Origin: Nitrososphaerales archaeon
GTDB taxonomy: Archaea > Thermoproteota > Nitrososphaeria > Nitrososphaerales > Gagatemarchaeaceae
Reading direction: 5' to 3'
NCBI GenBank assembly: GCA_030038395.1
Contig: JASHOZ010000068.1
Coordinates: 1 to 48,211, forward strand
Length of the DNA: 48,211 nucleotides
The position numbers and the translations under genes are program-made. Shown here piece by piece: positions 1-48,211 of this stretch. The notes beneath the pieces were generated by a model that worked only from the letters and a program-made list of their open reading frames with translations, did not search any database and was not told the origin of the DNA. Position 1 is the stretch's first letter, and each line of letters starts with the position of its first letter.

Positions 1-1
1 C

Positions 2-127
2 ACGGCGCTGAAACGCCTCCCGCTACTTGCGGAAGTGGCGAATGCCGCCGTCTTCATCGCTTCGGACTATGCGAGCGCCATCACTGCCACCACGGTGAAC
101 GCAAGCTGCGGCGAGCTCGTGGACTGA
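2..127 (+). CDS. Short-chain dehydrogenase/reductase (SDR), C-terminal fragment
   Basis: The frame is open from the window edge and ends in TGA at 125-127, so only about 41 C-terminal residues are visible. They read like the end of a classical SDR enzyme: the stretch FIASDYASAITATTVNASCG matches the usual motif F(L/I)ASDxAS(Y/F)ITGxxxxVxGG, followed by a short tail ending in VD. Classical SDRs are about 250-residue NAD(P)-dependent oxidoreductases with a Rossmann fold. The catalytic Tyr-Lys pair and the nucleotide-binding glycines lie outside the window, so substrate and cofactor cannot be assigned. An odd point is Cys where the family usually has the second Gly of the final GG. Confidence 0.75.
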   Translation, partial: TALKRLPLLAEVANAAVFIASDYASAITATTVNASCGELVD

Positions 128-172
128 GAGCGCAGGTCGCCGCGTTGAATTCTTGTTTGCGGAAGTCAGACT

Positions 173-192
173 AGGGCTACTCAGGTAGCCCT
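173..192. terminator. 8-bp perfect hairpin downstream of the SDR gene
   Basis: The arms AGGGCTAC and GTAGCCCT are perfectly complementary around a TCAG loop, 45 nt after the SDR stop. There is no T-tract after it, so it is only a possible terminator or mRNA 3' structure. Apart from this hairpin, the stretch 128-473 holds only a doubtful small frame (see rejected items). Confidence 0.35.
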
Positions 193-473
193 TCAAAGTG
201 CACGTCTCCGGCGACGACTGCGAGCCAAGCGAGGTTCCGCATTGCTTTCGAGACGCATTCCTGAGAACAAACCCGAATTCGGTGGTCTGGCTTGACCGGC
301 CGAATTCCGGCGGTTCATGGGAAGCCGATGCATCAGCAACATCGTCCAGTCACGGAGTCTGAGCTCATCAGCTGGTTTCATAGTCGACAGAACGAGTCCA
401 TCGTGCTCATCTCGGGCGAAGCGCGCGAAGTGCGAGGAAAAGACGGCCAGATGTGTACTTGGGTTCGAACCCT

Positions 474-480
474 GAAATAC
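474..480 (+). promoter_or_regulatory. TATA-like box for the RecA-fold gene
   Basis: GAAATAC is centred 30 nt upstream of the ATG at 507, the spacing seen repeatedly in this window for leaderless or near-leaderless genes. It lies inside the frame that would extend the protein to an ATG at 453, which argues for 507 as the start. Confidence 0.35.
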
Positions 481-506
481 AGCCAACGAAGGTCAGGCGC
501 AGACTC

Positions 507-1052
507 ATGGGACCAAGGGAGTTGATAGAGGAAGGGGCGTCGCCGTTCGACAATCCTGTGATCCTTCTCAACGTGAGCCCCGTTGTTTACCACCAGGGCG
601 TTCTGGATACCCTCAGATACTTCTCCGAGAGGTTCGGAACGGGCCTCTATATCACATTGAACAAGCCGTGCCTAACGCTCCAGGCTGCGTTTGGTAAGGC
701 CGGGGTACCCTCGGATAGGGTGGTCTACCTCGACTCGATAACCAACACGACAGAACACGACACCGAGACCTGTCGCTACCTCGGGAGGATGAGAGAACTC
801 ACAGACATCTGCGTCGCCGTCATGAAGCTCGCGTCTGAGAAGCAGGTTAGGTTCGTGCTGTTCGATTCGGTCACGACGCTTCTCCTTTACAATGACACGA
901 AGTCCGTGGCAAGGTTTTGTCATGCAGTTGCCGAGAAGCTAAGGAGCATGAGACTGTCCGGGGCGCTCGTCCTCGTGGAAATGGAGGAAGGGAAGGATAT
1001 GGCCGCTCAGCTGGCTCAATTCTGCGATGCCTATGTGAAGGTTGGAGGCTGA
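507..1052 (+). CDS. KaiC/RadA-fold protein lacking a Walker A motif
   Basis: The 181-residue product has the alternating strand-helix pattern of a RecA/KaiC core. It begins with a hydrophobic strand (NPVILLNVSPVVYHQGVLDT), where a P-loop would be expected but no GxxxxGK(S/T) is present. A Walker B-like strand follows (RFVLFDSVTTLLLY), ending in Asp-Ser, and then a final strand (GALVLVEMEEG). Archaea carry many such degenerate KaiC-like proteins, some encoded beside signalling or motility genes. Here it overlaps or abuts the next gene, suggesting a two-gene unit. An upstream ATG at 453 would add 18 basic residues, but the TATA-like box at 474-480 favours 507. ATP hydrolysis is unlikely; a scaffold or sensor role is inference. 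Confidence 0.6.
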   Translation: MGPRELIEEGASPFDNPVILLNVSPVVYHQGVLDTLRYFSERFGTGLYITLNKPCLTLQAAFGKAGVPSDRVVYLDSITNTTEHDTETCRYLGRMRELTDICVAVMKLASEKQVRFVLFDSVTTLLLYNDTKSVARFCHAVAEKLRSMRLSGALVLVEMEEGKDMAAQLAQFCDAYVKVGG

Positions 1053-1053
1053 G

Positions 1054-1944
1054 TTGGCCAAACTAGAAACGAAGGGGATGCCGAAGGCCATCGACCGGGT
1101 CGCGTTCGACTCGTTCCTCTACGCTGTAAGGAAAAGCCTGGAGTACTTCGGGGAGGACAGCAAGCCCCTCCTTGACGATATAGGGGAACTGATGCTCCAA
1201 TACCTGATTGACTCGGGACGAGTTAGGCACCCAGAGCGAAGGAAAGCGTTCGCCGCAGCCCTGAGGGGGCTGCTCACTCGGAACGGGTTCGGCCCGGAGG
1301 TTCCGCTCCGATTCAAGGGGCGCCAGTCGGCGCCCTCGGTGACGGGCTTCGTTGACTACCTGACGGCAGGCGACGGCACGAACATCTATGGCGGACGAAA
1401 GAGTCTGAACAGGGGCCCCGCCAGGCCGAGGAGGATCGACTGGGTGATTTACGAGATGGCCCTATACGGCGTAACGAAGGCGCTAGATAACCAGCTCGGC
1501 GCGCAAGCCCAGTTGATTTTGGACCGGATAGGGACAGCTATGGTCGACTACCTCGTAGACGCAAGGGTAGTCGAAAGGTCTGATGACCTCGAGGTGCTAT
1601 TCTACAGGATCAAGCAATACTTCATGAAGGGAGGCTTCGCGAAGAACGGCGACTTCAGGATAGAAGGGAGTCCTCCCAAGGCTTTGGTGGCGACCTGGAC
1701 GTACGCTCCATACTATACGAACGTCCTCAAACGCCTGCGCAACGAAGGGAGCGCGCTCTTCTCCTGCCCCGTCTGCCTGATGGGGGAGTCGATGCTCACA
1801 GAGAAGCAGGGGGTAAGATTCCAGAATCTCGTGGAGATGCGGTTCCTCCCGCGTTCCAGAGTCTACTACCGTCACAAGGTCATTCCTCCTGTCGAGAGCT
1901 TCACAGAAAAGGACGCAGAGAAGGTCTCCAGGCTAAGGGCTTGA
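1054..1944 (+). CDS. Conserved hypothetical protein with a duplicated helical domain
   Basis: I do not recognise this family. The 296-residue product contains two copies of a domain of about 70 residues. Copy 1 (from about residue 23) includes LLDDIGELMLQYLIDSGRV, and copy 2 (from about 145) includes LILDRIGTAMVDYLVDARVV. Each copy ends in a similar stretch (GFGPEVPLRFKG versus GFAKNGDFRIEG). A C-terminal region of about 80 residues follows with one CxxC pair (CPVC), not enough for a zinc site on its own. The start chosen is TTG 1054, 5 nt after a good Shine-Dalgarno GGAGG at 1044-1048 that lies inside the preceding gene. TTG 1042 and ATG 1078 are alternatives. Tight spacing suggests co-translation with, and perhaps binding to, the RecA-fold protein upstream. 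Confidence 0.6.
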   Translation: MAKLETKGMPKAIDRVAFDSFLYAVRKSLEYFGEDSKPLLDDIGELMLQYLIDSGRVRHPERRKAFAAALRGLLTRNGFGPEVPLRFKGRQSAPSVTGFVDYLTAGDGTNIYGGRKSLNRGPARPRRIDWVIYEMALYGVTKALDNQLGAQAQLILDRIGTAMVDYLVDARVVERSDDLEVLFYRIKQYFMKGGFAKNGDFRIEGSPPKALVATWTYAPYYTNVLKRLRNEGSALFSCPVCLMGESMLTEKQGVRFQNLVEMRFLPRSRVYYRHKVIPPVESFTEKDAEKVSRLRA

Positions 1945-2063
1945 TGGTCAGCAGCGAGAAGCAACCCCTGCCAAACCAATCTTGCCGTGTCGGCCTCACT
2001 TTGGGCTCGGAGTCTCGACTGCAGGCCGAGACCCAAACATGAGGTTCAGTGCGGCGAGTTGGG

Positions 2064-2148
2064 TGCGGGGGGTGGGATTCGAACCCACGAACCCCTGAGG
2101 GACGAGGTCCTAAGCCTCGCGCCGTTGACCAGGCTGGGCGACCCCCGC
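2064..2148 (-). tRNA. tRNA-Leu, anticodon UAG
   Basis: Read on the minus strand, the acceptor GCGGGGG (2148-2142) pairs with CCCCCGC (2071-2065), followed by an A discriminator at 2064. CCA is not encoded. The anticodon loop CTTAGGA occupies 2114-2108, flanked by GAGG/CCTC, giving anticodon TAG at 2112-2110. A long variable arm (type II tRNA) and a T-arm with GTTCGAATCC follow. No intron is seen. It reads CUN leucine codons. It sits just downstream of the MFS gene on the same strand. Confidence 0.93.
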
Positions 2149-2174
2149 GTAGGAGTGGCGGCCCTCCCGAGAAA

Positions 2175-3365
2175 CTATAACGCTTTCCGCTTCACTGCTC
2201 TTCCCACCCTCACCCACATCACCAGTGAAACCAGGCAGCTAAGAAAGAACGCCCCGCAGGCAGCCTCGAAGACCCCGGCGAGACCTCCCAGGGAGTGCGC
2301 GACCCCCGCGGCGAGCGTCCCAGTCGCAGAGCCGACGCTCAGCAACGTGGTGTAGAATCCCATGGCCGTCCCTCTGGTCGACTCGGCGGCGCCGTCCCCG
2401 GCCGTCGCAAGCACGGTCGGAACGATTGCGGATGACGTGAAGAGCAGAAGCCCGAGCAGAGGAAGGTTCTTGACGAAGGAGTGCCCACCACTGTGGAAGA
2501 TCAGGATCAGCGCAACGAGCAGCTCGATGAGACCCGACACGCCCACCAGCATGACGACCCCTCTACCGATCCTGTCAGACAGAGCGCCGAACCCAACGGC
2601 CCCTGCCCCTAACACCGCGATTCCGACGACCAGGATGTCCGAAGTAGCGCCCAGCGAAATGCCAGACCTTGCGAAGGCTCGAGGGAGGAAGAAAACTGTC
2701 CCCAGAAGAACCGTAACACCGAACCAGAGCGGGAGGGCGGCTCTCCCGCGCGCGTCAAGTGAGGAGAGAGGGCTCGACGACGCTTGGCGCTCTATCCGGC
2801 GGCGGGGAGGCTCCCTGACGCCAAGGACCACGACGGCAAGGGCCGATGCGACTACGAGGGACGTGACGAGGAATGCCGAGCCAAGGGCGTGGGGAAACGC
2901 GGCAGACAGCCGCGCGCCGAGCACGATCCCGACCGCGTAGCCGCCGATGTCTGCCAGGTCGAAACCCCCCATCCCCGCTCCCCGAGTGGAAGGCGCGGTC
3001 GAGTCGGTGACTATGGCCAGGGTCGAGACCGTAACCCCCGCCGCGCCCACCCCCATCGCCGCGTGGATCCCTGCGACGACGTAGATGTTCCGCGTGAGTG
3101 CAATGGAGGCCATCAGGACGGCCATCGCAGCCAGCGAGGCGGCGAACACAGCCTTCCGTCCTCTGCTGTCGCACAGAAAGCCGACCGGAAGAGACATCGC
3201 GGCCTCGGCAAGGGGGTACAAGGCGAGGGCGCCGGCGACCTCCAGGTCAGAGGCGCCTGACAGATACGCCGGAAAGACGATCACGACGACGCCGAATCCG
3301 ACCCTGGATGCAGCCATCGCTAGGCACGCGACGAAGAGGCTCCTTCGAGTCTGCTGGCTCTCCAA
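2175..3365 (-). CDS. MFS transporter (drug/metabolite exporter type)
   Basis: The 396-residue hydrophobic protein has about 12 predicted membrane segments. It carries the major-facilitator motif A-like loop between TM2 and TM3 (GFLCDSRGRKAV) and its counterpart in the C-terminal half (GALSDRIGRGV). It should sit in the cytoplasmic membrane and move a small molecule by proton antiport; the substrate cannot be read from the sequence. The start is TTG at 3365. An AT-rich box at 3391-3395 (TTAAC on the minus strand) lies 28 nt upstream, consistent with a leaderless transcript. Its 3' end is 27 nt from tRNA-Leu. Confidence 0.85.
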   Translation of the reverse strand: MESQQTRRSLFVACLAMAASRVGFGVVVIVFPAYLSGASDLEVAGALALYPLAEAAMSLPVGFLCDSRGRKAVFAASLAAMAVLMASIALTRNIYVVAGIHAAMGVGAAGVTVSTLAIVTDSTAPSTRGAGMGGFDLADIGGYAVGIVLGARLSAAFPHALGSAFLVTSLVVASALAVVVLGVREPPRRRIERQASSSPLSSLDARGRAALPLWFGVTVLLGTVFFLPRAFARSGISLGATSDILVVGIAVLGAGAVGFGALSDRIGRGVVMLVGVSGLIELLVALILIFHSGGHSFVKNLPLLGLLLFTSSAIVPTVLATAGDGAAESTRGTAMGFYTTLLSVGSATGTLAAGVAHSLGGLAGVFEAACGAFFLSCLVSLVMWVRVGRAVKRKAL

Positions 3366-3390
3366 GGCATTTAGAGACGCCTAGGCGGCG

Positions 3391-3395
3391 TTAAT
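3391..3395 (-). promoter_or_regulatory. TATA-like box of the MFS gene
   Basis: GATTAACG on the minus strand is centred 28 nt from the TTG start at 3365, in keeping with a leaderless mRNA. Confidence 0.4.
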
Positions 3396-3453
3396 CAGTC
3401 TGACCGGCCGCCTTTAGCACAGATGAGACAGCATCCTGTTCGTGACTGAAAGG

Positions 3454-3462
3454 GATATAAGG
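3454..3462 (+). promoter_or_regulatory. TATA box of the Lrp-type domain gene
   Basis: GATATAAGG is a strong archaeal TATA match. Transcription would start near 3484, about 19 nt before the TTG start at 3503, leaving room for the purine-rich GGAAAGG as a ribosome-binding site. Confidence 0.55.
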
Positions 3463-3502
3463 CAAACACAGCGGCCGCGCGTATCGGCGAAGATGGAAAG
3501 GC

Positions 3503-3796
3503 TTGTCCAGAATCCTGGCTTTCGTAGACATATTTGTGGAGTCGGCGGAGATGGACAACGTCGTCGCGGCGCTGTCTAAGCTGGACAGTCTTGAAGAACT
3601 GTATGAGGTCACAGGCGAGTTCGACATCGTCACGCTGGTGTCCGCACAAGACATCGAAGAGTTCAGGGAGCTTCTGAAGAACAAGATACTGAAGATAAGG
3701 GGGGTGAAGAGCACTGTCAGCTCAGTGGTGCTGCACACCCACAAGGGCCCACGGTCAGGCAACGGCGCCGAGGCGCTGAAGCGCCCCCGTCAGTAG
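3503..3796 (+). CDS. Stand-alone Lrp/AsnC ligand-binding (RAM/SAM) domain protein
   Basis: The 97-residue product has the beta-alpha-beta-beta-alpha-beta pattern of the effector domain of Lrp/AsnC regulators: AFVDIFVE, then VVAALSKLDSLEELYEVTGEFDIVTLV, then IRGVKSTVSSVVLHTHKG. There is no N-terminal helix-turn-helix. Such single-domain proteins form dimers or octamers and bind amino acids, either alone or with full-length Lrp partners. The gene has its own TATA box and starts with TTG. It lies 61 nt upstream of kdpA on the same strand and could be read with it. A role in controlling kdp is possible but not shown. Confidence 0.8.
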   Translation: MSRILAFVDIFVESAEMDNVVAALSKLDSLEELYEVTGEFDIVTLVSAQDIEEFRELLKNKILKIRGVKSTVSSVVLHTHKGPRSGNGAEALKRPRQ

Positions 3797-3857
3797 CCCT
3801 CTCCCCGGTGACTCCCTGTTTGACTAGGAAGGCTATGGACTGGAAGGGCGCCGGCTC

Positions 3858-5516
3858 TTGATCACGCTCCCTGAGTTCCTCTCGGTTGCGCTGATCCTTG
3901 GGGCGTCCCTGTTTCTGGCGTGGCTGACCGCCCCATATCTCGTAAGGGTCTACAAGCGCGTCCCCGGCCGTCTCGACAGGGTCCTGAACCCGGTCGAGAA
4001 GGGAGTCTACAAGCTCGCAGGCGTCGATGAAGAGCACAGGATGGGGTGGAAGGAGTACTTCCTCGCGGGCCTCTGCGTGAACATCGTCCAGATGGTCATC
4101 GCGTACCTCATCCTCGTCTTCCAGGGCTCGCTACCGCTGAACCCCCAGGGCTTCCCCGGACTCAGCTGGGACCTCGCATTCAATACCGTGATCTCCTTCG
4201 GAACGAACACGAACCTGCAGCACTACGCGGGGGAGGTCACTCTGTCCTATCTCAGCCAGATGACCGCCATCCAGTTCCTCCAGTTCACCTCCGCCGCGAC
4301 TGGGATCTGCATGGGCGTGGCGATGGTGAGGGGTTTCATCGTGGGGTCGAAGGACATGGGGAACTTCTACGTCGATTTCGTCAGGACGTTGACGCGCATC
4401 CTGATACCGTTCTGCCTTGTCGCTGCGGTCGTGCTGGTGGCCCTCGGAGTCCCCCAGACGCTGAGCGGGTACACCACAGTCACCACAGTCGAAGGGGCCT
4501 CGCGGTCGATACTGGTGGGGCCAGTAGCATCTCTCGTGTCGATAATGCAACTCGGGACCAACGGTGGGGGCTACTACGGCGCGAACGCCGCATACCCGTT
4601 CATGAACCCCAGCCCTCTCTCAGACGTCTTCGAGATCGGCCTGATGCTCCTCCTCCCGACCGCACTGATCTTCGTCTTCGGGGAGCTCCTGGGAAAGAAG
4701 CGCGAAACCAGACCGATCCTTATCGGGGCATATGGGCTCTTTATCATCGACCTAGGGATAGCCTTCATCCCCAACGCGCCGGCCGTCGGGCAAGGGATAG
4801 AGACGCGGATAGGCGGGTTCATGTCCGTGTTCTGGACTGTGGTAACTACCGCGGTCACGACGGGCTCGGTGAACACCACGCTGTCCGCGATGCACCCGCT
4901 GGTCATCCTCGCCGCCTTCATGGGGATGCTGATCCAGTCTACGCCGGGCGGGAAAGGCGTGGGTCTGATGTACATGGTGATGTACATTGTCATCACCGTC
5001 TTCATAGTCGGCCTGATGTCCGGCAGGACGCCGGAATACCTAGGGATCAAGATAACGAGCAGGGACGTGAAGCTCGTGATGCTCGCGTTCCTCATCCACC
5101 CCATCATAATCCTGATCCCCACCGTCCTGGCGTACGCCTCGGGGGCGGCCGCGGCGATTGGCGTCAACGGAGCTCCAATCGGCTTCACACAGATACTCTA
5201 CGAGTTCACGTCTGCGGCGTCTAACAACGGTTCGGATTTCCTGGGTACCGCAGCGAACACCCCCTTCTTCAACGTCGCAACGGCTGTTGTGATCTTCCTG
5301 GGACGATACGGGCCTATCGCCATTCTGATGGCGCTGGGGGGTTCCATGATCGGCAGGGCGAGGACAGCGGTCTCGGGCCTCCGGACGGACAGCATCACGT
5401 TCTCGTTGGTCCTCATCGGGAGCATACTCATACTGGTCGTGCTCACATTCTTCCCCTTCCTCGTCCTGGGACCGATTCAGTCCTACTTCCAAGGGAGCGT
5501 GAATGGCTTTGGATAG
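3858..5516 (+). CDS. kdpA: Potassium-transporting ATPase, K+-channel subunit A
   Basis: KdpA (552 residues, about the family's length) is the membrane subunit that selects and moves K+ in the Kdp pump. All four selectivity-filter loops are recognisable: TNTNLQHY near residue 117, GTNGGGYYG near 233, TTGSVNT near 335 and NNGSDF near 456. These are the four MPM-repeat pore loops that descend from K+ channels. The start is TTG 3858. The 3' end overlaps kdpB by 14 nt, so the subunits are translationally coupled. No kdpF is visible; it is often too small or missing. KdpDE-type sensor genes are not in the window. Confidence 0.96.
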   Translation: MITLPEFLSVALILGASLFLAWLTAPYLVRVYKRVPGRLDRVLNPVEKGVYKLAGVDEEHRMGWKEYFLAGLCVNIVQMVIAYLILVFQGSLPLNPQGFPGLSWDLAFNTVISFGTNTNLQHYAGEVTLSYLSQMTAIQFLQFTSAATGICMGVAMVRGFIVGSKDMGNFYVDFVRTLTRILIPFCLVAAVVLVALGVPQTLSGYTTVTTVEGASRSILVGPVASLVSIMQLGTNGGGYYGANAAYPFMNPSPLSDVFEIGLMLLLPTALIFVFGELLGKKRETRPILIGAYGLFIIDLGIAFIPNAPAVGQGIETRIGGFMSVFWTVVTTAVTTGSVNTTLSAMHPLVILAAFMGMLIQSTPGGKGVGLMYMVMYIVITVFIVGLMSGRTPEYLGIKITSRDVKLVMLAFLIHPIIILIPTVLAYASGAAAAIGVNGAPIGFTQILYEFTSAASNNGSDFLGTAANTPFFNVATAVVIFLGRYGPIAILMALGGSMIGRARTAVSGLRTDSITFSLVLIGSILILVVLTFFPFLVLGPIQSYFQGSVNGFG

Positions 5517-7644
5517 CGCGCCTGGCAGGCGAGGGCGGTTCAGCCGCCTCCCTCCATTCACCTCTCAAGTCCTCAAGGACTCGGTCGTCAGGCTCAGTCC
5601 TTTCTCTCTGCTGTCAAATCCCGTGATGTTCATAGTGGAGATGACATTCCTCGTGGTGGCGGCCATGGCGGTCTACCCGCAGGGCTTCGGCAGCGTGGCG
5701 TCCGCGTCGAAGCAGACCTTCTACCTCGAAGTAGCCGCCATCCTCATCATTACCGTGTGGTTCAGCACGCTTGCGGACGCGCTAGCCGAACAGCAGGCCC
5801 GTAACACGGCGAGCAGCCTTCGTCGCCTCGAGACTGAGGTCACGAGCAGGAAGGTCATCAAGCAGGGGTGGGCGACCGACATGGTCCCGACGAAGTCCAC
5901 GGACCTGCGGAAAGGGGACCTTGTCCTCCTCGAGAAGGGTGAGACGATTCCCATTGACGCGGAGGTGATCGAAGGAATCGCGATGGTCGACGAGTCCCTG
6001 ATGACAGGGGAGTCCGCGCCCGTCAGGAAAGCACCAGGGGACTCGGTGATCGGCGGGTCCAGGGTGGTCACCGACACCCTCACGGTGAAGGTGACCGCGA
6101 ACCCGGGCGAGACGTTCATCGATCAGATGATACACCTAGTGGAGTCCTCGAAGCGTCCCAAGACGCCGAACGAGCAGGCAGTGACCATGGTCCTCCTGGG
6201 CCTGACCGCGATATTCACAATAATCATAGTCTCGCTGCTGGGCCTCTCCATCACTCTTCACCTCGGGGCCGACCTCTCCGTGCTGATAGCCCTCTATGTC
6301 TGCCTGCTTCCGACCACCATAGGGGCGCTCCTTCCGGCGATCGGCCTCTCCGGGGTGTCGCGACTCTACGCGAACAGGATAGTCGCGAAGTCGGGGAAGG
6401 CCGTCGAGACCGCAGGGGATGTCGACGTCATCCTCTTGGACAAGACCGGCACCATAACGGTGGGGAACAGGCAGGCGATTGAGTTCATCCCCTTCGAGGG
6501 TCACACGGTCAAGGAGGTGGGGGAGGCCTCGTTCCTGTCCTCGTGGTACGACGACACGCCTGAAGGGAGGAGCATAATCCGCCTCGCATACGACAGCGGA
6601 TACATCCCGAAGGAGCTAAACTCACTCGAACTCTCGAAGGTCTACCCATTCTCCGCCACCTCGAGAACGAGCGGCGTCAAGATGAGCCGGGGCTTGATGC
6701 TCGGGCTGCCAAAGGGCATAGACAGCGGGGGGGAGAGAAGGAGGTTCAGGAGGAAGGCGCCGGAGGCGCTCGAGGGCCTCGACGAGAACGAGCCGGAAGT
6801 CGAGGTCCTGAAGGGGGCGCCAGACTCCATGAAGAGCAGCCTAGGCGCCGTCCCTCCTCTCTACGACGAGGTGGTCAATGGAGTGTCCGGCGCAGGGGAG
6901 ACTCCCATCGTCGTCTCGCGCAACGGCTCCGCGCTCGGCGTGATAAGGCTGAAGGACGTCTTGAAGGAGGGAATCCGGGACAAGGTCATGGCCGTTAAGG
7001 CCATGGACATCAGGCCAGTCATGATTACGGGCGACCAGCCCCTCACCGCGAAGAGCATAGCTTCTGAGGTGGGGATTGACGAGTATGTCCCGCAGGCGAG
7101 GCCCGAAGTGAAGTTCAGCATCGTCCAGAAGGAGCAGAAGGACTCCCGCATCGTCGCGATGATAGGGGACGGGACCAATGACGCTCCCGCCCTGGCCGTC
7201 GCCGACGTGGGGCTGGCGATGAGCTCAGGGACCGAGGCTGCCAAGGAGGCCGCGAACATGGTGGACCTGGAGTCCAACCCCGCGAAGGTGATAGAGGTCG
7301 TGATGCTCGGCAAGCAGCTCCTGATGACGAGAGGGGCGGTGACCGCATTCAGCATAGCGAACGACGTCGCCAAATATTTCGCGATAGTGCCCGTCCTCTT
7401 CTCTGCGGCCATACCTCAGCTGAACATCCTCGGGCTTGGCCTCGAGAGCGCCGTTCTCTCGGCCCTCATATTCAACGCGATCATCATTCCGATGCTGATT
7501 CCCTTGGCGATGAGAGGGGTGTCGTTCAAGCCGTCGGGCACGATGTCTATCTTCCTCCGCAACGTGATGGTATGGGGGGTCGGCGGCGTGATCGTCCCAT
7601 TCGTAGGCATAAAGCTGATCGACCTGCTGATCTCGGTGATATAG
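5503..7644 (+). CDS. kdpB: Potassium-transporting P-type ATPase, subunit B
   Basis: KdpB (713 residues) is the P-type ATPase that drives K+ uptake. It has the actuator motif TGES (Ser at about 171), the phosphorylation motif DKTGT with Asp313, the nucleotide-binding KGA around residue 430 (KGS in many homologues) and the hinge GDGTNDAPALAVADVG. Membrane segments flank the cytoplasmic domains. It is longer than the E. coli protein (682). Much of the excess is a highly charged insert of about 30 residues in the nucleotide-binding domain (residues 400-430, including GGERRRFRRKAPEALEGLDE). The stop is followed immediately by kdpC. Confidence 0.96.
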   Translation: MALDSAPGRRGRFSRLPPFTSQVLKDSVVRLSPFSLLSNPVMFIVEMTFLVVAAMAVYPQGFGSVASASKQTFYLEVAAILIITVWFSTLADALAEQQARNTASSLRRLETEVTSRKVIKQGWATDMVPTKSTDLRKGDLVLLEKGETIPIDAEVIEGIAMVDESLMTGESAPVRKAPGDSVIGGSRVVTDTLTVKVTANPGETFIDQMIHLVESSKRPKTPNEQAVTMVLLGLTAIFTIIIVSLLGLSITLHLGADLSVLIALYVCLLPTTIGALLPAIGLSGVSRLYANRIVAKSGKAVETAGDVDVILLDKTGTITVGNRQAIEFIPFEGHTVKEVGEASFLSSWYDDTPEGRSIIRLAYDSGYIPKELNSLELSKVYPFSATSRTSGVKMSRGLMLGLPKGIDSGGERRRFRRKAPEALEGLDENEPEVEVLKGAPDSMKSSLGAVPPLYDEVVNGVSGAGETPIVVSRNGSALGVIRLKDVLKEGIRDKVMAVKAMDIRPVMITGDQPLTAKSIASEVGIDEYVPQARPEVKFSIVQKEQKDSRIVAMIGDGTNDAPALAVADVGLAMSSGTEAAKEAANMVDLESNPAKVIEVVMLGKQLLMTRGAVTAFSIANDVAKYFAIVPVLFSAAIPQLNILGLGLESAVLSALIFNAIIIPMLIPLAMRGVSFKPSGTMSIFLRNVMVWGVGGVIVPFVGIKLIDLLISVI

Positions 7645-8109
7645 TTGGAGACATCCAAGAGAAAGTCAAACTACCGACCTATCATCGTTGTGTCGCTGAT
7701 TTCGCTGATAGTCTGCGGACTCTTCTTCCCCCTCTTAGTGACCGGGATAGCGCAGGCGCTCTTCCCCTATCAGGCAAACGGCGAGCTCAGGCAGCTCGAC
7801 GGCAGGAACGTCGGGTCGGAGTTGATCGCGCAGTCCTTCAACTCCTCGGAGTTCTTCCAGCCAAGGCTCGCGAACGAGTCCGCGTCGGGTGTCGACCCTG
7901 ACATCACCCAGGCAGACGCCCTGTCGCAGATCCCCGGGATAAGCAACGCTACGGGCGGGCGAGTCTCCGTGTCCGCCCTGACTTCGATTGTGGACTCGAA
8001 CGTCGAGGGGACCTTCTGGATCTTCGGGAGCCCGTACGTCGACGTGCTGAATCTCAACCTGATCCTGATCAACGACTATCCATCAGTCTACCAGAACTTC
8101 ACGGGCTGA
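7645..8109 (+). CDS. kdpC: Potassium-transporting ATPase, subunit C
   Basis: KdpC (154 residues) has one N-terminal membrane helix (IIVVSLISLIVCGLFFPLLV) and an extracellular domain. It carries the family motifs LIAQSFNSSEFFQPRL and NESASGVDPDITQADAL, the latter matching the usual (S)GS(G)xDPxIS region. It stabilises the KdpA-KdpB complex and raises ATP affinity. It is shorter than the usual 185-195 residues; the C-terminus stops soon after VLNLNLIL. The start is TTG, directly after the kdpB stop, so kdpABC forms one transcription unit. Confidence 0.93.
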   Translation: METSKRKSNYRPIIVVSLISLIVCGLFFPLLVTGIAQALFPYQANGELRQLDGRNVGSELIAQSFNSSEFFQPRLANESASGVDPDITQADALSQIPGISNATGGRVSVSALTSIVDSNVEGTFWIFGSPYVDVLNLNLILINDYPSVYQNFTG

Positions 8110-8128
8110 TGTGCCGGCCGCGCTCCGT

Positions 8129-8425
8129 TCAGTGCGCTTTGAGCTTCTTCTTCTCTTCTCGCTTGAGTTTGTCGCGCTTCGCACTTTCCCTGCGCTCGTC
8201 GTACTCACCGAGGGGAGCCTCGGACTCCACGAAGCCGTGGTGGATCTCGAACATCCGCTTCACTATGCCCTCCTTCACCGGGTCTCGCTTCGCAAACCTC
8301 ACCGAGAGGTTCCTCCTGTCTAGGACCGTCCACTCGAACCCATCATGCTCCTTCAGCTCTCTTATCGCCTCCTCCATGGCGAACTCGTTTCCGAAGAGGC
8401 CACGAATCTCCCACAGCCTGGCCAT
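8129..8425 (-). CDS. Small conserved hypothetical protein
   Basis: I cannot name this 98-residue protein. It is soluble, with an apparent beta-alpha-beta-beta-alpha fold in residues 1-70 (IRGLFGNEFAMEEAIRELKE, then FEWTVLDRRNLSVRF) and a strongly basic, probably helical tail rich in Lys and Arg (KRDKLKREEKKKLKAH) that could bind nucleic acid. The gene converges on kdpC with 19 nt between the stops. Its TATA-like box CTAAAAGC (8449-8457) lies 28 nt upstream of the ATG and overlaps the stop codon of the next gene, so it can be transcribed separately as a leaderless mRNA. Confidence 0.6.
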   Translation of the reverse strand: MARLWEIRGLFGNEFAMEEAIRELKEHDGFEWTVLDRRNLSVRFAKRDPVKEGIVKRMFEIHHGFVESEAPLGEYDERRESAKRDKLKREEKKKLKAH

Positions 8426-8451
8426 GGACGTTCGGTCGCGCGCGGACGCTT

Positions 8452-10605
8452 TTAGGCGTGCCCTTTCCCGCTTGACAGCTGCGAGCGGAGCGTCTCGGGG
8501 TCAGTGGCAGGCAAGTCGCACGTGAGGTTCCTGCAGACGTACGCTGTAGGTCTGACCCCCGGCCGTCGCCCATCTAAGAGGCCGGTGAGTTCGGCGAGCT
8601 CGTTGAAGGGAAGAGTGTGGGCGGGGATGACGACCTTGTCGGGGAGGAAGGGGCGCCACACCTCGCGCATCAGCGGCATTCCACTCTCTCTTGTCTTCGA
8701 AGCCACGACGACCGCGAGCATGCCGTTCGACAGGAGGTCGAACGCGGTCAGCATCGCGGCGTGCCCTCCCGGGTCGCGGTCAATCTCTCCCCCGAATGCT
8801 TTGAGGATGCGCTCCGCGGCGCCTCTGAGCTCCGCCTTCCCCGTGACCTCGGCAAGGCGAGTCAGGACGATGGCCGCCGCCGAGTTTCCCGACGGGATGA
8901 CCCCGTCATGCCCCTCCTTAAGGCGCGCCGGGACGTTCTCCACGGTGAGATACAGCCCGCCCGCCTTCTTGTCCTCGAAGAGGTCCATCATCACGCCCGA
9001 AAGCCTGAGCGCTTCCGAGAGCCACCTTGGCTTTCCCGACGCTTCGAATAGGTCCAGGAGCCCCCCAGCTAGGAAGGCGTAGTCGTCGAGCGTCCCGTCA
9101 AGGGCGGACTCGCCGTCGGCGAATCTTCTCAGGAGCCTCCCGCCCCGTTGGTTCTTGTCGAGCACGAACGCAGCCGCCCGTTCGGCGGCCGCCACGTGCT
9201 TCGGGTTCCCGGCAACAGCACCAACGAATGAGAGCGACGAGATTGCGAGCCCGTTCCAGGAGGTCAGCACCTTGGTATCTGTCGCCGGCCTAGGTCTCTT
9301 TCTACGCTCTTCGTAGAGGGAACTCGTCCATAGCCGCGCTTCGCCGGAGACGGCGTCTCCTTGGAGGGGCTGGCGGAGATGCAGAATCGACCTCCCGTCG
9401 TGGTTCCCGCTACCGGTCACGCCGTAGGCGGCGCAGAACCTTCTCGCGTCCCCCTCCCCGAGCACGTGCTCCACCTCCGAAGGCGTCCATGTGTAGAACG
9501 CCCCTTCGCCCTCGCCGGTGTCAGCGTCCTGCGCGGAGTAGAAACCCCCTTCCTTGTCTCTCATCTCGCCCAGCAGCCATGCGACGCACTCCTCCGCCAC
9601 GTCCAGATATCCGCGCTCGCCCGTGGTCTGGTAGGCTTCGGAGTAGAGTCTCACGAGGAGTGCGTTGTCGTACAGCATCTTCTCAAAGTGCGGCACGAGC
9701 CATGTCCTGTCGGTCGAATAGCGGTGGAAGCCACCGCCTAGGTGGTCCCTGATTCCGCCCATCATCATCCCATCCAGCGTCTTGCGGACGCTCCGGAGCG
9801 CTGTCTCCTTCCCCGTCCTGAAGTAGTATCGAAGAAGGTAGCCCCCGGCGACCGGGAGCGGGAACTTCGGCGGGCCTCCGAACCCCCCCCACTCGGGGTC
9901 GAAGGACGACACCAAGGAGGAGTACCCGTCGTCCAGCAGGCTCGCATCCAGGCGCTGGAGCCCCTTGGGGGCCAACTCCTCAGTTATCGCGCGTGTCAGT
10001 TGGCTGGCGTTGTCTACTACGTCGGCTTTCCTCTCCCGCCACATTTCCGCGACCGTGTCCAGAACCTGTCTGAAGCTGGGCATGCCGTACCTCGGCTCTG
10101 GAGGGAAGTACGTGCCTCCATAGAACGGCTTCAGGTCTGGAGTGAGGAAGACGGAGAGGGGCCAGCCGCCGCTCCCTGTGAGGGCCTGCACGGCCCGCAT
10201 GTAGTAGGCGTCGACCTCGGGCATCTCCTCCCTGTCGACTTTTATCGGGATGAAGTTCTTGTTGATCAGCGCGGAGGTCTTCTCGTCCTCGAACGACTCG
10301 CGGGCGAACTGATGGCACCAGTGGCAGGTCGAATATCCTATGCTGAGGAATATCGGCTTCCCGTCGTTCTTCGCCTTCCGAAACGCCTCCTCCCCCCAAG
10401 GCCTCCACATGACGGGATTGTAGGCGTGCTCCCTCAGGTACGGGCTCTTCTCATTGATCAGCAGGTTGGGCTTGTGGGACAGCTCGGGCCGAAGCGCTCT
10501 CTCGTGTAATTCAACGTTTTCCCTTTGATAATCCTTAACACCCCAACGCGGGGCGAGGGGCCGCAGGGTAGTAGCCGGACTACAGGTTTCCAGATTGCAG
10601 TACAA
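8452..10605 (-). CDS. YyaL/SSP411-type thioredoxin-domain protein (DUF255 family)
   Basis: The protein combines an N-terminal thioredoxin-like domain ([15 protein letters not shown], then the CxxC motif STCHWCHQF with Cys94 and Cys97 counted from TTG 10605, then [11 protein letters not shown] and GGTYFPP) with an alpha/alpha-toroid region of about 450 residues resembling glycan epimerases. This matches bacterial YyaL and human SPATA20. The biochemical role is not settled; a redox or thiol function is inferred. The N-terminus is uncertain. ATG 10686 and TTG 10605 are the only standard in-frame starts before the conserved INEKSPYL block, and both reach into the divergent MFS gene. The AT-rich box at 10522-10537 would start transcription inside the frame, downstream of both. 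Confidence 0.85.
10522..10537. promoter_or_regulatory. AT-rich bidirectional promoter region
   Basis: The block CTTTGATAATCCTTAA is the only AT-rich stretch between the divergent YyaL-like and MFS genes, and it can be read as a TATA box in either direction. Downstream transcription would start near 10554 on the plus strand and near 10500-10507 on the minus strand. Confidence 0.4.
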
Positions 10606-12073
10606 GTGGACTGTCCTAACGGTGACGACTGTCGGCGTGCTGATGAGCGGGATCGACGGGAGAATAGTGATCGTCGGCCTCCCCACGGTCGCTGCCGCCC
10701 TTCACGCAGACGCTGAGCAGGCGATATGGTTCACGCAGGCCTACACGATAGGGAGCACCGTGGCGCTCCTGTTCATCGGGAGGGTGAGCGACATGTTCGG
10801 ACGGGTGAAGGTCTACTCGATCGGGTTCACGATATTCACGGTCGGCTCCCTCTTCACAGCCATATCAGGGGACCCGAATGCCTTCATTGCGGCAAGAATC
10901 TTCCAAGGCCTAGGCTCGGCCGCGCTCTTCGCGAACAGCGCTGCAATCATAACCGACGCCTTTCCATCCGGCCAGCTCGGCACCGCCTTGGGGATCAACC
11001 AGATCGCGTTCAGGGCGGGCGCAATCGGCGGACTCACACTGAGCGGGCTCATACTGGCAGTGTTAGACTGGAGGTACCTCTTCTTCATCAACATACCCGT
11101 GGGGCTCTTCGGGACGGCCTGGGCCTACAGGCGCCTGCACGAGATTGGAAAGCCTGAGCGGACGGCCCCTATGGACTGGCTCGGATTCGGAAGCTTCACG
11201 GTCTTCATCTCTACGCTCCTCTTGGCTCTTACGTTCGCAGCGTACGGGTTCGCGGAGTACTGGGTGGCAGGCGTCCTCGCTGTCGTCTCCGCGGTCTCGC
11301 TCGCCCTCTTCGTCCACGTGGAGCGCCGGATCGAATACCCTCTCCTCGATCTGCGCCTGCTGGGAATCCACGAATTCACCGGCGGTTCGCTCGCGCAGAT
11401 GATCAACTCGATCGCGTGGGGGGCGTTCTTGCTGGTGATTAGCCTCTACCTGCAGCTCGTAAACGGGTACTCGCCGCTCCAAGCGGGGCTCGCGCTGCTC
11501 CCCTTCGACTTCGCTTTTCTCCTCGTCGGTCCGGTCAGCGGCCGCCTCTCCGACAAGTACGGTCCGCTCCCATTCACCACGGCAGGGCTAGTCGTCATAA
11601 CCGCCTCCCTGTTCCTCTTCTCCCAGGCAGCAGTTAGCGCTCCATACTCGACCATAGCCGTCCTCTTGGTCCTCGGCGGTGCAGGGACAGGGCTCTTCGC
11701 CTCCCCGAACATGAGCTCGATCATGGGCTCCGTTCCGGCGAAGCGGCGCGCCGTGGCGTCGGCGCTCAGGGCGACATTCTTCAACGTGGGCTACACGATC
11801 AGCGTCAACGCCGTCATCCTCCTCATGACGCTCCGCGTCCCTTACTCCCTTATCAGCAACGTGATATCCTCGATAAACCCGTCGACCCTCTCTCTCTCCG
11901 TGCGGATTGCATTCGCGAGCGGGCTGCACTTCGTCTACCTTGTCCTCGCCTGCGTAAACATCGTGGCGCTGATTCCGTCGCTGCTGCGGGGACGGAGAAT
12001 ACCGCTCGAGGCTGACCAGCCGGGTGATTCAGATTCAAATAGAGCCGCTGAAGCCGCACTTCTGACCCACTAG
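10595..12073 (+). CDS. MFS transporter, DHA2-like (14 membrane segments)
   Basis: The 492-residue membrane protein has the signature of the DHA2 drug/H+ antiporter group: motif [17 protein letters not shown], the TM1 region [17 protein letters not shown] (usually LDxTIVNVALP), and motif C-like [18 protein letters not shown] followed by [13 protein letters not shown]. It probably exports drugs or metabolites; the substrate is unknown. The start is TTG 10595. A Gly-Arg pair (DGR) replaces the usual Asp-x-Thr in TM1. The stop lies 1 nt before the aconitase start, so the two are likely co-transcribed, an unexpected pairing. Confidence 0.87.
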
Positions 12074-12074
12074 G

Positions 12075-14768
12075 TTGCCCTTAGAGAACCTTGAGCAGAT
12101 CTGCGAGACGATTGACACGCCTTCCGGGAAGGCTCGCGCCTTCAATGTCACGAAGCTGCACGACATCGGATATGACGTCGGTCGGCTCCCGTTTTCTATT
12201 CGCGTGCTCATAGAGAACGCCGCGAGGCACTCGGGGTCGGTCCCAGGAGCGCTTGAAGCTGCCCACGACCTCGCGAAGTGGCCGACATCGGTAGGAAACG
12301 AGACGCCTTTCATGCCGTACCGGGTGCTTCTGCAAGACTACACTGGGGTTCCCTTGATCGTCGACCTGGCCGGAATGCGCGACGCGGCGAAGCGGGCCGG
12401 CTCCGACCCCGCGCGCGTCAACTCGACAGTGCCGGTCGACCTTGTGATCGACCACTCCGTCCAGGTGGACGCATGGGGCGACCCGATGGCGTTCTCAGTC
12501 AACCTGGAGAAGGAGTACGAGCGTAACTCCGAGCGCTACTCCCTGCTGAAGTGGGCCCAGGCGTCGTTCCGCGGGCTCAGGGTCTTCCCCCCGGGAAAAG
12601 GAATCTGTCACCAGGTCAACCTGGAGTATCTCTCACGCGTCGTTGCTACCTCCGAGTCGGGAGGGACCCTGTACGCGTTCCCGGACACCCTAGTAGGGAC
12701 CGACTCGCACACTACGATGGTCAACGGACTCGGGTGCCTCGGGTGGGGAGTGGGTGGAATAGAGGCGGAAGCGGTCATGCTGGGCCAGCCCTACCACATG
12801 CCGATCCCCAGGGTGCTGGGTGTCAAGTTCACGGGCTCGTTGCGCGAGGGAGTCACCCCGACGGACCTCGTACTGGCAGTCACGGAGCGGCTACGGGAGA
12901 AGAACGTTGTCGGCTCGTTCGTTGAGTACTTCGGCGAAGGCTACGGCGAGCTCAGCGTGCCCGACCGGGCGACGATCGGGAACATGTCGCCCGAGTATGG
13001 TGCGACGGCCGGCTTCTGTCCCGTGGACAGTTCGACGATAAAGTACCTGGTCGCGACGTCCCGCCCCCGAGAAGACGTCGACCTCGTGGAGCGGTACGCC
13101 AAGAGGTTCGGGTTCTTCATCGGGGACGAGGAACCAAGATACTCCGAAGTGTTGACGATCGACTTGGACGGAGTGGAGTCGTCGATCGCAGGGCCAAGAA
13201 ACCCCGAGGAGAGACACACCCTGCAGTCAGTCCCCACGTTCTCTCGCACGCTATTCGCTCAGCACACTCCGGCCGGCGTGCCTGCGGCTGAGACTGTTGC
13301 AAACGCACATGGTAGCGCGCTCATCTTGCAGGGGGGCGGCGAAGCAAGAGGTGCCCTCTCAGACGGAAGCGTCGTCATAGCGGCTATCACGAGCTGCACG
13401 AACACCTCGAACCCGACTGTGATGATTGGCGCGGGACTCCTGGCGAGGAACGCGTCCGCGGCCGGGCTGAGAGTCAAGCCTTGGGTCAAGCCCAGCCTGG
13501 CGCCAGGGTCCAGGGTCGTCACCGACTACCTCCAGAACTCGGGACTCCTGCCTCGTCTGGACGGGCTGGGCTTCAGGCTGGTCGGGTACGGCTGCACTAC
13601 CTGCATCGGGAACAGCGGCCCTCTCTCTCCGGAGATAGAAGCTACAATCTCGGCAGGGAAGGTCTACGCCGTGGCGGTTCTCTCTGGGAACAGGAACTTC
13701 GACGGAAGGATACACCCTCTGGTGAGGGGCGCATTCCTCATGTCCCCGATGCTTGTCGTCGCCTATGCCCTCGCCGGGCGGATCGACTTCGACTTCGCCT
13801 CTGCCCCGCTCGGAACCTCCTCAGATGGGCGCCCTATCTTCCTCCGCGACATCTGGCCATCGCTTCGAGAGATAAAGCAGGTGGTGGAGAAGTCCATCTC
13901 GCCGTCCCTCTACGCGGGGCGCTACAGTGACGCCATGAAGGGGGACGAGAACTGGGAGTCCCTCCCCTCGAAGTTGGGGGACGTTTACGCGTGGGAAAAG
14001 GGCTCGACGTACATCCGCAGGCCTCCCTGGTTCGACGCCGGGTACGTCGTAGGGGCGACTGACATCGTCGGAGCCCGGGCTCTCGCCGTGCTTGGGGACA
14101 AAGTGACGACCGACCACATCTCGCCCGCGGGCACAATCCCGGTTGACAGTCCCGCGGGGAAGTATCTGACTGGCCGCGGCGTTGACTTGCTGCACCTCTC
14201 CACATACGGGAGCAGGCGCGGAAACGACGAGGTCATGACGAGGGGGGGCTTCGCTAACATCAGGCTGAGAAACTCCCTCGTCGAGGGCAAGGAGGGCGGT
14301 TTCACCGCTCACCTGCCTGACGGGGAGGTCATGACAATCTACGACGCGGCCGTGAGGTATGCCGCGGAGAAGGTCCCCCTGGTAGTCCTCGCAGGGAAGC
14401 AGTACGGTGCGGGGAGCTCCCGGGACTGGGCGGCCAAGGCGCCGAAACTTCTCGGGGTCAGGGCGGTCATAGTCGAAGACTTCGAGCGGATTCATCGTAG
14501 CAACCTCGTCTCTATGGGTGTCATCCCGCTGCAGTTCCGAGAGGGCGAGAGCGTCCGCTCACTCGGTCTTACGGGCAGAGAGTCGTTCGACATATCGGGG
14601 ATCAAACGGATGACGGCGCCGCGCCAGAACGTCCATGTCACTGCGAAAGGGGAGCGGGGAGAGGTCAGCTTCCAGGCGGTGTGTCGCGTCGACAACCAGA
14701 CCGAGCTCGGGTACGTCCGCGATGGAGGGGTCCTCCCGTACGTCCTCTCCCGGCTGCCCGACCGTTAG
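12075..14768 (+). CDS. acnA: Aconitate hydratase A
   Basis: The 897-residue protein matches the AcnA/IRP1 family in length and motifs. The [4Fe-4S] ligands are Cys441 (TSCTNTSNP) and Cys507/Cys510 (GYGCTTCIG). Other blocks include TDSHTTMVNGLG, KVTTDHISPAG and the swivelling-domain GAGSSRDWAAK. It interconverts citrate and isocitrate in the TCA cycle. The start is TTG 12075, directly after the MFS stop, and there is no separate TATA box. The region 13380-13700 is complete, so the iron-sulfur site is intact and the enzyme should be active. Confidence 0.97.
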   Translation: MPLENLEQICETIDTPSGKARAFNVTKLHDIGYDVGRLPFSIRVLIENAARHSGSVPGALEAAHDLAKWPTSVGNETPFMPYRVLLQDYTGVPLIVDLAGMRDAAKRAGSDPARVNSTVPVDLVIDHSVQVDAWGDPMAFSVNLEKEYERNSERYSLLKWAQASFRGLRVFPPGKGICHQVNLEYLSRVVATSESGGTLYAFPDTLVGTDSHTTMVNGLGCLGWGVGGIEAEAVMLGQPYHMPIPRVLGVKFTGSLREGVTPTDLVLAVTERLREKNVVGSFVEYFGEGYGELSVPDRATIGNMSPEYGATAGFCPVDSSTIKYLVATSRPREDVDLVERYAKRFGFFIGDEEPRYSEVLTIDLDGVESSIAGPRNPEERHTLQSVPTFSRTLFAQHTPAGVPAAETVANAHGSALILQGGGEARGALSDGSVVIAAITSCTNTSNPTVMIGAGLLARNASAAGLRVKPWVKPSLAPGSRVVTDYLQNSGLLPRLDGLGFRLVGYGCTTCIGNSGPLSPEIEATISAGKVYAVAVLSGNRNFDGRIHPLVRGAFLMSPMLVVAYALAGRIDFDFASAPLGTSSDGRPIFLRDIWPSLREIKQVVEKSISPSLYAGRYSDAMKGDENWESLPSKLGDVYAWEKGSTYIRRPPWFDAGYVVGATDIVGARALAVLGDKVTTDHISPAGTIPVDSPAGKYLTGRGVDLLHLSTYGSRRGNDEVMTRGGFANIRLRNSLVEGKEGGFTAHLPDGEVMTIYDAAVRYAAEKVPLVVLAGKQYGAGSSRDWAAKAPKLLGVRAVIVEDFERIHRSNLVSMGVIPLQFREGESVRSLGLTGRESFDISGIKRMTAPRQNVHVTAKGERGEVSFQAVCRVDNQTELGYVRDGGVLPYVLSRLPDR

Positions 14769-15066
14769 CCGGCAGGTCCCGCCGCTTCGGAGGGTGGACG
14801 AGGGATAGACTGCAGCTGAGCAGTCTAGTCGCTGCTCACTTGGGAGACTTTGGTTCGACGCCTAGGAGTTGCGTCCTCTTCGTGTTTCAGAGTGAAGCGC
14901 ATTGAAGTCTCTGCACAGTCAAGTACTAGACGCATCGGCCGCTCGACGTCACGTGTCCAGAGATGTGCATTACGCTTAGCATTGCTACTGTCGGCTATGG
15001 AAGGCGTCTTTCGCACCCGCCTCCGACGGTGCTGACCGTCGCGGCCGATGCAGGAGGCGGTCGATA
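14769..15066. other. Intergenic region without recognisable genes
   Basis: I see no convincing coding frame, tRNA or hairpin in this stretch of 298 bases between aconitase and the beta-propeller pseudogene. Short frames on both strands lack a plausible start and coding character. Confidence 0.5.
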
Positions 15067-15598
15067 GTGCGCATCGCCTCCGGGAAGGCCACTCTTGTAG
15101 TTACTGTCGCCCTGATGTTCGTAGTCCTCGTTACGCTGTCATCCCCGCTGGCGCACGCGCAGACAGTCGTCGCTGAAATCACCGTAGGAGCGGGGGCTCG
15201 CAGTGCAGCCTATGACCCTCACACGGGGGAGATTTTCGTTCCCAACAACTCGGGCGACTCGGTCTCAGTCATCTCGGGCTCAACCGTCGCTGCGACGGTA
15301 AACGGTTTTGACGATCCACGCGGCCTCGTGTACGACTCTGGGACCAAGAGGTCTTAGTCACGAACAACGGCGACGGAAGTCCTGGTCATCGCTGACTCGA
15401 GCAACACAGTGACCCATACAATCACGGTCGGGACAGACCCGTACGGCGGAGCGTACGACCCGGCGCTGGACGAGATCTTCGAGGTGAACGAGGGGAGCAA
15501 CTCGATCTGTGATATCCGACTCGAGCAACACGGTCACTGCGACGATAATTGGGACCGGGGCCGACGCGGATCCGGCAATACTCCAAGAGGTCGGCTAG
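15067..15598 (+). pseudogene. Decayed YVTN beta-propeller surface protein
   Basis: It begins with a good signal peptide (basic start, LVVTVALMFVVLVTLSSPLA, then HAQ) followed by propeller repeats: SAAYDPHTGEIFVPNNSGDS, then VLVTNNGDG, then GGAYDPALDEIFEVNEGSNS, then VISDSSNTVTATIIGTG. These repeats fall in different frames. Three indels are needed to restore reading: near 15346 (a base missing after ACCAAG), near 15380 (around GGAAGTCC) and near 15510 (around AACTCGATC). The restored frame then stops at TAG 15596-15598, after only about 2.5 blades, whereas YVTN proteins normally have at least seven. It is therefore both frameshifted and truncated. Intact relatives are secreted or cell-surface proteins. 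Confidence 0.8.
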
Positions 15599-15625
15599 AC
15601 TTCCGGCCGTGGCCGAACCCAATGC

Positions 15626-15632
15626 TTTAAAA
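15626..15632 (+). promoter_or_regulatory. TATA box of ilvE
   Basis: TTTAAAA is centred 27 nt upstream of the GTG start at 15656, an ideal leaderless arrangement. Confidence 0.6.
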
Positions 15633-15655
15633 TCATCACGAGTCTCGCCGAAATC

Positions 15656-16570
15656 GTGGAGAAGGAACTCCTCGTATACGTGAACGGTCGATTCACCGAG
15701 AAGTCGAAGGCTGTCGTCTCCGTCTTCGACCATGGCCTTCTCTACGGCGACGGCGTATTCGAGGGGATAAGGGTCTACAACGGCAGAGTGTTCAGGCTGG
15801 AAGATCACATTGACCGACTGTTCGACTCTGCCAAGAGCATCGGTCTGAGGATGCCCCTGGGGAAACGGGGAATGACTGAAGCCGTGCTCGACACTCTTCG
15901 GAAGAACCGCCTCCAGGACGCCTACGTGAGGCTCGTGGTCACGAGGGGGACCGGCGACCTCGGCGTCAACCCTGCGCTGTGCAAGGATGCCACGGTCATC
16001 ATAATCGCCGAACCCATGGCCTCGGCGCTCGGGCCAAGAGAGCCCAGGACGGTCAAGCTCGTGATGTCGTCTGTGCGGAGAGACTCTGTGGCGGGGACGT
16101 CTCACGAGATAAAGTCGCTGAATTACCTGAACAGCATTCTGGCAAAACTGGAAGCGAACAACGCGGGGGCCGACGACGCAATCATGCTCGACCAACGGGG
16201 CTTCGTGTCCGAGGCGAGCGTGGCCAACGTGTTCCTGGTGAAGGGCGGCAAGGTCTCGACGCCGTCATCTGCGGCAGGCATACTCCATGGCATCACCAGA
16301 GCCAGGGTCATCTCTATCTGTCATGACAACGGGATTGAAGTCCTGGAGCGCGACGTCACTCCTTTCGAGCTCATCACCGCTGACGAGGTGTTCCTCGCAG
16401 GAACGAAGTCCGAGATTCTCGCTGTGGGCACCATCGGCGGCACAAAGATCGGAGCCGGTGGCGTCGGCTCGGTGACGAGGACGCTGTACAGGGAATTCGG
16501 AAGGGTCGTCCTGAGGCGCGAAGAGGGCACGCCGGTCTACGAGGAAGAGCGGGTCAAGGCCGGGCAGTAG
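15656..16570 (+). CDS. ilvE: Branched-chain amino acid aminotransferase
   Basis: The 304-residue protein is a fold-type IV PLP enzyme. Motifs include VFDHGLLYGDGVFEGIRVY near the N-terminus, the PLP lysine K153 in HEIKSLNYLNS, and GFVSEASVANVFLVKGGKV followed by GITRARV, which bind the cofactor phosphate. It makes leucine, isoleucine and valine from their 2-oxo acids using glutamate. The start is GTG 15656, leaderless from the TATA box at 15626-15632. It stands alone; no other ilv or leu genes are in the window. A D-amino-acid aminotransferase is a less likely alternative because the GDGVFEGIR block is typical of IlvE. Confidence 0.92.
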   Translation: MEKELLVYVNGRFTEKSKAVVSVFDHGLLYGDGVFEGIRVYNGRVFRLEDHIDRLFDSAKSIGLRMPLGKRGMTEAVLDTLRKNRLQDAYVRLVVTRGTGDLGVNPALCKDATVIIIAEPMASALGPREPRTVKLVMSSVRRDSVAGTSHEIKSLNYLNSILAKLEANNAGADDAIMLDQRGFVSEASVANVFLVKGGKVSTPSSAAGILHGITRARVISICHDNGIEVLERDVTPFELITADEVFLAGTKSEILAVGTIGGTKIGAGGVGSVTRTLYREFGRVVLRREEGTPVYEEERVKAGQ

Positions 16571-17021
16571 AAGCGTCGCTTCGCGGCCGACAGCTCTCAA
16601 TCCCCAGAAAGCCGTCGTGGTCAGTATAGCCCAACCCGGGGGAACTCCTTCAATTGCATCACCCCCCTCAATAGGGACTTCCAGACGAACCACGGAGATG
16701 AGTACGTCTATGTCGCGGAGCCTGCCATCAGACGAGGACTCGCAGTGACAGCATGTAGAGCACTAGCGCAGTTCTCTGACGGCGAGAAGGTGGTGGGGAA
16801 CCCCCAGACGCCAGACTCACCGATAGTCGAGGACCTCCAAATCCTCCACAACTACGTCAGGCCAACTAGGGCCTCGACGGGACGACCCCTCGGAGGCGGT
16901 AGGCGTGAACGTCGAATGCGGCGACGGATCGATGGCGCTCACTCAATGCGGCCCGTGAACGTCATCCCTAGCCGGAGTCACACTCATAAGGCGTGAACAT
17001 GGACGGATTCCCTGGCCGCTC
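16571..17021. other. Intergenic region with an open but unconvincing frame
   Basis: The ilvE frame stays open after its stop from 16571 to 16996 (about 141 codons), but its translation is low-complexity, Arg/Pro-rich and has no early start codon, so I do not call a gene. No tRNA or strong hairpin is seen. A TATA-like CTCATAAGG at about 16984-16992 may serve the transporter starting at 17022. Confidence 0.45.
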
Positions 17022-17786
17022 ATGTCCTTCTCGCCTCTGCCGTGTGAGTCGTGCGGTTGCGTGGAGACGTCCTGCGAAGATTGTTCCATCCCCGAGTCCT
17101 GCTCGAACTGCGCAGGCTGTTGCTGCCCTGCTCCCCATGTTGCTTGGAGGATGGGGAGGCTGAGCCGCGCCATCTCCATAGAATATCTCAGTTCTCTCTG
17201 GATGTCAGTCGAAGCGGTAGGCTCAATTGTCGCGGGAGTTCTAGCGGGGAGCCTAGCGCTTCTGGCCTTCGGAGGCGACAGTGTTGTCGAACTGCTTTCG
17301 GCCTTCGTCGTGTTCGGCCACCTCAGAGAGGACGTGACAGGCGCTTCAGGGCTAGGGCGGCGAACCGCTCTGACGACAACGCTCATGCTCTTCGCTCTGG
17401 TTCCCGTGATAGGACTAGGGGCAGTCTACTCCTTCACATCGGGGGTGAGGCCCGACAGCTCGCTTCTCGGCGTTTCCATAGCGGTCAGCGCAGTCGCCAT
17501 CATGCCCTACCTGTGGCTTGAGAAGCGGAGGATAGGAAGGGAGACGAGGTGTCTCCCGCTGTCCATCGATGCGGTGGAGTCGGCGACCTGCTTCTTCATG
17601 TCTCTGGCGTTACTGGCGGGACTGCTCTCGGAATACCTCTTCGGCCTCTGGTGGGCTGACTACGTCGCCACTGCCGCCATACTCGCATTCGTTGCGAGAG
17701 AAGGATTGGAGTCTTATCGTGAACTCGAGGAGGGTCGCCCGACAGTTGGCACTCAGACGACCCTGCCCGATGACCAAATGACCTGA
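17022..17786 (+). CDS. CDF-like cation transporter with Cys-rich N-terminal domain
   Basis: Residues 1-36 hold ten cysteines (positions 8, 11, 13, 18, 21, 27, 30, 33, 34 and 35), mostly as CxxC/CxC pairs. From residue 45 on, the protein resembles the short cation-diffusion-facilitator-like family: MSVEAVGSIVAGVLAGSLAL, GGDSVVELLSA with an Asp-x-x-x-Glu pair, and a second acidic pair in SIDAVESAT. Five to six membrane segments are predicted. Such proteins move Zn2+ or related divalent metals across the membrane. The cysteine cluster could bind Zn, Cu or Fe-S and act as a metal sensor; this is inference. The C-terminal cytoplasmic domain of true CDF exporters is absent. Confidence 0.72.
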   Translation: MSFSPLPCESCGCVETSCEDCSIPESCSNCAGCCCPAPHVAWRMGRLSRAISIEYLSSLWMSVEAVGSIVAGVLAGSLALLAFGGDSVVELLSAFVVFGHLREDVTGASGLGRRTALTTTLMLFALVPVIGLGAVYSFTSGVRPDSSLLGVSIAVSAVAIMPYLWLEKRRIGRETRCLPLSIDAVESATCFFMSLALLAGLLSEYLFGLWWADYVATAAILAFVAREGLESYRELEEGRPTVGTQTTLPDDQMT

Positions 17787-17805
17787 CAGAGATCTCCTCC
17801 GAGAA

Positions 17806-17813
17806 TTTAAATA
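17806..17813 (+). promoter_or_regulatory. TATA box of the RNA polymerase operon
   Basis: TTTAAATA is a consensus archaeal TATA box. The predicted transcript starts near 17837 in a pyrimidine-rich stretch (CTTCTTTTTGGG) and, unlike many genes here, carries a leader of roughly 45-55 nt before rpoH. Within it, CAGCTA (17864-17869) could pair with TAGCTG (17900-17905), competing with a local hairpin GGCAG/CTGCC (17892-17907). Confidence 0.65.
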
Positions 17814-17892
17814 CGAGTCGGAAACCGCTTCTTTTTGGGCCCTGCGCATTGTATTGTGCACGTCAGCTAGTATTTTCTGTAAATGGGGGTAG

Positions 17893-18198
17893 GCAGGCTT
17901 AGCTGCCCCGAAGTCCGCGCCCAAGAAAGCTGTTAGGAGAAAGAAGGTCGAAGACGAGGTCGCGCCTTTCAAGATAAGCACCCACTTCCTAATCCCAAAG
18001 CACGAGCTCCTGACGAAGGATGAGGCGCAGCAGGTCCTCGAGAGGTATCACGCTTCTCCCAGTCAGTTGCCCTACATTCTCGCCACGGACCCGCTAGCGA
18101 AGGAGATAGGGGCGAAGCCTGGAGACCTCGTCAGGATATCGAGGAGGAGCGAGACGGCGGGCTCCAGCACATACTACAGATACGTGGTGGAGAACTGA
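17893..18198 (+). CDS. rpoH: RNA polymerase subunit H (start unresolved)
   Basis: The frame downstream of TAG 17890-17892 encodes a basic N-terminal stretch (APKSAPKKAVRRKK) and then a complete RpoH/RPB5 C-terminal domain: HFLIPKHELLTKDEAQQVLE, QLPYILATDPLAKEIGAKPG, DLVRISRRSETAGSSTYYRY. RpoH is the small jaw subunit of archaeal RNA polymerase. There is no ATG, GTG or TTG in frame before the conserved domain. The nearest ATG (17883) is in another frame and stops at 17934-17936. A +1 shift somewhere between 17893 and 17933, for example at CTT-A-GCT or in the CCCC run at 17906-17909, would join them. The gene ends 2 nt before rpoB. Conservation shows it is functional, so an assembly indel or a non-standard start is likely. 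Confidence 0.85.
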   Translation, partial: AGLAAPKSAPKKAVRRKKVEDEVAPFKISTHFLIPKHELLTKDEAQQVLERYHASPSQLPYILATDPLAKEIGAKPGDLVRISRRSETAGSSTYYRYVVEN

Positions 18199-18200
18199 CA

Positions 18201-21200
18201 GTGAACAGACAGGCAAGATCCAGTTCGTGGATAGTGCTGCGGGACCTTCTCGAAAGGGAGGGGGTTGCGAAACAGCACCTGAACAGCTACAACGAGTTCG
18301 TCTCCAGGGGCCTTCAGAACATAGTGGACGAAATCGGCGAAGTCGAGGTGGAGACCGTGAGCACCCCGTACAAGATCAAGTTCGGCAGAGTCACTCTCGG
18401 CTCCCCTAGGGTGGTCGAGATCGACGGATCCGTGAGCAGCGTCCTCCCGATGGAGGCGCGGCTCCGCAACCTGACCTACTCGGCGCCCATTCTCCTCGAG
18501 ATGACGATTGAGGAAGAGGGCCTCCCCCGGGACACCGCCCGGCAGCACATCGGTGACCTCCCCGTGATGGTGAAGTCGGAGCTCTGTCAGCTCTCGACGC
18601 GCTCCAAGGAGCAGTTGATCGAGGCGGGGGAGGACCCGAACGACCCTGGCGGGTACTTCATAATCAACGGCGCCGAGCGGGTGATCGTAGGCCTCGAGGA
18701 CCTCTCCCCCAACAAGATCCTGGTAGATGCCGAGAAGGTCGCAGGCGCCACCACCTACAAGTCGCGCGTGTACTCTTCGGTCGTCGGGTACAGGTCCAAG
18801 CTGGAGCTGACGCTGAAGCAGGACGGCGCGATCAACGTCAAGGTTCCGAGCTGCCCGGTTGACCTCCCGTTCGTCATCGTGATGCGCGCCCTCGGCGTCA
18901 AGTCTGACAAGGAGATCGCGGACGCCGTGTCACCAAAGTCGGAGATCCAGGACCTGCTGGAGGTCTCCTTTGACAAGGCCGGCGAAGCACCGACGGACAA
19001 GGACTCTCTGGTGTACATAGGGAACAGGGTCGCCCACGGCATGCTCGAAGAGTTCAGAGTGAAGCGCGCGCAGTCCATGCTCGACTGGGGTCTGCTGCCT
19101 CACCTCGGGAAGACAGACGACAGGAGGTACGACAAGGCGATGTTCATGGGCGAGGCGGTCTGCAAGCTGCTTGAGCTGAGGCTCGGGTGGATAGGGCCCG
19201 ACGACAAGGACCACTACGGAAACAAGGTGATCAAGTTCGCGGGGCAGATGCTCGCTGACCTGTTCAGGACCGCCTTCAGGAACCTCGTCAGGGACATGAA
19301 GTATCAGCTGGAGAGGACGGGCCAGAAGCGTGGCGGGAACGTCGTCGGGGCGGCGATACGCACCGGCATTATCACTGACAAGCTGAACAACGCGATTGCA
19401 ACTGGGAACTGGGGACGGGGGAAGGTGGGGGTCACACAGCTACTTGACAGGACGAACTATCTGAGCACGCTCAGCCACCTCAGACGCGTTCAGTCGCCCC
19501 TCAGCCGTAGCCAGCCGAACTTCGAGGCGAGGGACCTTCACGCGACGCACTTCGGGAGGATCTGTCCCTCGGAGACGCCGGAAGGCGTGAACTGCGGGCT
19601 CGTGAAGAACCTGGCCCTCTCGGCGATCATCTCGGTGGGCGTTCCGAGCCAGGAGGTAGAGGAGAAACTGTGGGAGCTTGGCGCGAGGCAGATCCGCGAC
19701 GCCGACCAGAAGCTCCAGGTTGGAGGGTGCAGGGTGTTCATGGACGGCAGGTTCCTCGGCTACGTCGACGACGGCGAGAGGCTAGCAAAGGCATTCAGGA
19801 AGCTCCGTCGCGAAGGGCAGATCAACCCCAGCGCTAGCGTCCTGTACGTCTCGCCGATGAACGAGAAGGCCTACCCAAGGCTGTACATCAGCCTGAGCTC
19901 GGGGCGGGTACTCAGGCCGCTCATCGTTGTCGAGAGCGGGAGGCCCTTGCTCGACAGCGTGCTGATCGAGAAGGTGGACTCCAACCAGATGTCCTGGCGC
20001 GAGCTCGTCGAGCGCGGGGTCGTGGAGCTCATAGACGCGAACGAAGAGGAGAATCTCCTGGTCGCAATGGGAGCAGACGACGTAGGGACGAGGAACACCC
20101 ACATGGAGCTCTTCCCCGCCGCCATGTTCGGGATCGCGGCTTCCATAATCCCGTACCCAGAGCACAACCAGTCGCCGAGGAACACGTACGAGTCGGCGAT
20201 GGCGAAGCAGAGCCTTGGGTTCAGCTCGCCCACCTATCCCATCTCACCGCACGTCCGGCAGCACCTTCTGGTTAGCCCGCAGGCCCCCATGGTGAGGACG
20301 AGGACCCTCGACCTTCTCAAGATCGACGAGCGCCCGCTCGGGCAGAACTGCGTTGTAGCGGTCCTGTCGTTCGAGGGATACAACATAGAGGACGCGATAA
20401 TCATGAACAGGTCGAGCGTCGAGAGGGGGCTCGCGAGGTCGTTCTTCTACAGGCTCTACGAGGGGGAGGCGAAGCAGTACCTCGGTGGTATGCGGGACAC
20501 CTTCGAGGTCCCGGCGGCAGAGTCCAACATCAGAGGGTACAGGGGGGAGAAGTTCTACAGACTCCTCGAGGGGGACGGCGTCGTCGCGCACGAGTCGCAG
20601 GTGACCGGGGGAGACGTGGTGATCGGCAGGACGAGCCCTCCGAGGTTCATGGAGGAGTACAAGGAGTTCGAGATAAAGGGCCCGTACAGGAGGGACACTT
20701 CGGTCGCCGTCAGGCCTTCGGAGACCGGCGTCGTAGATTCGATCTTCATGACCGAGAACGTCGAGGGCGGAAGGATGTTCAAGGTGAGGGTCAGGGACAT
20801 GCGCGTCCCAGAGATAGGAGACAAGTTCGCCTCCAGGCACGGGCAGAAGGGGGTGATAGGGCTCGTCGTCCCGCAGGAGGACATGCCGTACACCGCGGAT
20901 GGAGTCGTCCCCGATGTCATAATCAACCCGCACGCATTCCCCTCCAGGATGACCGTCGGCCAGTTCATCGAGTCGATTGCGGGCAAGGCGGGCTCACTGC
21001 GCGGCTCCCCCATCGACGGGTCCGCTTTCGCGGGGGAGAACATCGACGGCCTCGAGAAGATCCTGAAAGAGAGAGGGTTCGAGCCCACGGGACGCGAGGT
21101 GATGTACGACGGGAAGACGGCGAAGAAGTTCGCTACAGACGTGTTCGTCGGGGTCGTCTACTATCAGAAGCTCCACCACATGGTGGCCGACAAGATCCAC

Positions 21201-21554
21201 GCGAGGGCGAGGGGGCAGGTGCAGATGCTGACGAAGCAGCCGACAGAAGGGCGCGCTAGGGGAGGGGGCCTCCGCTTCGGCGAGATGGAGCGCGACTGCC
21301 TGATTGCATACGGGGCGTCGATGGTCCTGAAGGACAGGCTCCTCGACGAGGCCGACAAGACTGAGATCTACGTCTGCGAGAAGTGTGGGCTGATAGCCTA
21401 CTACGACGCCAAGCAGAGGCGGTACACCTGCAAGATAGATGGCGACCAGTCGAAAATCTCCACCGTCGTGGTCGCGTACGCGTTCAAGCTTCTTCTACAG
21501 GAGATGATGAGCCTGAACATCGCGCCGAGGCTCCAGCTGAAGGACAAGGTGTAG
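18201..21554 (+). CDS. rpoB: DNA-directed RNA polymerase subunit B (unsplit)
   Basis: The 1117-residue RpoB is a single polypeptide, as in Crenarchaeota and Thaumarchaeota, rather than split B''/B'. It contains the protrusion/lobe region, the fork (RRVQSPLSR, then HFGRICPSETPEGVNCGLVKN), the hybrid-binding region (GQNCVVAVLSFEGYNIEDA, then GDKFASRHGQKGVIG) and the anchor (TKQPTEGRARGGGLRFGEM). It forms the second half of the polymerase active centre. The C-terminal zinc ribbon shows CEKC and a third Cys, but the fourth position is Asp (YTCKIDGDQ), so zinc binding may be altered. The start is GTG 18201, overlapping no gene. Confidence 0.98.
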   Translation: MNRQARSSSWIVLRDLLEREGVAKQHLNSYNEFVSRGLQNIVDEIGEVEVETVSTPYKIKFGRVTLGSPRVVEIDGSVSSVLPMEARLRNLTYSAPILLEMTIEEEGLPRDTARQHIGDLPVMVKSELCQLSTRSKEQLIEAGEDPNDPGGYFIINGAERVIVGLEDLSPNKILVDAEKVAGATTYKSRVYSSVVGYRSKLELTLKQDGAINVKVPSCPVDLPFVIVMRALGVKSDKEIADAVSPKSEIQDLLEVSFDKAGEAPTDKDSLVYIGNRVAHGMLEEFRVKRAQSMLDWGLLPHLGKTDDRRYDKAMFMGEAVCKLLELRLGWIGPDDKDHYGNKVIKFAGQMLADLFRTAFRNLVRDMKYQLERTGQKRGGNVVGAAIRTGIITDKLNNAIATGNWGRGKVGVTQLLDRTNYLSTLSHLRRVQSPLSRSQPNFEARDLHATHFGRICPSETPEGVNCGLVKNLALSAIISVGVPSQEVEEKLWELGARQIRDADQKLQVGGCRVFMDGRFLGYVDDGERLAKAFRKLRREGQINPSASVLYVSPMNEKAYPRLYISLSSGRVLRPLIVVESGRPLLDSVLIEKVDSNQMSWRELVERGVVELIDANEEENLLVAMGADDVGTRNTHMELFPAAMFGIAASIIPYPEHNQSPRNTYESAMAKQSLGFSSPTYPISPHVRQHLLVSPQAPMVRTRTLDLLKIDERPLGQNCVVAVLSFEGYNIEDAIIMNRSSVERGLARSFFYRLYEGEAKQYLGGMRDTFEVPAAESNIRGYRGEKFYRLLEGDGVVAHESQVTGGDVVIGRTSPPRFMEEYKEFEIKGPYRRDTSVAVRPSETGVVDSIFMTENVEGGRMFKVRVRDMRVPEIGDKFASRHGQKGVIGLVVPQEDMPYTADGVVPDVIINPHAFPSRMTVGQFIESIAGKAGSLRGSPIDGSAFAGENIDGLEKILKERGFEPTGREVMYDGKTAKKFATDVFVGVVYYQKLHHMVADKIHARARGQVQMLTKQPTEGRARGGGLRFGEMERDCLIAYGASMVLKDRLLDEADKTEIYVCEKCGLIAYYDAKQRRYTCKIDGDQSKISTVVVAYAFKLLLQEMMSLNIAPRLQLKDKV

Positions 21555-21561
21555 ACAAAGG

Positions 21562-24500
21562 ATGTCGATGGAGCAGGCCCTCAAGACGATTCGCGGGATA
21601 GACTTCGCGCTCTTCTCGCCGAGCGAGGTCAGGAAGTACTCAGTCGCTGAAGTGACTCAGCCCGAGACGTACGACGAGGACGGGATGCCCGTGCAGGGGG
21701 GGCTCATGGACAGCAGGCTTGGGACTCTCGAGCCGGGGCAGAAGTGCGGCACGTGCGGGAGCACGGCGGGACGGTGTCCGGGTCACTTCGGGCACATCGA
21801 ACTCGCGGAGCCGGTCCTCCACATCGCGTTCGTCGATGAAATCAACAAGCTCATCCAGACGACCTGCAGGACGTGCGGAAGGATCCTCCTCCCTCAGCAG
21901 GAGCTCGACGCATACAGGACGAGGCTGTCCAACAGGACCGACTTCAGTCCGGCGCTGGTCGACGAGGTCGCCAAGGAGATAACGACGAAGGCGAAGAAGG
22001 TGAAGCTCTGCCCCCACTGCGGGAAGCAGCAGTACCAGATCGAGTTCACGAAGCCCACCATCTTCCACGAGATCACGGAGGAGGGGGGCGCGACGCGGTT
22101 GCTCCCAGTCGCGGTCCGTGAGAGGCTCGAGAGGATAAACGACGAGGACCTGGCGCTCCTCGACTTCAACGCGAAGGCGGCCAGACCCGAATGGTTCGTC
22201 CTGCAGGTCCTCCCTGTCCCGCCGCTCACGGTGAGGCCGTCCATCACCCTGGAGTCGGGGATCAGGTCAGAGGACGACCTGACGCACAAGATAGTCGACA
22301 TACTGAGGGTGAACCAGCGTGTAAGGGAGAGCAAGGAGTCTGGGACCCCGCACCTCATCGTACAGGATCTCGTGGACCTGCTGCACTACCATGTCACCAC
22401 CTACTTCGACAACGAGGTCTCAGGGATTCCGCAGGCCCATCACCGCTCTGGGAGGCCCCTGAAGACGCTCAGCCAGCGGCTGAAGGGGAAGGAGGGGAGG
22501 TTCCGCGGCTCACTTTCTGGGAAGCGCGTCGACTTCTCCAGCCGCACAGTGATTAGCCCTGACCCGAGCCTGGACATAGGGGAGGTGGGCGTCCCCTTCG
22601 AGGTCGCGAAGAAGCTCACCATACCCGAGAAGGTCTCGCAGGGCAACATCGAAGCCCTCAAGCAGCTCGTCGTCAAGGGCCCGTTCGAACACCCTGGAGC
22701 GAACTACGTGATCAGGCCTGACGGGGTGAAGATCAGGCTCGACTTCGCGAGCGACAGGAAGGCGCTCGCTGACACGCTCGCCCCCGGATACGTGGTCGAG
22801 AGGCACCTGATGGACGGGGACGTGGTCCTGTTCAACAGGCAGCCGTCGCTGCACAGGATGTCTGTCATGGCGCACTTCGTTAGGGTCCTCCCGTACAGGA
22901 CATTCAGGCTCCACCCATCCGTCTGTCCGCCGTACAACGCGGACTTCGACGGCGACGAGATGAACCTCCACGTCCCACAGAGCGAAGAGTCGCGCTCGGA
23001 GGCGCTGATGCTCATGAAGGTGCAGGACCAGATACTCTCGCCGAGGTATGGCGGGCCAATCATAGGGGGGATACGGGACTTCATCACGGGGGCGTTCATG
23101 CTGACGAGGGATGAGACTATGCTCACTCCGGGCGAGTTCTCCAACCTAGCTCTGGTGGGTGGGTACGAGGGCGACCTCCCAGACCCTGCGGTGGGAGGGG
23201 CACACCCGATGTACACCGGAAGGCAGCTGTTCTCGCTCTTCATACCGAAGGGGATGAACTGCGTTCTCACCTCCAAGTGGGCGAAGTCGTCGAAGACGGC
23301 CCCAGGGGGGGACGTCGTCATCAAGGACGGGCAGCTCATATCGGGGGTCGTCGACAAGGCAGTCATCGGAGCCGAGGAACCAGACTCGCTCCTCCACAGG
23401 ATCGCCAAGGACTACGGGAACGAGGACGCGAGGAACTTCCTGAACTCCATCCTGAAGGTCCTGAAGACGTACCTGACGCGGAGGGGCTTCACGTACGGGT
23501 TCAACGAGCTGGAGCTTGCCCCAGACGCGAAGGACGGGATCAGCGGCGCACTCGACGAGGCGTACGCGGGGGTCTCCGAGCTGATCAAGAAGTACAAGGC
23601 CGGAACGCTGCAGCTCACACGGGGGCTGTCCCCCGAGGACTCGCTCGAGGCGTACATCGTGAACGAGCTCGCGCGGGCGAGGGACAAGGCGGGGCGCATC
23701 GCAGACAGGTCGTTCCCTCCGGAGAACTCCGGCATGATAATGGCAAGGACGGGCGCCAGGGGGTCGAGCCTCAACGTGGGGCAGATGACCGCGGCGCTTG
23801 GCCAGCAGTCGGTCAGAGGGAAGAGGATAGAGAAGGGCATGCGGGGGAGGGCGCTGAGCCACTTCCCCTGGAACGACCCGGCACCAGAGGCGAAGGGGTT
23901 CGTGAGGAGCAACTACAGGGACGGCCTCTCTCCCACCGAGTTCTTCTTCCACGCCATGGGAGGGAGGGAAGGGCTCGTAGACACCGCGGTCAGGACCCAG
24001 CAGAGCGGTTACATGCAGAGGCGGCTCGTCAACGCCCTGGAGCACCTCAAGGTCGAGTACGACCTGACTGTGAGAGACCCACACGGCCACATCATCCAGT
24101 TCCTGTACGGAGAAGACGGGGTCGACCCAGCGAAGAGCGACCACGGCCGGCCGATCAACCTCGACCGGCTGGTCGAGACCGAGGAGCTGCTGCACAAGTC
24201 CAGGGCCAAGCTGGACACGGAGACAGTCCAGAGGCTCCTCAAGAAGTACCAGCCGCGCCTCAACGAAAGACTGTCGCGCGAGCTGGAGGAGAAGCTCAAG
24301 AGCTCCAACCTGTCGGAAGAGGGGGCGAGGGAGACGCTCGAGAAGGTGGACGACGCTCAGGACTACTCGAGGGTGGAGCCGGGCGAAGCGTCCGGCATAG
24401 TCGCGGCTCAGTCGATAGGCGAGCCCGGGACCCAGATGACCCTGAGGACGTTCCACTTCGCCGGCGTCAGGGAGCGGGACGTGACCCTGGGCCTCCCGAG

Positions 24501-25350
24501 ACTGATGGAGCTCGTTGACGCCCGCAAAATCCCGGCCACGCCGTCGATGGATATCTACCTCACAAAGGAGTATGCCTCGTCCAACGAGAAGGCGCTGAAG
24601 GTGGCGAAGGAGATCCTCTTCAGCAAGGTGGGGAACGTCGTCTCGTTCAGCGAAGTCGACCCGACGGAGGGGATCAAGCTCCACCTGAGCCCGGAGATGA
24701 TGGCCGACAGGGACACCAACCCGGATGAGCTCAGGGAGGTCATTGAGACTGGGAAGCGCAACGTCCAGCCCGACAAGAGGGACAGGAACATCATCCACGT
24801 CAGCATGGAGAACGCAGACCTCTCCGCCCTGTTCACGCTCAGGAACAAGATACTCAACATGAAGCTGAAGGGCATCCCGGGGATCACGCGGGTCACCGTC
24901 GTCAAGGAAGGGGACGAGTGGTTCATACAGACCGCCGGGTCGAACCTTGGGAAGGTGGTCCTGGTGCAGGGGGTGGACCCGTCGAGAGTGTACACCAACA
25001 ACGTTCACGAGGTCGCGCAGGTCCTCGGCATCGAGGCCGCGAGATCTACCCTCGTCCGCGAAGTGATGAGCACCCTGGACGAACAGGGACTGGAGGTAGA
25101 CATCAGGCACGTCTTCCTAGTCGCCGACCTCATGACGTCGAAAGGGTACATCCAGCAGATAGGGCGCCACGGGATTGCGGGGGCGAAGAGCAGCGTGCTT
25201 GCAAGGGCGGCATTCGAGATCACCGTCCCCACGCTGGCCGAGGCGGCTGTCAGGGGCGAAGTGGAGGACCTGAAGGGGGTCACCGAGAACGTAATCGTAG
25301 GACTCCCGATCCCGGTGGGGACCGGGATGATAGACCTCTACATGAGTTGA
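21562..25350 (+). CDS. rpoA: DNA-directed RNA polymerase subunit A, A' and A'' fused
   Basis: One 1262-residue frame carries both the A' part (residues 1 to about 900) and the A'' part (about 900 to the end), which are separate genes in most archaea. Visible are the N-terminal zinc ligands (CGTCG and CPGHFGH near 62-78), a second Cys set (CRTC, CPHC), the lid/rudder region (GKEGRFRGSLSGKRVDFSSR), the catalytic NADFDGDEMN with Asp461, Asp463 and Asp465 that bind Mg2+, the bridge helix (YRDGLSPTEFFFHAMGGREG), and the trigger-loop region in A'' (EPGTQMTLRTFHFAG). The ATG is 7 nt after the rpoB stop, and the stop overlaps rpl30e by 1 nt. Fusion is typical of Thaumarchaeota. Confidence 0.98.
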   Translation: MSMEQALKTIRGIDFALFSPSEVRKYSVAEVTQPETYDEDGMPVQGGLMDSRLGTLEPGQKCGTCGSTAGRCPGHFGHIELAEPVLHIAFVDEINKLIQTTCRTCGRILLPQQELDAYRTRLSNRTDFSPALVDEVAKEITTKAKKVKLCPHCGKQQYQIEFTKPTIFHEITEEGGATRLLPVAVRERLERINDEDLALLDFNAKAARPEWFVLQVLPVPPLTVRPSITLESGIRSEDDLTHKIVDILRVNQRVRESKESGTPHLIVQDLVDLLHYHVTTYFDNEVSGIPQAHHRSGRPLKTLSQRLKGKEGRFRGSLSGKRVDFSSRTVISPDPSLDIGEVGVPFEVAKKLTIPEKVSQGNIEALKQLVVKGPFEHPGANYVIRPDGVKIRLDFASDRKALADTLAPGYVVERHLMDGDVVLFNRQPSLHRMSVMAHFVRVLPYRTFRLHPSVCPPYNADFDGDEMNLHVPQSEESRSEALMLMKVQDQILSPRYGGPIIGGIRDFITGAFMLTRDETMLTPGEFSNLALVGGYEGDLPDPAVGGAHPMYTGRQLFSLFIPKGMNCVLTSKWAKSSKTAPGGDVVIKDGQLISGVVDKAVIGAEEPDSLLHRIAKDYGNEDARNFLNSILKVLKTYLTRRGFTYGFNELELAPDAKDGISGALDEAYAGVSELIKKYKAGTLQLTRGLSPEDSLEAYIVNELARARDKAGRIADRSFPPENSGMIMARTGARGSSLNVGQMTAALGQQSVRGKRIEKGMRGRALSHFPWNDPAPEAKGFVRSNYRDGLSPTEFFFHAMGGREGLVDTAVRTQQSGYMQRRLVNALEHLKVEYDLTVRDPHGHIIQFLYGEDGVDPAKSDHGRPINLDRLVETEELLHKSRAKLDTETVQRLLKKYQPRLNERLSRELEEKLKSSNLSEEGARETLEKVDDAQDYSRVEPGEASGIVAAQSIGEPGTQMTLRTFHFAGVRERDVTLGLPRLMELVDARKIPATPSMDIYLTKEYASSNEKALKVAKEILFSKVGNVVSFSEVDPTEGIKLHLSPEMMADRDTNPDELREVIETGKRNVQPDKRDRNIIHVSMENADLSALFTLRNKILNMKLKGIPGITRVTVVKEGDEWFIQTAGSNLGKVVLVQGVDPSRVYTNNVHEVAQVLGIEAARSTLVREVMSTLDEQGLEVDIRHVFLVADLMTSKGYIQQIGRHGIAGAKSSVLARAAFEITVPTLAEAAVRGEVEDLKGVTENVIVGLPIPVGTGMIDLYMS

Positions 25351-25658
25351 TGGCAGTGGTGGACAGCGCACACCTCTCGAAGGTGCTCAAGGACGCGATG
25401 AAGGGAGGGAAGACGGCTGTGGGAGCGAAAGAAAGCATAGCGTCGATGAAGGGGAGCAAGGCGCTGCTGATGACTCGGTCTGTCCCCGACGCGCTCAGGG
25501 CGAGGCTTGTAGAGGAGGCGAACAAACAGAAGGTCCCCATCGTCCAGCTGCCTCACTCGTCCGCGGAACTCGCGAGGCTGATCGGGCGGCCTTACAGGGT
25601 GTCTGCCCTGGCCCTCCGCTCGGTCAGCGAGGCCGACGTCAACCAGCTCCTCAAGTGA
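25350..25658 (+). CDS. rpl30e: Ribosomal protein L30e
   Basis: The 102-residue protein belongs to the L7Ae/L30e/S12e family of kink-turn RNA binders. It has the characteristic layout [20 protein letters not shown], then [19 protein letters not shown], then [20 protein letters not shown], ending in a hydrophobic strand and helix. The ATG overlaps the rpoA stop (TGATG), and the stop overlaps the next start (GTGA), so it is translationally coupled in the operon. The position between rpoA and nusA is the usual archaeal order. Confidence 0.93.
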
Positions 25659-26110
25659 TCCTCCAGATGCCCGAGTTCAAGCTGACGTCAGAGGAGCTGT
25701 CGATGCTGTCCATGTTCCAGGGGATGACGGGAGCCACGGCGAGGGACTGCGTCATCGACGAGAAGATGAACAGGGTCATATTCGTCGTGCCGAAGGGACA
25801 GATGGGGCTCGCTATAGGGAAGGAGGGGGCGTCCGTGAAGAAGATCGAGAGGGCGCTGAGGAGACCCGTCGAGGTGGTCGAGTGGGCGGACGACGTCGAG
25901 GGGACCGTGAGGAACGCTCTCGGGGCGAAATACGTCCAGGAGGTGAGGATAGGGGACAGGCTCGACGGCACAAAGGGCGTCGTCGTGGTCGTAGACTACC
26001 GCAAGAAGGGGGCCGCACTCGGAATGGGAGGACGGAACGCGGAGAAGGTGAGACTCCTCCTGCGCCGCTACCATGGCATCGGAAACGTCCAGATTACGAG
26101 CGAGCTCTGA
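25655..26110 (+). CDS. nusA: NusA-like transcription factor (two KH domains)
   Basis: The 151-residue archaeal NusA-like protein keeps only the KH1-KH2 RNA-binding core; it lacks the N-terminal polymerase-binding and S1 domains of bacterial NusA. KH GxxG-type loops are visible at [15 protein letters not shown] and [14 protein letters not shown]. It is thought to act in transcription termination or ribosome biogenesis. The start is GTG 25655, overlapping the L30e stop by 4 nt. It directly precedes rps12, as in many archaea. Confidence 0.92.
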
Positions 26111-26114
26111 ACCC

Positions 26115-26121
26115 TTTTATA
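26115..26121 (+). promoter_or_regulatory. TATA box of rps12, inside the operon
   Basis: TTTTATA lies in the 38-nt gap after nusA and predicts transcription from about 26144-26148, immediately before the TTG start at 26149. The intein-bearing gene can thus be transcribed independently of the polymerase genes as a near-leaderless mRNA. A GGAGG at 26130-26134 is 14 nt from the start, too far for a normal Shine-Dalgarno. Confidence 0.5.
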
Positions 26122-26148
26122 CAATCCTCGGAGGTTGCGGCTAGAAAA

Positions 26149-28113
26149 TTGCCAGGGTCTCCGCGCGGTGAATTCGCTGCAAGGCAGGTCTCTCAAAAGA
26201 GGCAGAGGCTCCGCTGGTCGAACAAGTGGTACAAGAGGCGCAAGCTCGGGCTCGACTACAAGTCAGACCCGCTCGAAGGCGCCCCTCAGGCAAGGGGGAT
26301 CGTCCTTGAGAAAGTGGGGGTCGAGTCGAAGCAGCCGAACTCGGCCATCAGAAAGTGCGTCAGCTCGGACACGCGCGTCTTGACCGGGAGGAACAACTTC
26401 GTCAGGATAAGGGACGCCCGCGGAGAGGACATGGAGCTAACATTCCTTGACCTGGACTCGAAGGAGCTAGGTTCGGCCCCCGTCGTCGATCACTTCGAAC
26501 TCACGGACGACGAAGCACGGAGCGCCGGAGTACACGAGATCGTGACCGAGGCGGGCCGCAGACTCGTGGCGAGCGGCGACCATCCCGTGTTCACCTCAAG
26601 GGGCGTAGTCGAGGCGCGAAGCCTTCGGACTGGCGACAGAGTCGTCGCACTCCCCGGCGAGCCTCTCCCGATCACCAAGAGCAAGAAGGTCGTAGTCGAC
26701 GAAACCGATGTGAGGGACGCTGCACCGGACAAGTCAGACGACGACAGAATCATCTCGGAGCTGAGGCGGCTGGAACTTCTCCCTTTGCGCTTCGACAGTC
26801 CCAGACTCCCGGCGGTCCTTCGTCTCTTGGGCCATGCATTCGGCGACGGGACTCTGAGCTACTCCAGAGCGGGAACTGGATTCGGCGGGAAGTTCGTCGC
26901 TTCGGGGCGGCCCGACGACATCGCAGCCATCTGGAAGGATATCGCCTTGCTAGGCTTCCACGCCTCACCCCTCTACAGAGGCATCGCGATAAGCGTCGTC
27001 AATACGCAGCAGGGACAGAGAACCATTGCCGGCTCGTACAACGCGGCCTCTTGCAGTTCGATCGTGCTCTTCACCTTCCTCAAGAGTCTAGGGGCTCCGG
27101 TAGGCGAGAAGGCGACTCTGAGGTACAGACTCCCCAGTTGGATGATCACGGCGCCGGACTGGGCGAAGGCCGAGTTCTTGGCGGCATACTTCGGCGGCGA
27201 ACTCGAAGGGCCACGGTTCAACAGGGGCACGGTATGCCCTCCGTCCTTCTCGGTGAGCAAGACTGCCGAGGTCCTTGACAGCGGCGAGGACTTCGTAGAA
27301 GACATCGAGACGCTTCTCGGGAGCCTCGGCGTCCGCACGTCCAGCTTTGCGATCCACCCGTCGGCGTACGGAAAGGACGGGAAGGTCAGCTACAGGATCG
27401 TGATTGCAGTTGGGTCCAGCATGCAGAATCTCACGAAGCTGTTCGGGACCGTCGGCTTCGCATACCAGTCCGACAGGGAAGCCCAGGGGCGTTACGTCTA
27501 CGAGTTCCTTTCGATGAAACTGCGGAGGGTCGAACAGGCCAAGCGTGCCTACGCGAGGGCCCTGGAGCTCCGAAAGCTGGGTCTTACCTACCGCGAGGTC
27601 GCAGATACCCTGCGCCGAGAAGGGTACGCGTGGGTTCAGACGTTCAACGTGAGCAGATGGCTTTGGCACGGGGTCAAGGTTAGAGACTCTCTGTCCACCA
27701 CGAGGTCCGGACCGAAGTTCGAGGAGTGGGTCGCCGAGCACACTGTGGGACTTCCGCGCAATGGGCTCGTCTGGGACAAGGTCGCAGGCAGTCGAAGACT
27801 TTCCAAGAGGGTCGTCCTCCAAGACGTGACTGTGGGGAACGCCAGCCACAACTTCTTCGCGAACGGTCTGCTGACCTCGAACTGCGTTAGGGTCCAGATT
27901 GTGAAGAATGGCAAGCAGGTGACGGCTTTCCTCCCGGGCGACGGGGCTCTGAACTACGTCGACGAACACGACGAGGTCGTCCTGCAGGGAATAGGAGGCT
28001 CGATGAAGAGGGCGATGGGTGACATCCCGGGCGTCCGCTGGACGGTCTTCAAGGTGAACGGCGTGTCGCTTAACGAGCTCGTCTACGGCCGGAAGGAGAA
28101 GCCGAGGCGCTGA
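26149..28113 (+). CDS. rps12: Ribosomal protein S12 precursor containing an intein
   Basis: The 654-residue precursor has an N-extein of 69 residues ([20 protein letters not shown], then [40 protein letters not shown]), a 509-residue intein and a C-extein of 76 residues ([20 protein letters not shown], then [20 protein letters not shown], ending KEKPRR). Joining the exteins gives a 145-residue S12 with no residue gained or lost, the normal archaeal length. S12 monitors codon-anticodon pairing at the decoding centre. The insertion falls between Lys and Cys, six residues after the start of the PNSAIRK loop. The start is TTG 26149, supported by the TATA box at 26115. An apparent longer frame reaching back to 25882 is an artefact of overlap with nusA. 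Confidence 0.95.
26356..27882 (+). mobile_element. Intein with LAGLIDADG (DOD) homing endonuclease in S12
   Basis: The intein starts with Cys1 ([11 protein letters not shown], block A) and ends [10 protein letters not shown], with Asn509 followed by Cys+1 of the C-extein. Block B is [11 protein letters not shown] with His76 (Ser replaces the usual Thr of TxxH). The endonuclease has two dodecapeptide motifs, [11 protein letters not shown] (Asp164) and [12 protein letters not shown] (Glu282), both with acidic residues in place for Mg2+. A helix-turn-helix-like segment ([19 protein letters not shown], about residues 408-426) may help bind DNA. Block F is [18 protein letters not shown] with His498. 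The penultimate residue is Ser508 rather than the usual His. No stop or frameshift interrupts it, so both splicing and homing look potentially active. Confidence 0.95.
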
Positions 28114-28124
28114 AGGGGAAGCGA

Positions 28125-28736
28125 ATGAGCAGGCAGGCGACAGAATATCCCAACTTGCTCCTTTGGAACAGGTGGGACGTGTCGGGGGTAAAGGTCGACG
28201 ACCCCGGGCTCCTGAACGTCATAGGGCTCAGACCTGTGCTCGTCCCCCATTCCGGCGGGCGCCATGAGCACAAGAAGTTCGGGAAGACTAGGGTGAACCT
28301 GGTGGAGAGGCTCGTTAACCAGATGATGCACTTCGGCAAGAAATACGCGAAGAACACAGGTCGGATGGGCGGGAAGAAGCAGAAGGCGCTCAACATCGTC
28401 AAGACTGCGTTCACGATAGTGGAGCTGAAGACGGGACAGAACCCAGTCCAGCAGCTCGTGAAGGCGGTGGAGAACTCCTCCCCCAACGAGGACACCACGA
28501 GGCTCAGCTACGGGGGCGTCGTATACCACCAGTCGGTGGACATCTCTCCGGTCCGCAGAGTGGACATCGCGCTGAGATTCATATCCGAGGGCGTCAGGGA
28601 AGCCGCGTTCGGGTCTTCGAAGAGCGTCGAGGAAGTCCTCGCGGACGAGATAATACAGGCCGCTGCCGGGGACGCGAGCAGCTACTCCGTCAAGAAGAAG
28701 AACGAGCAGGAACGCGTCGCTATGGCGTCGCGCTAG
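28125..28736 (+). CDS. rps7: Ribosomal protein S7
   Basis: The 203-residue protein matches archaeal uS7: LLNVIGLRPVLVPHSGGRHE, then FGKTRVNLVERLVNQMMH, and the conserved GQNPVQQLVKAVENSSPNED and SPVRRVDIALRFISEGVREA. It nucleates assembly of the small-subunit head and contacts the E-site tRNA. The ATG is 11 nt after rps12, with a purine-rich GGGGAAGCGA before it. The 3' end overlaps the convergent hydrolase-fold gene by 17 bp. It is the last gene of the polymerase-ribosome operon here; EF-1 alpha, often next in archaea, is 4 kb away. Confidence 0.96.
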   Translation: MSRQATEYPNLLLWNRWDVSGVKVDDPGLLNVIGLRPVLVPHSGGRHEHKKFGKTRVNLVERLVNQMMHFGKKYAKNTGRMGGKKQKALNIVKTAFTIVELKTGQNPVQQLVKAVENSSPNEDTTRLSYGGVVYHQSVDISPVRRVDIALRFISEGVREAAFGSSKSVEEVLADEIIQAAAGDASSYSVKKKNEQERVAMASR

Positions 28737-29442
28737 ATGCGCCGGCGTCCGCGTCTTCTTTCCGCAGCTCCATCCCCTTCAGTTCGTTCTCGAGCTCTGG
28801 GGGCTCCGTCACCATCTCTTCCGGCTTCGAGAGGAACAGCCTGGTCAGCTGCAGGACCTTCGGGCCTCTGAACCTCTGCAGCCTGTGAGACATCCTGAAG
28901 TCATAGCGAGGGTCGCGCGCCACCGGGTCGAGGACCTCCAGCCTCGACGTCCCGATCGCGTCCCTCAGAAGGTACCCCGCCTTCAACTGTGTGACCATGT
29001 CGTCCTCAGCGTAGACCACCAGGGTCGGCTTCCTCAGCGTGCCGAGGCGCCTGAGTTGGTCCTTGTCATATGTGCTCGCTATGAGCACTATTGCCCTGAC
29101 GAGCTCCGGCCTGTTAAGGGCGAGCTCGAGGGCGACCTGTCCCCCCCAGCCGCTCCCTACAACGTAAGCCGATCTGACCTCGACCCTCTCGGCGAGGTCG
29201 GCGAGCACGTGAGCCTGGGCCGCGTAGTCGGGGGTCTCCATGGGCCTGGACGACTTGCCGTACCCCACGAGGTCAGGCGCTAGGACCTTGTACGTGTCGG
29301 CCAGCCCCCACATGGGCTCCCACACCTGCCAGCTCTCGGAGGGCTCGCTCCCGTGTACGAGGATGACACTCTCTCCGCTTCCGGCCACCGCGTAGTTCAG
29401 CCTGAACTCGCCCACCTCCAACTGCCTCTCCGAGGGCTCCAT
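28720..29442 (-). CDS. Alpha/beta-hydrolase-fold protein, probably without catalytic nucleophile
   Basis: The 240-residue protein has the hydrolase-fold landmarks: oxyanion-hole strand ILVHGSEPSESW, YKVLAPDLVGYGKSSRP, and the nucleophile elbow VVGSGWGGQVALELAL. The elbow reads Gly-Ser-Gly-Trp-Gly, placing Gly where GxSxG or GxDxG enzymes have the nucleophile. An acid strand is visible (LVVYAEDDMVT), but the usual late GHxxxxE histidine motif is not clear. It may be a non-enzymatic binding protein, or may use another residue. Start ATG 29442 is supported by TTTGATAG 30 nt upstream; TTG 29472 would lie within that box. It converges on rps7. Confidence 0.75.
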   Translation of the reverse strand: MEPSERQLEVGEFRLNYAVAGSGESVILVHGSEPSESWQVWEPMWGLADTYKVLAPDLVGYGKSSRPMETPDYAAQAHVLADLAERVEVRSAYVVGSGWGGQVALELALNRPELVRAIVLIASTYDKDQLRRLGTLRKPTLVVYAEDDMVTQLKAGYLLRDAIGTSRLEVLDPVARDPRYDFRMSHRLQRFRGPKVLQLTRLFLSKPEEMVTEPPELENELKGMELRKEDADAGASSATP

Positions 29443-29533
29443 CCAGAGGCCCGCCCGCCCCCTGACTATCAAACATTTTCACTCGGAGTGGTGAACGGGA
29501 ACTGGCGATGGTCTCTGCGGAGAGGCTCGCACG

Positions 29534-31078
29534 CTATTGCGGCTCGATGGTCGCTGGGGGCTTCGATGAAATCGAGTAAGCCACGCCCACGACCCCTTCG
29601 ACCTCGTTCGTGATCCTGGTCGAGATGCTGTCCAGCACTCGAGGGTCGAGTCTCGCCCAGTCGGCCGTCATCGCATCGGTCGACTGCACGACCTTCACCG
29701 TGACCTGATACCCCAGCCGCCTTTCGTCCCCGAGCACCCCCGTGACCTTGTCGTCGCCGACGAAGGCGAACGCCTGCCAGACCTCGTCGTGGAGCCCGGC
29801 GCCATCGACGACATCCTCTACGATCGTCGACGACTCCCGCGCGACCCTCAGCTTGTCCTCGGTCACCTCGCCTATCACCCTGACCGCGAGCCCCGGACCC
29901 GGGAAGGGATGCCGCCTCAGGACCCTCTCGGGGAGGCCGAGCAGCCGCCCGACCTCCCTCACCTCGTCCTTGTACAGGTCGCTCACAGGCTCAACGACCT
30001 TCATCGACAGGTCGTCGGGGAGCCCCCCGACGTTGTGATGCGTCTTTATGACGGCCGCCGGCCCGCCCGACCTCCCGCTCTCGATGACGTCCGGGTAGAG
30101 GGTCCCCTGCGCGAGCCACTCGAACGGTCCGTTCCTCCTGGCGAACTCCTCGAAGACGTCGGCGAACTTCCTCCCTACTATCCTGCGCTTCGTCTCGGAG
30201 TCGGTCACGCCTTTGAGCGCACGAAGGAAGGCATCGGAGGCGTCTAAGAACGAGACGTCTATCCCGAGACCGCGGCCCAAGAACTCTTTCACATTCCCAG
30301 CTTCTCCTGCCCTCAGGAGCCCCGTGTCGATGAACGCGCACTTCAGTCTCCCGCCCACTGCGCGGTGCAGAAGGGCAGCCGTAACCGACGAGTCGACCCC
30401 CCCGGATACGGCGCAGAGTACCCTCCCGTGGAGAGAGGACAGCGAGGCTTCTGTCCTTTTGACGAAGCCCCCGAGGTCCCAGTTCTTCGCCGCGTTGCAA
30501 GTGCGGAGGACGAAGTTGGCGATCATGGCCTGACCCTCCTCCGTGTGAGTCACCTCTGGGTGGAACTGCACGCCAATGACTCGCCCGTCCGCCGAGCGGG
30601 CCGCTGCGAAGGGAGAGTTGACGCTCGACGCGACGGGCTTCAGCGAAGGGGGGAGCACGACGGGCGAGTCGGTATGGCTCATCCAGCACTCAAGCTTCGA
30701 CTCGTGCAACCCTTCGAAGAGCCCTTTCCTCTCGAGAATCCTGATGGTCGACCTCCCGTACTCTCTCCGCGACGCCTTCCTCACCTCCCCTCCTTTCGCT
30801 GTCACTAGGAGCTGGTACCCGTAGCAGATCCCCAGCACGGGGACCGCCCCGTCGAAGATCCTCGGGTCGGCTGTCGGGGCGCCCTTGGAGTACGCGCTGG
30901 CCGGCCCTCCCGAAAGTATCACGCCTGCTACTCCTCTAGACTCGAGCTCTACGGCGGAGATGTCGTGAGGCAGCAACTCGGCGTAGACACCGAGGGACCT
31001 AACACGCCTGCAGATCAGGTGGGCGTACTGTCCTCCGAAGTCCAGCACGCCGATGCCTCCGCGGAGCCTGTCGCGCAC
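29534..31078 (-). CDS. guaA: GMP synthase (glutamine-hydrolysing)
   Basis: The 514-residue single-chain enzyme joins a class I glutamine amidotransferase domain (GVLDFGGQYAHLI; nucleophile Cys in VLGICYGYQLL; catalytic His-x-Glu in GVQFHPEVTHT) to an N-type ATP-pyrophosphatase (CAVSGGVDSSVTAALL) and a dimerisation domain with RHPFPGPGLAVR. It converts XMP to GMP. Many euryarchaea split these functions into two genes; here they are fused. GTG 31078 is chosen because it starts 9 residues before the conserved LDFGGQY. TTG 31123 is possible; a further upstream extension is Arg/Pro-rich and unlikely. It lies alone on this strand, divergent from the small membrane protein genes. Confidence 0.95.
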   Translation of the reverse strand: MRDRLRGGIGVLDFGGQYAHLICRRVRSLGVYAELLPHDISAVELESRGVAGVILSGGPASAYSKGAPTADPRIFDGAVPVLGICYGYQLLVTAKGGEVRKASRREYGRSTIRILERKGLFEGLHESKLECWMSHTDSPVVLPPSLKPVASSVNSPFAAARSADGRVIGVQFHPEVTHTEEGQAMIANFVLRTCNAAKNWDLGGFVKRTEASLSSLHGRVLCAVSGGVDSSVTAALLHRAVGGRLKCAFIDTGLLRAGEAGNVKEFLGRGLGIDVSFLDASDAFLRALKGVTDSETKRRIVGRKFADVFEEFARRNGPFEWLAQGTLYPDVIESGRSGGPAAVIKTHHNVGGLPDDLSMKVVEPVSDLYKDEVREVGRLLGLPERVLRRHPFPGPGLAVRVIGEVTEDKLRVARESSTIVEDVVDGAGLHDEVWQAFAFVGDDKVTGVLGDERRLGYQVTVKVVQSTDAMTADWARLDPRVLDSISTRITNEVEGVVGVAYSISSKPPATIEPQ

Positions 31079-31289
31079 CCCCTCCGCCCCCCGGCCTCGC
31101 GCTGGCTTGCGGTCCCCTCTCAACTGCGGCGCCGCGACACCTCGAGGTAGATAGTCCTTCCCCTGGCGGGCAGGGGGGTGACCCGGGAGCTTGCCGATCT
31201 CGGATGGGCGCCGCACCCCCTCTGCCTCGGAGCGTGAGGAGGAGGCGTCGGACGCGGTCGTCGCACATAGGAGCGGCCTTCCACAACCA

Positions 31290-31305
31290 TTAACTACCGC
31301 GGTAG
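31290..31305 (+). promoter_or_regulatory. TATA-like box with adjoining 12-bp palindrome
   Basis: TTAACTA (31290-31296) is 30 nt upstream of the ATG at 31323 and runs into the perfect palindrome CTACCGCGGTAG (31294-31305). A palindrome touching the TATA box is a common place for an archaeal repressor to bind. Confidence 0.4.
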
Positions 31306-31322
31306 CACTCAGAAGGGCAGCC

Positions 31323-31493
31323 ATGACGAACGAACCCTCTTCGATATTCTCGGGACTCGCGCGGGGGTGCATACGAGACGTGTACGTGGGCGACGAAAGG
31401 TTGCTCAGGGACGGGGTCATCCTGACGATGCTCGGCGCCGCTTGCAGCGTGTTGACCGTGTATGCCATCTCCCTGCTCGGCTCCCTCGTGTAA
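31323..31493 (+). CDS. Small membrane protein (56 aa)
   Basis: I do not recognise it. It has a soluble N-terminal half (MTNEPSSIFSGLARGCIRDV, then YVGDERLLRDG) and one C-terminal membrane helix (VILTMLGAACSVLTVYAISL). The size and tail-anchored layout resemble small Sec or cytochrome accessory proteins, but no family signature is present. The ATG lies about 30 nt after a TATA-like box and 12-bp palindrome, so it looks like an independently regulated gene, divergent from guaA. Confidence 0.5.
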   Translation: MTNEPSSIFSGLARGCIRDVYVGDERLLRDGVILTMLGAACSVLTVYAISLLGSLV

Positions 31494-31571
31494 TCTTTTC
31501 AACTCGCGTGTGAAGGATTCCTATCTTCCTTCCATTTACTAGTCTTGGAGGATGATAGGAGCAGAGACGAC

Positions 31572-31781
31572 ATGGGTAGGAAGTCCATTCTTCTCGGATT
31601 CTGGCTCCTAGGCTATGCTCTAGGCTTCTTCGCGTGGTTCGCAAGCCCATCCTTGATCTCATGGGTCGAGAGCATCGGGCTCAGCGCGCAGTTGGCCGGA
31701 GCGCTCCTCACGGGCCTCGCAGGGTCCATAATGATGCTCGTGGGAGTATTCCTGTGGAGCTTCCTGTCATCGTCGAACTGA
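31572..31781 (+). CDS. Small two-helix membrane protein (69 aa)
   Basis: It is unrecognised. It begins MGRKSILLGFWLLGYALGFF and ends in MMLVGVFLWSFLSSSN, giving two membrane helices joined by a loop (SPSLISWVESIGLSAQ). ATG 31572 is preferred: TTTACT (31534-31540) would start transcription near 31564. TTG 31545 would add nine charged residues. A hairpin and T-tract terminator follows 28 nt after the stop, supporting a real single-gene unit. Confidence 0.5.
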   Translation: MGRKSILLGFWLLGYALGFFAWFASPSLISWVESIGLSAQLAGALLTGLAGSIMMLVGVFLWSFLSSSN

Positions 31782-31809
31782 GCCGCTCCGCGGCTGTGAC
31801 GGCGACGTC

Positions 31810-31845
31810 GAGACGCGCTGCCCGACGCGTCTCCTCCCCGTTTTT
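31810..31845 (+). terminator. Hairpin plus T-tract terminator
   Basis: GAGACGCG (31810-31817) pairs perfectly with CGCGTCTC (31826-31833) around an 8-nt loop, followed within 8 nt by TTTTT (31841-31845). It lies just after the small membrane protein gene. Confidence 0.55.
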
Positions 31846-32264
31846 CTGCCTCGGTTTCGGAGTGAAGTCACTCCGCTGTTCTCTCTGAGTCAAGTGGCAC
31901 CCTGAGCACGCTAGGCACGAGTTCCCCCGTCACAGGGCTCTGAGAGCCCTCAGAGCAAAGCGAGGTTCCCGGGAGAGGCGCGGACAGTGTCTCCGCGCGA
32001 AGTACCGCTTGCCGAACGTCTGCCGGTGGTCGGCGCCGCACATGTCCGCGCAGGCGAACCCGTCACGTCTGTCGAGCGCGGTGATGCTGAATGTCCTGTC
32101 CCCGCAGTCAGAGCCCGCCTTCGAATTCTCACCCAGGCCCTGCAACGTGATGCCCTGGCGGCCTCGTCCTAAGGTGGTGACTTGGCGAGTGAGGTTGGGG
32201 GTCAGGGAAGCACGTGGTCTGCCCCCGTCAAGGCGCCCGCGAGCACAAGTTCGTGCCTAGCCGA
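31846..32264. other. Gene-poor region with a 17-bp palindrome
   Basis: The region contains the palindrome AGGGCTCTGAGAGCCCT at 31934-31950 (perfect around its central G). A minus-strand frame at 31930-32145 encodes a Cys/His-rich peptide of 71 residues (CADMCGADHRQTFGKRYFAR, then RHC) that could be a degenerate zinc finger, but I see no promoter for it and do not call it as a gene. No tRNA or known structured RNA is recognised. Confidence 0.4.
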
Positions 32265-32273
32265 GAGCTAAAA
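32265..32273 (+). promoter_or_regulatory. TATA-like box of the 85-aa membrane protein gene
   Basis: AGCTAAAAG is centred 29 nt upstream of the ATG at 32299, consistent with a leaderless transcript. Confidence 0.4.
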
Positions 32274-32298
32274 GTCGCCCCGATGGTCCCTGGACGCG

Positions 32299-32556
32299 AT
32301 GGAGAAGGAAAGAGCGGAACGGCTCGCGCTAGGGGTTTCATGCGTTACCTTCGGGACCATCCTCTTGTCGTTGACCATAGGGTCCTATGGCGTCTTCGCA
32401 TATGGCACCCTCACATCCCCTCTCCAACTGATTCCTCTCTATCTTGTCGCGCTCGCGTTTGTCCTCCTCTTCCCTGTCGGACTTACGGCCTATGGGCTCG
32501 TTCTACTTCTGCGGGCAACCAACGGGTTGGGGGCAAGGCGCGAAGCCGGGGAGTAA
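32299..32556 (+). CDS. Small two-helix membrane protein (85 aa)
   Basis: It is unrecognised. After a charged start (MEKERAERLALG) there are two hydrophobic segments, GVSCVTFGTILLSLTIGSYG and IPLYLVALAFVLLFPVGLT, and a basic tail (ARREAGE). It has its own TATA-like box and lies 77 nt upstream of the EF-1 alpha ATG, which has a separate promoter. It is similar in size and layout to the other small membrane proteins at 31323, 31572 and 34289 but shows no obvious sequence identity with them. Confidence 0.5.
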   Translation: MEKERAERLALGVSCVTFGTILLSLTIGSYGVFAYGTLTSPLQLIPLYLVALAFVLLFPVGLTAYGLVLLLRATNGLGARREAGE

Positions 32557-32587
32557 CAGGACAAAACCAGAAAAGTCAGGACTAGAC

Positions 32588-32594
32588 TTAAATA
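32588..32594 (+). promoter_or_regulatory. TATA box of EF-1 alpha
   Basis: TTAAATA, preceded by AC, matches the archaeal consensus. Transcription is predicted from near 32618, leaving a 5' leader of about 16 nt before the ATG at 32634. Confidence 0.6.
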
Positions 32595-32633
32595 ATGTCT
32601 GAAGCGGTCGTTTCATGTAACGAGTGACGTAGC

Positions 32634-33959
32634 ATGGCAAATAAGCCACACCTGAATCTGATAGTTTGCGGTCACGTAGACCATGGGAAGAGCACGACCA
32701 TGGGACACTTCCTCTTCGACCTAGGAGTCGTCGATCAGAGGATGATCGAGGAGTTCGCCAAAGAGTCCGAGAAGACCGGGGCGGGCGACTCTTTCAAGTA
32801 CGCGTGGGTCCTAGACCAGCTGAAGGACGAAAGAGAGAGAGGTGTGACGATCGACCTCGCCTTTCAGAGGTTCGAGACGCCGAAGTTCTTCTACACGCTG
32901 ATCGACGCGCCGGGCCACCGCGACTTCATCAAGAACATGATCACGGGCGCGTCCGAGGCGGATGCGGCGGTCCTCATCGTCTCAGCGAAGAAGGGAGAAG
33001 CGGACGTCGCTCTCGGCCCGGGGGGGCAGGCGCGCGAGCACGCGTTCCTTCTCAGGACGCTCGGGGTCACACAGCTAGTGGTCTGCATCAACAAGATGGA
33101 CGACCAGACCGTGAAGTACTCGGAGCAGAGGTTCAACGAAGCGAAGCAGGACGTCGAGAACCTGCTGAAGACGGTCGGGTACAACGTTTCGAAGATCAAC
33201 GTGATTCCCGTGTCCGGATGGACCGGAGAGAACCTGGTGAAGAAGTCGACGAACATGCCTTGGTACAAGGGGCCGATCCTCATGGAGGCACTCGACCAGT
33301 TCAGCGAGCCGCCGAAGCCGATAGAGAAGCCCCTGAGGCTCCCCGTCCAAGACGTCTACACGATCACCGGCGTCGGCACCGTACCGGTAGGGAGGATAGA
33401 AACCGGAAAGATAAGGGTCGGCGACAGCGTAGCGATCATGCCCGAGGGCCTGACGGCAGAGGTGAAGTCGATCGAGACCCACCACACCGCAATGCAGGAG
33501 GCGATGGCGGGAGACAACATCGGATTCAACCTCAGGGGAGTGGCGAAGACCGACTTCCGCAGAGGCTCGGTGCTGGGCCCAGCGAGCAGTCCGCCGACGA
33601 TCGCGAAGGAGTTCCTGGCCCAGGTCATAGTAGTATTCCACCCTACGGCCATCGCTCCAGGCTATACCCCGGTGCTACACGCCCACACCGCCCAGGTCGC
33701 AGCCACGATCTCCGAGATCGTGGCGAAGATCGACCCGAGGACGGGGCAGGCCACGGAGGAGAAGCCCAAGACGATCAAGACGGGGGACTCGGCTATCGTC
33801 AGGATCCAGCCGCTCAGACCCATCGTCCTCGAGACGTTCAAGGAGTACCCGGAGCTCGGCAGATTCGCCCTTCGAGACATGGGCTCGACCGTGGCGGCGG
33901 GCATCGTCCGCGAAGTGACGCAGAAGGGCCAGGTCGAGAAGGCCGCGGCGAAGGCCTAG
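32634..33959 (+). CDS. tuf: Translation elongation factor EF-1 alpha
   Basis: The 441-residue GTPase delivers aminoacyl-tRNA to the ribosome. G motifs are intact: GHVDHGKST (G1), ERGVTIDLAF (G2; the usual sequence is ERGxTID), DAPGHRDFIKNM (G3), NKMD (G4) and VSGWTGENL (G5). Domains II and III follow (VQDVYTITGVGTVPVGRIET, then FHPTAIAPGYTPVLHAHT). It stands apart from rps12-rps7 with its own TATA box, and rps10, its common partner, is not downstream. Confidence 0.97.
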   Translation: MANKPHLNLIVCGHVDHGKSTTMGHFLFDLGVVDQRMIEEFAKESEKTGAGDSFKYAWVLDQLKDERERGVTIDLAFQRFETPKFFYTLIDAPGHRDFIKNMITGASEADAAVLIVSAKKGEADVALGPGGQAREHAFLLRTLGVTQLVVCINKMDDQTVKYSEQRFNEAKQDVENLLKTVGYNVSKINVIPVSGWTGENLVKKSTNMPWYKGPILMEALDQFSEPPKPIEKPLRLPVQDVYTITGVGTVPVGRIETGKIRVGDSVAIMPEGLTAEVKSIETHHTAMQEAMAGDNIGFNLRGVAKTDFRRGSVLGPASSPPTIAKEFLAQVIVVFHPTAIAPGYTPVLHAHTAQVAATISEIVAKIDPRTGQATEEKPKTIKTGDSAIVRIQPLRPIVLETFKEYPELGRFALRDMGSTVAAGIVREVTQKGQVEKAAAKA

Positions 33960-34254
33960 ACCAGAGCGGAGTCGCAGAGCATTCCTCAGTCGACTTCTTA
34001 GTCCCCGAGGCCCGCCTGCAAGTCGCAGGTTCGAAGCGTTCATCAGAGGGCGCGAAAAAGTCTTATCACGAAGATGGTGTGCAACCCTAGCCATGTGTGA
34101 CTATCAAGAAGGGGACTACGAGGCCCGACCACCGGAAGAGCAGACCGGGAAACAGATGGTCTTGGTCTTCGCTCGGCGGTCGGCTAAAGGTAGCGGCTAG
34201 TCCGCCCGGCCGGTAGCGAGAGGACGGAGGGCGGCGCGACGAATCGCCAAATTC
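33960..34254. other. Intergenic region downstream of EF-1 alpha
   Basis: No gene is recognised. A CCTGC-AAGTC-GCAGG hairpin followed by TTCGAAG resembles a tRNA T-arm, but the rest of a tRNA is missing. The remainder is GC-rich without clear coding frames. Confidence 0.45.
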
Positions 34255-34262
34255 TTTATAAT
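34255..34262 (+). promoter_or_regulatory. TATA box of the 87-aa membrane protein gene
   Basis: TTTATAAT is centred 31 nt upstream of ATG 34289, making GTG 34280 an unlikely start because it would precede or touch the transcription start. Confidence 0.55.
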
Positions 34263-34288
34263 CGCGCCTTCCGGCCGGCGTGCATCTC

Positions 34289-34552
34289 ATGGCGAACGAC
34301 CGGACCGTGGGCGGCGCGCTGTTCGCCGGCGGTGTCGTGGGCATCATACTCTATGGCCTCCTGATGGTATACGCATGGGCGGTCACCCTCAGAGTGACAG
34401 CGTTCCTGGGGATCGCCCTCCTACTCACGATCCTCGCGTGGATAGGGTACACCATGGCGACGACCCCCCCTCCAGAACCAATTGCGGAGATCCCGCCGAT
34501 GACGCAGTCACCGGGCGAGACGAAGACCGGGGAGAAGCCGGCGGGCCAGTGA
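34289..34552 (+). CDS. Small two-helix membrane protein (87 aa)
   Basis: It is unrecognised. Residues 6-26 (TVGGALFAGGVVGIILYGLL) and 32-54 (TLRVTAFLGIALLLTILAWI) form two membrane helices. The tail is Pro/Thr-rich and hydrophilic (TTPPPEPIAEIPPMTQSPGE), probably exposed. It has a strong TATA box and near-leaderless ATG. The 220 bases downstream, before the deacetylase, hold an open frame but no standard start codon. Confidence 0.55.
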   Translation: MANDRTVGGALFAGGVVGIILYGLLMVYAWAVTLRVTAFLGIALLLTILAWIGYTMATTPPPEPIAEIPPMTQSPGETKTGEKPAGQ

Positions 34553-34772
34553 GTTCCTCAAGGGCCCCATCTCGTCCTCAAGCTCTTCGCGCAATCCTCT
34601 CCCCCCGGGGGCGGAGCACCGTTCGCCCGCAGAACCTTCTTTTCCAGTCCTTCCCGGGCGTAGATGCGAGCGAACCAACCGTGACCAAAGCAGCACCGGC
34701 TCCGGTAAGCCCCTTGGGGGGGACACCCTGAGCTCGCCGCGCACGTACGCCGCCCTGTTCCTAGAGGACAGT

Positions 34773-35948
34773 TTGGGCTTGGCAAAGGACAGCCTCGACC
34801 CGGCCGATGTCCACGCAGGATTCGTCGACGAGCTCTCCGCAGCGATGAGAGGCAGTCCTGACTCTGCCGCAGCACAACCGGCGCTTGAGGGAGAGGTCGC
34901 AAAGGCGCTGGAGGCGATAGAGCGGAGGTCGCTCGAGGAGATGGGGTGGTTCGTGAGGAAGGCGCGCTGGCCCGGGAACGCCCCTTTCGGTGTCTGCCTC
35001 ACGCACGATGTTGACAACGTGAGCCGCCCGTTGGGCCACCTGCTCAGGAGGGCCGGCAGGTTCGGGACCACGGACCTTCTGCTTGCGCTGGTCGGGCTTC
35101 GCTCAGTCTACAACAACATCGACCACATCGCGGAGATCGAGAGGAAGAGGGGCTATCGGTCCAGCTTCTACTTCCTGTCGAAGAACTACGACCTCGACAA
35201 GCTGTCTCGGACGGCCAAGGGGCTGGACGGCGCGGGGTGGGAGGTGGGGCTTCACGGCGACTTCGGGACTCACGACTCGCCACAGGCGATGGCCGAGGCG
35301 TCTGCAAGGCTCGAGAGCGCGTTCGGCAGGAAGCCCAGAGGCGCGAGGGAACACTATCTTCAGTTTGACTACGCCAAGACATGGGGGATACTTCAGTCCT
35401 CGGGGTTCCTGTACGATACCACGGTCGGGAACAGGGACAGGATAGGCTTCAGGCTCGGACTCTGCACCCCATTCCACCCTCCAGACCCGTCCTGGGAGCC
35501 CATTCCGCTCCTTGAGCTCCCGCTCGCCCTCATGGATACGACTCTGTGGGGCTACCTCAGGAAGACAGAGGATGAAGGCGAGAAGGTCTTCGTCGGCCTC
35601 CTCGACGCCGTCGGAGAAGTGAACGGCCTGATGACGCTCCTGTGGCACCAGGAGTCTGTCAGGATGAAGGGAGGGCGGATCTACCCGCGTCTCCTCGATA
35701 CGCTCGCGGGTCGCGGATGCTACGTGGCAGACGGCGAGACGGTCGCGAGGTGGTGGCTCGAGCGGGGGGCACCGCTTGCCGTCGCGGGGGCAGGCGTCAC
35801 CATGGACGCGGCGCCAGCTGGGATGGCGCTAACGTTCAAGACCACCGGAGAGAAGGCCCCGGTCGTCGAAGGGGGAGTCTTGGTTGACAGCCCGTCGGGG
35901 ACGACCGTGCATGCAGCGGGAGGACCGTTACGATTGAGGTTCGACTAG
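34773..35948 (+). CDS. Polysaccharide deacetylase-like protein
   Basis: The protein is at least 391 residues long. The NodB-like catalytic region shows the metal-binding start FGVCLTHDVDNVSRP (Asp pair), YRSSFYFLSKNYDLD, GWEVGLHGDFGTHDS (second His) and MTLLWHQES near its end, matching the carbohydrate-esterase 4-like family found in surface polysaccharide clusters. It probably removes N-acetyl groups from a glycan or lipid-linked sugar. The frame remains open upstream of TTG 34773 through RTYAALFLEDS with no ATG/GTG/TTG, so the N-terminus may begin earlier on a CTG (34728 or 34752). The next gene starts 3 nt after the stop, indicating an operon. Confidence 0.8.
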   Translation: MGLAKDSLDPADVHAGFVDELSAAMRGSPDSAAAQPALEGEVAKALEAIERRSLEEMGWFVRKARWPGNAPFGVCLTHDVDNVSRPLGHLLRRAGRFGTTDLLLALVGLRSVYNNIDHIAEIERKRGYRSSFYFLSKNYDLDKLSRTAKGLDGAGWEVGLHGDFGTHDSPQAMAEASARLESAFGRKPRGAREHYLQFDYAKTWGILQSSGFLYDTTVGNRDRIGFRLGLCTPFHPPDPSWEPIPLLELPLALMDTTLWGYLRKTEDEGEKVFVGLLDAVGEVNGLMTLLWHQESVRMKGGRIYPRLLDTLAGRGCYVADGETVARWWLERGAPLAVAGAGVTMDAAPAGMALTFKTTGEKAPVVEGGVLVDSPSGTTVHAAGGPLRLRFD

Positions 35949-35951
35949 AGA

Positions 35952-37037
35952 TTGGCTACGAAACGGGTTCTCGTCACCGGCGCCGGGGGGATTGCCGGGG
36001 TCAACTTCGTCCGCGCAGTCAGGGCATCGGTAAGGGGGTACTGGATAGCGGGCGCCGACTACAGCAGGTACTACATCGAACTCCCAGACCTCGATTCCAG
36101 GCACCGCACGCCCAGGCACGACTCGGCGGGCTTCGTCAAGCGGGTCGCCGAGATCGCGCGAGCCGAGAAGGCGGAGTTCGTCCACCCACAGCCGTCCTCG
36201 GAGGCGCTCGTCCTCTCGAGGGCGAGGGATGACCTCCCCTCAAGGGTCTTTCTCCCCACGCCAGAGGTGATGGAGACGGGGCAGGACAAGCTCCTGACCA
36301 AGGAGAGGTTGGACGGCGAGGGCGTCCCAGTCGCAAGGACAGCTCAGCTGAAGGAGATTGGCGACGTCGAGGAAGCGTTCTCATCGATGGGACGGCCTCT
36401 CTGGGTCCGCGCAAGGCACGGCGCCGGGGGGAGGCTCAGCCTCCCATGCGAGACGCCCCGGGAGGCTCTGCACTGGATAGAGCTCTGGATGGGGAGGGGG
36501 ACCCTTCTGAGCGAGTTCATAGTGCAGGAGTTCCTGCCGGGGAGGAACATCGCGATGGACACGATCTGGCGCGATGGAAGGCTCGTCACGTCCTACTGTC
36601 GCGAGAGGATAGAGTACCCCTTCAAGCACATCTCCCCTTCGGGCATCACGGGGACTCCATCTGTGGCGAGAATCGTCGCCGACAGGAAGGTCAACGAGGT
36701 AGGGGAACGGTCGGTGAAGGCGGTCGATAAGACGCCCGACGGGGCCTACTCGGTCGACATGAAGGAGGACGCAAAGGGGCGCCCTTGCGTGACCGAGGTC
36801 GACGCCGGGAAGTTCCACACGACGATGCCGCTGTGGGGGTACGCCGCTGTGCGGCATCTCGGCCTCCCGTGGTACTCCAACCTGGCCGACCTCTACATCA
36901 GGCTGGGTTCGGGCGAGGAGCCGCCGGGGGACGTTCCGAGGCACGACCTCCTCCCGGACGGATGCTACATGATCCGGAACATGGACTCCGGGGTCATGCT
37001 CTGGAGGGAAGACGGATGGAAGGAGAGAGTGCTGTGA
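35952..37037 (+). CDS. ATP-grasp carboxylate-amine ligase-like protein
   Basis: The 361-residue protein starts with a Rossmann-like pre-ATP-grasp strand (RVLVTGAGGIAGVNFVRAVR) and continues with GQDKLLTKERLDGEGVPVAR and RPLWVRARHGAGG, typical of carbamoyl-phosphate-synthase-type ATP-grasp enzymes. SEFIVQEFLPGRNIAMDTIW and VTEVDAGKFHTT form the ATP/Mg site. Such enzymes ligate a carboxylate to an amine at the expense of ATP. The substrate is unknown, but the neighbours (deacetylase before, HAD phosphatase overlapping by 4 nt after) suggest amino-sugar or surface-polymer modification. The start is TTG 35952. Confidence 0.78.
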   Translation: MATKRVLVTGAGGIAGVNFVRAVRASVRGYWIAGADYSRYYIELPDLDSRHRTPRHDSAGFVKRVAEIARAEKAEFVHPQPSSEALVLSRARDDLPSRVFLPTPEVMETGQDKLLTKERLDGEGVPVARTAQLKEIGDVEEAFSSMGRPLWVRARHGAGGRLSLPCETPREALHWIELWMGRGTLLSEFIVQEFLPGRNIAMDTIWRDGRLVTSYCRERIEYPFKHISPSGITGTPSVARIVADRKVNEVGERSVKAVDKTPDGAYSVDMKEDAKGRPCVTEVDAGKFHTTMPLWGYAAVRHLGLPWYSNLADLYIRLGSGEEPPGDVPRHDLLPDGCYMIRNMDSGVMLWREDGWKERVL

Positions 37038-37633
37038 ACGTAACAGAGTTCTCCGCGTACATCTTCGACCTGGACGGCACGCTGGTGACCATTCCGGTCG
37101 ACTGGGGGAAGGTCAGAGAGGAGGTCGGCAAGATAGCGGGGTCGCGGCTGGAGGAGGGCCCGATCTTTCAGAGGATCGAGGAGCTGCTGTCCGTCCACCC
37201 CTCGATCAGGCAGACTGTCTTCAACATGATAGACGCCGAAGAGGCACGGGCCCTCCCCGGGGCGGCGGCAGTCCAGGGAGCCGTCGAGCTGGTGGGTTTG
37301 ATGGAGAAGTCGTCTCCGCTCGGCCTGGTCACGATGCAGGGGCTCGCCGCCTGCGACAAGGTCCTGGGGCGGTTCCGTCTGTCAGACCTCTTCGACGCCC
37401 AGGTGACCCGAGAAGATTCGCTCGACAGGGCGGTCCAGCTCCGCCTTGCCCTCGAGACGCTTGGCGCGGAGCCTCGAGAGACGCTCTTCACCGGCGACAG
37501 GATGAACGACGTCGTATGCGGCAAGAAGGCGGGCGTCTCCACCGCCCTGGTGGGCAAGGAGGCGAAGGGGGACGTCCTCCCCGACTTCTCCTTCCAGACG
37601 TTGTCCTCCTTGAGGGACGCGCTGGCGCGCTGA
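37034..37633 (+). CDS. HAD-family phosphatase
   Basis: The 199-residue protein has HAD motif I YIFDLDGTLV (both Asp present), motif II in LGLVTMQG (Thr), motif III Lys/Arg in the region DRAVQLRLALETLG and motif IV FTGDRMNDVVCGKKAG. A helical cap lies between motifs I and II, as in phosphoglycolate-phosphatase-like enzymes. It dephosphorylates a small molecule. GTG 37034 overlaps the ATP-grasp stop by 4 nt (GTGA), a coupled pair; phosphorylated intermediates may pass between them. Confidence 0.85.
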   Translation: MNVTEFSAYIFDLDGTLVTIPVDWGKVREEVGKIAGSRLEEGPIFQRIEELLSVHPSIRQTVFNMIDAEEARALPGAAAVQGAVELVGLMEKSSPLGLVTMQGLAACDKVLGRFRLSDLFDAQVTREDSLDRAVQLRLALETLGAEPRETLFTGDRMNDVVCGKKAGVSTALVGKEAKGDVLPDFSFQTLSSLRDALAR

Positions 37634-37696
37634 AGCCGGGGTTCGGCGCGGGCGGGTGCAGGTCCCGCAGGTCTCTGTGAGAGTGTCCCGTGAAAA

Positions 37697-37704
37697 CTTA
37701 AACC
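37697..37704 (+). promoter_or_regulatory. TATA box of the glycosyltransferase gene
   Basis: ACTTAAAC lies 35 nt upstream of ATG 37735, predicting a leader of about 8 nt. It separates the glycosyltransferase from the three-gene unit before it. Confidence 0.5.
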
Positions 37705-37734
37705 CCGCAGATTCCGCACAGGTTCGGTGCCCCG

Positions 37735-38802
37735 ATGAAGGTCTCCTGCCTCGCCTGGGCGCCTTTCAGCGACAGGCTCGACGAGCTCGCGGCGGCTGTC
37801 GGGGGAGAACGGAAGAACTTCGACATGGGCTACCTGCCAAAATTCGCCGCCCCGGCCAAGTACCTGGTCTTCATGATCATGACGCTCGTGTACCTCCTAA
37901 GGGAGCGCCCCGATGTCGTCTACGCGCAGAATCCCCCTCCCTTCTGCCCGCTCGTGTGCATCCCGTACTGCAAGGCGACGGGGACGAAGCTAGTCGTCGA
38001 CCATCACAACCTCTGGTACGTCAAAGGATTCGCCGGAAACCCGATCGCCCCGTACGTGCGCGCGATTGAGGCGACCGTCGGGAGGGCAGCCGACGCCAAC
38101 ACTGTACCCCACTCCGTCTGGAGAGACACACTCGCCTCGATGGGGGGGAGGCGTGTGGTGACGGTGCACGACTACGTCCCGAGGAACCCGTACGATAGGA
38201 GCGAGGAAGTTAGGCGGCCCATCTCCTCGAGGGGGGTGATCGGCATCGCCTCCGGACACCAGGGGGTCCCGCAGGAGCGGGTCGAGTCGGAGGCTCGGGC
38301 CGCCGAGATGGTCACGGGCGTGACCCTGGCGATAACCGGCCCCCCCGAGCGGCTGGGGCCGAGGGTCAGGGCGCTCGGCCAGCTGCGCAACGTGAAGTTC
38401 CTCGGATACCTGCCCAAGGACGGGTATGAGAGGCTCAAGGCCTCGTGCGACTTCGGCCTAAGCGTCTCCGACGAGCCGAACACCGTCAACCATGTCCTAT
38501 TCGAGTACGCGGCGGCCTCCCTTCCTACGATATCGTCCAGAAGGCGCGAGATAGAGGCGGTGTTCGGCGACTCCCTGGTCTATGTGGATTCGTCCGACCC
38601 GTCGGCGGTGGCGGAGCGCATCGCATGGCTCATCGAGACCCCCTCTAGGCTGGCGGAGTACAGGGGACGGATCTCAGACAGGTTCGAGCGCCTTACACGC
38701 GAGAGGGAGGCCGAGATCGGGTCTCTAAGGGCGCTGATTGCGGGGCGAGACGCTCCTCCGGAGGGAGCTCAGGCTCCCCCCGTCCCGAGCCCGGCCTTCT
38801 GA
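37735..38802 (+). CDS. Glycosyltransferase, GT4-like
   Basis: The 355-residue protein has a GT-B fold. The N-terminal half carries a membrane-associating hydrophobic helix (YLVFMIMTLVYLLRERPDVV), ALG13/14- or ALG1-like, and LVVDHHNLWY. The C-terminal half contains the nucleotide-sugar site VKFLGYLPKDGYERLKASCD and the EX7E-like FEYAAASLPTISSRRREIEAV. It should transfer a sugar from a nucleotide donor to a lipid-linked or protein acceptor at the inner membrane face. It is downstream of the deacetylase unit and faces the convergent phosphatase gene. Confidence 0.82.
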   Translation: MKVSCLAWAPFSDRLDELAAAVGGERKNFDMGYLPKFAAPAKYLVFMIMTLVYLLRERPDVVYAQNPPPFCPLVCIPYCKATGTKLVVDHHNLWYVKGFAGNPIAPYVRAIEATVGRAADANTVPHSVWRDTLASMGGRRVVTVHDYVPRNPYDRSEEVRRPISSRGVIGIASGHQGVPQERVESEARAAEMVTGVTLAITGPPERLGPRVRALGQLRNVKFLGYLPKDGYERLKASCDFGLSVSDEPNTVNHVLFEYAAASLPTISSRRREIEAVFGDSLVYVDSSDPSAVAERIAWLIETPSRLAEYRGRISDRFERLTREREAEIGSLRALIAGRDAPPEGAQAPPVPSPAF

Positions 38803-38835
38803 CGGACCCCTGCACATCTTCCCGCGGGGGCCCGA

Positions 38836-39714
38836 CTAGTCGCGGCTGGCGGCTTTGCGACGGTTGCGCGTCGCCTCGCCGGGGCGCGCCAGCGTCTCGC
38901 GCGATCGCCCCAGGGTGCGCTCCACTTCCGCCATGAGCCGCGGGTTCGCGGCGGCGGCTACGTTGAATCTCGAGTGCAGGCTGAAGTCAGGGGCACCGCT
39001 CGGCGACGAGCCCACATACACCTCCGCTCCCGCCTCCTCGGCGATCAGGCATGCCCCGGCCAGATCGGTCACCCGCATCCGCCCCCTGACGTCGACGAAG
39101 GCGTCGATCCGCCCTTCCGCCAGGAAGCAGAGCTCGAGAGCGTTGGCGCCGAAGTGCACGACGCGCTTCGAGCCCGCCGTCAGTCGGGCGATGGCGGGCG
39201 CGGCTGCCGGAGGGGTGCTCCCCACGTCCGCGCCCAGCACGGCGTCCTGCAGCTTCCTCGACCGCGAGGTGCGGATGGGCTCTCCGTTCTTCGTCGCGCC
39301 GTGCCCTCTCTCCGCGAAATAGACGTCGCCTCCGACTAGGTCCCTCACCATCGCGACGCGGACGTCCCGGAGGCGGTCCCCGTCGGCTATCGCGACCGAG
39401 GTGCAGTAGAACGGTATCCCTCTTGAGAAGTTGGAGGACCCGTCGAGGGGGTCGACGACGGCGACGACGCGGCAGGAGCGGTCTCCCATCTCGCCCCCCT
39501 CCTCGCTCAGCACTCTCGTCCCCTTCACTCCGAGGACCGCCGTAGAGATCACGTCTTCTGCGACCTTGTCGGCGACGAGCGTCTGGTCCCCCGCCGCGCC
39601 CCGCCCGATCGTCTTCGAACGCTCGCTCTCGGTCGCGACGCGTGCTACCGCCCTCTGGACGTCGCCAGTCACCCTGCCGAGGAGCTCCTGCCACCCCCCT
39701 CCCTGTCGCTTCAT
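38836..39714 (-). CDS. Inositol monophosphatase family protein (IMPase/archaeal FBPase)
   Basis: The 292-residue protein shows the lithium-sensitive phosphatase motifs: SEEGGE (residues 70-75), DPLDGSSNFSRGIPFYC with Asp88, Asp91 and Gly-Ser, and the C-terminal VTDLAGACLIAEEAGA. These bind two or three Mg2+ ions. Archaeal members dephosphorylate myo-inositol-1-phosphate and often fructose-1,6-bisphosphate. It overlaps the upstream kinase gene by 4 nt, so the two are translated together. The Arg/Lys-rich C-terminal tail is an addition. Confidence 0.88.
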   Translation of the reverse strand: MKRQGGGWQELLGRVTGDVQRAVARVATESERSKTIGRGAAGDQTLVADKVAEDVISTAVLGVKGTRVLSEEGGEMGDRSCRVVAVVDPLDGSSNFSRGIPFYCTSVAIADGDRLRDVRVAMVRDLVGGDVYFAERGHGATKNGEPIRTSRSRKLQDAVLGADVGSTPPAAAPAIARLTAGSKRVVHFGANALELCFLAEGRIDAFVDVRGRMRVTDLAGACLIAEEAGAEVYVGSSPSGAPDFSLHSRFNVAAAANPRLMAEVERTLGRSRETLARPGEATRNRRKAASRD

Positions 39715-40301
39715 TTCTCAGTGACCCCTCTGCGACTCATCGCCGCGAGCACGCGGCTGAGCGTGCTCCCGGCTGTCGGTCCTGTCCTGACACTCTCCAC
39801 GTTTCTTTCGCCTAGCTCGCCGTGGATCTCGGCAAGGGCGGAGTAGTACCTCGACCTGAAGAAGTCGACCGGGCCGATGCAGTCGTCCTTCACACCTGGG
39901 GGACCAGCGCGCCTCGTCCTCTCCCCGGCCTCCAGCAGGACGTAGAGGTCAGGTCTCAGTGCCGGAGAGGAGAGCGCCTCCTTGCAGAGGGCGAGCATGG
40001 CGGGGTAGGCGGCGCTCCTCTTCAGCTCGAACCGCATCTTGGAGTACGCCAGGTCGGAGAGGAGGTAGCCCTCGGAGACCACGGCGCGCGACTTCCGCAT
40101 GCGCGCGATCGTAGAAGAGTAGGCCAGAGTTGCCCCGAGTAGGCTGAAGTCGGAAAGGGTGTCTCCGCGCTCGGCGACGGGGACGTGCCGGGGGAGGGCA
40201 TGGGCCGACTCCTGGAGGCGCAGCCATCCCCGCTTCTCGAGGCGCCGCGCGAGCGTCGTCTTCCCGACTCCTGAGAACCCCTCGAGGACGACGAATGTCA
40301 T
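39711..40301 (-). CDS. P-loop nucleoside/nucleotide kinase-like protein
   Basis: The 196-residue protein begins VVLEGFSGVGKTTLARRLEK, a perfect Walker A (GFSGVGKT), as in thymidylate or deoxynucleoside kinases. SRAVVSEGYLLSDLAY may correspond to the DRx substrate-binding region and LYVLLEAGERTRRAG to the lid. It resembles archaeal thymidylate-kinase-like proteins of unknown substrate. The TATA-like box TTAAATTC (40327-40334) lies 28 nt upstream of the ATG, so it leads a two-gene unit with the phosphatase. Confidence 0.72.
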   Translation of the reverse strand: MTFVVLEGFSGVGKTTLARRLEKRGWLRLQESAHALPRHVPVAERGDTLSDFSLLGATLAYSSTIARMRKSRAVVSEGYLLSDLAYSKMRFELKRSAAYPAMLALCKEALSSPALRPDLYVLLEAGERTRRAGPPGVKDDCIGPVDFFRSRYYSALAEIHGELGERNVESVRTGPTAGSTLSRVLAAMSRRGVTEK

Positions 40302-40326
40302 CGCGAGGCAGCCCGGTCTCGTTCCG

Positions 40327-40334
40327 AATTTAAC
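40327..40334 (-). promoter_or_regulatory. TATA box of the kinase-phosphatase unit
   Basis: GGTTAAATTC on the minus strand is centred 28 nt before ATG 40301, a leaderless arrangement. Confidence 0.5.
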
Positions 40335-40353
40335 CTAGCGAGACGCGAAGGGC

Positions 40354-40968
40354 TCAAGGGAGGGAGAGCAGCGCTGCCTGGTTGAACACCGCAAGGTAGA
40401 CGATGTACGCGAGGTACCCGACCCCGAGGTACGCCACCGTCGGCACGCCGTACTTCACTTCGACCATCGCGCCAGGAGACTCCATCCTCTCGACCTCGTC
40501 TCTCGCGACGTTCACGTCGGCATCCACCTCCTTCCTGACCCCGTCGACGACGACGGCCACCGGTATCCACTTCTGCTCTCGCAGGAACCTCTCCACGGGG
40601 ATGACCTTCTTCCCGCGCGCGTCGCCCCTGGCCCAGACGTACGAGATGTGCCCGACGGCCGCCACCATGGCGAGCGCGAGAGGGAAGATGAGGCTGAGCT
40701 TCTGGACCGGAAACGGGTCAGCGGTCACGAAGACGAGAGCTATCGAGTCGGCCTGGCCTATGACGCCGAGGAGTGTGAAGGCGAGGGCCACGCCGCCGAT
40801 GAGTCCGAGCTTGAGCGCCTCGAATTCGACCGCCGGGTAGACCATGTAGACTGCGTACGCGCTCCCCGCAAGGGCAGGGATCCAGACCACGTCGCTCACC
40901 GCGCGCTCTCTGACGTCTTGGTAGGCAGCCGCCGCGAAGGACACCCCGATAAGCGCCTCTGCGAGCAA
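40354..40968 (-). CDS. Class A24 (preflagellin/prepilin) peptidase-like protein
   Basis: The 204-residue membrane protein has the two aspartates of A24 peptidases, one in AAAYQDVRERAVSD near TM1 and one in the GxxD-type motif GQADSIAL (GxGD in most relatives), with about six hydrophobic segments. These enzymes cleave class III signal peptides of archaellins and pilins at the inner face of the membrane. The soluble loop of about 50 residues (EKWIPVAVVVDGVRKEV region) is larger than in FlaK/TFPP. Start TTG 40968 is set by a TATA box (GCTTATATGG on the minus strand) 27 nt upstream. A longer apparent frame reaching 41454 is antisense-like to the ligase and rejected. Confidence 0.75.
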   Translation of the reverse strand: MLAEALIGVSFAAAAYQDVRERAVSDVVWIPALAGSAYAVYMVYPAVEFEALKLGLIGGVALAFTLLGVIGQADSIALVFVTADPFPVQKLSLIFPLALAMVAAVGHISYVWARGDARGKKVIPVERFLREQKWIPVAVVVDGVRKEVDADVNVARDEVERMESPGAMVEVKYGVPTVAYLGVGYLAYIVYLAVFNQAALLSLP

Positions 40969-40990
40969 CCCGCGGCCGAACGCGAGACGC

Positions 40991-41000
40991 CCATATAAGC
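40991..41000 (-). promoter_or_regulatory. TATA box of the A24 peptidase gene
   Basis: GCTTATATGG on the minus strand is centred 27 nt upstream of TTG 40968. It decides the start of an otherwise ambiguous frame. Confidence 0.55.
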
Positions 41001-41015
41001 GCCCAGACGCCGCGC

Positions 41016-42689
41016 TCAGCGCGACCCTCGCGGGGGGCCCTCGAGCTTCAGCCTCTGCTTCGAGAATATCGCCGACACCCTCTCGAGCGTGTCGATCTCC
41101 GAAGCGGACTTGTCCGCCCTGACTCGTTTTATCCTCGGAAAGCGGAGCGCGTAGCCGCTGTCGTGCCTCTCGCTCCTCTGCACGCTGTCGAATGCGACTT
41201 CGACGACTACCGAGGGTGAGACGCGCATCCAGTGGCCGTGACTCTCGACCGTCAGTTCCTTCATCTTCGCCGTCATCTCCGCTATCTCGGCGTCCGAGAG
41301 CCCGCTGTACGCCTTCCCTATGGTCTTCAGGGCGTCCCCGTCCCTCACCGCGAAGGTGTAGTCGGAGATGACTCCGGCCCTCTTGCCGTTGCCGTATTCC
41401 GCGGCCACGATGACCGCGTCGATGGTGTCGAGCTCCTCCTTGAGCTTCACCCACCCCGACCCCCGCTTCCCCATGGTGTAGAGGCTCGCCGGGTCCTTCA
41501 GGACGAGCCCCTCGTATCCAAGGTCCCTGCTTCTTCTGAACGCCGCCCGAATCTCCGATGCCTCCTTCACGGGCTCTGAGTGGGCGAGAGTCCCGACCCC
41601 GCGGAACGCGCCCTCGAGGATGCGCTTCCTTTCCTTTAGGGGAGCGTCGGTCAGCGCCTCGCCGTGGTATAGGAGGTCGAAAGCGAAGAACGTGACGGGT
41701 GCCTTCCTCGCCGCCTCCTCGAAGTCCTCCAGCCTCCTCAGCCTGCGCTGAAGCAGCTGGAACGGGAGCGGGTGCCCGTCAGAGTAAGGGACGATCTCGC
41801 CGTCGAGGATGACGTTCCCTTCGACCCGCCGCAGCGTTGCCGCGACTTCAGGGAAGCTCGATGTGATCTCCTCGAGCCGGCGCGAGTAGATTCTCACCTC
41901 ACCCCCGAGCTTGTGAGCCTGCGCCCGGACTCCGTCGTACTTGTACTCGGCGTACACCTCCTTTTCAAAGTGCGCCGCGATCTCATCAGGCGTGGCCATG
42001 GGCTCGGCGAGCATGAAGTTGACAGGCCTGAACGGTGTCATCTTCAGCGCGCCGAGCTCTTTCCTCGCCGCGGCCGCAGCAAGGAGTCCGGGGTCTCCGA
42101 CTAGCATGTGGGCGCGCGCGACGACCTCCTTGGGGACCGAGTACGCCCGGGCGACGGCTTCCTCGAGGAGTCCTGCGACCAGCCCCGTCCTCATCTCCCC
42201 CGTCAGCACCTTCACCACGTACTTCCCCTCGAGGGGGCTCGCCCTGAGAAAGAGGGACTTCACGAGGCCCTTCCGCGTCGCACCCGAGCCCTTCCCTTTG
42301 GCGGACCTGAGCCGAAGGAAGGTGGACTCGAGGTCGTCTAGGGTGAGCGGCTCCGAGAACAGCGGCTGCTCTCGCCTCTCGCCCAAGAGCTCCTCGGCGA
42401 CCTCCCCCAGGTCGCCGTGCTTCAGGTATGCCCCCGAGACCTTCTCTCGACCCGCTCCCGTGACCTCCCGCAGGACCTCGAGTAGGGTCGAATACCCCAC
42501 CTGGGCCTCGTCCCGGCTCCCTCTCTGGGATGACCTTCCTGTCGCCAGCCTCGCGGCGGTCTCGGCGTCCCCGGCGCCTATCCCTGAAAGGTAGTCCGAG
42601 AAGATCCTGACCTTCTCCTTCTTGCTCCGTGTCCTCTTCACGTCCTCAAGGACGGCCGCGAACCCACCGAGGGGCGCGGAGCCTGTCAT
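41016..42689 (-). CDS. lig: ATP-dependent DNA ligase
   Basis: The 557-residue enzyme seals DNA nicks in replication and repair. It has the N-terminal DNA-binding domain (residues 1-210), the adenylation domain with motif I EYKYDGVRAQ (nucleophile Lys250), motif III FFAFDLLYHGEAL, motif IV YEGLVLKDPAS, motif V GSGWVKLK, and the OB domain ending in motif VI-like ALRFPRIKRVRADKSASE. ATG 42689 overlaps the acetyltransferase stop by 4 nt. A longer frame to 42827 runs into that neighbour and is not used. Confidence 0.95.
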   Translation of the reverse strand: MTGSAPLGGFAAVLEDVKRTRSKKEKVRIFSDYLSGIGAGDAETAARLATGRSSQRGSRDEAQVGYSTLLEVLREVTGAGREKVSGAYLKHGDLGEVAEELLGERREQPLFSEPLTLDDLESTFLRLRSAKGKGSGATRKGLVKSLFLRASPLEGKYVVKVLTGEMRTGLVAGLLEEAVARAYSVPKEVVARAHMLVGDPGLLAAAAARKELGALKMTPFRPVNFMLAEPMATPDEIAAHFEKEVYAEYKYDGVRAQAHKLGGEVRIYSRRLEEITSSFPEVAATLRRVEGNVILDGEIVPYSDGHPLPFQLLQRRLRRLEDFEEAARKAPVTFFAFDLLYHGEALTDAPLKERKRILEGAFRGVGTLAHSEPVKEASEIRAAFRRSRDLGYEGLVLKDPASLYTMGKRGSGWVKLKEELDTIDAVIVAAEYGNGKRAGVISDYTFAVRDGDALKTIGKAYSGLSDAEIAEMTAKMKELTVESHGHWMRVSPSVVVEVAFDSVQRSERHDSGYALRFPRIKRVRADKSASEIDTLERVSAIFSKQRLKLEGPPRGSR

Positions 42690-43189
42690 TTCTCGAGCTT
42701 CACGGCCATCACGAGGGCGCCCTCCCCGTCCCTGTAGTAGGCATCGACCTGCCCCGTGACCCTGTACCCCGCCCTCTCGTAGAGGGCGATTGCCTCGTGG
42801 TTCGAGACCCTGACCTCGAGATAGCACTCCGCCGCCGACTTCTTCGCCATCTCGGAGTGCGAGATCAGTATGAGGTTTGTCCCTATCCCCTTCCTCCTGT
42901 GCGCCTGCTCCACCGCCACCGACACGATGTGCCCCTTCCTCGCGAGCGAAAGCCTCTTCAGCTGCGAGAAGCCGTACTCAATCCTGCACATGATGTAGCC
43001 GACAAGGGCGCCGTTGAGCTCGGTGACCAAGAAGGTCTCCGGAAACTCGGAGAGTATGTCGTAGTAGAAGTAGTCAGAGTAGTGCTCCGGGAGGGTGTCC
43101 ATGTTGATCTGGATCACTGACGGAATGTCTTCTCTCTCGCACCTCCTTATGCTGTAGTCGCCCAGGTGCGACACGACGACGTTCTGCAA
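42686..43189 (-). CDS. GNAT acetyltransferase, RimI/ArdA type
   Basis: The 167-residue protein matches archaeal N-terminal protein acetyltransferases: VSVAVEQAHRRKGIGTNLI holds the acetyl-CoA signature R-R-K-G-I-G, and ECYLEVRVSNHEAIALYERA the following helix with the Tyr acid. It acetylates protein N-termini, and archaeal homologues also modify chromatin protein Alba. TTG 43189 is preferred because the TATA-like CTTAATC (43217-43222) lies 30 nt upstream; GTG 43207 would fall before the predicted transcription start. It overlaps the DNA ligase start by 4 nt. Confidence 0.88.
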   Translation of the reverse strand: MQNVVVSHLGDYSIRRCEREDIPSVIQINMDTLPEHYSDYFYYDILSEFPETFLVTELNGALVGYIMCRIEYGFSQLKRLSLARKGHIVSVAVEQAHRRKGIGTNLILISHSEMAKKSAAECYLEVRVSNHEAIALYERAGYRVTGQVDAYYRDGEGALVMAVKLEK

Positions 43190-43216
43190 GCCGACCGTTC
43201 CGCCCACCGGCGTGCG

Positions 43217-43253
43217 ATTAAGTCTTGCTGGTGAACTGAAACTCCTTTAGTAC
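43217..43253. promoter_or_regulatory. Divergent promoter pair (acetyltransferase / S2P)
   Basis: On the minus strand CTTAATC (43217-43222) is about 30 nt before TTG 43189. On the plus strand CTTTAGTAC (43245-43253) is 27 nt before TTG 43276. Both genes would be leaderless with TTG starts. Confidence 0.5.
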
Positions 43254-43275
43254 GGCGCGGGCGCGTCCCCCTCGC

Positions 43276-44394
43276 TTGTCTGCGCAGCCCTTCGACCCCG
43301 AGCCCCTGGTCAGGTCGAAGTTCGCGGTCAAGGACTCCTTCCGCTTGCCCGACGACGAGCTCGAGTTCAGTGTCGAGTACGGCCCGGAGTCGAGGGCGCG
43401 GTTCGTCGAGCTCAGCCGGGAGCTCATCGCTAACGGCTTCACCCCCAGGCTCGTGGGGAGCCGCGAGGAGACACTCCTGTTCGTCAGGAGGACGCGCCCT
43501 GCCGAGCGCCACGCTTCGCTCGCTCCAGTGGTGCTCTTCCTCCTGACGGGGGGTTCGATAGTGGTCTTCAGCCTCCTGCTCGCGGGCATCTATCACCAGT
43601 ACGGTCCCTCGATCCCGGAGGTCTCGGTCGTCGCATCCTACGCGCTCGGGGTCACAGCCATCCTCGCCGCGCACGAGCTCGGACACCGCTTCGCGTCCAA
43701 GAGGAGCGGGGAGACGCCTCTCGCCCCATCGCTCGTCCCCGGGATACCAGGGGTGACTGGCGCCCTCCCAGCCCTTGGCATTGTCTCCCGGCAAAAGGGG
43801 CCCGCGGTTAACAGGGACAGGCTGTTCGACGTAGTCCTTGCCGGTCCGCTCGTCGCGCTGGGTGTAGCCCTCCTACTCTATATCCTGGGCGCGGCCTTCA
43901 GCGTGCAGTCCGCGGTCCCCCTCCAGAGCTGCCAGCAGGTGAACGGGACCGAGACGCTCTGTCCGAGCGTGATCCAGCTGGGGCTAAACTCGCTGATAGG
44001 GCCGCTGGTTCCGCCGGTCGCGGCCGGGTATTCTGCTCTGTCCCCACTCGCGGACGGAGGGACGGTTGGCCTGATCCTCACCTTTGTGGCGCTCCTCCCG
44101 ATTGTGGGGCTCGACGGCGGTAACCTTGCCGGCCTCGTCCTCGGCCCCGGACTCTCGAGGGCGGCGTCCTACGCGAGCGTCTTCTTCCTGATACTGGTCG
44201 ACATTCCCACATACTGGGCGTTGGCGCTTGTCGCGCTCCTACTCATGAGCCTGAACCGCTCGTCCGATGCCTCGCTATTGGACGAGGTCTCTCCGCTCTC
44301 TTCAAGGAGGCGCTGGATCTTCCTCGGAGCGGTGATCCTCGCCCTCCTATGCCTTCCGCTCCCTCAGACAATCGCGGGGTTCACGCTAGGGTGA
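43276..44394 (+). CDS. Site-2-protease-like membrane metallopeptidase (M50)
   Basis: The 372-residue protein has a soluble N-terminal domain (about 75 residues), then membrane helices carrying the zinc motif AAHELGHRFASKR (His133, Glu134, His137) and the third ligand in LDGGNLAG (Asp280). This is the M50 layout of intramembrane proteases that cut anti-sigma factors or membrane substrates. The insertion SCQQVNGTETLCPSV between helices carries two cysteines that could form an extracellular disulfide. TTG 43276 is supported by a TATA box 27 nt upstream. The 3' end overlaps the convergent LarA-like gene by 9 bp. Confidence 0.85.
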   Translation: MSAQPFDPEPLVRSKFAVKDSFRLPDDELEFSVEYGPESRARFVELSRELIANGFTPRLVGSREETLLFVRRTRPAERHASLAPVVLFLLTGGSIVVFSLLLAGIYHQYGPSIPEVSVVASYALGVTAILAAHELGHRFASKRSGETPLAPSLVPGIPGVTGALPALGIVSRQKGPAVNRDRLFDVVLAGPLVALGVALLLYILGAAFSVQSAVPLQSCQQVNGTETLCPSVIQLGLNSLIGPLVPPVAAGYSALSPLADGGTVGLILTFVALLPIVGLDGGNLAGLVLGPGLSRAASYASVFFLILVDIPTYWALALVALLLMSLNRSSDASLLDEVSPLSSRRRWIFLGAVILALLCLPLPQTIAGFTLG

Positions 44395-45483
44395 CTCCAG
44401 CCTGCACTCGCCGGCGCGCGTGATCACATTCGCCTTGCCCGTCCTCCCGAGCTTGTTCAGCAGCCTTCCGACCGCCTCGCCTGCCCCCCTCGCTGTCGTC
44501 AGTCCGAGCTTGGACTTGGCGTAGACCTCCGGGAGCCCAGAAAGAAGCAGGACGTCGTATTCCTCCCTGAGCTTGCTCAGGTACAGGATGTCCTCGATCC
44601 CATCCACGTACATGTCCTTCCTCCTTACGCCGTCTCCGGTGATCCTCCCTGTGGCCGCCATCTCCAGCGCCGTGGAGCCCAGCCCTTCGGAGCACTCCGC
44701 CATGAGGAGGACGTACCCAGACCTCCTCACTCCCGAGAGCGCGCTCCAGGCGGCCCTGACGGCGGACGAGAGCGTGTCGTCGAAGCCGGTCCCCCCAGAC
44801 CCAACCACGATCGCCTTCGCGGGCGGGACCTCGACGCTCAAGAACCCGCCCCTTATCGCGTCGAAGGGCGCGTCCTCGAGGACGTGGTGCACGCGTCCTC
44901 CTCTCGACATGACGTCGACGAACTTCGACCCACCGATGCCAGATGCGACTCTGTCCATCGCGTCTTTCGAGCTCGTCTTCTCGAATGGCGTCGGTTCCAT
45001 CTCCCTCCTCGCCTTGGCCGCCTCCCGTCGCGCGTGGGTCACCCAGTTCAGGCAGGCTTGGACCCTGGCATCCACGATGCCGAACAGCGGGTCGGGGCGC
45101 GGGGTGGCAAGGAAGACCTTTGAGCCTTCTTCCTGGAGGGGCTCGGCCGCCGTCAGCTCGTCGCCGGGCGAGACAGGAGGAGGGAGCGTGGTCAGGCGAC
45201 CCTTTAGGCCTGGAATCGCCGTTTCGATCCGCCTGGGCGCCGCCGAGAATATTCGGGCTTCCGATGCCGCCGGGAGGCCCTGGGACAGCTCCCGCAGGAA
45301 TTCGACAGTGGGGGGCGAGGAGTCGCAGACGAAGAGAGACGCTTTCCCCCCGAGCGCGGCGAGGAGCCTCTCAGTCTCGATCGTCGGCCTCTCCGGCTGT
45401 GGGTCCACGAGAGCCCCGAGGTTCTCGGCTTGGATCGTGACGAGCGTCTCAACCGACCCGTAAGGAATCCAGAGCTCAGGCAA
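44386..45483 (-). CDS. LarA-like (DUF2088) protein, possibly not a racemase
   Basis: The 365-residue protein resembles the lactate-racemase LarA superfamily: ELWIPYGSVETLVTI at the start, a central ARVQACLNWVTHARRE, and the C-terminal AIVVGSGGTGFDDTLSSAVR followed by GYVLLMAECSEGLG. True LarA enzymes (about 420 residues) use a nickel-pincer nucleotide and carry a DxTRPxP motif. Here that segment reads CDSSPPTVEF, and the family's histidine-rich core is not obvious, so the activity is doubtful. It could be a divergent racemase or epimerase of another 2-hydroxy acid. TTG 45483 lies exactly 27 nt from the AT box shared with pyrE. Confidence 0.7.
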   Translation of the reverse strand: MPELWIPYGSVETLVTIQAENLGALVDPQPERPTIETERLLAALGGKASLFVCDSSPPTVEFLRELSQGLPAASEARIFSAAPRRIETAIPGLKGRLTTLPPPVSPGDELTAAEPLQEEGSKVFLATPRPDPLFGIVDARVQACLNWVTHARREAAKARREMEPTPFEKTSSKDAMDRVASGIGGSKFVDVMSRGGRVHHVLEDAPFDAIRGGFLSVEVPPAKAIVVGSGGTGFDDTLSSAVRAAWSALSGVRRSGYVLLMAECSEGLGSTALEMAATGRITGDGVRRKDMYVDGIEDILYLSKLREEYDVLLLSGLPEVYAKSKLGLTTARGAGEAVGRLLNKLGRTGKANVITRAGECRLESP

Positions 45484-45506
45484 CGTCAGGTCACTTTCGG
45501 CGTTGG

Positions 45507-45514
45507 TTTTTAAG
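45507..45514. promoter_or_regulatory. Shared symmetric TATA box of pyrE and the LarA-like gene
   Basis: TTTTTAAG on the plus strand (CTTAAAAA on the minus) is centred at 45510, exactly midway between the starts ATG 45537 and TTG 45483, 27 nt from each. It is the only AT-rich stretch between the genes, so one TATA box may drive leaderless transcription in both directions. Confidence 0.55.
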
Positions 45515-45536
45515 CTCGAACGCGGGAGGAAGAGAG

Positions 45537-46154
45537 ATGGCGTGGAAGACGCGCCGCTCGCAGATAAACGAGCTGGCCGAAGGAATGGTCAAGGCGGGCG
45601 CCATGCAGTTCGGGACGTTCACGTTGGGCGACGGCAAGGAGAGCGCTTACTACATCGACCTGAAGGGCATCCTTAGCTACCCGGGGCTGTATTCCCTCGC
45701 GGTCGAGTCGCTAGGCCGCATGGCCTCCGCGAAGGCGCCGAAGGCTGATGCAGTCTGCGGTGTGCCGATCAACGGGCTTGTCCTCGCAGCACCGTTGGCG
45801 CTGTCATTGAAGAAGCCGCTCGCCTATGCGAAGTCCGGTGAGGGCGCCGGGGCGAAGCATGTGGAAGGGGAGATACGCCCTGACTGGAAGGTGCTCGTCG
45901 TCGACGACGTCTCCACCTCGGGGCGGACCATCCTGGAGGCAGCGAAGGCGGTCGAGGAGGAGGGGGGGGAGGTCACCGACGCGCTCGTCCTCATCGACAG
46001 GCTTGAGGGCGCGCGGGAGCGCCTGAGCAAAGAGGGGATAGCTCTCCACTGCCTGACAGACGTCGTCGAGCTCGCCGACACGCTCTTCTCGATGGAGCTC
46101 ATCGGCGAGAAGGAGCTGAAGGCGATCACGAAATCGGTAGGACGCCGTCAGTAG
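45537..46154 (+). CDS. pyrE: Orotate phosphoribosyltransferase
   Basis: The 205-residue enzyme joins orotate to PRPP to make OMP in pyrimidine synthesis. It has FGTFTLGDGKESAYYIDLKG at the start, AVCGVPINGLVLAAPLAL, and the PRPP-binding motif VLVVDDVSTSGRTI (residues about 120-133). Lys and Glu residues of the flexible loop (SGEGAGAKHVEGEI) are kept. The ATG is 27 nt from the shared TATA box. A purine-rich GGGAGGA stands before it, but the predicted mRNA would be leaderless, so that motif may be without function. It overlaps the convergent tbp gene by 7 bp. Confidence 0.95.
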   Translation: MAWKTRRSQINELAEGMVKAGAMQFGTFTLGDGKESAYYIDLKGILSYPGLYSLAVESLGRMASAKAPKADAVCGVPINGLVLAAPLALSLKKPLAYAKSGEGAGAKHVEGEIRPDWKVLVVDDVSTSGRTILEAAKAVEEEGGEVTDALVLIDRLEGARERLSKEGIALHCLTDVVELADTLFSMELIGEKELKAITKSVGRRQ

Positions 46155-46705
46155 ACCATCAGGTTCTTTTCTTCCAGCGTGACGTGTAGGTTGTTGACGG
46201 CCCGGTACACTTCGCTCTCCTTCTTGGCGCCCGTGCACACGAGCTTCCCTGATGCGAAGAGCAGGATGACTGTCTTCGGGTCGGCCATCCTGTGGATCAG
46301 GCCGGGAAACTGCTCCGGCTCGTACATGGACTTTGGAAGGACGCGCGCAGCCTCCTCTAGGTGGACCTTCCCACCGAGGCTCGCCGAGGCGACGATGTTC
46401 TGGATCTCCACCACCGCCTCGTTCTTGATCGGAATCTTCCCCTTCTTGAGCTGTCTGACCACCTCTTCGACCGCCTTCCGAGCCTGTTCCTCAGACTTCG
46501 CGCCGGTGCATACCATCTTTCCTGAGCTGAAGATCAGGGTCGCGGTCTTGGGGTTCCTTAGCCTGAAGACAAGCCCCGGGAACTGGTCAGGATGGTACTC
46601 TACGGTGACGAAGTTCTTCGTGATTAGGTTGAGGTCGACCGTCTGGCTTATCGATGCGGAAGCGACAACGTTCTCGATGCTTACGATGGCTTTTGTCTGA
46701 GGCAT
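46148..46705 (-). CDS. tbp: TATA-box-binding protein
   Basis: The 185-residue TBP is made of two direct repeats of about 90 residues. Repeat 1 contains IENVVASASI, DQFPGLVFRL and GKMVCTGAKSEEQARKA. Repeat 2 contains IQNIVASASL, EQFPGLIHRM and GKLVCTGAKKESEVYRA. It recognises archaeal TATA boxes together with TFB to start transcription. The gene has its own TATA box 28 nt upstream and should be leaderless. A perfect inverted repeat fills the space between box and start, suggesting autoregulation or another repressor. Confidence 0.97.
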   Translation of the reverse strand: MPQTKAIVSIENVVASASISQTVDLNLITKNFVTVEYHPDQFPGLVFRLRNPKTATLIFSSGKMVCTGAKSEEQARKAVEEVVRQLKKGKIPIKNEAVVEIQNIVASASLGGKVHLEEAARVLPKSMYEPEQFPGLIHRMADPKTVILLFASGKLVCTGAKKESEVYRAVNNLHVTLEEKNLMVY

Positions 46706-46711
46706 TCGCCT

Positions 46712-46737
46712 GGACGCTCAGGCGTCCGTATTTAAGG
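46712..46737 (-). promoter_or_regulatory. tbp promoter with inverted repeat at the start site
   Basis: CCTTAAATAC on the minus strand (46728-46737) is the TATA box. Directly downstream, GGACGC-TCAG-GCGTCC (46712-46727) is a perfect 6-bp inverted repeat with 4-nt spacer, ending 7 nt before the ATG. It could be an operator or a small hairpin. A second box, GTATAAAAGC (46739-46748), faces the opposite way. Confidence 0.55.
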
Positions 46738-46761
46738 AGTATAAAAGCAGAGGCGCGATAG

Positions 46762-46785
46762 GTTCTTGTAACTCTTCGGGAGATG
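46762..46785. repeat. Dispersed motif copy 1 (CTTGTAACT..CGGG.GAT)
   Basis: GTTCTTGTAACTCTTCGGGA at 46762-46781, followed by GATG, matches two other places in the last 1.5 kb. The shared core is CTTGTAACT, two bases, CGGG, one base, GAT. Confidence 0.4.
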
Positions 46786-46823
46786 CGAAATCTCTGAGAT
46801 TTTCCAGACAATGACAACCCCCG

Positions 46824-46844
46824 CTTGTAACTGTCGGGTGATAG
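46824..46844. repeat. Dispersed motif copy 2
   Basis: CTTGTAACTGTCGGGTGATA (46824-46843), in the same orientation as copy 1 and 62 nt after it, in the gene-free stretch upstream of tbp. Confidence 0.4.
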
Positions 46845-46930
46845 CGGGGCGTCAGGGTCCGGAGGCGGCTTTAGGATTGTCAGAAAGGGAGATCTACCCT
46901 CACCCTCACTCATCCCTCCGTTCAGGAGCA

Positions 46931-47086
46931 CTACCGATGCTTAATGCGCTCCGTTTCACATCTTAGACATTTCTGCCCTTCCTGGGACGCATAGTAGTAG
47001 TTGTGAACGGGACACCATTCAAGCCGTTTGGCGTCGTTCACGGCCTTCTGATTCCAGAAGTGCCTCTCGTCGAAGAAGTCAAGCAT
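46931..47086 (-). CDS. Mini zinc-finger protein (51 aa)
   Basis: The short frame starts at ATG 47086 (MLDFFDERHFWNQKAVNDAK), continues RLEWCPVHNYYYASQEGQK, then CLRCETERIKHR, and ends in TAG 46931-46933. CPVH and CLRC, 15 residues apart, form a likely CxxH-CxxC zinc site. Aromatic and charged residues are arranged as in a real small domain, and no other frame explains this stretch. I do not know a family. It lies upstream of tbp on the same strand, with about 225 nt of non-coding DNA between. Confidence 0.6.
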   Translation of the reverse strand: MLDFFDERHFWNQKAVNDAKRLEWCPVHNYYYASQEGQKCLRCETERIKHR

Positions 47087-47285
47087 AATTGGAGAGGATA
47101 AGGCCTAACGATTTGACGGGAAAGGGCTTCTAAGCTGTAAGAGCGGAGAGAGACTACGCCGAATCTGTCTGCCCCAGTTTGGCCATGCTGGAGTCCTGAG
47201 CCGAGCGGAATACTCCCAATCTGCAGGGTCATTTCCGCTTCGGCAGCTTCTCCTTGAGCGCGATCATTCGGCAGTGAAAGGTGCA

Positions 47286-47609
47286 TCATTTGACCGGTGC
47301 ACCGCATCCATTACAGTAGCGTGCCGTGGCGAGCTCATTCAGATTACCACAATAGCGGCATGGCACCTTGACTATCTCCCGAGTCACCTCGCGTTCTCTC
47401 ACGAGAGTGGGAGAAGCTGACTGCTTCTCTATGAGCTTCCCTTCAATAATCATTCCCAGAAAGCCTGAGCGACGAACCGCCATAACATATAGCGTGGAGC
47501 ATCTCTCGCAAATGACATCAGGCATCGAAGTCTCCAGAACTCTCGCGCCATCTTTGGGACAACGGGCACTCTTCAGAGCCCAATCAAAGCCTTCTCGTGG
47601 GTTTGCCAA
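47286..47609 (-). CDS. Zinc-ribbon protein (107 aa)
   Basis: It has two zinc-binding regions. The N-terminal one has CPKDG and, after a spacer with VLETSMPD, CERC. The C-terminal one is a classic zinc ribbon, CRYCGNLNELATARYCNGCG, ending APVK. The middle is a basic, helical linker (VREREVTREIVKVP). Such double-ribbon proteins are common and uncharacterised in archaea, and may bind nucleic acid or protein. TTG 47609 is preceded by TTAAGAAA, 32 nt upstream. The opposite-strand frame 47368-47949 is an antisense shadow. Confidence 0.75.
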   Translation of the reverse strand: MANPREGFDWALKSARCPKDGARVLETSMPDVICERCSTLYVMAVRRSGFLGMIIEGKLIEKQSASPTLVREREVTREIVKVPCRYCGNLNELATARYCNGCGAPVK

Positions 47610-47669
47610 GTACCCGACAAGGGGTAGACATCCGCGGTTTCTTAACCTCTTTCAGGTCTTAGCAGTGTT

Positions 47670-47694
47670 CTGCAATTTGCACGCCAAATTGCAG
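47670..47694. promoter_or_regulatory. 10-bp perfect inverted repeat between two small genes
   Basis: CTGCAATTTG and CAAATTGCAG are perfect complements around a CACGC spacer. They lie between the AbrB-like gene and the promoter of the zinc-ribbon gene. With 10 bp per arm and an AT-rich middle, it resembles a dimeric-repressor operator more than a terminator, as no T-tract follows in either direction. Confidence 0.5.
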
Positions 47695-47751
47695 CCCAGC
47701 CTTCCACTCGGCATCTCCAAAGTCGACCAATCATTATTACCGTATTCGGGG

Positions 47752-47916
47752 CTAACAGGTATATTGTTCGACGATGAGATGCTGCGCCTCGATACGGACA
47801 GTGAGCTGCTGCCCTGGTTTGAACGGAAAAGCGCTGTCCTCGACAAACGACTTTTCCAAGTACATGGTGTGCCGCGAACCGACTTTCAGGATCTTAGTCG
47901 TAGTATGGTCCACCAA
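47752..47916 (-). CDS. AbrB/SpoVT-like DNA-binding domain protein (54 aa)
   Basis: On the minus strand, TTG 47916 (GTG 47913 also possible) opens a frame ending at TAG 47752-47754. The product includes TKILKVGSRHTMYLEKSFVE and FKPGQQLTVRIEAQHLIVEQ, the swapped-hairpin pattern of AbrB/SpoVT domains (compare the usual K(V/I)xxxGRxxLPK ... GDxVxVxxxGxxIxIx). Such proteins bind DNA as dimers, often as antitoxins or small regulators. No toxin gene is adjacent. The 10-bp inverted repeat 58 nt downstream of its stop is a candidate target. A TATA-like AAGTTACAAG lies 26 nt upstream, within dispersed motif copy 3. Confidence 0.65.
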   Translation of the reverse strand: MVDHTTTKILKVGSRHTMYLEKSFVEDSAFPFKPGQQLTVRIEAQHLIVEQYTC

Positions 47917-47934
47917 CGCACTGACTGCAGTGCA

Positions 47935-47958
47935 GTTCTTGTAACTTGACGGGTGATG
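47935..47958. repeat. Dispersed motif copy 3
   Basis: GTTCTTGTAACTTGACGGGT (47935-47954), then GATG. On the minus strand this reads ...AAGTTACAAGAAC and coincides with the presumed TATA box of the AbrB-like gene. Confidence 0.4.
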
Positions 47959-47979
47959 GGGTAGCTAACCATCGCGCAT

Positions 47980-48211
47980 TCAAGCTTCGCGCGACGAGAA
48001 GCCTTGAGAAGCTCCGTCCGTGCTCGGTGTCAGTTCGCGGGGAACGCCGTCCTCGGCACCGCTTCGTTCCTCGGCGGGCGGGCCCGGGAAGACCTCCGAG
48101 ACGATTATGACGACGAAGATCGCCGCGGCGATGATGTAGTTCAGCCCGTAGGGGAGGGAGGCCAAGCGCTCGATGTAGGGGATTATGAATACGACCTTCC
48201 CGACGAGGCAT
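47980..48211 (-). CDS. Signal peptidase I-like protein, C-terminal part
   Basis: The frame is open at the window's right edge and ends in TGA 47980-47982; 76 residues are visible. It starts CLVGKVVFIIPYIERLASLP, which matches the last strand of S26-type signal peptidases (GKVVFxxPYxG), followed by the membrane helix NYIIAAAIFVVIIVSEVFPG and a hydrophilic Ser/Glu-rich tail (GASQGFSSREA). Archaeal Sec11-like enzymes often have this C-terminal helix. The catalytic Ser and His are beyond the edge, so this is a family-level call. Confidence 0.65.
   Translation of the reverse strand, partial: CLVGKVVFIIPYIERLASLPYGLNYIIAAAIFVVIIVSEVFPGPPAEERSGAEDGVPRELTPSTDGASQGFSSREA

Follow-up and report, generated by a model that had tools for sequence, protein, structure and literature searches.

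In the archaeal genome described here, translation of rpoH, the gene for RNA polymerase subunit H, most likely starts at a non-canonical UUA codon, which a strong Shine-Dalgarno sequence would position in the ribosomal P site, a reading to which we assign a probability of roughly 0.8 from comparative sequence analysis. The non-standard start is probably real and inherited, and neither a sequencing error nor a frameshift. The window, that is, the whole stretch of 48,211 nt that was analysed, is contig C23 of a draft genome of 1.49 Mb in 69 contigs. The nearest named relatives of this genome are metagenome-assembled Thaumarchaeota/Nitrososphaerota, and several record names point to acidic soils. 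Judged by these names and by PMC10640624, it probably belongs to the family Gagatemarchaeaceae.

Identity of rpoH and the missing canonical start

The product of the open frame matches PF01191 (Rpb5_C) with an E value of 1.5e-29 over residues 26-98, and PDB Rpo5 chains are its solved homologues. Together with the adjoining Rpb2 and Rpb1 genes, the Rpb5 C-terminal domain identifies the protein as the archaeal RNA polymerase subunit H (Rpo5), encoded by the first gene of rpoH-rpoB-rpoA (Table 1). A reading of rpoH as the bacterial heat-shock sigma factor was ruled out, because the window's genome yielded no sigma-70 region 2. The gene is present in a single copy in this genome and in every same-genus genome in which it was found.

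Table 1. Features at the start of the rpoH-rpoB-rpoA genes, in window coordinates
Feature	Position	Strand	Basis or remark
TATA-like element TTTAAATA (relatives TCTAAATA)	17806..17813	+	conserved in same-genus loci; putative promoter
Conserved leader (GGGCCCTG, TGTATTGT, TAGT...)	17837..17880	+	column conservation
Putative upstream open frame of 17 codons, from TTG/GTG to a TAG that overlaps the start of rpoH	17849..17902	+	open in all loci read
ATG out of frame with rpoH and not its start; lies within the conserved ATGGRGG element	17883..17885	+	missing in G015 and G012
Shine-Dalgarno sequence GGGGGT	17885..17890	+	pairs with the 16S 3' end of G004
In-frame stop TAG before rpoH	17890..17892	+	TAA/TAG at the homologous place in 25/25 same-genus loci
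Putative start codon TTA (UUA)	17899..17901	+	column codons across loci; coding signature begins here
rpoH (Rpo5), 99 aa and stop TGA	17899..18198	+	PF01191; PDB Rpo5 chains
rpoB, next gene, GTG start	18201..21554	+	Rpb2 domains
rpoA (Rpb1-type subunit), next gene, ATG start	21562..25350	+	Rpb1 domains 1-5

The rpoH frame (positions equal to 1 mod 3) runs from the in-frame TAG into the Rpb5_C domain without meeting an ATG, GTG or TTG, the codons after the TAG being GCA GGC TTA GCT GCC CCG AAG TCC GCG CCC AAG AAA GCT GTT AGG AGA AAG AAG GTC GAA GAC GAG. The first-pass annotation of this DNA had pointed out that rpoH lacks a standard in-frame start, and its description proved exact to the base. 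For comparison, we collected 25 rpoH loci from 31 genomes of the same genus and one of a sister genus, giving 26 loci. Each same-genus locus carries an in-frame TAA or TAG two codons 5' of a fixed alignment column. Between this stop and the conserved tail a canonical start is absent from 20 of the 25 loci, in 16 of the 25 none is met all the way to the domain, and the sister-genus locus (n=1) likewise lacks one. The lack of a canonical start thus appears in the alignments far beyond what chance would give. Window and relatives can be aligned codon for codon (TAG GCA GGC TTA GCT GCC CCG AAG vs TAA ACC GGC ATA GCA GCG CCG AAG), and the alignment of the relatives' rpoH leaders, which had been proposed earlier as a check, indicates that the missing start is inherited and that no indel separates the window from its relatives. 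Because of this codon-for-codon agreement, the extra C that had been suspected in a run of C is not present in the window. A sequencing or assembly error might have been suggested by the draft state of the genome and by this run of C, but the same architecture, again with no indel, is found in 24 independently assembled genomes of the same genus, of which one is a single contig. Judged by these relatives the error is already refuted, and we regard its probability as negligible.

In other genera of the family, rpoH has an ATG (g5, g7) or a GTG (g2, g6). The ATG of the g7 species lies one codon 3' of the homologous column, behind the same Shine-Dalgarno sequence, so loss of the canonical start probably took place in the branch shared by the window's genus and L016.

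The start column and its Shine-Dalgarno sequence

All 26 loci carry GGRGG (GGAGA in two of them) exactly 9 nt before the start column, and the 16S 3' end GGATCACCTCCTTA is complementary to GGRGGT. The codon in the column is ATA in 20 loci, TTA in three, TTG in two and GTA in one, so that most column codons (AUA in most loci, UUA and GUA) correspond to the usual starts AUG, UUG and GUG with A in place of the final G. The TTA cases lie on different branches of the rpoB tree, many forks of which are weak. In the G004 genome, TTA accounts for 0.6% of the codons for Leu, GTA for 8.3% of those for Val and ATA for 18.7% of those for Ile (ATC 71%), and ATA, TTA, GTA and TTG together make up 8.8% of the Ile, Leu, Val and Met codons. 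As NUA and TTG are uncommon in G004, the column does not look like an ordinary hydrophobic position, for which ATC, CTC or GTC would be expected. The two loci with TTG, a normal start codon standing exactly in the column, belong to two sister species (L019, L024), and every locus continues after the column with Ala, Val or Thr, the kind of residue that should follow an initiator Met.

The boundary between non-coding and coding sequence was located with a synonymous ratio, observed over expected, which was calculated from single-base codon differences between species. The two codons preceding the column give a ratio of 0.61, the three successive blocks behind it give 1.91, 2.08 and 2.63, and by this measure the substitution pattern switches from non-coding to coding exactly at the column. 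The N-terminal tail that follows is variable in length, whereas the 9-nt spacing in front is invariant. An ATG or GTG lies 6 nt upstream of the column in three species (L003, L014, L025), only 3 nt after the Shine-Dalgarno core. In some relatives, GTG valine codons occur within the tail, at positions that are not conserved. The A in the third base of the column could be constrained by the overlapping UAG stop of the upstream frame and not by start function.

From the spacing to the TATA-like element, transcription probably starts near position 17837. The leader that follows shows nucleotide conservation throughout the genus but neither a conserved fold nor a coding signature: a comparison with Rfam gave no family match and no known riboswitch, and the consensus fold was no better than that of column shuffles (z 0.32). 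A leader hairpin with the arms GGCAG and CTGCC, described in the first-pass annotation, is indeed present in the window, but is found only in some of the sequences and is not conserved.

Alternative readings and a possible mechanism

As noted before, an ATG in another frame (Table 1) could join the rpoH frame if one base were skipped, for example at AGG-CTT-A, and this part of the earlier description was confirmed. The sequence recalls the CUU-AGG-C site of Ty1 and the +1 sites of bacterial prfB, and the ATG is present in most loci, in the reading frame that a single skip would link to rpoH. Unlike in Ty1 and prfB, the site is neither conserved nor needed, and the closest counterpart of prfB in the genus is top6B, described below. 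Relatives read CGG CAT A, GAA GAT A or others at this place, and since the bases between the ATG and the column vary freely, no slip site can be recognized. The ATG itself is lost in G015 and G012 (AAAGGAGATAG), and its presence elsewhere follows from the conserved ATGGRGG element in which the Shine-Dalgarno sequence is embedded. A conserved zero-frame start followed by a coding stretch before the slip was also looked for; the start is missing in these two species, and upstream of the column the codons change in the manner of non-coding DNA (ratio 0.61). The proposal of a +1 slip at AGG-CTT-A thus finds no counterpart in the relatives, and we consider a programmed +1 frameshift very improbable. 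Shine-Dalgarno-like sequences at about 10 nt upstream stimulate -1 shifts in bacteria, and such a sequence lies at about this distance here, so that a -1 shift at the stop of the upstream frame might fuse the upstream peptide to RpoH. As there is no slippery heptamer and the codons before the stop vary freely, this reading seems to us even more remote. Of the three options put forward in the first-pass annotation, the rare start is therefore supported, a sequence error is excluded by the lack of an indel, and recoding is not supported. RpoH could also start further downstream in the tail at a non-obvious codon, with the conserved upstream codons translated rarely or never, as the domain begins about 20 codons downstream and a few relatives have GTG in the tail. 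However, the tail codons show the coding pattern from the column onwards (1.91, 2.08) and no tail position is start-like across species, which makes a downstream start improbable.

A further reading gives the codon itself a minor role and takes termination-reinitiation as the main driver, in which the upstream frame stops at UAG 17900-17902 and ribosomes restart at the overlapping UUA. In each of the 26 loci this frame ends in a UAG, UAA or UGA that overlaps the start column, and its first codon toggles only between GTG and TTG. The geometry N-UAG corresponds to A-UGA in the -4 nt overlaps (ATGA) of Haloferax volcanii and E. coli, which are coupled in the archaeon (PMC10666635). In contrast to these overlaps, the upstream frame of rpoH has only 17 codons with no coding signature and the start is not AUG, GUG or UUG. 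Its synonymous ratio is 1.26, compared to 1.41 for another frame of the same bases and 2.50 for rpoH. A translated 17-codon leader peptide is thus not supported, and the frame was kept only as a possible coupling element. In addition, conservation of the overlapping stop is weak evidence, as NTA followed by a purine makes a stop automatically. We regard reinitiation as the main driver as a tentative possibility, which refines the start at UUA 17899-17901 and does not replace it.

For the start at UUA, we propose that GGGGGU pairs strongly with the 16S rRNA and would hold the 30S subunit, with the GGGGG core ending 9 nt upstream of the UUA. NUA codons might then be accepted in the P site by the initiator tRNA despite the mismatches, at low efficiency, and the weak start would probably throttle the synthesis of RpoH. 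Ribosomes that finish the short upstream frame at the overlapping UAG, UAA or UGA possibly assist the start. Against a CAU anticodon, UUA makes a single Watson-Crick pair, and codons of this kind initiate poorly in E. coli. Even ATT reaches only about 0.3% of the best start, as quoted in PMC10666635. In Sulfolobus and Pyrococcus, aIF1 acts against codons other than AUG (PMC6237735), so the lineage would either accept a low yield, rely on coupling or have an adapted initiation. Loss of aIF1 as a cause was ruled out, as the SUI1 domain is present in G000 (the window's own genome), G004 and G015; the aIF1 (SUI1) gene itself has a GTG start. A search of G004 with ARAGORN and tRNA-model matches did not find the initiator tRNA and returned one CAU tRNA, which is elongator-like; the initiator tRNA was probably missed because of introns.

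Well-studied genes with starts outside AUG, GUG and UUG are few and mostly bacterial. Similar to rpoH, E. coli infC, coding for IF3, is an essential gene with a conserved non-canonical start (AUU) behind a Shine-Dalgarno sequence, and its weak start serves control (PMC5472188). Unlike rpoH, infC is bacterial and codes for the fidelity factor itself, whereas rpoH codes for an RNA polymerase subunit and has an NUA codon. The Streptomyces sigR gene is another transcription gene with a conserved non-canonical start, GUC, which lowers its output relative to the next gene and was misannotated as tools take only ATG, GTG and TTG (PMC5472188). In contrast to rpoH, sigR depends on bacterial IF3, for which archaea use aIF1 (PMC6237735). 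The conserved weakness of the rpoH start suggests a throttle on RpoH like those of infC AUU and sigR GUC, and with it translational control of RNA polymerase assembly. Our literature search found no start other than AUG, GUG or UUG described for archaeal rpoH or for this lineage. A core subunit of RNA polymerase that keeps AUA, UUA and GUA throughout a genus would offer a test of how start selection based on aIF1 copes with mismatches, and gene finders restricted to ATG, GTG and TTG are expected to miss or truncate rpoH here.

Other non-canonical starts and a putative shift site in top6B

In a partial survey of starts, G004 was compared with about 0.9 Mb of its relatives (parts of G008, G015 and the window), which gave 519 conserved ORF pairs. 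An NUA start was seen only for rpoH, and the other genuine genes without a canonical start were a TRAM-domain gene (ACG) and top6B (CTG). Of the remaining raw flags, most merely shadowed overlapping genes or tRNAs, and one fell on a ThiL-like ORF, a doubtful case. The TRAM-domain gene (L256-L275; G004:C1:370798-371055+, G000:C44:69244-69492-) has ACG in the start column, in the context CTA GGA TGT GAA ARR ACG AGT TTC GGA CGA, in 17 of the 18 loci with a readable leader, and ATG in the same column in the window's own genome. In the start column of top6B (L286-L313), CTG is found in most genomes (CTG AGC or CTG AGT), TTG in G000, G019 and G010, and ATG in G002; most genomes have a Shine-Dalgarno-type sequence at a similar distance. 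Non-canonical starts thus recur in the genus, and as parallels they speak for the start proposed for rpoH. One might speculate that a relaxed start-codon identity is normal in the genus (AUA, UUA and GUA in rpoH, ACG in the TRAM-domain gene, CUG in top6B), that the start is set mainly by the Shine-Dalgarno spacing and possibly by the overlapping stop, and that some members decode top6B via a programmed +1 frameshift, although we consider this broader proposal rather unlikely. In a single comparison, an S-adenosylhomocysteinase-like ORF in G015:C1 (g15a minus strand, 169407-170712) likely starts with ACG, 9 nt after GAGGGG, and has TTG in G004.

Outside the window, top6B, which codes for DNA topoisomerase VI subunit B, carries an extra T in 12 genomes (GAR TTC TTT C TAY CGN; L302-L313, including G004:C1 near 1341615+), and 16 others are in frame at this place. 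Coding is retained on both sides: AEISPSEFF is read in one frame and the sequence from YRNRD on in the following one. Past the site, the zero frame meets a stop after three or four codons. The site looks like a programmed +1 frameshift at UUU-C in an essential gene. The 12 genomes are not monophyletic (AU test, p 1.6e-37), which implies repeated loss or gain of the site, a behaviour also known from the +1 site of bacterial prfB. The CUA next to UUU-C, in the A site, is an uncommon codon, with 4.4% of Leu codons.

Follow-up and report, generated by a model that had tools for sequence, protein, structure and literature searches.

The window, meaning the whole stretch of 48,211 nucleotides that was analysed (from a Nitrososphaerales archaeon, assembly GCA_030038395.1), contains at 26149-28113 on the plus strand a gene for ribosomal protein S12 that, in the ORF reading, is open along its whole length and begins with TTG, at the position occupied by ATG in most relatives' S12. 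The gene is divided between PNSAIRK and CVRVQ by an in-frame intein of 509 residues (26356-27882) that runs from C1 to N509 and has a mass of 56.0 kDa; the joined flanks make up a normal archaeal S12 of 145 residues (16.3 kDa), and the precursor, at 654 residues, is 4.5-fold longer than the spliced product. A sequence-only reading of the locus had described an insert of 509 residues from Cys to Asn after PNSAIRK and a 145-residue S12 on joining the flanks, and coordinates, frame and junctions all agree with that description. In bacterial S12 the PNSAIRK loop contacts the decoding centre. The features of the locus are:

26115-26121, plus strand: TTTTATA, a TATA-like element ahead of the S12 gene (not confined to the intein allele)
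26149-26355, plus strand: S12 N-extein, 69 residues ending QPNSAIRK, TTG start (relatives' starts; Pfam S12)
26356-27882, plus strand: intein, 509 residues, C1 to N509 (ORF, alignment, tree, fold comparison)
26572-26583, plus strand: block B SGDH, residues 73-76 (Asp and His in 23/23; Ser in 21/23, Thr in 2/23)
26818-26850, plus strand: LAGLIDADG motif 1, 11 residues, catalytic Asp164 (Asp in 21/23)
27175-27204, plus strand: LAGLIDADG motif 2, 10 residues, catalytic Glu282 (Glu in 21/23)
27541-27690, plus strand: helix-turn-helix-like segment, a probable DNA-binding extension (labelled by eye, helices predicted)
27817-27882, plus strand: blocks F and G, 22 residues, penultimate Ser (Asp, His and terminal Asn in 23/23)
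27883-28113, plus strand: S12 C-extein from the +1 Cys (CVRVQ...), including the stop (ORF; Pfam S12)

Profile searches agree with this layout. In Pfam the S12 family PF00164 matches two stretches of the ORF (1.9e-39) and PF14890 (Intein_splicing) is found in the same ORF at 8.2e-9, with 35.9 bits against a cut-off of 35.8, while LAGLIDADG_3 gives a sub-threshold match. Among the NCBIfam models uS12_E_A lies above its cut-off, and the intein model with the best score is the RtcB one (3.1e-79, residues 69-580), a match that stays far under the whole-protein cut-off of that model because the host is not RtcB. RpoB and RpoA' of the window have no Pfam domains besides the expected RNA polymerase ones.

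Conserved residues and predicted fold

Residue counts and the intein tree are based on 23 complete S12 inteins, the partial copy of genome G035 being left out. Invariant in 23/23 are Cys1, the Asp and His of block B, the Asp and His of block F, the terminal Asn, the -1 Lys and the +1 Cys, and the ORF crosses both junctions in frame in every one of these complete copies. The first residue of block B is Ser in 21 copies and Thr in 2, i.e. the motif is S/TxxH instead of strict TxxH. The penultimate residue of block G is Gly in 15, Ser in 6 (the window among them), Lys in 2 and His in none (0/23); as some active inteins have no His at this position, it was not taken as defining class 1. By every core feature that can be tested the insert is a class 1 intein, with splicing itself predicted from sequence. 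The +1 Cys is present both in the 23 intein-bearing precursors and in 61/61 empty archaeal S12 alleles that were read; in bacterial S12 the +1 position is Val, not Cys, which would account for a restriction of the intein to archaea.

Both LAGLIDADG acids, Asp164 and Glu282, are present in 21/23 S12 inteins, including that of the window. The Glu of the second motif and the penultimate Ser of the window's intein are departures from the textbook pattern. The two exceptions, L085 and L086, are sister copies (from genomes G375 and G477) in which both acids are replaced, by Ser and Ala, and about 60 residues including the helix-turn-helix-like segment are deleted; their splicing residues are kept.

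An AlphaFold2 model of the precursor, built from 20 aligned rows, has a mean pLDDT of 82.6; the intein is mostly predicted with confidence and the S12 N-extein is poorly predicted. The HINT part superimposes on DnaB and RecA mini-inteins with Z scores of 17-18 and deviations of 1.8-3.3 Å over 136-157 residues (6frh_A: Z 18.1, 2.6 Å, 157 aligned; 1mi8: Z 17.6, 1.8 Å, 139 aligned; 2in0: Z 17.0, 2.0 Å, 136 aligned), and the LAGLIDADG domain on I-DmoI (4unb_G), whose catalytic pair is also Asp/Glu, with Z 13.2 and 2.1 Å over 166 residues. The C-extein of the model matches archaeal S12 from ribosome structures. The conserved splicing and endonuclease residues, together with the predicted HINT and LAGLIDADG folds, uphold the earlier description of an endonuclease-bearing intein in S12.

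Occurrence and probable movement of the insert

An insertion at the identical spot of S12 was found in 24 archaeal genomes from several phyla, with carriers in Thaumarchaeota/Nitrososphaerales, Bathyarchaeota, Crenarchaeota, Micrarchaeota, Diapherotrites, Woesearchaeota, Euryarchaeota and Aenigmatarchaeota. Most are metagenome bins and incomplete assemblies (the genome of the window is 90.7% complete); two, G194 (2,077,567 bases) and G251, are one-contig genomes. S12 was detectable in 140 of 151 relatives of the same genus, family or order, and eight of those 140 have the insert (G000, the genome of the window, with G023, G025, G026, G027, G033, G043 and G035), all in the window's family. Within this family of 46 genomes S12 was detectable in 38, where the site could be read as 7 full inserts, 1 insert truncated where its contig stops (G035) and 30 sites that are intact and empty; in G069, whose S12 is split over two contig ends, the piece that spans the site is empty. 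A phylum sample of 398 genomes, 387 of them with detectable S12, contains the S12 intein in six (the window's own genome, G194, G251, G286, G375 and G477). Scanning GTDB species genomes with the intein alignment gave 22 loci, namely 17 in S12 (six of these belonging to family genomes counted before), 3 in RpoA' and 2 in RpoB. The intein profile, run against 87 genomes of the phylum that includes G515, recovered once more the S12 copies of G514, G515 and G518 and matched many relatives in other genes. One full-strength S12 match was found in G225, of the family of G194, and a weak partial one in G430.

In the genome of the window S12 matches occur at the 26149-28113 locus alone. A second, intact S12 gene, which the sequence-only reading had named as a finding that would speak against it, was searched for in the 24 carriers and detected in none of them (24/24), most of these being incomplete assemblies. 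The G026 assembly lacks most of the S12 N-extein, and what is left is out of frame with the start (L035:881-1240 = L054); no other S12 was found in that assembly, and the damage represents either an assembly error or decay. Two S12 genes were seen in G082, a genome lacking the intein (G082:C65 and G082:C1); one scores more weakly and is perhaps contamination. Weak two-piece intein matches were also seen at G380:C43:1703-2653 and G155:C6:117472-117936, in ORFs of 789 and 504 residues.

In a quick tree built from 50 inteins, all 23 S12 copies fall together (SH-aLRT 90), as do 23 RtcB copies (99) and, separately, 3 RpoA' copies (97); the RtcB near-duplicates L088 and L098 were left out. Because the S12 inteins form one group, the sequences indicate that an intein lineage probably entered S12 once and that the element then spread between S12 genes. 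The RtcB intein of the window's genome groups with RtcB and is therefore not the source of its S12 intein.

For the window's family a host tree was made from the NusA-like, S12 and S7 proteins. Occupancy of 8 out of 38 requires 8 changes on this tree, compared with a mean of 7.4 for shuffled labels, i.e. presence does not cluster by descent; the starred branches alone force at least 3 changes. The intein of G033, a member of another genus, groups (99) with three from the window's genus (window, G023 and G026), and the copies of G025 and G027, which belong to that genus too, fall outside; unlike the intein tree, the host tree holds the window's genus together without G033 (99/96).

In the pair L058/L071 the intein has a dS of 0.24, compared with 0.62 in RpoA', 0.77 in the NusA-like gene and 0.90 in the S12 exteins; leaving out the exteins, the difference between intein and flank is significant for RpoA' (Fisher 3e-12) and for the NusA-like gene (9e-8). 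A minus-strand gene (dS 0.54) also lies above the intein, and one flanking ORF (0.35) is not significantly above it (p = 0.12). The Fisher rows comprise RpoA', the NusA-like gene, minus 6148-7375 and plus 8111-8564; four further rows (plus 6733-7390, plus 8200-8578, minus 2206-2644 and minus 3903-4233) were omitted because these ORFs overlap others in a different frame or on a different strand; in two of the four, dN > dS. The joint row of S12 plus intein was likewise kept out of the Fisher tests. For this pair the values suggest transfer of the intein after divergence of the hosts. A sharp co-conversion border was also looked for in L058/L071, and raw nucleotide identity has no step at the intein borders; the case for transfer thus stands on synonymous sites only. 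In the endonuclease-dead pair L085/L086 the intein dS of 0.27 equals that of the flanks (0.23-0.29), as expected for vertical inheritance, and in L082/L083 the intein (1.38) exceeds its NusA-like neighbor (0.58), giving no sign of recent transfer in that pair. These data fit a scheme in which live elements move and dead ones are inherited, with one pair for each, two comparisons in all. Deep pairs such as the window and L033 were not used for timing because their synonymous sites are saturated, and the extein comparison of the window with L035 is void because the N-extein of L035 is broken. Viral carriage was considered as well and set aside: the six matches in viral contigs are weak, five being short stretches of the splicing domain and the sixth, L080, spread over the query.

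Intein dN/dS is below unity in the four pairs with dS < 1.5 (L058/L071, 0.28; L085/L086, 0.16; L082/L083, 0.09; L082/L084, 0.08). The LAGLIDADG region of the dead pair L085/L086, taken alone, gives 0.19 and is not plainly decaying, which reflects either recent inactivation or a structural function of what remains.

Proposed splicing and homing, and alternative readings

Taken together, these observations make it very probable that a canonical class 1 homing intein, related to RtcB inteins, occupies an apparently undescribed host site in uS12. The proposed sequence of events is that the whole 654-residue precursor would be translated first; the HINT domain would then remove itself by an N-S acyl shift at Cys1, attack by the +1 Cys of S12, cyclization of Asn509 and a final S-N shift, and the products would be a 145-residue S12 without a scar and the released 56-kDa endonuclease. 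The latter, a predicted monomeric two-motif LAGLIDADG enzyme, would cut empty S12 alleles at the DNA encoding 12 residues, and repair of the cut allele would copy the intein in; only spliced S12 would enter ribosomes. We infer the splicing reaction, the DNA cleavage and the incorporation of spliced S12 alone. Homing is indicated indirectly, by patchy occupancy and by the one pair of inteins that points to transfer. As no second S12 was detected in any of the 24 carriers, splicing should precede usable S12, in line with what the sequence-only reading had proposed. If so, every 30S subunit of the carriers depends on protein splicing, the intein resides in a protein that ranks among the most abundantly produced in the cell, and an endonuclease is released with every S12. 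S12 being single-copy and essential, an inserted intein could be lost by precise deletion alone, and splicing would have to persist even after death of the endonuclease.

Two claims about regulation were less successful. The suggestion that splicing is especially sensitive to redox conditions is not supported, since Cys1 is the only cysteine column of the intein conserved in 23/23 (the others are Cys in at most 11/23) and 19 of the 23 N-exteins are cysteine-free; a dedicated redox switch was accordingly rejected, there being no conserved regulatory cysteine beyond the catalytic ones. A disulfide between C1 and C+1 of the precursor is possible, as in any such intein. The TATA box ascribed to the S12 gene does exist, as TTTTATA at 26115-26121, yet, as judged by eye, intein-free S12 genes of the family have comparable elements in front of them, so that the element is not tied to the intein and an intein-linked promoter was discarded. 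Its occurrence before occupied and empty alleles alike suggests that S12 in the window's family has a promoter of its own, following the NusA-like gene.

A role for splicing, in several archaeal lineages, as a control point on ribosome number, in which S12 would be spliced on the assembling 30S subunit or licensed by it or by the state of the cell, most plainly where the endonuclease is dead, is in our judgement unlikely. Quite improbable, too, is domestication of the intein, with S12 splicing kept for its benefit as a conditional gate on ribosome assembly that responds to redox, temperature or assembly state. The S12 host is stoichiometric with ribosomes, and L085 and L086 retain their splicing residues with a dead endonuclease, in an intein whose dS (0.27 vs 0.23-0.29 for flanking genes) points to vertical inheritance and whose LAGLIDADG region still has a dN/dS of 0.19; however, retention after endonuclease death is expected anyway because loss requires an exact deletion, no second cysteine is conserved, patchy presence among close relatives suggests that the intein is dispensable, and the endonuclease acids are kept in 21/23 copies as in a selfish element. 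It is highly improbable that the insert is instead removed from RNA as an archaeal intron, or that S12 keeps the interruption and is cleaved into two pieces. LAGLIDADG enzymes do reside in archaeal introns, and endonuclease-only ORFs are found in other archaea, but the ORF is in frame across both junctions in 23/23 complete copies, the HINT blocks and the predicted fold are complete, and the +1 Cys and terminal Asn are invariant. The endonuclease-only ORFs, of about 350-440 residues (G556, G545, G591, G529, G557, G574, G590 and others), match the endonuclease part alone (positions ~131-420) and are probably free-standing or intron-borne relatives. An assembly chimaera, which the earlier reading had itself named as a possible undoing, or a pseudogene with an intact S12 elsewhere, is scarcely credible: most carriers are metagenome-assembled, the genome of the window is 90.7% complete and one allele has a broken N-extein, but recurrence in 24 assemblies, one-contig G194 and G251 included, makes chance or a chimaera very unlikely, no other S12 was detected in any carrier, and the intein is under purifying selection.

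If S12 is spliced as proposed, it becomes possible to test the speed and completeness of splicing under ribosome-level demand, a tie of splicing to 30S assembly, and the fate of an intein after homing has ceased. Among the carriers there appears to be a cultured hyperthermophile, so that such tests need not await uncultured groups.

Comparison with known inteins

The closest known elements are the RtcB inteins (NF038162), which resemble the S12 intein in architecture and provide its best intein-model match (3.1e-79). They have the catalytic Asp and Glu at the same two positions in 18/23 and 17/23 copies, respectively, and their penultimate residue is Ser in 21/23, i.e. they too are mostly without His. 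They differ in host (RtcB), in insertion site (GYDIN/CGVR) and in forming a separate tree group (SH-aLRT 99); on sequence grounds the S12 intein is thus related to the RtcB intein family and not a member of it. Besides its RtcB intein, the genome of the window is rich in such elements (L111 and L114-L123, on contigs C36, C20, C63, C39, C43, C15 and C18 of G000), with further hosts assigned by eye as a 2-oxoacid oxidoreductase beta subunit, topoisomerase VI A, a CDC48-type ATPase (at least two inteins), V-type ATPase A and aIF2 gamma.

RpoA' and RpoB/RpoB'' inteins of DPANN and Asgard archaea belong to the same family, and 3 RpoA' copies and 1 RpoB copy fall on the S12 side of the tree; unlike S12 inteins, those of RpoA' lie before the NADFDGD loop and those of RpoB before CGLVKNL. 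The latter site is occupied by an RpoB'' intein of this family in all four DPANN loci L155-L158 (G515, G518, G562 and G514). In G562 there is an RpoA' intein before the NADFDGD loop as well, in G515 and G518 the RpoB'' intein shares a contig with the S12 intein, and the RpoB'' ORF of G515 matches the family twice.

Inteins of translation proteins are already known from IF2/eIF5B and ThrRS (PMC5784728), whose hosts are an initiation factor and a synthetase, not ribosomal proteins. The available text of the literature matches listed, a set lying outside the main intein survey and InBase, holds no description of a ribosomal-protein intein, and the novelty apparently lies in the host, S12. PI-PfuI and the TliVMA and PhoVMA inteins combine HINT and LAGLIDADG domains as the S12 intein does and were recovered as structural matches, in other hosts, whereas I-DmoI consists of LAGLIDADG only and matches the endonuclease domain; identity of these four to the S12 intein is 12-21%.
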